A stretch of DNA of 33,277 nucleotides from Prevotella sp. (GTDB lineage: Bacteria; Bacteroidota; Bacteroidia; Bacteroidales; Bacteroidaceae). How positions within the stretch are numbered: position 1 is the first letter of the stretch; each line of letters starts with the position of its first letter. Both the position numbers and the translations under genes were made by a program. The stretch is from positions 1 through 33,277 of the forward strand of contig JAFSRY010000055.1 of NCBI GenBank assembly GCA_017445845.1, written 5' to 3'. Under the pieces are notes generated by a model, which saw only the letters and a program-made list of their open reading frames with translations, did no database searches and was not told the DNA's origin. This document shows positions 1-33,277 of this stretch, piece by piece.

Positions 1-422
1 AGCGGCAATTTCTTCCATAGACATTCCATCACTGCGCATCAGCAACATCTTGCGCTTCGTGGCTGGCAACCTCCGCATGGCTTTTTTTAGCAAGCGTTCT
101 GCATCATGCTGTATGGCGAGTATGTCTGTCTGTGCGTCATCTATGGCATTCAATGTTTCATGTAAAGGTTCCACCCTCGCTGAATGTTGTTTCAAAATGT
201 CAATACAGATATTCTTCGCAATCATCGTCGCCAATGCTTCTGGATTGTGATATTCGCCAATCCTCGCTCGCATCTGCCACAGCCGGAGGTAGGTCTCCTG
301 CACAGCATCCTCTGCATCGTAGGCCATCTCCTGCCGGTCGAAAAACGACTGGCATAAGGTCAACAATCTGGGTCTTGTATCTTTGATTATATGTAGGAAA
401 TCCTGTGTCTCCATTTTGGGCA
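1..422 (-). CDS. RNA polymerase sigma-70 factor, ECF type (C-terminus off the window)
   Basis: The minus-strand reading frame is open from position 422 to the left edge, so only about 140 N-terminal residues are seen. Region 2 is recognisable: AEDAVQETYLRLWQ near residue 40 is the core-binding helix typical of extracytoplasmic-function sigma factors. A region-4 start follows (RRLPATKRKMLLMRSDGMSMEEIAA), the first helix of the helix-turn-helix that reads the -35 box, and is cut by the window. Two in-frame ATGs exist at 422 and 414 (MPKMETQDFL); neither has a clear Shine-Dalgarno, as is usual in Bacteroidota. In this phylum such factors commonly pair with a FecR anti-sigma and a SusC/D system, but the partner genes would lie to the left and are not visible. 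Confidence 0.85.
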
Positions 423-444
423 TATCTGCAATAAAGACGAATGA

Positions 445-452
445 CAAAGGTA
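445..452 (-). promoter_or_regulatory. Promoter -7 element TACCTTTG for the sigma factor gene
   Basis: TACCTTTG on the minus strand matches the Bacteroidota consensus TAnnTTTG and sits 23 bases before the first possible ATG of the sigma gene. No convincing -33 TTG is seen at the usual spacing, so this is a moderate call. Confidence 0.5.
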
Positions 453-532
453 AAGGTAAACTAAAAAATGGCAGTCATCGGAATTTTAGATACCAACTGA
501 CTGCCTATACATTGAAACAAATATGTCTGAGA

Positions 533-964
533 TTATGCCTTGAACAGGTCTTCTGACGTGATGCTGTTGTGTATCTCGCTCCAATATCCAGCGTGGGCAA
601 TTCCTGATACAGTGACCATAGTAAGGCTTACAGATTTCTTACATCCTGTTTCGGCGATGAAACGCTCCGCCTTATGGTGCAAGTTATCTGCATCGTCTTT
701 AGTCACAGTATATTCGTTGTGCGAGAATTTCATCTCACAGATGTTCACCAGGTTGTCTGCCCTGTCTATGAGCATGTCTATCTGTGCGCCTTTCCTTCCG
801 TCGTCACTTGGTCCCACTCGCCATGCAAATACGTTGGTCACTACTCCGCTGATGCCAAGAGCCATTTTGATTTGACGGATATGCTGGAAACACAGACGCT
901 CAAAAACCAGACTTTGTCTCTGCCTATAATCATAGGCTATCCGATTTTGTGTGCAAAGGTACAA
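533..964 (-). pseudogene. C-terminal remnant of an AAA ATPase with PD-(D/E)XK-like (DUF234-type) tail
   Basis: The translated frame matches what I know of the last ~130 residues of the large Bacteroidota family of 'ATP-binding proteins' (AAA ATPase plus DUF234-like nuclease-fold tail). The segment LVFERLCFQHIRQIKMALGI is the usual lead-in, followed by AQIDMLIDRADNLVNICEMKFS, in which D and ExK fit the PD-(D/E)XK pattern, and a terminal EDLFKA. The whole ATPase domain (Walker A/B, about 370 residues) is missing. An ATG at 933 in another frame reads MIIGRDK, which resembles the family's normal N-terminus, and a TACCTTTG promoter lies just upstream. The simplest reading is one internal, frame-breaking deletion that left promoter, first codons and the 3' third. 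Intact members are usually 500 or more residues. Confidence 0.65.
954..961 (-). promoter_or_regulatory. Promoter -7 element TACCTTTG of the ATPase remnant
   Basis: TACCTTTG on the minus strand fits TAnnTTTG and ends 20 bases before the ATG at 933 that reads MIIGRDK. It supports the view that the remnant's original 5' end is preserved. Confidence 0.45.
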
Positions 965-1256
965 AATAATTCTTTATAAAGTGTCGAAACTTGTGATTAT
1001 TTTGTTGTTTTCGACATTTTTGACGAGTCTTATGGTTTGTAGCACCATTATTTGTATTATTCTGGCAACCCCTTATGAATAATACCATTTACACATTTAG
1101 AACGAACTATATAGCTATGTTATTGCACACTTTACATATTTTTGTGGTTTACAAAAGTTAAATACGTTAAATCTTCATCATGTTCTTATTCTATAAAACC
1201 TTCGTCTCCACTTTTCTACCGTTTAACATGCAATTCGTTGATATAAAGCGAATTGT
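965..1256. other. Gene-free AT-rich stretch
   Basis: No open frame with family-like content is seen on either strand. A TATTTTTG at 1137-1144 (+) matches TAnnTTTG but has no properly spaced -33 box; it could be the relic promoter of the BspA-like gene whose fragment follows. Confidence 0.5.
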
Positions 1257-1474
1257 AAATACGCAAACTGGATTCAGTTGTGTTGCCAGAGAAAGTGACA
1301 GTCATCGGTGATATGCTTTTTGCAAACTGCACAAGCTTGAGACGAGTTGTCATCCCTGAAGGCTTAACACTTATCGATAACTCGGCATTCAATAATTGCT
1401 ATAGCTTAGACTCTCTGATTATTCCCAATTCTGTCACAACGATACCCGTATTTAATGTGTCTTTTTATAACTGA
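1257..1474 (+). pseudogene. BspA-like leucine-rich repeat fragment (LRR_5)
   Basis: The frame opens after a TAA at 1254-1256 and closes at 1474. It encodes about three BspA/TpLRR (LRR_5) repeats, with the characteristic alternation of VVLPEKVTVIGDMLFANC, TSLRRVVIPEGLTLIDNSAFNNC and YSLDSLIIPNSVTTI. No signal peptide or plausible start precedes it and the last repeat ends in unrelated residues. This is a fragment of a surface LRR protein, not a gene. BspA-like proteins are usually many hundred residues long and are often multi-copy in Prevotella and relatives. A second, larger remnant lies at 3045-3832; the two may derive from one gene broken by insertion of the intervening small-protein operon, but that is inference. 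Confidence 0.75.
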
Positions 1475-1993
1475 TTGGAAACCAAGGGCTTTTTATTGTT
1501 CTCCCTCTGTTTCTAATCGTTCGTTTTGTTTTTTCGTTGGTCTTTCAGAATTATAAGAGACCTCTTTCTTATCTCCATTCTATTCTATCCATATCTTTGC
1601 TTGGTACTTATAATCCATACCTAAGCAGGCTGCACTAAAGGTTGATATTTCACCGAAGGCTGTCAATACGCTTGGTGAAATCTCAGCAATGGGTGGAGCC
1701 CAAAAGCCCATGAATAATAAGACAACCCCTCGCTATGCGAACAGCAACAGTTGCTTCCAAGATGTTGCCTATTTTCTCGCGAAGTAAATAGTTACGATCA
1801 AGTAAGCAAAAATCTAAATGAATTGGAGGTTTTTAGAAACTACGATACATTTTCTTTAGAAAAAGTTTGTGTAATAAAAATATTTTCTATACTTTTGCAA
1901 AGTAATTCAAAAATTATTGCCTATGAAGTAAACAGAGCATGACTTAGTGCGTGCATCTTGAACATATTGGAAAAGCGTTACGCTGTTATTCTG

Positions 1994-2113
1994 GATTCTT
2001 GAAACTTCGACACTTTCAAATTCCATCCAAGAGTATTAAGCAAGGACGCTCACGCCACGTGCGTGGGCTTTACTCGTATATGGATGGAAAGGTAGTCGAA
2101 GACCTCAAGAATC
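1994..2113. repeat. 120-bp nested imperfect inverted repeat
   Basis: The outer arms are 1994-2028 (GATTCTTGA...CTTCGAC...TTCCATCC) and 2082-2113 (GGATGGAA...GTCGAAG...TCAAGAATC); read as reverse complements they agree over most of about 32 bases. Inside, GAGTA at 2031-2035 pairs with TACTC at 2071-2075, and CACGC at 2051-2055 with GCGTG at 2061-2065. The whole could fold as one long hairpin. It is not followed by a T-run, so it does not look like a simple terminator. A structured RNA, a recombination site or an end of a small mobile element are all possible. Confidence 0.6.
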
Positions 2114-2154
2114 AATATTAAGAGTTTTGTCCGCGCTTTTTTATGCACGTACCT

Positions 2155-2227
2155 GAACGTTTGACGTTCTCCTTTTAAGGACAAAAATTAACCATATATT
2201 AATATTTGTCCACATAAGGAGTGGACG
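2155..2227 (+). promoter_or_regulatory. Two small hairpins in the leader of the small-protein operon
   Basis: GAACGT-TTTG-ACGTTC (2155-2170) and GTCCAC-N7-GTGGAC (2209-2227) are perfect 6-bp stems in the 90 bases before the ATG at 2243. Either could belong to an upstream terminator or to the 5' UTR; the second ends 15 bases before the start codon and could affect its accessibility. Confidence 0.35.
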
Positions 2228-2242
2228 TAAAACAAAAAGATT

Positions 2243-2584
2243 ATGAAAAGGATATTTAATCTATCAATAGTATTTGCGATAATGGTATTGGGCTCCTTAA
2301 CGCTTTCTTCTTTCACAGCACCTCAGTCAATCATTGCTACTTCGAGCGTAAATAGTACCCAGCAGGCCGTTTATTGGGAAGGGAAAGCTATTGATGAGTA
2401 TGGTTATTGGCTACAAATAAAGGTGTACCAGTCTCCTAATACCTGTAATGCTTATTATGCCAAAGTAATAGATGCCTTTTATGATGATGCGAAAGGAGAA
2501 ACACTTGTTGTGAAAAAAGATGATAAAAAGAAGAAATATTATGTATCATGGCGTGGTAGAAATCATTATTTTAATATGCAATAA
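2243..2584 (+). CDS. Small exported protein of unknown function (113 aa)
   Basis: I do not recognise the family. Residues 1-26 (MKRIFNLSIVFAIMVLGSLTLSSFTA) form a clear signal peptide with a basic N-region and hydrophobic core. The mature part is about 85 residues and is rich in aromatic residues (VYWEGKAIDEYGYWLQIKVYQ). It has one Cys, a KKDDKKKKYY lysine cluster near residue 95 and ends RNHYFNMQ. The alternating polar/aromatic pattern suggests a small beta-sheet domain. The start at 2243 follows an A-rich AAACAAAAAG leader. The next gene starts 12 bases after the stop, and a strong terminator closes the pair at 2905-2945, so the two are probably co-transcribed. Lack of decay in this otherwise wrecked stretch suggests it is functional or recently acquired. 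Confidence 0.65.
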   Translation: MKRIFNLSIVFAIMVLGSLTLSSFTAPQSIIATSSVNSTQQAVYWEGKAIDEYGYWLQIKVYQSPNTCNAYYAKVIDAFYDDAKGETLVVKKDDKKKKYYVSWRGRNHYFNMQ

Positions 2585-2596
2585 TCCTAAACAACT

Positions 2597-2827
2597 ATGA
2601 GTATTGATTATTCAGAAATTGATGTCAAAGTAAGGATGGAATACGAAGATGACCCTCCTTACGGAATGCATGAAACAACCGATACAAAATCAGGCGATAC
2701 ACATCACACAGACTGGAATGCCGAAACAAATTCGAGGACTTCCTATGATATAGATTCTGATGGAAATGTTTCCAATATGCATTCAACGAATCAAGACTAC
2801 GAAAAAGGTGATTCAAGAAGACATTAA
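2597..2827 (+). CDS. Small hydrophilic acidic protein, unknown function (76 aa)
   Basis: No family recognised. The protein is very polar, with Asp/Glu, Thr, Ser, His and Asn dominating (DTKSGDTHHTDWNAETNSRTS), no Cys, no membrane segment and no signal peptide. It is therefore either cytoplasmic and possibly disordered, or the downstream partner of the exported protein encoded 12 bases upstream. The composition with repeated D/T/S/H is unlike an ordinary enzyme and could suit an immunity protein, a metal buffer or an anti-adhesive tail, but nothing in the sequence decides. The pair ends in a strong hairpin at 2905-2945. It could also be a chance open frame, although the short spacing to the upstream stop and the downstream terminator argue for a real gene. 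Confidence 0.45.
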   Translation: MSIDYSEIDVKVRMEYEDDPPYGMHETTDTKSGDTHHTDWNAETNSRTSYDIDSDGNVSNMHSTNQDYEKGDSRRH

Positions 2828-2904
2828 AGTTCAAAAATAAATGCTCTGGCAAAGATTCAGAGACTTTGGAATCAAAAGGATAGATTCCAGATATCAATTA
2901 GCAT

Positions 2905-2945
2905 AATATCTCGCTTTCAGAATATAAAGCTGAAGGCGAGATATT
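2905..2945 (+). terminator. Strong hairpin closing the 2243-2827 operon
   Basis: Arms 2905-2920 (AATATCTCGCTTTCAG) and 2930-2945 (CTGAAGGCGAGATATT) pair over 16 bases with a single G-T wobble and a 9-base loop. TAGTTTTA follows. The U-tract is short, but stem strength and position 78 bases after the stop codon fit an intrinsic terminator. Confidence 0.65.
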
Positions 2946-3044
2946 AGTTTTATGGCTTACAGATCTCAGCGGCAATGGCATTGAGCTGAAGACAACTCTT
3001 GATTTAATTAAGGCTGCTTAAGAAAGACACGCTTTTGACGTAAT

Positions 3045-3832
3045 ACGTTACATATATTGGTGATTATGCTTTTAGGGGATGTACCAACATTACCTCTGTC
3101 ACCATGGGAGAGAATGTCACGAAAATTGGCACATCGGCTTTTTATGGCTGTAAGAATTGCGCCTCAATCATCATCGGAGAGAATGTTACCAGTATTGGCA
3201 GCTAGGCTTTCTATGGTTGCTCGGCAATGACCTCGCTGACATCTCTGCCCAGGAAGGTTCCCAGCACAACCAGCAATAGTTTTGATAGTGCCATTAAGGA
3301 CCAGGCCATCCTCTATGTGCCGAGCGCTGCCCTTGAAGCGTATAGCAGTAAAACACCTTGGTCGGATTTTTATGACATCGTGGCTCTCAATATTCCCAAA
3401 CATCAGCTTGCGTATTATGTTGATGACACTTTGTATAAATCATTCACGCTGGAAGAAGGCGAATATATCACGCCGGAACCAGCACCGGAAAAAGAAGGCT
3501 ACATCTTTTCAGGATGGAGCGAAATACCTGAGAGAATGCCTAAACATGATGTCACGGTAAGTGGTTCGTTTACTTTAACAAGTGAACAGTTAGCACTTGA
3601 CGGAATACAATACACGCTTTGGGTAAAAGAAAAGACAGCAGAAATTGTTGGATTCGATGTGACTGATGGGTTTACGGGTCAAGTATCCATTCCTTCTACA
3701 GTAACAAAAGATGGGACTTCTTTCGATGTGACCCGCATAGGCGACTCTGCCTTTTCTAAATGTGAGAATTTGACATCTGTTACTATACCTGAGAGTATAT
3801 CATTCATTGGTGAATCTGCCTTTGCAAACTGA
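3045..3832 (+). pseudogene. BspA-like LRR/InlB-repeat surface protein, broken
   Basis: The frame opens after a TAA near 3042 and reads LRR_5 repeats (VTYIGDYAFRGC, TNITSVTMGENVTKIGTSAFYGC, NCASIIIGENVTSIGS). It hits an in-frame TAG at about 3204 in the middle of a repeat, then continues in the same frame as AFYGCSAMTSLTSLP. After the usual capping segment (AILYVPSAALEAYSSKTPWSDFYDI) comes an InlB B-repeat/Listeria-Bacteroides repeat domain (TPEPAPEKEGYIFSGWSEIPERMPKHDVTVSG), then a new LRR block ending at FAN. At 3832 it stops abruptly where the conserved Cys should come, and a different reading frame begins. With no start, a nonsense codon and a 3' truncation it is a relic of a large cell-surface protein. 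Confidence 0.8.
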
Positions 3833-3950
3833 CTTTTTGAAGAAAGTCAACAACATGAATTATCATGGAACGAACATCATCAGGGACTTGCGAGAGGCTA
3901 ATGAAATTGTCATCTACGGGCACGCGGACCTGTCGCTCGTCAAGCCATGA
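3831..3950 (+). pseudogene. Short 3'-end gene fragment, possibly AbiH-like
   Basis: Directly at the point where the LRR frame breaks, another frame reads DFLKKVNNMNYHGTN and then IIRDLREANEIVIYGHADLS, ending in TGA. The pattern 'ANEIVIYGHxL' recalls the C-terminal IxGHSL segment of AbiH-type abortive-infection proteins, but the match is a short memory-based resemblance only. It is certainly not an intact gene. Confidence 0.25.
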
Positions 3951-4012
3951 GAGTGCTTCCCTGATGCTTCCGAAAACCATGTTCTTTTTTAAATTTCATC
4001 GCTTTGTTGGGT

Positions 4013-4171
4013 GTAACTACTCAGCACCCCCTATTAAACTCACTCAGTGAATCTCAAAAAGAGTCGTCTTAGGCGAGAAATCTCACTGTTCAAAATCATC
4101 CAAATTTCTTTTAGATTTTTTAGATTTCTGCCACAAAGGGCACTCTTCATGATGGGGTGCTGAGTCGTTAC
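4013..4171. mobile_element. 159-bp MITE with 18-bp inverted ends and 8-bp target duplication
   Basis: Left end 4013-4030 (GTAACTACTCAGCACCCC) and right end 4154-4171 (GGGGTGCTGAGTCGTTAC) are inverted repeats with one mismatch in 18. The flanks 4005-4012 and 4172-4179 are both TGTTGGGT, a perfect 8-bp direct repeat. There is no transposase frame inside, so it is a miniature inverted-repeat element moved in trans. IS66-family elements characteristically begin GTAA and make 8-bp duplications, so an IS66-type transposase is the likely mobiliser (inference). It lies about 90 bases before the nadK promoter element. Confidence 0.85.
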
Positions 4172-4261
4172 TGTTGGGTAATGAAATGCAAATTTATGGA
4201 AAAAGTTCGACTTTTCGATGCTTTTTGCTTGATAATTTTTCGAAAAATGAATGAAAATACT

Positions 4262-4269
4262 TAACTTTG
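4262..4269 (+). promoter_or_regulatory. Promoter -7 element TAACTTTG for nadK
   Basis: TAACTTTG is an exact TAnnTTTG match, 17 bases before the chosen ATG at 4287. It rules out the upstream in-frame ATG at 4251, which would precede the promoter. A TTG at the ideal -33 spacing is not evident. Confidence 0.6.
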
Positions 4270-4286
4270 CACACAAAGAAATAAAA

Positions 4287-5180
4287 ATGAATACAAAACC
4301 AGGATTCCGCTTTGCTCTTTTCGGCAGCGACTATCAGGGACGTGAGGTGTCGTCGGTGCGTCAGGTTCTCGACAGCCTTGCCGCTCATGACAGTGCTGTT
4401 TTCGTCGACCGGCCCTACTATGACTACGTCACAAAGGTACTCCAGCTTAGTTTCCGTCCGGAGGGTATTTTCGAGGGGTGTGATTTTGAGGCCGACTTCG
4501 CCCTTTCAATCGGCGGCGACGGAACCTTTCTGAAGGTAGCCAGCCGAGTGGGTAGCAAGGGTATGCCGATTATCGGCGTGAAGACGGGCAGGCTGGGCTT
4601 TCTGGCCGACGTGCTTCCTGACGACATCGATGAGACGCTCGATGCCCTCTGCAACGGCGACTATCAGACGGAGGAACATGCCGTCATCGAATTGGAAGCC
4701 GACGGAGAGCCGCTGGGCACATGGCCTTATGCGCTGAACGATATTGCTGTGTTGAAGCGCGACTCAGCCTCGATGATTACGATTGATGCGGCCATCAACG
4801 GCGAACATCTTGTTACCTATCAGGCTGACGGTCTCATTGTTTCTACGCCGACGGGTTCCACGGCCTATTCACTCTCCAACGGCGGACCTGTCATCGTGCC
4901 GCAGACGGATGTGCTTTGTCTGACGCCAGTAGCCCCACACAGCCTGACCATCCGACCCGTTGTCATCAGCGGCGACAGTGTGGTGACGCTGACCGTCGAG
5001 AGCCGCTCGCACAGTTTTCTGGCTGCCATCGACGGTCGCAGCGTGCGTTTGGAGGAAGGAACCCGACTGACCATTCGGCGGGCACCCTTCGGCATCGCCT
5101 TCGTCAAGCGGGGAGAACAGAGCTATTTCTCAACGCTGCGTGAAAAGATGATGTGGGGAGTCGACGCACGAAAGAAATAA
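4287..5180 (+). CDS. nadK: NAD kinase
   Basis: The product phosphorylates NAD to NADP with ATP (EC 2.7.1.23) in the cytoplasm and is the sole route to NADP in most bacteria. The 297-residue product has the family's normal length. Diagnostic features are SIGGDGTFL at about 74-82 (the GGDGT nucleotide motif with the catalytic Asp), VKTGRLGFLAD at 98-108, ALNDIAVLKRD near 149-159, and DGLIVSTPTGSTAYSLS followed by NGGP at 181-201, which shapes the NAD site. The start at 4287 (MNTKPGFRFALFG) is chosen over an upstream in-frame ATG because the TAACTTTG promoter element lies between them. The ABC transporter gene follows 15 bases after the stop, so the two are likely co-transcribed. This is the first gene of the GC-richer core-type region. 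Confidence 0.95.
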   Translation: MNTKPGFRFALFGSDYQGREVSSVRQVLDSLAAHDSAVFVDRPYYDYVTKVLQLSFRPEGIFEGCDFEADFALSIGGDGTFLKVASRVGSKGMPIIGVKTGRLGFLADVLPDDIDETLDALCNGDYQTEEHAVIELEADGEPLGTWPYALNDIAVLKRDSASMITIDAAINGEHLVTYQADGLIVSTPTGSTAYSLSNGGPVIVPQTDVLCLTPVAPHSLTIRPVVISGDSVVTLTVESRSHSFLAAIDGRSVRLEEGTRLTIRRAPFGIAFVKRGEQSYFSTLREKMMWGVDARKK

Positions 5181-5195
5181 GTCAACGAAAAATAA

Positions 5196-6863
5196 ATGTT
5201 TGGTCTGTTTCAACATACGAAGTCGAAATATGGTGCCAGGGTTATCATGCGATGGCTCTGGAAGGCTTGGCGAGGCAATCGCCTGCAGGCCGTACTGAAT
5301 GCGAGCGTCGGCCTTTTAGAGGTCGCTGCCAGTCTGTTGCAGGTATGGGCCGTAAAGCGTGCCATCGATATTGCCGCGGGAACCATCGAAGGCAACATCT
5401 ATTGGGCAGTCGGTATCATGGGAATGCTCATCCTTGCTGACTTTGCCTTTCACATTGCTGCCATCTGGATAAAGAACATCCTTGGCATTCGTGCCCAGAA
5501 CCGGATGCAGCAGCAGATGCTCGACCGCATTCTCCGTTCTGAGTGGCACGGTAAGGAACTGCGCCATTCGGGCGATGTCATCAACCGGTTGGAGCAGGAT
5601 GTGAAGACCGTTGTGGAATTTCTTACCGAGACGCTTCCTAACACCCTGTCGGTGCTTGCGCTGTTCATCGGAGCCTTCTATTATCTGTTCTCTATGGACC
5701 ATGTGCTGTCGCTGATTGTCGTGGGTATCATCCCGGTCTTCGTCGCCTTCAGTAAGATATATGTCCGTCAGATGCGCCGGCTGACACGTCAGGTGCGCGA
5801 CAGCGACTCCGAGGTGCAGAGCGTGTTGCAGGAGACCATTCAGAACCGAATGCTCATCAAGACACTCGAAGGCGACTCGGAAATGGTGGACCGTCTGGAA
5901 GACACGCAGAGCAAGCTGCGGCAGAATGTCGTCAAGCGGACGGCTTTCTCCGTCTTCTCCAATCTGATTCTTAACTTTGGCTTTGCACTGGGTTATCTGG
6001 TGGCATTCCTATGGGCAGCCGTGAGAATGTCGGAAAAGACATTGTCGTTTGGTGGCATGACCGCCTTTTTACAGTTGGTCAACAAGATACAAGGTCCTGC
6101 CCGTAACCTCACGAAACTGGCTCCTGCCTTCGTCGGGGTCTTTACGGCTGCCGAACGACTGATGGAACTCGAAGAAGACCCGCTGGAGGAACAAGGCGAC
6201 CCCATCAAGCTGCCGGCTCCGTGCGGGGTGCGCTTGGAAGGCGTTACCTTTGGATATGCCGACAGTGAAAAGCCCGTCATAGAAAATCTGTCTTTCGACT
6301 TCCGGCCCAACTCTTGCACGGCCATTCTGGGTGAGACCGGTTCGGGGAAGACCACCATCATACGCCTGCTCCTGGCTTTGCTCAAGCCACAGAGAGGACA
6401 GGTGACGGTCTACAGCCACACTCCGACACCCGTCAACCAGTCGGCCTCCTCCCGTCTGCGCTGCAACTTTGTCTATGTTCCGCAGGGAAACACACTGATG
6501 AGCGGCAGCATCCGCGAGAACCTGCGGTTGGGTAAACTCGATGCCTCCGACGAGGAGATGCGTGAGGCCTTGAAGAAGAGCTGTGCAGAATTTGTCTTCG
6601 ACCTCCCCGACGGGCTTGATACCCTTTGCAGTGAGCAGGGCGGCGGTCTCTCAGAAGGACAGTCGCAGCGCATTGCCATCGCACGCGCCTTGTTGCGTGA
6701 CCGTAGCATCATGCTTTTCGATGAGGCCACGTCGGCACTCGACCCCGACACCGAGCGGGAACTGTTGCGCAACATCCTGTCGGATCATGACAAGACCATC
6801 ATCTTCATCACCCATCGCATGGCCGTGGTCGATTATTGCGACCAGGTGTTGAGGCTGCAATGA
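5196..6863 (+). CDS. ABC exporter, fused permease and ATPase (MsbA-like)
   Basis: A half-transporter that would dimerise in the inner membrane and export a lipid, peptide or drug using ATP. The N-terminal ~330 residues hold the transmembrane domain, with hydrophobic helices around 45-65, 65-85, 145-165, 165-185 and 255-285. The nucleotide-binding domain follows: Walker A GETGSGKTT near 380, signature LSEGQSQRIAIARAL near 485, Walker B IMLFDEATSALD near 506, and H-loop THR near 539. The protein stops soon after the H-loop (YCDQVLRLQ), without the usual GTHxEL tail; 555 residues is slightly short, but I believe such short tails occur in Bacteroidota homologues. The substrate cannot be told from sequence. 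Its stop codon is the first base of an intergenic repeat phrase. Confidence 0.9.
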   Translation: MFGLFQHTKSKYGARVIMRWLWKAWRGNRLQAVLNASVGLLEVAASLLQVWAVKRAIDIAAGTIEGNIYWAVGIMGMLILADFAFHIAAIWIKNILGIRAQNRMQQQMLDRILRSEWHGKELRHSGDVINRLEQDVKTVVEFLTETLPNTLSVLALFIGAFYYLFSMDHVLSLIVVGIIPVFVAFSKIYVRQMRRLTRQVRDSDSEVQSVLQETIQNRMLIKTLEGDSEMVDRLEDTQSKLRQNVVKRTAFSVFSNLILNFGFALGYLVAFLWAAVRMSEKTLSFGGMTAFLQLVNKIQGPARNLTKLAPAFVGVFTAAERLMELEEDPLEEQGDPIKLPAPCGVRLEGVTFGYADSEKPVIENLSFDFRPNSCTAILGETGSGKTTIIRLLLALLKPQRGQVTVYSHTPTPVNQSASSRLRCNFVYVPQGNTLMSGSIRENLRLGKLDASDEEMREALKKSCAEFVFDLPDGLDTLCSEQGGGLSEGQSQRIAIARALLRDRSIMLFDEATSALDPDTERELLRNILSDHDKTIIFITHRMAVVDYCDQVLRLQ

Positions 6864-6893
6864 TAATGGATAATTATGATGACCCCTGCCGGC
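6861..6893. repeat. Intergenic repeat phrase (GATAATGGATAAT + CCCTGCCGGC)
   Basis: TGATAATGGATAATTATG followed by ATGACCCCTGCCGGC starts on the ABC gene's own TGA stop. The same two modules occur in the same order at 16171-16218 (GATAATGGATAATTG ... GATTACCCCTGCCGGC), 9 kb away between unrelated genes. Confidence 0.7.
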
Positions 6894-6922
6894 TAAGTCC
6901 CAACATCTAACTCCCGACTCCC

Positions 6923-8218
6923 ATGCGTATATTAATAATAAGTACAAGCGAACGGACAGGCGGTGCAGCCCTTGCAGCAGGAAGGCTGACCGAGGCCTTG
7001 AACAGCCACGGCATACAGGCTACGATGCTCGTCCGCGACAAGGACACCGACAACCCCGCGGTGGTGACCGCCGGCTGCCGCCGGTTCATGCTTCGGCATT
7101 TCCTGTGGGAGCGGTTGTGTCTTTTCTTTCATCTTCACTTCTCCCGTCGGCATCTTTTCCACATCGACATGGCCAATGCAGGAACCGACATCACCCGGCT
7201 GAAAGTATTTAAAGAGGCTGATGTCATCCATCTGCATTGGATTAATCAAGGTATGCTCTCGCTGAAAGGCATACGCAAGATCATACGTTCCGGAAAGCCC
7301 GTCGTATGGACGCTCCATGACATCTGGCCAGCCACAGCCCTCTGTCATCTGACCCTTGGCTGTGAGCGTTTCAAAGAACAATGTCACCATTGTCCCTACC
7401 TGCCCGGCGGGGGCAGTGCGCACGACCTTTCCCATCGTGTCTGGCAACAGAAGTCAGCCCTGCTCAGCGGGGCGCGAGTGGCCTTCGTCGGTTGTAGTGA
7501 GTGGCTGGCAGGAGAGGCGCGAAAGAGTGGTTTGTTAAAAGCGCAAACCGTCAGAGCCATTCCGAACCCCATCGACACCGCCGTCTTCTGCCCTCACGAC
7601 AAGGCGGCGGCTCGTCGGCGGCTGAACCTTCCTGCCGACCGGCGCATCGTGCTCTTTGTCGCCCAGCGCATCGGGAATGCCTATAAGGGCATTGACTATC
7701 TCTCACAGGCTCTCAGCCGCCTCTGCGCCGACCATCCCGATGTAGCCGGCCGCCTCTCTCTGGTCTTGCTGGGCAGTGCTCCGGCGGCATCTATCCTTGC
7801 CGGTGATGTGTCTTCCCGTATAGAGCAGCGGGCTTTGGGCTATATCAGCGACCCGACAGTGTTGGCCGACGTGTATAGTGCCGCCGATGTCTTTGTGTTG
7901 CCATCCCTGTCGGAAAACCTTCCCAACACCATCATGGAGTCCATGGCCTGTGGAACCCCTTGCGTCGGTTTCCGAGTGGGAGGAATACCCGAGATGATCG
8001 ACCATGGGCGCAACGGCTATGTGGCTGATTACCGTGATGCTGACGACTTGGCGCAAGGACTCTATTGGACGCTCTTCGAGGCTGATGCCAAACTGTTGTC
8101 CGAGGAAGCCGTCGGCAAGGTGGCACGCTGCTACTCGCAGACAGCCGTCGCTGACAGCTATAAAGCATTATATCAGCAGTTAATGACTCAAGGTTCGGAA
8201 GTTAATGTAGGTAAGTGA
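6923..8218 (+). CDS. Glycosyltransferase family 4 (GT-B fold)
   Basis: The product should transfer a sugar from a nucleotide donor to a lipid-linked or surface glycan on the cytoplasmic face. The N-terminal acceptor domain begins MRILIISTSERTGGAALAAGRLTEAL, the usual glycine-rich GT4 loop, with LHWINQGMLSLKGI at ~105 and WTLHDIWPATALCHLTLGC at ~135, followed by a Cys-rich patch CERFKEQCHHCPYLPG. The donor domain includes LFVAQRIGNAYKGIDYLSQAL and LADVYSAADVFVLPSLSENLPNTIMESMACGTPCVGF with the EX7E motif that binds the donor phosphate. The HHC/CHH cluster is commonly seen in WcaC-like GT4 enzymes of exopolysaccharide loci. Together with the GT2 gene at 8874 it suggests a surface-polysaccharide step; donor and acceptor are unknown. 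Confidence 0.9.
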   Translation: MRILIISTSERTGGAALAAGRLTEALNSHGIQATMLVRDKDTDNPAVVTAGCRRFMLRHFLWERLCLFFHLHFSRRHLFHIDMANAGTDITRLKVFKEADVIHLHWINQGMLSLKGIRKIIRSGKPVVWTLHDIWPATALCHLTLGCERFKEQCHHCPYLPGGGSAHDLSHRVWQQKSALLSGARVAFVGCSEWLAGEARKSGLLKAQTVRAIPNPIDTAVFCPHDKAAARRRLNLPADRRIVLFVAQRIGNAYKGIDYLSQALSRLCADHPDVAGRLSLVLLGSAPAASILAGDVSSRIEQRALGYISDPTVLADVYSAADVFVLPSLSENLPNTIMESMACGTPCVGFRVGGIPEMIDHGRNGYVADYRDADDLAQGLYWTLFEADAKLLSEEAVGKVARCYSQTAVADSYKALYQQLMTQGSEVNVGK

Positions 8219-8484
8219 TTTGTCAGTAGACAAGTAAACAAGTTATTACCTTTTTTGGGAAAGCGTACGCAACCAATGCGCCCTGCAAAAAACTTATTAT
8301 GGTATTATTGTCAAAGTGTTAATTTTTCAGAATTTTTCGTACAAATCGTAGTAAAAAAGCGCAGCGACGCCCAAGAAAGGGCTGAAAATCGGCAAAAACA
8401 AAGGTGTTTTTCTAAGTCGTTAATTGTCAGCTGTTTATGACGCGATGCAGTCTTTCGGCGGTATCGATGCTAAGGGTCGGTAGT

Positions 8485-8547
8485 GTAAAATAGCCTATTT
8501 TACCGACCAAAATAGTCTATTTTACTCGATGAAACAGTCTATTTTAC
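8485..8547. repeat. Three-copy palindrome array, 22-bp period
   Basis: Copy 1, GTAAAATAGCCTATTTTAC (8485-8503), is a perfect 19-base palindrome around one central base. Copies 2 (8509-8525, AAAATAGTCTATTTTAC) and 3 (8532-8547, AAACAGTCTATTTTAC) are diverged. The CTATTTTAC cores recur at exactly 22-base steps (8494, 8516, 8538). The same unit forms a five-copy array at 30341-30447. Possible roles are an operator series or a mobile intergenic repeat. Confidence 0.85.
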
Positions 8548-8809
8548 ATTCACGATTCATACTATCGTCACCCAGAAAAGCATGTTTCGGCACCTTCAAC
8601 CCTTAGTTTCGGCGGTTTCGTTTGTCCTAAATCTCAGAATGATTGTTCTCTTTTGCACCTGTTTTTTCTGGTTGCCGTCATTCTGAAGTGTTAAAATTTT
8701 GATATTATTTTGACAGTACGGACGGCATTTTTCTTTCTTATCCGGTCGGTGAGACACCGTCGGAAGCTGTGTCCACTCTCAGCCGTTTGCCGTTATTTCT
8801 GGCTGATAT

Positions 8810-8840
8810 TTTGTCAAGTACGGAAAAAATTGTAACTTTG
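8810..8840 (+). promoter_or_regulatory. Promoter of the GT2 gene (TTTG-N19-TAACTTTG)
   Basis: TTTG at 8810-8813 and TAACTTTG at 8833-8840 are separated by 19 bases, an ideal Bacteroidota sigma-ABfr promoter. It lies downstream of the ATG at 8769, which therefore cannot be the start of the GT2 gene. Confidence 0.75.
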
Positions 8841-8873
8841 CAAACTGATATTTCATTATTCACTTTTTTCGCC

Positions 8874-9683
8874 GTGATCTTGATTTCCGTTATCACCTGT
8901 ACCTATAATGCTGCCGGAAGCTTGCAGCGCACGCTCGACAGCGTGGGCTGTCAGACGTATCCCGCCATAGAACATCTCATTATCGACGGTGCTTCTACCG
9001 ATAATACTTTGGCATTGGCTGAAGCCTACCGCCAGGCCCAAAGTTCTGACAAATCCCGCCGTGTCCTCGTGACGAGCGAGCCTGACAAGGGACTCTATGA
9101 CGCCATGAACAAGGGTTTGCAGAAGGCTACGGGCGACTATGTGCTCTTTTTGAATGCCGGCGACACTTTTCCTTCTTCGGAAACCCTTGCGGACGTCTGT
9201 CGTGCGGCGGAGGCCTCGTTCAAGTCGACAGGCTCATTGCCTGCCGTGCTCTATGGCGACACCGATATTGTTGACGGCAACGGACACCGGTTGCGTTCGC
9301 GTAGGCTGCGGCCGCCCAAGCACCTTTCATGGCTGTCGTTCAGGCAGGGCATGGTGGTTTGCCACCAAGCGTTCTATGTCAGGACCGACCTGGCGCGTGA
9401 GACTCCTTACGACCTTCGCTACCGTTTTTCGGCAGACGTAGACTGGTGCATCCGGGTGATGAAACATGCAAAAAGGCAACAACTTGAGTTGAGAAATCTC
9501 AATCAGGTTGTTGCCTGTTACCTGGAAGAAGGGATGACGACCCGTCATCATCGGGCATCACTCGTTGAACGCTTCCGTGTGATGACCAGCCATTATGGTC
9601 TTCTTGTCACTGTCGGAATGCACTTATGGTTTGTCGTTCGTGCCATTCCCCTCCTGTTTCACAGGTTCAAGAAGAATGACTGA
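8874..9683 (+). CDS. Glycosyltransferase family 2 (WcaE-like)
   Basis: A GT-A fold enzyme predicted to add a sugar to a surface glycan. The start is a GTG at 8874 (VILISVITCTYNAAGSLQRT): the good promoter at 8810-8840 excludes the more upstream ATG, and GT2 proteins normally begin just before SVITxxYN. Key features are the GASTDNT loop, SEPDKGLYDAMNKGLQKATGD near 60-80 and VLFLNAGDTF near 85-95, which carries the metal-binding Asp, as in the WcaE subgroup. FSADVDWCIRV near 180-190 is the usual acceptor-side acid region. A C-terminal hydrophobic stretch (LLVTVGMHLWFVVRAIPLLF) may rest on the membrane. The 3' end overlaps the convergent gene at 9624 by 60 bases. Length 269 is normal. Confidence 0.88.
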   Translation: MILISVITCTYNAAGSLQRTLDSVGCQTYPAIEHLIIDGASTDNTLALAEAYRQAQSSDKSRRVLVTSEPDKGLYDAMNKGLQKATGDYVLFLNAGDTFPSSETLADVCRAAEASFKSTGSLPAVLYGDTDIVDGNGHRLRSRRLRPPKHLSWLSFRQGMVVCHQAFYVRTDLARETPYDLRYRFSADVDWCIRVMKHAKRQQLELRNLNQVVACYLEEGMTTRHHRASLVERFRVMTSHYGLLVTVGMHLWFVVRAIPLLFHRFKKND

Positions 9684-11486
9684 AGCCTTGGCATTGTCCA
9701 TTCCCGGCATGGTTCTTCCTACGCGTGCCCCGATGTAGGTCGGGTCGCATACGATGTAGCGGTCGCCGTCGAGGATGATGCAGTCGCCGTTGGGCTGTTC
9801 GTCGCCGAAGCATACGGCTGTTGCCAGGTGACCGGGATAGTATACGAGGACGACTTTCAATCCTAACAGTTCGCGTATGAGACGGGAGAAGAGGATGGAG
9901 CGGTCTTCGCAGTCGCAGTAGGGATAGTGTACGGTTTCTTCGGCGAAGAAGGCACGGTCGTGCCCCCATACATCCTCGTCAAATTGATATTCCAGAGAGG
10001 TCTGCACCCAGTTGAGAATTCTCTCGGCAGCCTCGAGGGTCGAGAGCCCCTCTAATTTCGTGCGCAGGGTATTGACCATGTATCTGTCGAGTGGATTTTC
10101 CAGCGGTGCATTGGCATAGAAAGCCCATCGTGACATTTGGTTGCCGCCGAGCATTGAACTCGGGTAGCTTTCATAGAAGTCAAGCAGGTTTTTGTTGACA
10201 CTGACTTGCAGCTCAATCTCGGGATAGCGTTTTGAGGTGAGGGTGCGTTCTTCGGTGAATTCCTCGGCAATCATCATGGGTTGTGTGATGCACAGCGAGA
10301 GTGGCATCTCCCCCGGGAAGGAAGCCTGACAGATGTTGAGGCTGGCGAGGTTGGCTTTATAGACGTAGTATTTGTCGCCGTCGAGGATGAAGTATCCTTG
10401 GTCGTAGATGATGTGCTCTGAAGAATAAAGCATCACCAGCAGGTCTTCGTCAGAAGCCAGCCGCATCTTATAGCCAGACTGTTGGAAGAGGAATGCCATG
10501 AGCAGCGTGGCCTCGTTGGCGTTGTCGGGACAGCAGGCTTGTGCCAGGCAGTCGAGCATCTGCAGATAGGCCCAGTCGCTCAGCTGATAGCGTACCCGCA
10601 GTTCTAGACAGTCGCGAATGGTGTTGTTGAAGTCGAGGCTGGCCATTTTTGTATAGGCCTCAGAGATGGCTTTTTCCGTGACATTACGCAGTTTGATGTC
10701 TTCCTTGTGGTTGAAGCGCACCTTCAGCGGTGTACCATAGAAGTTGAAGTCGATGCGCATGACCTCTTCTTCGGGCTGTTCCCTGATGGGTGACGAGGGT
10801 TTGGGCTGTGGCTTGGTGAAGTCGGCCAGCGAGGAGACGATTTCTTCCACTGCCACCATGTGCAATGCTGTGGGCGGACTGCTTTGGCTTTCTGTCGCAA
10901 CAACGGGTTTCACCTCTTTCTCTTGCGGACGAGGCTGTGGCGGTTTTGCTCCGTAACGTTTCCAAGCCTCTTTCAGGAAGTCGGCATAGGTGCGGATGGC
11001 ATTGAGCCGGAACTCTTCGTATTCGCGTTGTGCCTTCTGCTGGAAGGAACGGTATTCTTCTTCGAAGCTGTCGTGGCTGACGGCCACTTCGCGTGTCACC
11101 GTTGCCGGATCGCTATAGTGACGTGAGGTCAGTTCGCCGTTACCCTTCAACCGTTTCTTGGTGTAGGCCAGATACTGAGCGGTCAGTTGGATGGCACTGT
11201 TCTGTCGGTCTTTCATCATTTCAGAAAGACGCCCCTTGCCGGGAACCTTCAACTCATATTTCTTACCGGCTGCCTCGTCAAGTATTTCTACTTTACTCTT
11301 GAAGCCGATGTTGAGCGTACTTGTGGGTTTCAGTACCTCGCGCAGACGCAGTTCGTGCTTGGGCTGTCCGGAAGCTTCCACCTCCACCTTTCCCGTGATG
11401 CTCATCACCACATATTGCTGAGCTTGCAGCGAAAGGGCTACTGCCATCGCCGCCATCAGTATAAACAGTCTTTTCTTCATACGCAT
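9624..11486 (-). CDS. Exported protein with FecR-like N-terminus and transglutaminase-like C-terminus
   Basis: The chosen start (MRMKKRLFILMAAMAVALSLQAQ) gives a signal peptide and leaves 25 bases to the preceding gene; an upstream ATG at 11543 would overlap that gene. Residues ~22-100 (VMSITGKVEVEASG...ELRLREVLKPTSTLNIGFKSKVEILD) resemble the small beta domain of FecR-like proteins. A charged coiled linker follows (EEEYRSFQQKAQREYEEFRL, then a Pro/Gln-rich stretch). The C-terminal part has a transglutaminase-like triad: Cys in CDCED (~524-528), His in YYPGHLATAV (~553), Asp in VCDPTYIG (~581). Such domains act as proteases, amidases or inactive binders. It is the last gene of the seven-gene envelope operon, and its 3' end overlaps the convergent GT2 gene by 60 bases. 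The exact function is unknown. Confidence 0.75.
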   Translation of the reverse strand: MRMKKRLFILMAAMAVALSLQAQQYVVMSITGKVEVEASGQPKHELRLREVLKPTSTLNIGFKSKVEILDEAAGKKYELKVPGKGRLSEMMKDRQNSAIQLTAQYLAYTKKRLKGNGELTSRHYSDPATVTREVAVSHDSFEEEYRSFQQKAQREYEEFRLNAIRTYADFLKEAWKRYGAKPPQPRPQEKEVKPVVATESQSSPPTALHMVAVEEIVSSLADFTKPQPKPSSPIREQPEEEVMRIDFNFYGTPLKVRFNHKEDIKLRNVTEKAISEAYTKMASLDFNNTIRDCLELRVRYQLSDWAYLQMLDCLAQACCPDNANEATLLMAFLFQQSGYKMRLASDEDLLVMLYSSEHIIYDQGYFILDGDKYYVYKANLASLNICQASFPGEMPLSLCITQPMMIAEEFTEERTLTSKRYPEIELQVSVNKNLLDFYESYPSSMLGGNQMSRWAFYANAPLENPLDRYMVNTLRTKLEGLSTLEAAERILNWVQTSLEYQFDEDVWGHDRAFFAEETVHYPYCDCEDRSILFSRLIRELLGLKVVLVYYPGHLATAVCFGDEQPNGDCIILDGDRYIVCDPTYIGARVGRTMPGMDNAKASVILLEPVKQEGNGTNDKP

Positions 11487-11511
11487 GATATCTTTACTCA
11501 ATTCTCGATTC

Positions 11512-12699
11512 TCAAACCTTATTTCTGTAGTTCCCCACTGCATGGGTAATCATAAGTTCATAAAATTCTCGGGCACCGCCGAGGAATGGAATGGCAGCCA
11601 TTGCCCATCCCCAGTTCAGACTGTAGCCTGTCAGATAGAAGACCAGGAATCCTATCCATACCAGCATGATGGTCCATAGTGACATCAGGAGTCCGACGAC
11701 GAAGGTTGTCGTGAAGAAGAATTTCATCCATGGCGACTTTCTTGCTTTGGCCCACTTCAGGTAGGCCTTCCGCCCTAAGTGAGTGATGAGGACGATAAAG
11801 AATGACAGGATGGCCGTCATCCAGCCGCTGATGTGCTTCACTTCGCTTTGTTCGAGCAGGGTCTGTATGGAGTAGGCGAGCAGTTCTATGCCAGCCATCT
11901 CGCCTACGGGAGTGTAGTGGATGTCTGCCAACTCGTGGGTGGCTCCGTAGAGGACTACATGGTCTTCAATCCAGTCACGATGATACTCGATGCTGTCGGG
12001 GGAAATCATTCGGAAGGCCGTGGGGCGGTAGTTTACGTTGAGTTTTTTGGCATCGCGGTGAGGAATGGCTGTGCCGGCATAGTGTTCGGCCACCTGTTCG
12101 ACCAGCGACTTCCGCTCGGTGCCCTGACAACGCAGCGACAGCGTGAGGTTGCGCTTCAGTCCGCCTACCAGTCGTCTTTCGAAATTGGTGAAACCCTCGT
12201 TAGGTTGCACTTCCTCACTGAAGAACGAATGGACTTCGTTGCCATAGCCCACCGTGTCGTCGACATAATCTTCGACACGATAGGAGAAGACGATGCTGGT
12301 GTCGCGTGCCAGCTGCGTGAGCCATTGGTCGGCAAGCGTGTCGGGCTTGTTGCCCTCGAAGACCACGTCAACGCCTACCACTTTCGGGTTCATTGCCATG
12401 ATGCGTTCCAGCCCGTCGGCGATGGCTGCCCGGTCGGGCAGGTCGGTCATGTCGACGATGGTGACGACGCGGCTGGTATCCGGACTTCCGTTTTCCTTCA
12501 GTGCATAATAGTAGACATCGGTCAGCGAGAAATCCTTCATCGTCTGTGCCACTGGTCCCAGATAGGTCAACTTGAGTGCCAGCATGGCGAGGATGCCCAT
12601 GCTGGCAAAGGCGAAGACCACCGTCATCAGGTTTTCAAAAACAACCTTGGCGCGGTTTTCCTTTTTAGGCTCAACAACGTTGTCGTTATCAGTATTCAT
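11512..12699 (-). CDS. CHASE2-domain membrane sensor
   Basis: CHASE2 is an extracytoplasmic sensory domain found in membrane receptors, usually with kinase or cyclase outputs. Here a short cytoplasmic N-terminus is followed by one membrane helix (~25-47, LMTVVFAFASMGILAMLALKL). A periplasmic CHASE2 domain (~60-280) follows, with RVVTIVDMTDLPDRAAIADGLERI and NPKVVGVDVVFEGNKPDTLADQWL near the start and VVLYGATHELADIHYTPVGEMAGIELLAYSIQTLL near the end. Two or three C-terminal helices (~295-385, WMTAILSFFIVLI, FVVGLLMSLWTIMLVWIGFLVFYLTGY) close it. No kinase, cyclase or HTH output domain is present, so its signal must pass to a partner, most likely another product of this operon. It lies 62 bases after the LRR-caspase gene and 25 bases before the transglutaminase-like gene. 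Length (395) is typical of kinase-less CHASE2 proteins. Confidence 0.85.
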   Translation of the reverse strand: MNTDNDNVVEPKKENRAKVVFENLMTVVFAFASMGILAMLALKLTYLGPVAQTMKDFSLTDVYYYALKENGSPDTSRVVTIVDMTDLPDRAAIADGLERIMAMNPKVVGVDVVFEGNKPDTLADQWLTQLARDTSIVFSYRVEDYVDDTVGYGNEVHSFFSEEVQPNEGFTNFERRLVGGLKRNLTLSLRCQGTERKSLVEQVAEHYAGTAIPHRDAKKLNVNYRPTAFRMISPDSIEYHRDWIEDHVVLYGATHELADIHYTPVGEMAGIELLAYSIQTLLEQSEVKHISGWMTAILSFFIVLITHLGRKAYLKWAKARKSPWMKFFFTTTFVVGLLMSLWTIMLVWIGFLVFYLTGYSLNWGWAMAAIPFLGGAREFYELMITHAVGNYRNKV

Positions 12700-12761
12700 A
12701 ATTTAAGTTTCGCTTCTGCTCAACTTCTTTAATATCCGAAAGTTGAGTATTCATACATGAA

Positions 12762-14273
12762 TTATAGTCTCATCCTACGCCATACATCTGCCACTTTGGC
12801 TGAGGTGTTGGTCGAAGGAGTCTGGCTTTTGCGGAGTTTCAGCTGTTTGGCTGTCTGTGAGACGTTTTTGGTAAGGTCGTCAGAGAGTTTTCCGAAGGAC
12901 ACGTTGCCTGCCGTTTCGTGAAGTTCTTTCAGTAGGAAATAGGTGAAGAGTCCGTGGCCTTCTTGTGCAAGACCCTGAGCAGTTTCGTTACCTTGTGCCG
13001 CCGAGAAGACGACGATAGAACCATTGTCAAGAGTTGCTTCCTCAGCTTCGATTTCTACACCGCGCAGACCTTCAGATACACTTTCGTGGTCACGGTTGAC
13101 GCCGCTGAAGCAAGCATCGAGGAACACGGTGGTCTGACCGAATGCGAGTTCGCCAAGACGGGCGTAGAAGTCATCAAGGGCAATGCCGCGCTTAGGATTG
13201 GTTCCGCGCACATCGGTAGGAAGGATGTATGCCTTGTTCTTGTTCTTGATGTCGGGCACACCGTGTCCGGCGTAGTAGACGATGAGTTTCTTTCCTTCGC
13301 GGTCAGGGATTTGTGCAATCCAGTCTTCCAGCTCTTCTTCCTGTATCATCTGCTTCGTGGCATCCTCGACGAGGTGGATGTTTTCTGCGGGCAGTCCGAG
13401 GGTCATCTTGCAATACTCGCTGAAGATGCGCGCATCATGGATGGCATAAGGCACGCTGCCTACGAAGCGATAGTTCTGGTTACCGATGATGAGAGCATAG
13501 GAGTTGATGTCGGTGAAGGAGCCGATGGGAATCTGCTCGTCGACGATGGATGTGATTTGGTCGTAGTTCTCGTCGTGGGTTATCTGTGCATGGTTGATGT
13601 AGTTTTCGACGGACTGCTTCGAGAAACCATATTCGGCACAGTTAGCAAGGTTCACATACTGAGGAAGATTGGAGATTTCGCCGTTGTAGAGGGTGTGTCC
13701 GACTTTGCCGTCTTCGTTCGTTTCTGTTGCAAAGACATAGTGTCCGAGTTCGGCCGTAGAACCGACTTCGACGAAGTTGAGCTTGGTGCACGACATGAAC
13801 GCCTGGTCGCCGACGCGGCAGTGCTCGGGTATCTTTACAGAGAGCATCTGGCTGCACTTTGCAAAGGCAATCGTTCCGATTTCACGCAGCTGAACGGGAA
13901 GGGATATCGTACGAAGCTTGCCACAGTTCAGGAAAGCACCCCATCCGATTTCCCTCATCTCGGTGCCTTCGAAGACTACTTCCTGCAGCGATTTGCAGTT
14001 GGCGAAGGCGCAAGAACCGATTTTCGTGATGCCCTGCCCGATCTGTATTCTTTTGATGTTTAGGTTTTTCTTTATCCAGGGGGCAGGGTTGTTCTTGACA
14101 TCATAGTCGGGAATGGTTGTGTTCATTCCTTTTTTGCTGACATTGGTGAAGTAGAGAGTGATGCCATCGTGGGTCCACTTTGTTTCATCACCACACATTC
14201 CTTCCGTCTTCTGTGCAAGGGCACTCGGAATGGCAAGTACGGTCAGTAGAATGGTAATAATAATTTTTTTCAT
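12762..14273 (-). CDS. Exported LRR-caspase (peptidase C14) fusion protein
   Basis: Residues 1-20 (MKKIIITILLTVLAIPSALA) are a signal peptide. Residues ~70-180 form four BspA-type LRR_5 units (ITKIGSCAFANCKSLQEVVF, MREIGWGAFLNCGKLRTISL, LREIGTIAFAKCSQMLSVKI, CRVGDQAFMSCTKLNFVEV). Residues ~255-455 are a caspase/metacaspase domain: YALIIGNQNY opens it, the catalytic His is H337 in IVYYAGHGVP and the catalytic Cys is C388 in TTVFLDACFSG. FSAAQGNETAQG and GLFTYFLLKEL near 423-450 are family-typical. The dyad is intact, so it should be an active cysteine peptidase in the periplasm or at the surface, with the repeats as a likely binding or regulatory module. A ~40-residue basic C-terminal tail (KQLKLRKSQTPSTNTSAK) follows. 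It is the centre of the seven-gene operon; substrate unknown. Confidence 0.88.
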   Translation of the reverse strand: MKKIIITILLTVLAIPSALAQKTEGMCGDETKWTHDGITLYFTNVSKKGMNTTIPDYDVKNNPAPWIKKNLNIKRIQIGQGITKIGSCAFANCKSLQEVVFEGTEMREIGWGAFLNCGKLRTISLPVQLREIGTIAFAKCSQMLSVKIPEHCRVGDQAFMSCTKLNFVEVGSTAELGHYVFATETNEDGKVGHTLYNGEISNLPQYVNLANCAEYGFSKQSVENYINHAQITHDENYDQITSIVDEQIPIGSFTDINSYALIIGNQNYRFVGSVPYAIHDARIFSEYCKMTLGLPAENIHLVEDATKQMIQEEELEDWIAQIPDREGKKLIVYYAGHGVPDIKNKNKAYILPTDVRGTNPKRGIALDDFYARLGELAFGQTTVFLDACFSGVNRDHESVSEGLRGVEIEAEEATLDNGSIVVFSAAQGNETAQGLAQEGHGLFTYFLLKELHETAGNVSFGKLSDDLTKNVSQTAKQLKLRKSQTPSTNTSAKVADVWRRMRL

Positions 14274-14297
14274 CGTTGCATATAGTTTTAGAGATGA

Positions 14298-15206
14298 TTA
14301 CATTTTTATTTGCAGGTAGATGCGGTCGACGGCAGCGTCGAATTCGTAGGAGTCCTTGCCGTAGGTCTTTGTTTCGATGGACTTATACTTCAGGTTGGCT
14401 GTGCGGTGTTCGTAGCCTACACCGAGGAACTTCCAGCTGAAGACACCACCGTAGGTCTTCACCATGCCATGGCCCCAGTCGATTTTAGTGCCTTTGCCCA
14501 TTGTTTCGTGTTCGCTGCCGCTGGTGGTCACGTCGGCATTCTTGTTGTTCTTGAAATACAGACCGGATGCCTCGTAGCCCATGTGATAGTAAAAGCGGAA
14601 TTGGAAGAAGTGAAGTCCTTTGGCCTTGATATAGGTGAAGGGCGACAATGTCAGCGAAGGACCGATTGTCATGGCGATGTCGGCCTGATACTTCTCAATG
14701 TTCCAGGGGGTGTAGCTGAAGCCTGTCGAGAGTTCCTTACTGCTGTCATAGAGATTGCGTCCGTTGCCCTCTTGTTCATAGTGGGCGACAGAAAGGTCCA
14801 GACCGGTATAGTCGATGCAGAACTGTGCTACGTTGGCAATGGTCTTCTTGTGCAGACGATAGCTGCGGCCTACCTGCAGCGAACCATACCATTGAGCCTT
14901 ATACACAGGGGCAAATCCATTGTTATAGTCAACGCCGGTTTCAATGGGCTTGGTGGGTGTGAGGGTGGCTTCCTTTCCATAGACAAAATTGACATAGGAG
15001 CGGCGGCGCCAAACGTTGGAGAAGTGTTTCTCCATGGCATTGCGGTTGGTTGCTTCCTGTTGCTCGTTCACGATGTCGTTGATAGAAGTGATTTCGGCCT
15101 GGTCATCCTGAATCTCTGTGTTTTGTTGGTCTTCGTCTTCATACTGTGCGAAAACATTTCCTACAGAGAGCAGGAAAACCCCAAGGAATAATAATATTTT
15201 TTTCAT
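14298..15206 (-). CDS. Probable outer-membrane beta-barrel protein
   Basis: A signal peptide (MKKILLFLGVFLLSVGNVFAQ) is followed by an acidic N-terminal segment (EDEDQQNTEIQDDQAEITSI). Many alternating aromatic/polar strands come next (YVNFVYGKEATL, YKAQWYGSLQVGRSYRL, GLHFFQFRFYYHMGYEASGLYF, GGVFSWKFLGVGYEHRTANLKY). The final strand ends VDRIYLQIKM, matching the amphipathic C-terminal strand of outer-membrane barrels, although the last residue is Met rather than an aromatic. I recognise no named family; the size (302) suits a small 8-12 strand barrel. It stands 24 bases upstream of the LRR-caspase gene, so the two are probably translated from one message and may work together at the outer membrane. 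It could be an adhesin-like surface barrel or an anchor for the caspase protein. Confidence 0.65.
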   Translation of the reverse strand: MKKILLFLGVFLLSVGNVFAQYEDEDQQNTEIQDDQAEITSINDIVNEQQEATNRNAMEKHFSNVWRRRSYVNFVYGKEATLTPTKPIETGVDYNNGFAPVYKAQWYGSLQVGRSYRLHKKTIANVAQFCIDYTGLDLSVAHYEQEGNGRNLYDSSKELSTGFSYTPWNIEKYQADIAMTIGPSLTLSPFTYIKAKGLHFFQFRFYYHMGYEASGLYFKNNKNADVTTSGSEHETMGKGTKIDWGHGMVKTYGGVFSWKFLGVGYEHRTANLKYKSIETKTYGKDSYEFDAAVDRIYLQIKM

Positions 15207-15301
15207 CTTTCTTTATTTTTTTTATTTGATATTTCACATTATATTATATATATAGCATACATTCGTATGTCATGAATTTCTGGAAATGATGCCGCCATCC
15301 T

Positions 15302-16234
15302 TTAGTGTTTATTGACGGCGGGCTTATGGATTTTAATCCATTTTTTGTCGACCACCATGTCGTGGTCTTGTCGTTGGCACTTCAGGAGCCATTTCTGGAA
15401 GTCGTGGGTGCTGAGCGAGTTGGGATGTCGGGCATCGCCAGTGATGTCGTTGCATTTAGTGAACGGGTTTGGCGACCAGATGACGACCAGTTGGTTGTCT
15501 TCTTGTGGGCGTGTGGTAGACAGTTTGTAGAAGGGGGCCATCGGGTCGTGTTCCTTGTCGAAAAGAACATAGTCACGTCCGCCTCTCACGGCAAAGCGCC
15601 CGAAGGCATCTTTGGGGTAGGGCAGGAGACAGGATGTCTCGTCGTCGCCGACGATGAGGTAAACGGCAAGGTATCCGTCGGCAGGTGCACGGAACTTCAT
15701 ATAGACGCGCTCGCCGCTGATGAAGGAAGACGTGACGATCTTCTCTCCGCTGTCATCTTTCAAGACGCTCCACTTCAGGTCGGCCTTTGCCTGAATGATT
15801 TCGCGGGCTTTTCCGACTACTTCGGCGATGAAGACGAGTTTTCCATCCACATAGTCCACGTTGAGCACGGGTGGCTTGATGTCTGCCAGCCATTCGCCGC
15901 GGGCCATGGCGACGGTGTTCTCCCAATAGTATGAGCTGGAGGCTTCTCCGTTGGTTTCGGCATTGGAGTCGATGACATCGGAGGTAATCATTTCACCGAA
16001 GGCATTCTTGATGGCTTGTGCCTTGGCCAGTTCTATACATTTTCTTTTTGCGTCCTTCAGTGTGATGTTGTCGTTGTCACTGACGGTATAGACATATTTA
16101 CCCGAGACCGTGGTTGTCTTCTGTGCGGAGACTGCCAAGGGCACGAATAAAGCAAAAAGCAGATAGAAAGGGTAATGGATAATGGATAATTGAACATTAT
16201 GATTACCCCTGCCGGCACATTTCACTTTTCTCAT
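15302..16234 (-). CDS. Exported DUF4384-like protein with FlgO/LPP20-like N-terminal domain
   Basis: The signal peptide is unusual: MRKVKCAGRGNHNVQLSIIHYP is encoded by an intergenic repeat (CCTGCCGGC plus ATTATCCATTATCC modules, 16171-16218), followed by a normal hydrophobic core FYLLFALFVPLAVSAQ. No ATG lies further in, so the repeat seems to supply the start and N-region. Residues ~45-150 (DNDNITLKDAKRKCIELAKAQAIKNAFGEMI) resemble the helix-plus-sheet fold of LPP20/FlgO/FlgP-type proteins. Residues ~160-260 (ERVYMKFRAPADGYLAVYLIVGDDETSCLLPYPKDA) match the DUF4384 pattern, a beta domain that I recall next to secreted kinases and caspases. That association fits the caspase gene downstream in this operon. 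Role unknown; probably periplasmic or outer-membrane associated. Confidence 0.72.
   Translation of the reverse strand: MRKVKCAGRGNHNVQLSIIHYPFYLLFALFVPLAVSAQKTTTVSGKYVYTVSDNDNITLKDAKRKCIELAKAQAIKNAFGEMITSDVIDSNAETNGEASSSYYWENTVAMARGEWLADIKPPVLNVDYVDGKLVFIAEVVGKAREIIQAKADLKWSVLKDDSGEKIVTSSFISGERVYMKFRAPADGYLAVYLIVGDDETSCLLPYPKDAFGRFAVRGGRDYVLFDKEHDPMAPFYKLSTTRPQEDNQLVVIWSPNPFTKCNDITGDARHPNSLSTHDFQKWLLKCQRQDHDMVVDKKWIKIHKPAVNKH
16171..16218. repeat. Repeat phrase inside the signal-peptide coding region
   Basis: On the minus strand: TGCCGGCAGGGGTAATCAT, AATGTTCA, then ATTATCCATTATCCATTACC. It encodes CAGRGNHNVQLSIIHYP of the DUF4384-like protein. The same modules occur non-coding at 6861-6893. 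Confidence 0.7.
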
Positions 16235-16318
16235 TTCTTTTTTCCTATTACCTTTATTTAAGTTTGACTTCGTCGACCTTCGGTTCGCATTTGCTCTTAA
16301 ATAGGTTATTGCTTTTGG

Positions 16319-16403
16319 TTGACGAGTTAACGAGTTGACAAGTTAACGAGTTATTACTTTTATCATTTAACTTGTTTACTTGTCTACTTGTTTACTTGTC
16401 TAC
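16319..16403. repeat. Intergenic repeat phrases AACTCGTTAACTTGTC and GTAGACAAGTAAACAAG
   Basis: In the sense of the minus-strand genes, two copies of GTAGACAAGTAAACAAG follow the stop codon of the 16414 gene. TTAAATGATAAAAGTAATA comes next, then AACTCGTTAACTTGTC and AACTCGTTAACTCG before the next gene. The same series, in the same orientation relative to transcription, recurs between the trmH-like and ribD genes (24297-24425). Confidence 0.75.
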
Positions 16404-16413
16404 GCGATTACCA

Positions 16414-16950
16414 TTATTTGACAACGTAGAGCAACAGGATCTCGGTGCTGCCGTCTTGCTCGCGACAGAGGCTGATGGTGGGCTTCAGCGAATTGACGTT
16501 CTGTGCCGTTGAAGAGCGATAGGACGCTTCGAAGTCGGTCTGTGACGTTGCTACTTCGCCAGACTTGTTGGTGATGTGAGTCTCGGCGCCGCCCTCCACG
16601 CTGCCACCCTTCAGCAAAGCCATTTGCACAGAGGCATTATGCGAGGCTTTGCGATAAGCGGCATTAGCCGAGGCTGCTTTGCCTCGGCTTTCGAATGTCG
16701 TTGCCTCTAAGCCCTGCCGCTCAAGAGCAATAAAATGTGCCTTGAGGGCTTTGTCGAGGCTAAGGCTTTTTCCCCATACGGTCCATCCTTCCTCCGTCAT
16801 CTGCTTCAGGGTTTTTTGGTATTCCTGTTTTGTCGATTTACTCAGTTTGGGTTCGCCGGCATAGGCCGAGAGTGTTGTCGACAGAAAGCAGACGATGAGC
16901 AAGAGAAGTGGATAATGGATAATTGATAAACGATAATTGTGGCTATCCAT
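16414..16950 (-). CDS. Exported protein, paralogue of the upstream gene product
   Basis: The start at 16950 (MDSHNYRLSIIHYPLLLLIVCFLSTTLSAYA) lies 4 bases after the preceding stop and gives a signal peptide whose N-region NYRLSIIHYP is encoded by the ATTATCCATTATCC repeat. The mature part begins LSKSTKQEYQKTLKQMTEEGWTVWGKSLSLDKAL, clearly parallel to AAVKEAKQLKKEGWKVNPGALPIEKQL in the 16955-17629 product, so the two are diverged copies. Residues ~85-178 are a helix-then-sheet region with NKSGEVATSQTDFEASYRSSTAQNV and a final strand EILLLYVVK. The fold is probably LPP20/FlgO-like. Function is unknown; tandem placement suggests the two proteins form a pair in the periplasm or outer membrane. 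Confidence 0.7.
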   Translation of the reverse strand: MDSHNYRLSIIHYPLLLLIVCFLSTTLSAYAGEPKLSKSTKQEYQKTLKQMTEEGWTVWGKSLSLDKALKAHFIALERQGLEATTFESRGKAASANAAYRKASHNASVQMALLKGGSVEGGAETHITNKSGEVATSQTDFEASYRSSTAQNVNSLKPTISLCREQDGSTEILLLYVVK

Positions 16951-16954
16951 TTCC

Positions 16955-17629
16955 TTACCAACCCAGGATTTCGTCGAGTTTCTCCATTCCCTTGTCGCCG
17001 TCAATCTCCAGTTGCTTGCGAATGGCTTCTTTTGCGACAGCTTTTACTTCCTTCTCGCTGCAGGCCAGGCGTATCAGCACTTCCTTGTTCTTGTTCTCAA
17101 GGGTGCGGGTCATCTCGACGATGACGAGCGTGCGGCCGAGGCTCTGTTCGATGAACGACTTGGAGTTCATGGTGCTCTTTACTACAGAGGTAGCCTCTTC
17201 GGGTGATAGCTGGCTGTTGGTGACGGTGTTCTCGACGAGTGCAGTGACTTCAGAATGGATGTTGCTGGCGAGGTTGATTTTTGCCAGTTCCTGAGCCTGC
17301 ATCTTGGCGGCATCATAGTTTTCGCCTACACTGCGGGCTTCACCCATGATATACTTCGGGAAGAGGTTCTCATCGAAGTCGTTCTGCATCATGTAGGACT
17401 TGTCGAGCTGCTTCTCGATGGGCAGAGCACCAGGATTGACTTTCCAGCCTTCCTTCTTCAGCTGCTTGGCTTCCTTGACGGCAGCCTTCGTAGCCTTCTT
17501 GGTCAACTCAGCCTTCGAGGCTTTTTGGATTTCCTTACGCGCCTTCAACTGTTCCTTTGAGAGTTGGGCTTGCATGGGCATGGTCATGCCTAAGAGCATG
17601 ATGGCGATGATGAGTTTGATTGCTTTCAT
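16955..17629 (-). CDS. Exported LPP20/FlgO-like protein, first gene of the envelope operon
   Basis: A signal peptide (MKAIKLIIAIMLLGMTMPMQAQ) precedes a Lys/Ala-rich amphipathic helix (LKARKEIQKASKAELTKKATKAAVKEAKQL, ~24-58). The motif KEGWKVNPGALPIEKQLDKSY follows, then GEARSVGENYDAAKMQAQELAKINLASNIHSEVTALVEN (~95-135), a helix typical of LPP20/FlgP-like proteins. Strands FIEQSLGRTLVIVEMTRTLENKNKEVLIRLAC (~160-195) and a helical tail end at DEILGW. The helix could lie along the envelope or form a coiled coil. The gene is the likely promoter-proximal member: TAACTTTG at 17751-17758 (-) lies 122 bases upstream and the next gene starts 4 bases after its stop. Function unknown. Confidence 0.75.
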   Translation of the reverse strand: MKAIKLIIAIMLLGMTMPMQAQLSKEQLKARKEIQKASKAELTKKATKAAVKEAKQLKKEGWKVNPGALPIEKQLDKSYMMQNDFDENLFPKYIMGEARSVGENYDAAKMQAQELAKINLASNIHSEVTALVENTVTNSQLSPEEATSVVKSTMNSKSFIEQSLGRTLVIVEMTRTLENKNKEVLIRLACSEKEVKAVAKEAIRKQLEIDGDKGMEKLDEILGW

Positions 17630-17750
17630 TGTTTCTTAAAGTTAATTTATTGTCGGCTGGTAACAACCGGACGGGTTAATTATTCAGATGCGGGTTTAAG
17701 TTCTTTCTTGTTGCTATGGTTCATAGCTTTAGTTTTACATACACAAAGTG

Positions 17751-17758
17751 CAAAGTTA
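17751..17758 (-). promoter_or_regulatory. Promoter -7 element TAACTTTG for the seven-gene envelope operon
   Basis: Exact TAnnTTTG match reading toward 17629, implying a 5' UTR of roughly 115 bases. The -33 region is a T/A tract without a clear TTG. Confidence 0.55.
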
Positions 17759-17938
17759 CAAACTTTTTTCTTTTTTTAAAAAATATTTTCGGTTTTTTTA
17801 CGTTGATGACTATAAAAAAGGGCAATTCGCCTGTTGAGTGTCATATAATACCGTACAAATCAGCTTTTGTGCAATCGTTTTTGCAGGAAAAACAGGAAAA
17901 GGTTGTGCCGTTGGTTTTATGGTAAGTGTGTTTTTTAT

Positions 17939-17946
17939 TATTTTTG
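17939..17946 (+). promoter_or_regulatory. Possible promoter -7 element TATTTTTG for the GH13 gene
   Basis: TATTTTTG fits TAnnTTTG and precedes the lipoprotein ATG at 17991 by 44 bases. The nearest TTG (17911-17913) is 25 bases away, longer than ideal. Confidence 0.4.
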
Positions 17947-17990
17947 TGGCATTGAAAGAAACAATCATTAAAAAAACAACAGAAAGAAAC

Positions 17991-19961
17991 ATGAGAAAAC
18001 TGTTTTTGCTGCCCGTATTGTCGGCCATGTTGCTGGCTGCGTGCAACTCTGGCAATGGTGCCTTCAGCGATGAGGGCAACGGTGCCGTAGAAGTGAACCG
18101 TATCGACCCGACCGATTGGTATGTCGGAATGAAAGACCCCTCGCTGCAGCTGCTGGTCTATGGACAGGGTATCGGCGACGCTGAAGTGTCGGTGAAGGGT
18201 GCGAAGATTGACTCGCTGGTGCGCTTGGAGTCACCCAACTACCTGCTGGTCTATCTGAACCTGAAGGGCGCTAAGGCCGGCGACCTGCCCATTGCCTTCC
18301 AGCGTGGCGACGACAAGACCATTGTGAAGTATCAGCTGAAGGAACGCCAGATGAAGGGTGAGGAGCGCATGGGTTTCACCAATGCCGACGTGCTCTATAT
18401 GCTGATGCCCGACCGTTTTGCCCAGTCGGAAGACCATCCTGCACAGATTGAGGGTATGAACGCTTACGTTGAAGACCGCTCGATGCCGTCGTTGCGTCAT
18501 GGTGGCGACCTGGAAGGCATCCGTCAGCATCTGGACTACTTTAACGACCTCGGTGTGACAGCCCTTTGGTTTACGCCCGTCCTTGAGAACAATTCGCCCG
18601 ACAGCTACGGAGGCAAGGTGAGCACCTATCACGGCTATGCCACGACCGACTACTACCGTGTAGACCCACGCTTCGGTACGAACGAAGACTATCGACGACT
18701 CATCGACGATGCCCATCAGCACGGGCTGAAGGTGGTGATGGACATGATTTTCAACCATTGCGGTTTCGAGCATCCCTGGGTGGCCGACCTGCCTGCCAAG
18801 GACTGGCTGAACAATCCCGAATGGCTTGCACCGGAGAACCAGACCGAAGAGCACATGACCGAACAACGCAACATGGACGGTGTCACGCGTGTCAGCGACC
18901 TCTACCGCCAGACTTCCTATAAGCTCACGCCGGTACTTGACCCCTACGCTTCAGAAGTAGACCTCGGTGAGACCGTCGACGGATGGTTCGTTCCGAACAT
19001 GCCCGACCTGAACCAGCGCAATCCTCATGTCATTCGCTATCTCATCCAGAACTCGGAATGGTGGATTGAAACCGTCGGCATCGACGGCATCCGCATGGAC
19101 ACCTATCCCTATGCCGACCGCTCGGGCATGGCTCAGTGGATGAAGGTGCTCGACAACGAATATCCCAACTTCAATACCGTCGGAGAGACATGGGTCACCG
19201 AACCTGCCTACACCGCAGCATGGCAGAAAGACTCGCGGCTGGAGAAAGACAACTCCTACCTGAAGACAGTCATGGACTTCTCCTTCTTCGATAAACTCAA
19301 TCAGGCACGCTACGAAGAGACCGACGGATGGTGGAACGGTTTCAACCGCATCTACAACTCGCTCGTCTATGACTATCTCTACGAAGATCCCACCCATGTG
19401 ATGGCATTCATCGAGAACCACGACACCGACCGCTTCCTCGGCGACGGCTATCCCGGACAGGACAAGCCCGCCCTGAAACAGGCCCTCGCCCTCTTGCTCA
19501 CTATCCAGCGCATACCGCAGCTCTACTATGGCACAGAGGTACTGATGAACGGCACGAAGGCCCAGACCGACGGCAATGTCCGTAAAGACTTCCCCGGCGG
19601 CTTCAAGGGCGACACCCATAACTGCTTCACCGAGGAGGGACGTACTGCCGAAGAGCAGGAGATGTTCAGCTGGCTGTCGAAACTGCTCCATTGGCGCCAG
19701 GGCAACGAAACCATTATCCGTGGCTACCAGACACAGTTCACACCCTACAAAGGCATCTATGTCGTTGCCCGCCGTTGGCATCGCAACTGCGTCATGACCG
19801 TTCTCAACGGAACAAACCATGAGGTGGAGTTCGACTGGAAACGCTATGCAGAACTGGTCGACGGACAGAACGAGGCTACCGACATCCTCACCGACCGCAC
19901 CTTCACCATCGGAGAGCCCATGACGCTGCAGCCCCGCGAGGCACTCATCCTCGAATTCTGA
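17991..19961 (+). CDS. GH13 alpha-amylase/neopullulanase-type lipoprotein (SusA-like)
   Basis: The enzyme should hydrolyse maltodextrins, pullulan-type or cyclic alpha-glucans in the periplasm. The start at 17991 gives a lipoprotein signal peptide with lipobox LLAAC (MRKLFLLPVLSAMLLAAC); the longer open frame to 17838 is non-coding leader. Residues ~35-115 form the cyclomaltodextrinase-type N-terminal beta domain (DWYVGMKDPSLQLLVYGQGI...). The TIM barrel starts at DVLYMLMPDRFA. Catalytic residues are visible: nucleophile D370 in GIRMDTYP, acid/base E399 in TVGETW, and the third carboxylate D478 in ENHDTDRF. A C-terminal beta domain ends at LQPREALILEF. At 656 residues it is normal for the group. 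It is followed by a strong terminator, so it is probably a single-gene unit rather than part of a sus operon. Confidence 0.92.
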   Translation: MRKLFLLPVLSAMLLAACNSGNGAFSDEGNGAVEVNRIDPTDWYVGMKDPSLQLLVYGQGIGDAEVSVKGAKIDSLVRLESPNYLLVYLNLKGAKAGDLPIAFQRGDDKTIVKYQLKERQMKGEERMGFTNADVLYMLMPDRFAQSEDHPAQIEGMNAYVEDRSMPSLRHGGDLEGIRQHLDYFNDLGVTALWFTPVLENNSPDSYGGKVSTYHGYATTDYYRVDPRFGTNEDYRRLIDDAHQHGLKVVMDMIFNHCGFEHPWVADLPAKDWLNNPEWLAPENQTEEHMTEQRNMDGVTRVSDLYRQTSYKLTPVLDPYASEVDLGETVDGWFVPNMPDLNQRNPHVIRYLIQNSEWWIETVGIDGIRMDTYPYADRSGMAQWMKVLDNEYPNFNTVGETWVTEPAYTAAWQKDSRLEKDNSYLKTVMDFSFFDKLNQARYEETDGWWNGFNRIYNSLVYDYLYEDPTHVMAFIENHDTDRFLGDGYPGQDKPALKQALALLLTIQRIPQLYYGTEVLMNGTKAQTDGNVRKDFPGGFKGDTHNCFTEEGRTAEEQEMFSWLSKLLHWRQGNETIIRGYQTQFTPYKGIYVVARRWHRNCVMTVLNGTNHEVEFDWKRYAELVDGQNEATDILTDRTFTIGEPMTLQPREALILEF

Positions 19962-19981
19962 AAAGTAAATACATCAAAAAG

Positions 19982-20019
19982 ACCACCCCCCAACCTGCTC
20001 ACTTCGGTTGGGGGGTGGT
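19982..20019 (+). terminator. Intrinsic terminator after the GH13 gene
   Basis: Perfect 14-bp stem ACCACCCCCCAACC (19982-19995) / GGTTGGGGGGTGGT (20006-20019) with a 10-base loop, followed by TTTGTTT and preceded by AAAAAG. It starts 21 bases after the stop codon. Confidence 0.95.
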
Positions 20020-20101
20020 TTTGTTTCGGCGATAAAAAGACTTGTTTTAGCCGGTTCTGTTTTTTTTAAGTATTTTGTGTGTTTATCAGACATTTTTTTA
20101 T

Positions 20102-20109
20102 TAAATTTG
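20102..20109 (+). promoter_or_regulatory. Promoter -7 element TAAATTTG for the Na/Pi transporter gene
   Basis: Exact TAnnTTTG match 55 bases before the ATG; the nearest upstream TTTTG (20073-20077) is 24 bases away. Confidence 0.55.
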
Positions 20110-20164
20110 CAACAGATTTGAACGGGAAGCAATGGAAAGCTGTTAAAACCATAACCTCACCAAT

Positions 20165-21883
20165 ATGTCTATTTGGATTATTTTCAAGCTGTTAGGCTCT
20201 TTGGCTCTGCTGATGTTCGGTATGAAGTCGATGAGCGAAGCCCTGCAGAAAATGGCAGGTCCGCAGTTGCGTCATGTGCTCGGTGCCATGACCACCAATC
20301 GTTTCACAGGAGTGCTGACGGGAATGTTCGTCACCGCCGCTGTGCAGTCATCTACCGCCACGACGCTGATGACCGTCTCGTTCGTCAATGCCGGACTGCT
20401 CACCCTTTTGCAGGCCATCTCGGTCATTATGGGTGCCCACATCGGTACTACGGTGTCGGCATGGATTATGTCATTAGGTTTCTCGTTCAACATCACCGAC
20501 TTTGTCTATCCGGCGTTCTTCCTCGGTATCATCCTCATCTATATGAAAAGACGCCGCATCGTCGGCGACTTCCTCTTCGGCGTAGCCTTCCTCTTCCTCG
20601 GACTAGGCACACTGAAGGAGACGGGATTTGCACTTGTCGAAGATCCCGATGCCTCGGCAGCCATCAGTACGTTCTTTGCCCACTTCAACGAGCCTAACTT
20701 CTGGAATTCATTCTTCTTCCTGCTCATGGGAACCGTGTTGACACTCTGCGTGCAGTCGTCGGCAGCCATCATGGCCATCACGATGATACTCTGCTCGACG
20801 GGCGTCCTTCATATCGACCAAGGCATCATGCTTGTGCTCGGTGAGAACATCGGAACCACCATCACTGCCAACATAGTGGCAATGGGGGCCAACACGCAGG
20901 CCCGACGGGCTGCCTTCGCCCACTTCACCATCAATGTCATCGGTGTCACATGGGCGCTCATACTGCTGCAACCCTTTATCAGTGGTGTCTGCGGATTTGT
21001 CGGCTTCGACCGTGCGCTGACGCCGGGTGATGCAGGCTATGCAGCCAACCTGGCAAAAATCAGTATCGTACTGGCAACCTTCCACTCGGCATTCAATATC
21101 ACCAATACCTTCCTGCAGATATGGTTCGTGCAGTATATAGAGCGCTTCGTATGCTGGGCCATCAAGCCAAAGAAGGTCGACGAGGAAGAAGACTTCAAAC
21201 TGCACTTCATCACCTCCGGCATCATGAAGACGCCGGAACTCTCGGTGCTTGAGGCCCAGAAGGAAATCCGCTCCTTCGCAGAGCGCATACAGCGGATGTT
21301 CGGCATGGTACGCGAACTGCTCGTGACAAAGGACGAGGCAGCGTTCGTCAAACTCTTCTCCCGCATTGAGAAGTATGAAGGTATCTCCGACAACATGGAG
21401 ATAGAGATTGCCAAATATCTCGACCAGGTCAGCAATTCACATCTCTCTGACGAGACAAAGGCAAAGATACGCGCCATGCTTCGCGAAATCAGTGAACTCG
21501 AGAGTATCGGCGATGCCTGCTACAACATGGCCCGCACCATCAACCGTAAGGTGCAGAACAAACAGGACCACTTCACGCAGCCGCAGTATGAGCACCTGCA
21601 CCAGATGATGCAGCTCACCGATGATGCCCTGACGCAGATGAACACCCTCATGATGGGTCGCAAGGAGTCGTTCGATGTCAACCGCTCGTTCAATATCGAA
21701 AACGAAATCAATAACTTCCGCCAGCAGTTGAAGTCGCAGAATATCAACGACGTCAACAACCACAAATACACCTACGCCGTCGGTACCATCTACATGGACC
21801 TCATCAACGAATGCGAAAAGCTGGGCGACTATGTCGTCAACGTCGTTGAAGCCCGCATGGGAACGCGGCAGAAAGACGCATAG
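20165..21883 (+). CDS. Na+/phosphate cotransporter with PhoU-like cytoplasmic domain
   Basis: An inner-membrane secondary transporter of the PF02690 (NptA/SLC34-like) family, importing or exporting phosphate with sodium. It has two inverted copies of the core motif. QSSTATTLMTVSFVNAGLL (~59-77) sits in the first half. QSSAAIMAITMILCSTGVLH follows near 195-215, and GENIGTTITANIVAMG near 222-240 pairs with GAHIGTTVSAWIMSLG in the first half. About eight to ten membrane helices occupy residues 1-340. The C-terminal ~220 residues are soluble and helical (AERIQRMFGMVRELLVTKDEAAFVKLF, EISELESIGDACYNMARTI), as in PhoU-like tails that gate transport. Length 572 is typical. It has its own promoter and stands alone. 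Confidence 0.93.
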   Translation: MSIWIIFKLLGSLALLMFGMKSMSEALQKMAGPQLRHVLGAMTTNRFTGVLTGMFVTAAVQSSTATTLMTVSFVNAGLLTLLQAISVIMGAHIGTTVSAWIMSLGFSFNITDFVYPAFFLGIILIYMKRRRIVGDFLFGVAFLFLGLGTLKETGFALVEDPDASAAISTFFAHFNEPNFWNSFFFLLMGTVLTLCVQSSAAIMAITMILCSTGVLHIDQGIMLVLGENIGTTITANIVAMGANTQARRAAFAHFTINVIGVTWALILLQPFISGVCGFVGFDRALTPGDAGYAANLAKISIVLATFHSAFNITNTFLQIWFVQYIERFVCWAIKPKKVDEEEDFKLHFITSGIMKTPELSVLEAQKEIRSFAERIQRMFGMVRELLVTKDEAAFVKLFSRIEKYEGISDNMEIEIAKYLDQVSNSHLSDETKAKIRAMLREISELESIGDACYNMARTINRKVQNKQDHFTQPQYEHLHQMMQLTDDALTQMNTLMMGRKESFDVNRSFNIENEINNFRQQLKSQNINDVNNHKYTYAVGTIYMDLINECEKLGDYVVNVVEARMGTRQKDA

Positions 21884-21890
21884 AGACAGT

Positions 21891-21970
21891 GAAAGTGTGA
21901 AATGGAGAGTCGGAAATATATGCCGCCTCGCTGGCAGCCCCATCCCTTCCGCTCTTTATTTCACACTTTC
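21891..21970. terminator. Inverted repeat between convergent genes, possible bidirectional terminator
   Basis: GAAAGTGTGAAA (21891-21902) and TTTCACACTTTC (21959-21970) are perfect 12-base arms around a 56-base loop, placed between the transporter stop (21883) and the convergent GH53 stop (22090). The right arm is followed by CTTTCCT. The long loop makes a terminator role plausible but not certain; the arms resemble the GTGAAAAAGTG repeat phrase found elsewhere. Confidence 0.4.
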
Positions 21971-22089
21971 CTTTCCTAAGGTCTCTTCAAAAAATCAACA
22001 CATTATTATCAATCAATTCAAGTTTCGGATGTAACTGACACCCTACCTTTCTGGGCACGAATACAGTTACAATCCGACCCCTATGGCTT

Positions 22090-23325
22090 TTATCTTTTGT
22101 TAATGGCCTTACGTCCGTCGACAATCACGATGGGGCTGTCGCTGTCGCGCTGTCCGACGAGGTTATAAGAGACCCCTCTCCTCCTCCAGGTGTCTGTAGT
22201 CGGTTGGTCGATGCCGCTGGTGCCTAAGAAGTTCTTCAGGGCATAAAGAGCGGGCAGGGCACGTCCGTTGCCGTTGTTGAAGAGGCCTCGGTTGACCCAG
22301 CTTCCGATGACGCTGTTCTGATAGCCGTTCTCTTCGGGGAACCACCAGTAGAGACCTGTCACGTTTGAGTGTTTCTCGAGTTCGGCAACGAGGGCATCGA
22401 CATATTCTTTCTGTCCTGCCGGTGTGACAGCCCACGGAGCGCTTTCCGAGTCATAACCCGTGCTGGGCTTATACTGATAGTAGTAGGCGGTCTCTACGAT
22501 TTGCACTTCGCGGTTGGGGAAGTTCTTCTCCAGCGTGTTCAGTGTGGTGGAAAGCTGGTCGAGGCCTTTGTGCCAGAAAGGATAGTATGAAAGTCCGATG
22601 ATGTCGTAGTCGACATTGTATTTGTCGAGCTTGGTGTAGTAGTTCAGGGTGTAGCTGTGGTTGCCTGCGCGTTCTATATGTATGATGATGCGTGCTTTCG
22701 GGCATACTTCGCGGCAGGCCTTGGCACCTTGGTTGAGGAAGCCGGCGAAGACATCCCAGCGATCGGTGTTGTTGGCATGGACGCGCCCCGTCTGCCAGAG
22801 CATTCCATAGGAGATTTCGTTGCCAATCTGTATGTAGTCGGGCGTGGCCTGGTTGCTGACAAGGTGCTGCAGACATTCCTTGGTATAGGAGTACATAACA
22901 TCGTTCAGTTCCTCGACACTCATCGATGACCATGCACTGGGTTTGTTCTGCTTGCTAGGGTCGGCCCATGAGTCGCTGTAGTGGAAGTCGAGCAGGAACT
23001 GCAGTCCGGCCTCTTTGATGCGCTTGCCGAGGGCGGTGACATAGTCGAGGTCTTGGCATACACCTTGTTTCTTGTCTTCATCAGAAGCCTTTGCGGGGTC
23101 TACGAAGAGGCGCACGCGGATGGCGTTCCAGCCCACCTCGGACGAGGCGACATAGGTCAGCACGTCGTTGATGCGGGTGCCGCTCTGCGTGAAGTATTTG
23201 ACACTGGCAGCCTCATAGGACGGCAGCAATGACATGTCGCCGCCGACAAGGCACGATGGATTTTGTGCGACGGAGGCCGTAGTAAGGGCCGTCAGTAGCA
23301 GGAGTGATGTGATAATTCTTTTCAT
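22090..23325 (-). CDS. Secreted arabinogalactan endo-beta-1,4-galactanase (GH53)
   Basis: The enzyme cleaves beta-1,4-galactan side chains of pectin. A signal peptide (MKRIITSLLLLTALTTASVAQ) precedes a GH53 barrel: GGDMSLLPSYE at 28-38, VRLFVDP at 71-77, FLLDFHYSDSWADPSKQNKPSAW at 110-132. The acid/base is E170 in IQIGNEISYGMLW and the nucleophile E278 in QIVETAYYY; GLYWWFPEE lies near 345. The C-terminus (WRRRGVSYNLVGQRDSDSPIVIVDGRKAINKR) matches the short tail often found on secreted Prevotella proteins, which I read as a type-A T9SS-like sorting or stem segment. It is the last - strand gene of the sufE-to-GH53 series, 37 bases after ribD. No SusC/D pair is nearby, so its glycan uptake partners must lie elsewhere. 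Confidence 0.93.
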   Translation of the reverse strand: MKRIITSLLLLTALTTASVAQNPSCLVGGDMSLLPSYEAASVKYFTQSGTRINDVLTYVASSEVGWNAIRVRLFVDPAKASDEDKKQGVCQDLDYVTALGKRIKEAGLQFLLDFHYSDSWADPSKQNKPSAWSSMSVEELNDVMYSYTKECLQHLVSNQATPDYIQIGNEISYGMLWQTGRVHANNTDRWDVFAGFLNQGAKACREVCPKARIIIHIERAGNHSYTLNYYTKLDKYNVDYDIIGLSYYPFWHKGLDQLSTTLNTLEKNFPNREVQIVETAYYYQYKPSTGYDSESAPWAVTPAGQKEYVDALVAELEKHSNVTGLYWWFPEENGYQNSVIGSWVNRGLFNNGNGRALPALYALKNFLGTSGIDQPTTDTWRRRGVSYNLVGQRDSDSPIVIVDGRKAINKR

Positions 23326-23346
23326 ATTTCTTTTTTTTTGTCTGCT

Positions 23347-23374
23347 AAAAGTAATAACTTGTTTACTTGTCTAC
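23347..23374. repeat. Repeat phrase forming the ribD stop codon
   Basis: On the minus strand GTAGACAAGTAAACAAG followed by TTATTACTTTT. The TAA inside GACAAGTAAAC is the ribD stop, so the protein ends in VDK. Confidence 0.7.
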
Positions 23375-24283
23375 TATCAAATTATTTTTCATTTTTTCAA
23401 TTGTGTTTGTCCCATAGACGTTTCGTTGGAGCAGCGTCACATCGGTCGGGCGAAGGGGGGCTGGTGTGCCCTGCCGTGCAAACAGTTGGGTGTTAGTCTC
23501 GATACGCAGTTCGTCGTAGAAACCGGCTTCGAGGAAACTCTCTAACGTCTTGCGGCCTCCTTCAACGATGAGCGACTGGAGGTTTTCCTTTCGACAGGTT
23601 TCTATAATTTGGTCCATGGTGTTGTTGCGACTGAGCACAAACTTCCGTGGCGACGGCCCGCACCAGTGGCGCACGTTCAGCAGGGGATGCTCACGTTCCT
23701 CGGTGGTGTGTCCGACGACGATGGCGTCTTCTTCGGCACGAAGCCGGTGGACGAGCATCTTCGTGAAAGGGGTAGAGATGGCAAGCGGCTGGCCATCGCT
23801 GTCGATGAAGCCGTCGGCGGTCTGTGCCCACTTCAGGATGATGTAGGGTCGGTGGTACTGGTGGAAGGTGAAGAACCGCCGGTTCAGCCATCGGCACTCG
23901 TCCTCGAGGACACCCGTCTCTACGTCGATGCCTGCGTCGCGAAGACGCTGGATGCCTCGGCCCTGCACCTCGGCAAAGGGGTCTATGCAACCCACGACAA
24001 CCTTTCGTACCTGTTTCCTGACGATGAGGTCGGCACAGGGTGGCGTCTTGCCATAATGGGAGCAAGGCTCAAGGCTGACGTAGAGGGTAGCCTCGTGCAA
24101 CAATGCTTCGTCGGCAGCCTTTACCGATGCAAAGGCGTTCACCTCGGCATGGGCTTCGCCATAGCGCCGATGGTAGCCTTCGCCGATGATGCGCCCGTCG
24201 GCACTGACGATGACGGCCCCGACCATCGGGTTTGGTCGGGCTCCCATCCGTCCGCATTGGGCGAGCTCCAGGCAGCGTTGCAT
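23363..24283 (-). CDS. ribD: Bifunctional riboflavin biosynthesis deaminase/reductase RibD
   Basis: RibD deaminates the first pyrimidine intermediate of riboflavin synthesis and then reduces its ribose. The deaminase domain has the zinc motif HAEVNAF (H45, E47) and LEPCSHYGKTPPCADL (C74, C83). RPNPMVGAVIV is near 16-26. The reductase domain begins around ILKWAQTADGFID with PFTKMLVHRLRAEEDAIVVGHTT and ends IVEGGRKTLESFLEAGFYDELRIE. The start is uncertain: ATG at 24283 (MQRCLELAQCG) omits the family's usual E-x-Y-M lead, which is present upstream (KKELYMQRC), so a TTG at 24307 or ATG at 24349 may be used. That upstream segment is encoded by a repeat phrase, and the last three codons (VDK) and stop also come from a repeat. 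Length of about 306-328 is slightly short. Confidence 0.92.
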   Translation of the reverse strand: MQRCLELAQCGRMGARPNPMVGAVIVSADGRIIGEGYHRRYGEAHAEVNAFASVKAADEALLHEATLYVSLEPCSHYGKTPPCADLIVRKQVRKVVVGCIDPFAEVQGRGIQRLRDAGIDVETGVLEDECRWLNRRFFTFHQYHRPYIILKWAQTADGFIDSDGQPLAISTPFTKMLVHRLRAEEDAIVVGHTTEEREHPLLNVRHWCGPSPRKFVLSRNNTMDQIIETCRKENLQSLIVEGGRKTLESFLEAGFYDELRIETNTQLFARQGTPAPLRPTDVTLLQRNVYGTNTIEKMKNNLIVDK

Positions 24284-24296
24284 GTATAGTTCTTTT

Positions 24297-24425
24297 TTAG
24301 TTGACAAGTTAACGAGTTGACGAGTTATTACTTTTAGTTGACGAGTCATGAGGAATTAGTCATGAGTAATTAGTAATGAGTAATTAGGATTACCTTTATC
24401 ATTTAACTTGTTTACTTGTCTACTA
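24297..24425. repeat. Intergenic cluster of repeat phrases between trmH-like gene and ribD
   Basis: In gene sense the order is GTAGACAAGTAAACAAG (supplying the upstream gene's VDK and stop), then TTAAATGATAAAGGTAATCC. TAATTACTCATTACTAATTACTCATGAC follows as short tandem units, and finally ACTCGTCAACTAAAAG, TAATAACTCGTCAACTCG and TTAACTTGTCAACT up to the ribD start. The modules match those at 16319-16403. Confidence 0.75.
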
Positions 24426-24975
24426 ACACTTCATTTCTCATTTCTTCTCTGGCAAACTCCCAGATGACGATGCCGGCGGTGACGGCAACATTCATCGAGT
24501 GTTTCGTACCGAACTGAGGGATTTCTAAGCAGTGGTCGCATAGGTCGATGACACTTTGGTGCACCCCTTTCACTTCGTTGCCGAGGACGATGGAATGAGA
24601 CCCCTCACCGCCATCCCAGGGTCTTGAAGGCAGCTTGATGCTTCCCTCTGCCTGTTCTACGGCATAGACGTGATAGCCTTGGCGTTTCAGTTCGCGCACG
24701 GCATCGTCGGCAGTAGGGAAGTAGCGCCATGCCACAGCCTCTTCGGCCCCGAGGGCGGTCTTATGTATTTCTGTCAGACACTGTTCGGGCGTTGCCGTGA
24801 TGCCGCAGAGCCAGAGGGCTTCCACCCGGAAGGCATCACAGGTACGAAAGATGCTGCCGACGTTATACAGCGACCGCACGTCGTCGAGAACGACCACCAG
24901 CGGCAGTTTCTTCGCCTCGTGGAACTCTTCCACCGTGAGGCGCTGCATCTCTATGGTCTTCAGCTTCCTGATCAT
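24412..24975 (-). CDS. TrmH/SpoU-family RNA 2'-O-methyltransferase
   Basis: A SPOUT-fold enzyme that methylates a ribose 2'-OH in tRNA or rRNA using S-adenosylmethionine. Motif 1 is LDDVRSLYNVGSIFRTCDAF at 30-49 (Asn38 and Arg44 conserved). Motif 2 is SIVLGNEVKGV at 128-138. Motif 3 is IPQFGTKHSMNVAVTAGI at 152-169, the knot that holds the cofactor. The start at 24975 overlaps the upstream stop as ATGA, so translation is probably coupled to the preceding gene; the alternative ATG at 24981 adds two residues. The protein is 187 residues, the size of TrmH/TrmL-like single-domain members; its target nucleotide cannot be told. It ends in NEVLVDK, whose last three codons come from the intergenic GTAGACAAGTAA repeat. 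Confidence 0.92.
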   Translation of the reverse strand: MIRKLKTIEMQRLTVEEFHEAKKLPLVVVLDDVRSLYNVGSIFRTCDAFRVEALWLCGITATPEQCLTEIHKTALGAEEAVAWRYFPTADDAVRELKRQGYHVYAVEQAEGSIKLPSRPWDGGEGSHSIVLGNEVKGVHQSVIDLCDHCLEIPQFGTKHSMNVAVTAGIVIWEFAREEMRNEVLVDK

Positions 24976-27239
24976 TCCCATTCTATATTGACATTGACAC
25001 CGTCGGGCATATTCTCGAAGTGCAGCCACACAAGGTTGGTGCTGCCTAAGATGTTCTGGCGGTTGATGCCGTTGTATGAATATTTCCTATTGAGTTCCTC
25101 AAAGGTCTTGCCGTCTTTGTCGGTCAGCCGGATGCGGAAGTTCTCAATAGTCTTTCCGCTGGGCACAGAGAACCCTTTCACCACCTCCTGCTTCTTCATC
25201 GGCAGCCAGATGCACATGACGTTGTCGGTGTTGGCAGGACTCTTCGCCGTGAAGGAATAGACGTGGTGTTGCGTGTCATAAGTCGGCTCTTGCGTGGAAT
25301 AGCGCTCGTTATACTGTCGGGAGGCGGCAGCCAACACCTGAGGCCGTTGCTTGTCGCTCAGTTTGTTCAGGTTCAGCAGGAAGGCCTGCTCGCCCGGATA
25401 GACCACCTTCTCTGTCAGCAGCGGCAGCTCGGGGTCGAAAAGGTCTATGTACCTACCTTTCAGGTGCAACGGCTCATCGCCTTTGGTGACGGGACACTCG
25501 TCGACGACGGCAGCCATCAGATAGGGTCCGCGTTGCAGGGTGAACGAGTTCTTGAGGGTCAGCCGTCCGTAAGCCTTCTGCAGCGTCTCTATATACTGTC
25601 GGTCACCACCAGTGTTGAGCACCAGTTCCTTCGGGTCTTTCCGGATGACAAAGACGCGGCCCTGACCATAGACGAACATCCCTTCGACAGGGCGTTTCGG
25701 CATCATCATCAGTGAGAAGAGATGCTCCGAGGGAGCAGCAAAGGAGTTGTCGCCTTGGTTCCACCACTCCTGCACACTCTGGTAGGCATCGTCGTCGCGC
25801 CCGACATAGACCAGGCGACCGCCCTGGCGCACCCAACGGGCAATGTCCTCATGGGCCTTCGGGTCGAGGGGTTTCATGTTGGCATACGACAGCACCAGCA
25901 CCTTCACGTCTTTCCAGGTGTCGGCATAGCTGGTGTTCTCCAAGTGGGTGATACTCACGGGGATGCCGCGCTTCAACAGCGGCATCGTCAGCCCGTAGAA
26001 GTTGGAGAGCTGCGGGTCGTCGTAGCCTTCGACGGGAGCCGGCGACCGCTGGAACATCAGCGAGTTGGCCATAGCGACGCTGACACCCTGCGACCCGCTG
26101 ACATGGTTGTCCGACAGCGGCATCAGGTTCAGCGAGTTCACCATCACCTGCATCTGCGTCGAGTAGAAACGGGGGATGAGTGCCCGTTCCTCGCTGTCCT
26201 TGCTGACGCGGTAGAGGCCTTCATAGATGCGGTCGGGCCACGGCATCACCTCATAGTCGGCCACCTGCGGATAGAGCAGCTGGGCAGTGAACGTAGCCTG
26301 ATAGTTGCGCTTGAAGTCTGCCCAGTCTCTGGCGCGGTCTTCGATAGGGTCGGTGAGGAAGAACATCTTCCGTCCCGTAGGTCGCGTCATCGACTCCATG
26401 CAGCCGTATTCAAGGAACGCCGTCTCGAAGACACGCTCCCGTGCGATACCGTTATAATAGTTCGGTTCGCGCGACGTTCCCGTCCACACCTGTGCGATGT
26501 ATCCGTCGCACGATTTCAGCGAGGCCAGCGATGCTTCTGGTGAGACGATTTGCCACTGTGAATAGTTCAGCAGCGAGTGGGTAGGCACATAGCAGCGCAC
26601 GTTCAGCCCCTTTTCCCGTCCGTACTGCTTGGCATAGGCGAAGGCCTCGTCGAGGGCACGGTAGTAGAGGTGGTATTTGAGTTTGTTCGACAGGTAGGTG
26701 TTCTCTGCCGACTCGTGTTGTGGTCGCCACGGGAAGCCGTAGTAGGCCTGCCACTCACGCTTGAAAGCCTCGCTGTAGCCGCCGCGAGCCCAGAACTCCG
26801 GCTCCTCCAGAAAGATGGCATCGATGCCCTGGTCGATGACCGGCTTGATGTGCCGTTCCTTAAAGTACTTCAGGTAGTTCTCCGTGGGCACGATATAGGG
26901 CACCATGCGTCCGTGCCAGATGGTGTCGCCCTGCAGCGTCTTCTGCCCTTCGTCCAGATGCGGTGTGCCGTCCCACTGTCCGGTGAAGTAGTCCTGATAC
27001 TGTCCCCAGGCGATGCCCGTCATGAAGTGGGCGGTATATCCCCGATCGCGCCATGACAGCACCCGCTCGGCGAACGGATGGCGACGGTTGTCGTTCACAC
27101 CATACACCATCACGGCATCGGCACGGATGTCGGTGGCAGGCTTCCACGGGCCCGATGTCTGGAACGTCGTCTTCTCACGCTGTGCCCACAGCGCCGCTGT
27201 TGTCAGCACCAGCGCCGTTGTCAACAATATCTTTCGCAT
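24972..27239 (-). CDS. Exported TIM-barrel-like protein, putative glycoside hydrolase of unassigned family
   Basis: A signal peptide (MRKILLTTALVLTTAALWAQ) precedes 735 residues. The N-terminal ~350 residues look like a retaining glycoside hydrolase barrel: VMVYGVNDNRRHPFAERVLSWRDRGYTAHFMTGIAW near 45-80, GIDAIFLEEPEFWARGGYSEAFKREW near 138-163 with a candidate catalytic Glu in LEEPEFW, and CYVPTHSLLNYSQW near 216-230. Residues ~435-490 (VKVLVLSYANMKPLDPKAHEDIARWVRQGGRLVYVGRDDDAY) resemble the class-I-amidotransferase-like domain that follows the barrel in GH42-type enzymes. The C-terminus is beta-rich. I cannot assign a CAZy family. Its start overlaps the end of sufE by 65 bases and its stop overlaps the methyltransferase start. 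Confidence 0.65.
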   Translation of the reverse strand: MRKILLTTALVLTTAALWAQREKTTFQTSGPWKPATDIRADAVMVYGVNDNRRHPFAERVLSWRDRGYTAHFMTGIAWGQYQDYFTGQWDGTPHLDEGQKTLQGDTIWHGRMVPYIVPTENYLKYFKERHIKPVIDQGIDAIFLEEPEFWARGGYSEAFKREWQAYYGFPWRPQHESAENTYLSNKLKYHLYYRALDEAFAYAKQYGREKGLNVRCYVPTHSLLNYSQWQIVSPEASLASLKSCDGYIAQVWTGTSREPNYYNGIARERVFETAFLEYGCMESMTRPTGRKMFFLTDPIEDRARDWADFKRNYQATFTAQLLYPQVADYEVMPWPDRIYEGLYRVSKDSEERALIPRFYSTQMQVMVNSLNLMPLSDNHVSGSQGVSVAMANSLMFQRSPAPVEGYDDPQLSNFYGLTMPLLKRGIPVSITHLENTSYADTWKDVKVLVLSYANMKPLDPKAHEDIARWVRQGGRLVYVGRDDDAYQSVQEWWNQGDNSFAAPSEHLFSLMMMPKRPVEGMFVYGQGRVFVIRKDPKELVLNTGGDRQYIETLQKAYGRLTLKNSFTLQRGPYLMAAVVDECPVTKGDEPLHLKGRYIDLFDPELPLLTEKVVYPGEQAFLLNLNKLSDKQRPQVLAAASRQYNERYSTQEPTYDTQHHVYSFTAKSPANTDNVMCIWLPMKKQEVVKGFSVPSGKTIENFRIRLTDKDGKTFEELNRKYSYNGINRQNILGSTNLVWLHFENMPDGVNVNIEWE

Positions 27240-27633
27240 AAGTCTTTATTTGTCTGATCATTGCCAACAGCCCGTTGGAGCGAGTCGGCGAGAGGTGTTC
27301 GCGCAGTCCGATGCGTTCGATGAAGTAGAGGTCGGCATGGAGGACATCCTCCGGCCTTTGGTCGGAAAGTACGCGCAGCAGCAGTGCCACGATGCCTTTC
27401 ACGATGAGGGCGTCGCTCTCTGCCGTGAGGTGCATACGACCGTCCATCAGCTCGCAGCGCACCCACACGCGGCTCTGACAGCCGTCGATGAGGTTCTCTT
27501 CCGTCTTGTATTGGTCGGACAGCGGTGTCAGCCCACTGCCCAGGTCGATGAGCATCTGGTAGCGGTCCATCCAGTCGTCCAACTCACTGAACTCCTCAAT
27601 AATCTCGTCTTGTATCTCGTTGATAGTTGCCAT
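27175..27633 (-). CDS. sufE: SufE-family sulfur acceptor protein
   Basis: SufE takes persulfide sulfur from the cysteine desulfurase SufS and passes it to the SufBCD scaffold for Fe-S cluster assembly. The family active site is LIDGCQSRVWV with Cys52. The N-terminus (MATINEIQDEIIEEFSELDDWMDRYQMLIDLG) and the ILSDQRPEDVL-type segment (LRVLSDQRPEDVLHADLYFIERIGL) followed by LSPTRSNGLLAMIRQIK are all typical. Family members usually end soon after IKxYA; here a ~17-residue tail (DIVDNGAGADNSGAVGTA) continues through the first 65 bases of the next gene's signal-peptide coding region in another frame. It has a very good promoter at 27660-27691. No other suf genes are in the window. Confidence 0.93.
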   Translation of the reverse strand: MATINEIQDEIIEEFSELDDWMDRYQMLIDLGSGLTPLSDQYKTEENLIDGCQSRVWVRCELMDGRMHLTAESDALIVKGIVALLLRVLSDQRPEDVLHADLYFIERIGLREHLSPTRSNGLLAMIRQIKTYAKDIVDNGAGADNSGAVGTA

Positions 27634-27659
27634 TTTGTCATTTTAATTGATAGATGTTG

Positions 27660-27691
27660 CAAAGTTACAAATAATCTTTGAACCTTGCAAA
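27660..27691 (-). promoter_or_regulatory. Promoter of the sufE-led operon (TTTG-N20-TAACTTTG)
   Basis: On the minus strand TTTG (27691-27688) is followed after 20 bases by TAACTTTG (27667-27660), a near-ideal Bacteroidota promoter 27 bases before the sufE ATG. Confidence 0.8.
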
Positions 27692-27701
27692 TAAGAACGA
27701 A

Positions 27702-27738
27702 AGAAAAAGCCTGCAACACTTTCACAAGTGCTGCAGGC
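27702..27738 (-). terminator. Intrinsic terminator of the padR-pspC operon
   Basis: Arms 27709-27721 and 27726-27738 (GCCTGCAACACTT / AAGTGCTGCAGGC) pair with one mismatch around a TCAC loop. On the minus strand the stem is followed by TTTTTCTTTC. It lies 57 bases after the stop of the PspC gene and just upstream of the sufE promoter. Confidence 0.85.
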
Positions 27739-27794
27739 CGACGTCTGAAAACATGATTTGTAAACGAGTTTGGGGCGTGCTCCTTTTTAATACT

Positions 27795-29591
27795 TTACCT
27801 CCTCTCCTTTTCAGCTGTTGTGCGCTCCAGCCTGAAGTCGGTGGCAGAGAACCAGACGAAGGGATCGTCGGGTGTGGACTGCTCCGGCGCAACCTTCACA
27901 CCGTAGGTGACACATCCGTCCTTCGGCATGTCGACCGCAATCTCGTAGCGGGCCCATCCGGCACCCTTGCCGTCGTTGGCCCGGGCAGCCTGTCTCACTC
28001 GCTCTGGGAGCGCTGTGTTGCCGATTTGTGCATTCAGAAACTCTGCTTGAGCGTCAACCCATATCGGACCGCCCTCGCCGCCATAGGCTGTGATGGGCAT
28101 GATGATGTCGTCCTTCCACTCTGGACTCTTCACAAAGACTACGGCACCTTGACCGGCTGCACGTGCCACATAGCTCAACGTGTAGCGGCCTTTCGCAACG
28201 GTATCGGTGCGTTCCACCAGATACCTCACGTCAGCTCCGTTGGCATCGAGGTAGCGTACATATTTATCGCCCGTATAGTAGTTGCCCGAACGGGTCCACT
28301 CCGGCCATATTTGTCCGCCAATGTAGAAATCGTTGTTGTTGTCACTGTTCTCTACAGGATGCCATTTGTTCTTCCGGAAGAAGTCGCGTTCGTTGGAGGG
28401 CATCACCTGGCCTTCGTACCTGCTCGCGGCAAGTTCTTCTTCATTCTGTTTATCCCAATAGCTGTCGAAGACCTGTTGCATCTTCACGCCACAACCAACG
28501 ATGCCAGCCACCGAGGCCACCCACAGCAGGAGCCACACGATGCGTTGTCCGATGCCCATCGGCTGCGTCTTCTTGGCCATCGTCAGGGCGGCATGAACTG
28601 AGCAATAGGCTGGGATGAAGCACACCAGCAGGATGCAGGCGAAGAGTCCCCATACGATGAATGGTGCATTCTGATAGATGTGCAACAGGTCGGAATCAAT
28701 ACCCGGCAGCGTGACGCTGGGAGCAACGGCGATGGCAACGGCAAAGCAAAGGGCCACCAGGGCAGGGATGATGAACAACATGCCAAAGGCGATGAGGCAT
28801 ACTTTAATCAATACACCTAAGGCACTGAAGAACCCGGCTATGCAGCCCCTGGCTTCTGTCTGTCTGCCGCTCTCTCCGTTGGCGATGTCGCGCCGTTGGG
28901 CCTCATTAGCCACCTCGTCGGCCAGCGTCTCGGGTGTCACCTCGCGCCCTTTCATCCTCAGCCGTTCCTCAGGGGTTTTGGCCTCAGGGGTGATGATGGC
29001 AACGACTAAATAGACAATGATTCCCCAGGAGAATAATAGGGAAAAACCAAAATGACGGATGCCAAGGATGTTTTCGAAATAGAGACTTGGACCTCCCGCC
29101 AGTAGCAGCAACCCGACAAATCCCAGTCGCCACAGGGCGACGTCGCCGCCGAAGTAGTTGGACAGGCCGGCCAGTACGCCTGCCAGCATCTTGTTCTGGC
29201 CGTCACGATAGAAACGCTTGGCCGTGCGGCGAGAACCCTGCGCCTCACTGCCGCTCGTCTCGGCCGATGGCGCCGGCACGCCAGAAGGTTCGCCGTCGGC
29301 CTCCTCCTCTGATGAAGGCTGGGATGAAGTGTCGTCGATTTCCTCGGGTCTCCCGATGCGTTTGATAATGTCTTGCACATGCTCAATGGTGATGGCTTCC
29401 ACACCGTTGGCTTTCAGTTCGGCAAAGAGTTCGGCTATGCGCGACTCGATGTCGTTGGCAATCTCGGCACCCTCTTCCTGCTTACGGAAGTACTGGCGCA
29501 AGGCCTCTTCGTAGTTGTTCAGCAGTTCATAGGCGTCCTCGTCGATGTTGTAGAGCTGTCCGAACAGATTGATGGTAACATTCTTTTTCAT
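27795..29591 (-). CDS. PspC-domain membrane protein with extracytoplasmic beta domain
   Basis: The start at 29591 (MKKNVTINLFGQLYNIDEDAYELL) is preferred over 29618, which would add a homopolymer-encoded MPPPKKRKS. Residues 1-85 are a helical cytoplasmic domain seen ahead of PspC in Bacteroidota (YEEALRQYF, DIESRIAELFAELK, RIGRPEEIDD), then an acidic Ser/Pro linker. The PspC domain (KRFYRDGQNKMLAGVLAGLSNYFGGDVALWRLGF, ~125-200) has its own membrane helices. Four more helices lie near 255-300, 310-340 and 355-375. The last ~180 residues are a soluble beta-rich domain (GGQIWPEWTRSGNYYTGDKYVRYLD ... GVKVAPEQSTPDDPFVWFSATDFRLE). PspC proteins act in envelope-stress responses; with padR directly upstream this is a PadR-controlled stress protein by inference. 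Confidence 0.88.
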   Translation of the reverse strand: MKKNVTINLFGQLYNIDEDAYELLNNYEEALRQYFRKQEEGAEIANDIESRIAELFAELKANGVEAITIEHVQDIIKRIGRPEEIDDTSSQPSSEEEADGEPSGVPAPSAETSGSEAQGSRRTAKRFYRDGQNKMLAGVLAGLSNYFGGDVALWRLGFVGLLLLAGGPSLYFENILGIRHFGFSLLFSWGIIVYLVVAIITPEAKTPEERLRMKGREVTPETLADEVANEAQRRDIANGESGRQTEARGCIAGFFSALGVLIKVCLIAFGMLFIIPALVALCFAVAIAVAPSVTLPGIDSDLLHIYQNAPFIVWGLFACILLVCFIPAYCSVHAALTMAKKTQPMGIGQRIVWLLLWVASVAGIVGCGVKMQQVFDSYWDKQNEEELAASRYEGQVMPSNERDFFRKNKWHPVENSDNNNDFYIGGQIWPEWTRSGNYYTGDKYVRYLDANGADVRYLVERTDTVAKGRYTLSYVARAAGQGAVVFVKSPEWKDDIIMPITAYGGEGGPIWVDAQAEFLNAQIGNTALPERVRQAARANDGKGAGWARYEIAVDMPKDGCVTYGVKVAPEQSTPDDPFVWFSATDFRLERTTAEKERR

Positions 29592-29599
29592 TGACTTTC

Positions 29600-29615
29600 T
29601 TTTTTTTGGGGGGGG
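29600..29615. repeat. Adjacent homopolymers T8 and G8 in the pspC leader
   Basis: On the minus strand the ATG at 29618 is followed at once by eight C and then eight A before the ATG at 29591. Slippage would change the frame from 29618 but not the protein from 29591. Confidence 0.8.
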
Positions 29616-29639
29616 CATTGTTTACTTTTTCACATATTG

Positions 29640-29757
29640 GTTGATTGGCAGATTGGTGGATTGGCATATTGGTGGATTGGTAGATTGGGGATATTACCGT
29701 TTCTGGTAGGTGACTTTCCCAAACGACTAAACGCCCAAACGACTAATTACCTTTTCA
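29640..29757. repeat. Repeat phrases between padR and the PspC gene
   Basis: In gene sense: GGTAATTAGTCGTTTGGG and CGTTTAGTCGTTTGGG begin on the padR stop codon. GGTAATATCCCCAATCTACC follows, then a run of CCAATCCACCAATATG-type units, and GTGAAAAAGT before the next gene. The same module order is found at 31127-31250 in a different operon. Confidence 0.75.
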
Positions 29758-30070
29758 ATACTTCCACCGTGTGGGCAATTTCTTCCCAAGCCTGATCGAG
29801 TTCACTGAGAAACGTCCTGCCTTCAGACGACAGTTCGTAATACTTTCGTGGCGGTCCCTGAGTGCTCTCCTGCCAGTTGTAGTTCAGCAGACCCTCCTTC
29901 TTCAGTCGGGTGAGCAGCGGGTAGAGTGTTCCTTCCACCACGAGCAGTTCAGCCTCCTTCAGCCGCTCGATGACGTCGGAGGCATAGGCGGGCCGCTCTT
30001 TCAGCAGCAGCAAAATGCAGTATTCCAGCATTCCTTTCCGCATTTGTGATTTGGCGTTTTCGATGTTCAT
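29747..30070 (-). CDS. PadR-family transcriptional regulator
   Basis: A small winged-helix repressor. Residues ~10-85 carry the PadR domain: QMRKGMLEYCILLLLKERPAYASDVIERLKEA, then VVEGTLYPLLTRLKKEGLLNYNW with the recognition helix and GPPRKYYELSSEGRTFLSELDQAW forming the wing and the start of the dimerisation helix. The 107-residue length is typical of the short PadR-s2 type. Its own promoter (30098-30127) overlaps a 23-bp inverted repeat that I take as its operator, so autoregulation is likely. The PspC gene lies downstream on the same strand after a repeat-filled gap of about 155 bases. PadR regulators often sense envelope-active compounds, and pairing with PspC-type proteins is common in Bacteroidota as I recall. 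Confidence 0.93.
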   Translation of the reverse strand: MNIENAKSQMRKGMLEYCILLLLKERPAYASDVIERLKEAELLVVEGTLYPLLTRLKKEGLLNYNWQESTQGPPRKYYELSSEGRTFLSELDQAWEEIAHTVEVLKR

Positions 30071-30097
30071 TGCGCTGTGGTTTTAAACTTCTGGGTG

Positions 30098-30127
30098 CAA
30101 AGGTAATATTTTGTCAGTACCTTGCAA
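30098..30127 (-). promoter_or_regulatory. padR promoter (TTG-N19-TACCTTTG)
   Basis: On the minus strand TTG (30127-30125) and TACCTTTG (30105-30098) are 19 bases apart. The -7 element lies 27 bases before the padR ATG. Confidence 0.75.
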
Positions 30128-30138
30128 TACAAAGTACT
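30116..30138. promoter_or_regulatory. Candidate PadR operator
   Basis: AGTACCTTG-CAATA-CAAAGTACT is a 23-bp inverted repeat with one mismatch in 9-base arms, covering the -33 region of the padR promoter. Inverted repeats of this size at their own promoter are typical binding sites for PadR dimers. Confidence 0.6.
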
Positions 30139-30523
30139 AAAAATATTCATACATTTATGAGAAGTTAACAAAACCCTATCAAAAATTAACCTTCATTGAC
30201 ATTTTAGCCTCGTATCAGCTCTTTCGCACCGCGTTAGCGAGGCTATCTTCCGTTCAAGGAAAACTTATCTACCCACCACAAGACAGCTTTCAACCCCTCG
30301 AAAGATAGCTTTCTTGGTGCCGTTTGGCAGTATCGGTAAAGTAAAATAGCCTATTTTACCAACCAAAATAGCCTATTTTACAAAACAAAATAGCCTATTT
30401 TACAAAACAAAATAGCCTATTTTACTGACAAAAATAGCCTATTTTACTTTTCCTATCCTTAGACATCTTGTAGTCGAAAGTAAGTAACGGGTAGTGGTTT
30501 TGTGTCTTTTTTCTCCCTAAACC
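30139..30523. other. Intergenic region with palindrome array, no gene
   Basis: No gene is supported. It holds an inverted repeat GCCTCG...CGAGGC around 30208-30243, paired GAAAGATAGCTTTC-like elements near 30283-30313, and the five-copy palindrome array at 30341-30447. Confidence 0.55.
30341..30447. repeat. Five-copy palindrome array, exact 22-bp period
   Basis: The unit AAAATAGCCTATTTTAC begins at 30343, 30365, 30387, 30409 and 30431, that is every 22 bases without exception. The first copy is extended to the perfect palindrome GTAAAATAGCCTATTTTAC. Spacers are 5 bases (CAACC, AAAAC, AAAAC, TGACA). The array ends about 76 bases before the promoter of the 30563 gene. Confidence 0.92.
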
Positions 30524-30555
30524 TTTGGGGATGCGGGAATAAAGTGTTAATTTTG
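30524..30555 (+). promoter_or_regulatory. Promoter of the FAH-like gene (TTTG-N20-TAATTTTG)
   Basis: TTTG at 30524-30527 and TAATTTTG at 30548-30555 are separated by 20 bases. The ATG at 30563 is only 7 bases after the -7 element, so the mRNA should be leaderless or nearly so. Confidence 0.75.
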
Positions 30556-30562
30556 CAGCGCG

Positions 30563-31123
30563 ATGAAGATTTTTATTATAAGATATAGTACGCGCGTATG
30601 CGATGAAGGGGTGCCGTCAGCCTTTCCGTCGGGCGACGCCCCCATTGTGTCTTTGCGTCCCGACTCGTCGCTGCTGACGGGCGGCAGGCCTTTCTTTGTG
30701 CCGGACACGCTGGGCAGGGTGATGGCAGAGAGGGCGCTGGCGGCGCGCATCTGCCGACTCGGAAAGTCGATACCCGTGCGCTTTGCCCACCGCTACTACG
30801 ACGCGCTGACCGTGGGCATCGTCTTCACGGCTGCCGACCTGCAGGAGCGGTTGAGGGCGGCGGGACAGCCCGACGACCTCGCCACCGGTTTCGACGGCTC
30901 CGTCTATGTGGGAGAATGGATGGCGGTCCCCACGGGGGCTCATCGCCCTTCACCGCTGACCCTCCTCGACGAGGCCTTAGCATACGTCTCGCGGACGATG
31001 ACGCTGAAGACGGGCGACCTGCTGCTCCTGCTCACTGGCAATGAGCCTTGGGAGGTCCACATCGGTGACCACATGGAAGAGTGGATGGAAGACCGCAAGG
31101 TCGTGGAGTTCAACTGTAAGTGA
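30563..31123 (+). CDS. Fumarylacetoacetate hydrolase-like protein with degenerate metal site
   Basis: FAH-fold enzymes hydrolyse or decarboxylate beta-diketo acids using a divalent metal bound by an ExE pair and an Asp. Family landmarks are clear: RPDSSLLTGGRPFFVPD (32-48), ARICRLGKSIP (61-71), FAHRYYDALTVGI (74-86), FTAADLQ (88-94), FDGS (110-113), and RTMTLKTGDLLLLLTG near 144-159. Two of the three expected metal ligands are lost: the ExE pair reads E56-R-A58, and the Asp of the usual GIDFTARDLQ is V87. The GTPxGV loop is also replaced (LTGNEPWEV). The 186-residue protein is short. I infer a non-catalytic or altered relative. The next gene follows after a repeat-filled gap of about 120 bases. 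Confidence 0.8.
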   Translation: MKIFIIRYSTRVCDEGVPSAFPSGDAPIVSLRPDSSLLTGGRPFFVPDTLGRVMAERALAARICRLGKSIPVRFAHRYYDALTVGIVFTAADLQERLRAAGQPDDLATGFDGSVYVGEWMAVPTGAHRPSPLTLLDEALAYVSRTMTLKTGDLLLLLTGNEPWEVHIGDHMEEWMEDRKVVEFNCK

Positions 31124-31126
31124 TGA

Positions 31127-31250
31127 TGAGTCGTTTCGGAGATTAGTCGTTTGGTCGTTTAGGAAAAATAGCTGCCAGACAAGGCAATATCCCTAATCTA
31201 CCAAACCACCAATCTACCAAACCACCAAACAAAAGTGAAAAAGTGAAAAA
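31127..31250. repeat. Repeat phrases between the FAH-like and AraC-type genes
   Basis: In gene sense: ATTAGTCGTTTGGTCGTTTAG, split by a few bases from GGCAATATCCCTAATCTACC. Then come AAACCACCAATCTACC and AAACCACCAAAC, and finally AAGTGAAAAAGTGAAAAAA, whose second GTG is the start codon of the 31243 gene. The module order equals that at 29640-29757. Confidence 0.8.
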
Positions 31251-32400
31251 AGGATTGCTTGCCCTGTTGTTCGTCTTTCTGGCTCTAAGCAGCTGCCGGA
31301 GGGAAGAAACATTCCGATATACCATTGCAGCCTCCTGCGATGCTAACGGGTATTGGGCCGACCAGATGTTCAGCAGCCTGCAATTCCTTTATGCCACCCA
31401 CCCCAAGGGCACATACCTCGTAAAAATATCGGAGGAAGGAGTGCAGAAACAGATCCTTCAAGCTGAAGAACTCATCAGCAAAAAGGCTGACCTCATCATC
31501 ATCGCTTCACACGACGTAGCGGCCCTCAGACCTACCTTGCAAAAGGCTCAAAGAAGAGGCATCCCCGTTATTCTCTGCAGCGATTCCGAGGCAAGGAGCC
31601 AAACGGATGATATCCAACCTTATACCGCCCATGTCAACATCGCCATCCCCGGCAAACACGAGGAAGGGGATGATGCCGAAGACGTGCACATCATCCTGCC
31701 CGATGCCAGTGAGGTGATTACAAAGCTGACGACCGACATCCTCGCCCATAGGCCCGTCACCCGTGAGACTGTTCTTCATGCAACCACACGCGCAGGAAAG
31801 GAAGGCAACTGGCAAAAGGACATGTTTGGCGCGGAACTATCCGGAAAAGAAAACGACAAGCAGGAACTCATTGAACAACTCAACGAATACAGTCTGCAGA
31901 CGGTAACCCTGCATCTCGCTTTTTGTTCGTTCTCCATACTGGCGATTGTTATGCTTGGTATCACCCTTCGTTTCTTCTACGACAAGAAAAAAGACTACCA
32001 TCAATTGTCGGTCGAAAAGAATAGCCTGATAGAAGAAAAACAAAAACTTCTTGAGAATATCAAGAATCAAAAGAAACAAGACGACGCTCCCTTTGTCACC
32101 AAACTCAGGGAGATAATCATGAATCATATCGACGACCAAGACCTGAAAATACCGATGCTGGCAGACGCGATGTTCATGAGTCAGGTTCAGCTGTATCGCA
32201 AGACAAAGGAATACACAGGGTTGACTCCAAACCAGTTCATACAGAAAATGAGAGTGGAATATGCCCACTCCCTGTTAGAGCAAACCGACTGGAACGTCAC
32301 ACAAGTGGCCGACAAGTCAGGATTCCAGTCTGTCCAATATTTTATCAGGTGCTTCCGAAGGTACTATGGTTTCTCACCCGGCGAATACAAACGACTCTGA
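31243..32400 (+). CDS. Membrane-spanning one-component regulator: periplasmic-binding-like domain, TM helix, AraC HTH
   Basis: The start is a GTG at 31243 lying in a GTGAAAAA repeat, giving an N-terminus MKKGLLALLFVFLALSSC with a lipobox-like end. Residues ~25-200 resemble a shortened LacI/periplasmic sugar-binding domain: RYTIAASCDANGYWADQMFSSLQF, EEGVQKQILQAEELISKKADLIIIASHDVAALRPTLQKAQRRGIPVILCSDSE. A membrane helix follows at ~222-246 (TLHLAFCSFSILAIVMLGITLRFFY). A coiled coil (~250-282) leads to an AraC DNA-binding domain (~285-385; LKIPMLADAMFMSQVQLYRKTKEYTGLTPNQFIQKMR ... VADKSGFQSVQYFIRCFRRYYGFSPGEYKRL). The layout recalls Bacteroides hybrid two-component glycan sensors, but the histidine kinase and receiver are absent. 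The likely target is the following gene, which has its own promoter. Confidence 0.85.
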   Translation: MKKGLLALLFVFLALSSCRREETFRYTIAASCDANGYWADQMFSSLQFLYATHPKGTYLVKISEEGVQKQILQAEELISKKADLIIIASHDVAALRPTLQKAQRRGIPVILCSDSEARSQTDDIQPYTAHVNIAIPGKHEEGDDAEDVHIILPDASEVITKLTTDILAHRPVTRETVLHATTRAGKEGNWQKDMFGAELSGKENDKQELIEQLNEYSLQTVTLHLAFCSFSILAIVMLGITLRFFYDKKKDYHQLSVEKNSLIEEKQKLLENIKNQKKQDDAPFVTKLREIIMNHIDDQDLKIPMLADAMFMSQVQLYRKTKEYTGLTPNQFIQKMRVEYAHSLLEQTDWNVTQVADKSGFQSVQYFIRCFRRYYGFSPGEYKRL

Positions 32401-32530
32401 CAAACCTCTCTAAACAACTAATTGGTGGTTTGGTAGAAGGAGTGAAAAGTGAAAAATCTTAATGGTTGCGACCGGCAGGACTTTTCGTTTTTCACTTTTT
32501 TTACTTTTTCACCTTTTCATTTCGACATGA
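32401..32530. repeat. Repeat phrases and hairpin after the AraC-type gene
   Basis: AACTAATTGGTGGTTTGGTAG is the CTACCAAACCACC phrase in reverse. Then GGAGTGAAAAGTGAAAAATC pairs with GTTTTTCACTTTTTTTACTT some 45 bases on, enclosing GCGACCGGCAGGAC, a variant of the CCTGCCGGC module. The GTGAAAAA/TTTTTCAC arms with the T-rich right flank may act as a terminator. Confidence 0.6.
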
Positions 32531-32608
32531 AGGGCTGCTGTTGCGTTTTTGAAAGAATAATTTCATTAAATGAAAGATTTTTGCACATCCCCTTTCCTTA
32601 TTTATTAG

Positions 32609-32616
32609 TAACTTTG
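32609..32616 (+). promoter_or_regulatory. Promoter -7 element TAACTTTG for the last gene
   Basis: Exact TAnnTTTG match 33 bases before the ATG at 32650. A TTTG at 32580-32583 is 25 bases upstream, longer than ideal. AAAAAGGAAG before the start resembles a ribosome binding site. Confidence 0.6.
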
Positions 32617-32649
32617 CAGCCGGAAGTTTAAATAAAAAGGAAGATGCAT

Positions 32650-33277
32650 ATGAAAAAGTTATTTACAATTATTGCGTTATGCTGCATGACTCTTCATGCC
32701 ACGGCGCAGACTGATGCAGAACTGATTTGCGACACGGTTCCTGCTTGGGTCAAAGGAGCAGGACCTGCAAGCAAGCGAATGGACGATGTTGGTTCCATCT
32801 CGCCTGTCACCAATTTCTTTGAATACGGCAAACAGGTTGAGAATGCCGACGACAACTATCTCAATCTGCAGCAGAACTTTGAAAGGTTCTGCGACAATGC
32901 AGAAATCATCCGGTTTGTCTCATGGAAAAAGGCAGGGACCGTCCGTCGGGCTGCACAGCTGAAGAAACTGATGAAAAAGAATGCAGCCATGACGCCACCT
33001 TACACGCTGGCAGCCAGTGTCAGGAGGGAAGGTGAAAACACCCAATCCTCTATCCGTTTGGAAAGGATCAGCCCTATGCCCGACCGGAAGATGATAAAGA
33101 ATCTTTTGCCCCAAGAGATAGATGCCTCACCTTACATGAACCATGACATCTATGAATTGTCGTTTACGGTCAACAACGAGTTCTTCAGGCAATACTATGT
33201 AGTCAATCGCGATACCCATCATGTCGTTCACTTCTTCACAAACATATTTGATTCTGATATTAAGACAGATGTATTAA
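32650..33277 (+). CDS. Exported protein of unknown function (3' end off the window)
   Basis: The frame is open from the ATG at 32650 (or 32644, MHM...) to the right edge. Residues 1-20 (MKKLFTIIALCCMTLHATAQ) form a signal peptide. The mature part seen, about 190 residues, begins TDAELICDTVPAWVKGAGPASKRMDDVGSISPVTNFFEYGKQVENADDNYLNLQQNFERFCDNAEIIRF. It continues with a basic patch (KKAGTVRRAAQLKKLMKKNAAM), then beta-like strands (YTLAASVRREGENTQSSIRLERI, YEISFTV-like YELSFTVNNEFFRQYYVVNRDTHHVVHFFTNIF). I do not recognise the family. It has its own promoter and follows the membrane regulator gene, whose control target it may be. Expected to be periplasmic or surface-exposed. Confidence 0.75.
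   Translation, partial: MKKLFTIIALCCMTLHATAQTDAELICDTVPAWVKGAGPASKRMDDVGSISPVTNFFEYGKQVENADDNYLNLQQNFERFCDNAEIIRFVSWKKAGTVRRAAQLKKLMKKNAAMTPPYTLAASVRREGENTQSSIRLERISPMPDRKMIKNLLPQEIDASPYMNHDIYELSFTVNNEFFRQYYVVNRDTHHVVHFFTNIFDSDIKTDVL

Follow-up and report, generated by a model that had tools for sequence, protein, structure and literature searches.

The window, the whole 33,277-nucleotide stretch of DNA from a Prevotella-like bacterium analysed here, contains a minus-strand run of seven consecutive open reading frames (ORFs) from 17629 to 9624. The original prediction had described this run as one envelope operon, and the intergenic gaps, recomputed in gene order, took the same values as it had given (4, 179, 95, 24, 62 and 25 bases). 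The genes and their surroundings are as follows:

17838-19961, strand opposite to the seven genes: alpha-amylase-family gene, flanking the run beyond its first gene
16955..17629, minus strand: LPP20-like exported protein a, 224 aa, without a Pfam match of its own and linked through its family HMM
16414..16950, minus strand: LPP20-like exported protein b, 178 aa, in the same ORF cluster as protein a
16235..16413, minus strand: the 179-bp gap, a dispersed genomic repeat with 56 matches in its own genome, the gap itself counted
15302..16234, minus strand: exported DUF4384-like protein, 310 aa, PF14326 at 3.2e-4, below cut-off
14298..15206, minus strand: probable outer-membrane beta-barrel partner of the caspase, 302 aa, without a useful Pfam match
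12762..14273, minus strand: exported LRR_5-caspase, 503 aa, with dyad His337/Cys388 (Pfam and residue check)
11512..12699, minus strand: output-less CHASE2 inner-membrane protein, 395 aa, PF05226 at 3e-19, over cut-off
9624..11486, minus strand: exported 620-aa protein with a small N-terminal connector domain (about residues 22-136) fused to a transglutaminase-like (TG) domain, Cys526/His553/Asp581
8769-9683, strand opposite to the seven genes: glycosyltransferase gene, overlapping the last (TG-like) gene by 60 bases

Promoter-like sites in the window were at the shuffled level (9 against 6.9, sd 2.9). Terminator-like sites exceeded theirs (16 against 9.8, sd 2.8), with the five on the strand of the operon all lying within genes. 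The Bacteroidetes-type promoter pattern matched six times in the window, and none of these matches was in or immediately upstream of the operon. Operon status is therefore based on gaps, strand and conservation.

Domains and catalytic residues of the seven products

Six of the seven products have a signal-peptide-like start and the CHASE2 protein has membrane segments instead, which agrees with the earlier statement that every product carries one or the other; as judged by hydropathy, all seven appear to lie in or beyond the inner membrane. Pfam matched the caspase with LRR_5 (2e-23) and Peptidase_C14 (PF00656, 6.3e-16), both over cut-off, so that the C14 p20 fold profile stands together with a His/Cys dyad, whose predicted residues His337 and Cys388 are both in place. 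The dyad is invariant in all 17 caspases aligned from CHASE2 loci, window included, and the catalytic residues of CHAT proteins from such loci are likewise invariant (14 of 14). The Transglut_core profile scored the TG protein at 0.0042 (17.8 bits, under its curated cut-off of 23), and the Cys-His-Asp triad, Cys526/His553/Asp581 in the window, is invariant in 45 of 45 TG proteins aligned. The residues for both of the cysteine-based catalytic folds predicted earlier, caspase and putative transglutaminase, are thus present. The 620-aa protein had also been called FecR-like, and this identity was rejected: in a scan of 30 members, PF04773 was absent among the 25 of 38 families listed at E<=1 (it could have gone unseen in no more than one member), and hhalign against 20 FecR domains gave a probability of 0.7%.

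In the CHASE2 protein of the window, hydropathy places hydrophobic segments near residues 24-42, 290-308 and 334-352, and CHASE2 was the sole domain found, with neither a kinase or cyclase output after it nor a c-di-GMP receptor domain. For comparison across genomes we used 61 CHASE2 loci (60 from a search plus the window), whose CHASE2 ORFs are 245-424 aa long, the shortest probably truncated, and have no output domain, as expected from the kinase-less form first proposed. Simple hydropathy counted three hydrophobic segments in 17 of them, four in 35 and five in 9.

Among the remaining products, the barrel protein and both LPP-like proteins had no useful Pfam match. Neither protein a nor protein b matched the LPP20 lipoprotein profile PF02169; the family HMM of protein a found a Bacteroides finegoldii protein annotated 'LPP20 family lipoprotein' (E 7e-18), itself just below the Pfam LPP20 cut-off (25.8 against 25.9 bits). 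PF14326 scored the DUF4384-like protein at 21.1 bits against a cut-off of 27 and appeared at E<=1 in 13 of the 17 members of its family (best 1.4e-7). Against PDB sequences, the TG, CHASE2 and barrel profiles gave no match, the 620-aa protein matched solved structures only poorly (E 2.1), and the caspase protein found relatives of its LRR part only, among 11 matches.

Conservation of the gene set

Companions of the 61 CHASE2 loci were counted on the same strand within 9 kb. The neighbourhood search suggested with the original prediction found the seven-gene order identical in two relatives (L019 and L022) and all gene families in 11 of the 61 loci; the close relatives L020 and L021 are without caspase and barrel. 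The connector domain lies near CHASE2 in 59 loci (missing in L033 and L056), and at least one hydrolase in 58, namely TG in 42, caspase in 17 and CHAT in 14. TG and CHAT never occur in the same locus, and in 27 loci TG is the only one of the three hydrolases. In the other genomes of the family the barrel protein has 15 strong homologues, 10 of them in genomes covered by the caspase profile search; a caspase gene lies no more than 3.5 kb from each of these 10. Outside the family, four of six complete output-less CHASE2 loci hold an apparently exported caspase in the same gene run; our own HMMs found no hydrolase in the other two (L084, L085). One of the four, L082 from a distant Bacteroidota genome, has connector, caspase and outer-membrane barrel as one protein directly after CHASE2 (connector HMM 9.2e-12; Pfam C14 2.8e-16; OMP_b-brl_2 2.4e-6), so that the connector is fused to TG in the window and to caspase plus barrel in this distant relative.

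Within the sample of 301 family genomes, at least 22 of 37 CHASE2 genomes (own genome left out) had one of the listed CHAT or caspase genes no further than 10 kb away, and at least 23 of 69 listed hydrolases were adjacent to CHASE2 against 0.49 expected; these counts are lower bounds because the Pfam whole-genome search found no match in the own genome, missing the caspase of the window. A caspase alignment search of the 80 genomes holding the 100 best TG places gave 61 caspase-family places, of which 29 lay no more than 10 kb from TG, where 0.69 would be expected. Identical order in two relatives and adjacency far over expectation led us to reject chance neighbours, and the association of the gene set is near certain. 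Plasmid or mobile cargo was rejected as well, on a comparison with plasmid records: 17 plasmid records matched the LRR-caspase, none covering over 80% of the query, TG matched one, from B. finegoldii, and the CHAT-type CHASE2 matched none.

Could these be secreted proteases for protein feeding, with companions by chance? The record titles of the 60 searched loci, all metagenome bins or uncultured isolates and many named for rumen or other forestomach samples, would suit such a role, as would a C10 peptidase adjoining one locus. However, nutritional proteases would not be expected to come with companions that recur, a fused connector and a sensor protein, and we regard this explanation as very improbable. 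Alternatively, the set could be an extracytoplasmic conflict or defence device, in which the LRR selects a rival-cell, phage or host protein and caspase, TG or CHAT acts on the target. In line with this, enzymes are swapped on a constant core (the label changes 13 times on the CHASE2 tree, where the minimum is 4 and shuffling gives a mean of 29.5), the distribution is patchy (CHASE2 in 38 of 301 genomes) and the window protein has a generic PADLOC 'caspase' match (1.7e-16). In contrast, domain and PADLOC searches found no NTPase, nucleotide sensor or nuclease among the seven genes, and the other six products had no PADLOC match except a weak LmuA (0.003). The NTPase or nucleotide-binding regulator and the cytoplasmic effector that mark cytoplasmic caspase conflict systems were not found among the seven genes, and the caspase start resembles an export signal; we consider a conflict role quite unlikely.

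Loci with and without CHASE2

The TG profile is strong in 95 of the 301 genomes and weaker in 21 more, against 38 with CHASE2. Among the 100 best TG places, 71 showed no gene of the caspase family within 10 kb, and only 13 have a listed CHASE2 within that distance. Of the 29 with a caspase near, 21 are without detected CHASE2. This is an upper bound for true absence, because diverged forms escape the profile and at least one CHASE2 was missed: Pfam identifies one in L153 (1.8e-8), and L154 has a near-identical protein. In L144, L146 and L149, no CHASE2 was detected, and an ECF-sigma-like gene and a one-helix protein lie inside the LPP/DUF4384/TG/caspase core, a placement that suggests regulation. 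CHASE2 as an obligate centre was therefore abandoned, and the enzymes need not answer to CHASE2.

Another explanation is a maturation or attachment apparatus for surface proteins. In this view, surface repeat proteins would be processed or crosslinked by TG and caspase as they are assembled, and CHASE2 would have a structural part as membrane anchor instead of acting as a switch. Cell-surface clan CD enzymes such as gingipains and PorU are known in Bacteroidota, and large repeat proteins adjoin some TG-type loci, with LRR_5/Fn3_assoc, MBG_2 (8 stretches), CHB_HEX_C_1 (14 stretches), BACON and PEGA. On the other side, the ECF-sigma-like gene is inside the operon in three loci, and most CHAT-type loci lack these repeat-protein clusters, although L059 does have an LRR_5 protein. 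Elsewhere, CHASE2 is a sensory input domain (PMC5192318; PMC13001267). We judge this apparatus to be unlikely, if a serious alternative.

Proposed function and comparison with known systems

We consider it an even prospect that the set is a hydrolase system of the periplasm and outer membrane under the control of a sensor; the gene association comes from sequence, and the mechanism is a proposal built on it. The CHASE2 protein, without a cytoplasmic domain, would pass its signal outside the cytoplasm, either keeping hold of the connector domain or letting it go. This would switch the TG-like enzyme and also the caspase, which its barrel would retain at the outer membrane. The enzymes would then cut an envelope or surface protein, or TG might crosslink instead, and the LPP20-like and DUF4384 proteins may serve as outer-membrane-side scaffold or input parts. 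In some loci without CHASE2, the ECF-sigma-like gene and its one-helix partner may act as the control module. What stands of the first reading is a conserved envelope set with two intact catalytic folds and an output-less CHASE2, for which a 'sensing and proteolysis machine' is a plausible description; the FecR label and the central place of CHASE2 do not stand. Somewhat more tentatively, and a little short of an even prospect, this could be a widespread Bacteroidota mode of signalling that stays out of the cytoplasm. A membrane sensor without an inner domain, or a sigma/anti-sigma-like pair, would act by way of a dedicated connector on cysteine hydrolases of the periplasm or outer membrane that can replace one another (TG-like, caspase, CHAT and perhaps papain-like C1 and C10), with caspase-type proteolysis as an envelope switch and not a death effector.

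In bacteria, caspase and CHAT proteins are for the most part treated as effectors of death or immunity in the cytoplasm, and a set that is conserved, exported and coupled to a sensor without an inner part would, if true, give them a second role at the cell surface. It would also suggest, in a form open to testing, how CHASE2 proteins can function when they have neither kinase nor cyclase. Relatives that swap enzymes and keep the remainder of the set point to an unstudied control of the cell surface. The set also draws attention to a family of envelope enzymes whose sole annotation in the named gut species B. finegoldii is 'hypothetical protein'.

As had been supposed, no described equivalent of this gene set was found in the literature searched, and likenesses are partial. 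LapG is a transglutaminase-like cysteine protease, and to our knowledge the CHASE2, connector, caspase, CHAT, DUF4384 and LPP20-like parts are not in the Lap system. In Pseudomonas fluorescens, the inner-membrane receptor LapD is described as controlling this periplasmic protease, which releases a surface adhesin (PMC3032545), a logic comparable to that proposed here for CHASE2 and the enzymes, with relatedness left aside; LapD binds c-di-GMP in the cytoplasm (PMC3032545), whereas no such domain was found in the CHASE2 protein of the window. A Trichodesmium fusion likewise couples CHASE2 to a caspase domain, but that caspase is predicted to be cytoplasmic and on the same chain (PMC3501461), and the caspase of the window forms a protein of its own that seems to be exported. 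The BiofilmReg operon of Burkholderia and P. aeruginosa places a CHASE2 protein beside an exported protein assigned a FecR domain, the label that fails for the 620-aa protein; its CHASE2 is part of a histidine kinase, a response regulator is present in most, and the accessible part of the account mentions none of these hydrolases (PMC5192318). The EACC2/TRADD-N conflict systems have CHASE2 among their variable C-terminal domains in a context of apoptosis-like immunity, but are outlined as a predicted immunity network of other domain make-up (PMC8195603), and such a constant component was not found in the seven genes. The CHASE2 adenylate cyclases of Sinorhizobium meliloti differ in their output, reported as cytoplasmic cAMP, and resemble the set in the window in that they are described as responding to a protein signal through an outer-membrane barrel, NsrA (PMC7529298; PMC13001267).

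The seven-gene unit and the names of its domains

ORF calling recovered the seven predicted minus-strand genes, which encode two LPP20-like proteins, a DUF4384-like protein, a probable outer-membrane barrel, an LRR_5-caspase, a CHASE2 protein and a 620-aa protein with a transglutaminase-like (TG) domain, and the recomputed gaps of 4, 179, 95, 24, 62 and 25 bp agreed with the original prediction. A repeat search of the window's own genome added a second feature.

17629 to 9624, minus strand: seven consecutive ORFs
16235-16413, matches on both strands: dispersed repeat that makes up the 179-bp gap separating genes two and three

The unit is flanked on both sides by opposite-strand genes, an alpha-amylase-family gene and a glycosyltransferase (Pfam), and its GC content is 0.509 (window, 0.507). 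In the window proteins, LRR_5, Peptidase_C14 and CHASE2 scored over the Pfam cut-off and the transglutaminase core under it. The caspase carries both His337 and Cys388, as had been claimed, and the TG-like protein carries Cys526, His553 and Asp581. By hydropathy only, six of the seven products have a signal-peptide-like start and CHASE2 has membrane segments. The gap repeat has 56 matches, the gap itself counted, in the 2.46-Mb assembly (75.5% complete), of which the window is contig 11, with more matches in the window at 23343-23375, 24295-24336 and 24389-24424. In addition, proteins two and three both have the peptide LSIIHYP in their signal peptides (minus strand, near 16900-16950 and 16150-16234); its coding DNA is similar in both genes and looks like another short repeat entering coding sequence. 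BspA-type LRR-like reading frames occur at 3083-3832, one match having an in-frame stop.

The small N-terminal domain of the 620-aa protein (about residues 22-136), here called the connector, had been described as FecR-like, and this label was abandoned: PF04773 was not among the best 25 of 38 families for 30 members, and comparison with 20 genuine FecR domains of Bacteroidota gave a probability of 0.7%. The fused connector of the window protein and the stand-alone connectors clearly belong to one family (99.7%, E 8e-27). The DUF4384 name would hold at family level, where 13 of 17 members match at E<=1; the window protein itself remained under the Pfam cut-off. The LPP20 name holds only through relatives; in Bacteroides finegoldii, two genes annotated as LPP20 family lipoproteins and one hypothetical gene are followed by a TG gene.

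Alignments showed that the catalytic residues are invariant in the TG domain (Cys, His and Asp, 45/45), the caspase (His and Cys, 17/17) and the CHAT protein (His and Cys, 14/14). All TG (45/45), CHAT (14/14) and caspase proteins (10/10, 5/5 and 2/2) passed an N-terminal hydrophobic-core test, which was lenient in that any Met among the first 110 residues could serve as the start.

Gene neighbourhoods of CHASE2

An alignment of six CHASE2 proteins, searched in named genome contigs with a scan based on one peptide pattern, which sees only CHASE2 with that motif, gave 60 loci, or 61 with the window; some are closely related, and the 61 therefore cannot be counted as independent events. All titles denote metagenome bins or uncultured isolates, mostly Prevotella, Prevotellaceae and other Bacteroidales. 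HMMs from ORF clusters were used to score neighbouring families up to 9 kb away on the same strand. The connector was found in 59 of the 61 loci, TG in 42, caspase in 17 (15 with TG, two without) and CHAT in 14, TG and CHAT never occurring together (0/61). These HMMs found no hydrolase in three loci (L033, L039 and L060), of which L039 ends shortly past the connector. The expected conservation of gene order was confirmed: L019 and L022 have the order of the window, and 11 of the 61 loci hold all its gene families in any order (the window, L019, L022, L023, L024, L028, L034, L051, L052, L057 and L058). L020 and L021, which the tree places close to the window, lack caspase and barrel and hold the remaining genes.

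The caspases have three architectures, LRR-caspase, TPR-like caspase (TPR under the cut-off) and Sel1-caspase. Effector labels require 13 changes on the CHASE2 tree (minimum 4, shuffled mean 29.5); effector types are thus clustered yet repeatedly exchanged. One well-supported branch separates 17 rows, comprising all 14 CHAT loci, two caspase-only loci and one without hydrolase, from 44, comprising all 42 TG loci and two without. Nine TPR-CHAT loci (L054, L061, L063, L066, L067, L071, L074, L075 and L077) have common flanking ORF clusters, c10, c15 and often c16, across species, and the TPR-CHAT version therefore looks fixed at one chromosomal site. In L028, L051, L052, L057 and L058, CHASE2 lies between two TG genes, with one connector per locus. 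A Peptidase C10 protein with an I69 inhibitor domain directly follows CHASE2-TG at L035:13048-15783, possibly a further kind of cysteine protease partner.

Proposed control modules across the family and the phylum

In 301 genomes of the family, not chosen by gene neighbours, CHASE2 matched 38, CHAT 71, the barrel 47 (16 strong places, own included) and the TG-protein profile 116, 95 with best E <1e-22 and 21 weaker, the latter covering the connector part only among those listed with coordinates. Peptidase_C14 matched at least 97, a count to be taken with caution since the PF00656 search missed the caspase of the window itself (59 bits by Pfam). A listed CHAT or caspase lay within 10 kb of CHASE2 in 22 of 37 CHASE2 genomes (own left out), and 23 of 69 listed hydrolases adjoined CHASE2 (CHAT 19/44, caspase 4/25) versus 0.49 expected if placement were uniform.

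A search with the caspase profile in the 80 genomes that hold the 100 strongest TG places gave matches in 41. Twenty-nine of 61 strong caspase places lay within 10 kb of TG, versus 0.69 expected, and all ten strong barrel homologues of these genomes lay within 3.5 kb of a caspase. A listed CHASE2 is close to 13 of the 100 TG places, and TG is close to 10 of the 15 listed CHASE2. Among the 29 TG places with a caspase within 10 kb, a listed CHASE2 is present at eight and absent from 21, the latter an upper figure, as at least one of the 21 (L154, genome G224) holds a diverged CHASE2-like protein missed by the search. The wider core is thus made up of LPP-like, DUF4384 and TG genes, often with caspase and barrel. 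The unit had been proposed to be built around a secreted LRR-caspase together with a CHASE2 sensor; instead, CHASE2 appears to be one of the control modules of this core.

Twenty TG loci were fetched, 14 of them picked for a nearby Pfam caspase place, and so do not form a sample; our HMM found caspase in 12, and LPP-like and DUF4384 genes were both present in 11. Pfam also gave a caspase in L144 (3.2e-15), and the genome search listed one at L143. Three operons without a CHASE2 match contain ECF sigma factor-model matches (L144 1.7e-9, L146 3.6e-6 and L149 5.7e-10; NCBIfam best E, under curated cut-offs). Behind each ECF-sigma-like gene comes one for a small protein in which inspection by eye showed a single hydrophobic segment. 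A sigma match is weak in L142 and clear in L148, where it lies on the opposite strand; L153 holds a diverged CHASE2 (1.8e-8).

Of 296 genomes sampled from the phylum, 111 contained PF05226, most of the matches listed lying in long open frames. Sixteen places were fetched, picked for short (seven) or long (nine) frames, and one short-frame locus (L087) is cut by the contig end. In four of the six complete short-frame loci (L081-L086), the gene run includes an exported caspase (L081, L082, L083 and L086); our HMMs found none in L084 and L085. Caspase genes lie near two long-frame places, L093 and L094. The most telling locus outside the family is L082, where a 648-aa protein directly after CHASE2 combines the connector (own HMM, 9.2e-12), Peptidase_C14 (2.8e-16) and OMP_b-brl_2 (2.4e-6). 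In L083, the connector gene is separated from the caspase by a Peptidase_C1 protein, which also matches DUF4384 weakly.

Proposed mechanism and relation to known systems

The connector accompanies CHASE2 and is fused to TG in the window, to caspase-barrel in L082, and stand-alone elsewhere. Following established practice on gene fusions, its fusion to different hydrolases leads us to infer that it would join the CHASE2 sensor to the enzyme. Because this CHASE2 has no cytoplasmic domain, its effect must lie outside the cytoplasm, where the sensor would act. Large repeat proteins adjoin some TG-type loci and may be substrates.

The seven-gene set is real, conserved and unusual. Its parts are known domains; the arrangement was not found described in the searched literature, which covers few subscription papers, and may have been described elsewhere. 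Within the same scope we found no CHAT-CHASE2 combination, no Bacteroidota CHASE2 with a periplasmic protease, no FecR/caspase/transglutaminase operon of Bacteroidota, and no CHASE2 in literature on LapG, LapD or periplasmic transglutaminase-like proteins. The closest working precedent for the proposed control is LapD, which interacts with LapG, a periplasmic protease that frees LapA, and inhibits it (PMC3032545). S. meliloti CHASE2 cyclases respond to a protein via the outer-membrane barrel NsrA (PMC13001267, PMC7529298). We claim membership neither in Lap nor in cytoplasmic conflict systems. Among the nearest published statements is the Trichodesmium caspase-CHASE2 fusion, whose caspase is placed in the cytoplasm in PMC3501461, which also remarks that some metacaspases may act extracellularly. 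A cyanobacterial review again names CHASE2 as a receptor domain of membrane-bound orthocaspases (PMC7475262). The set would be classed with the CHASE2-coupled caspase-type modules and distinguished from them by its predicted extracytoplasmic location.
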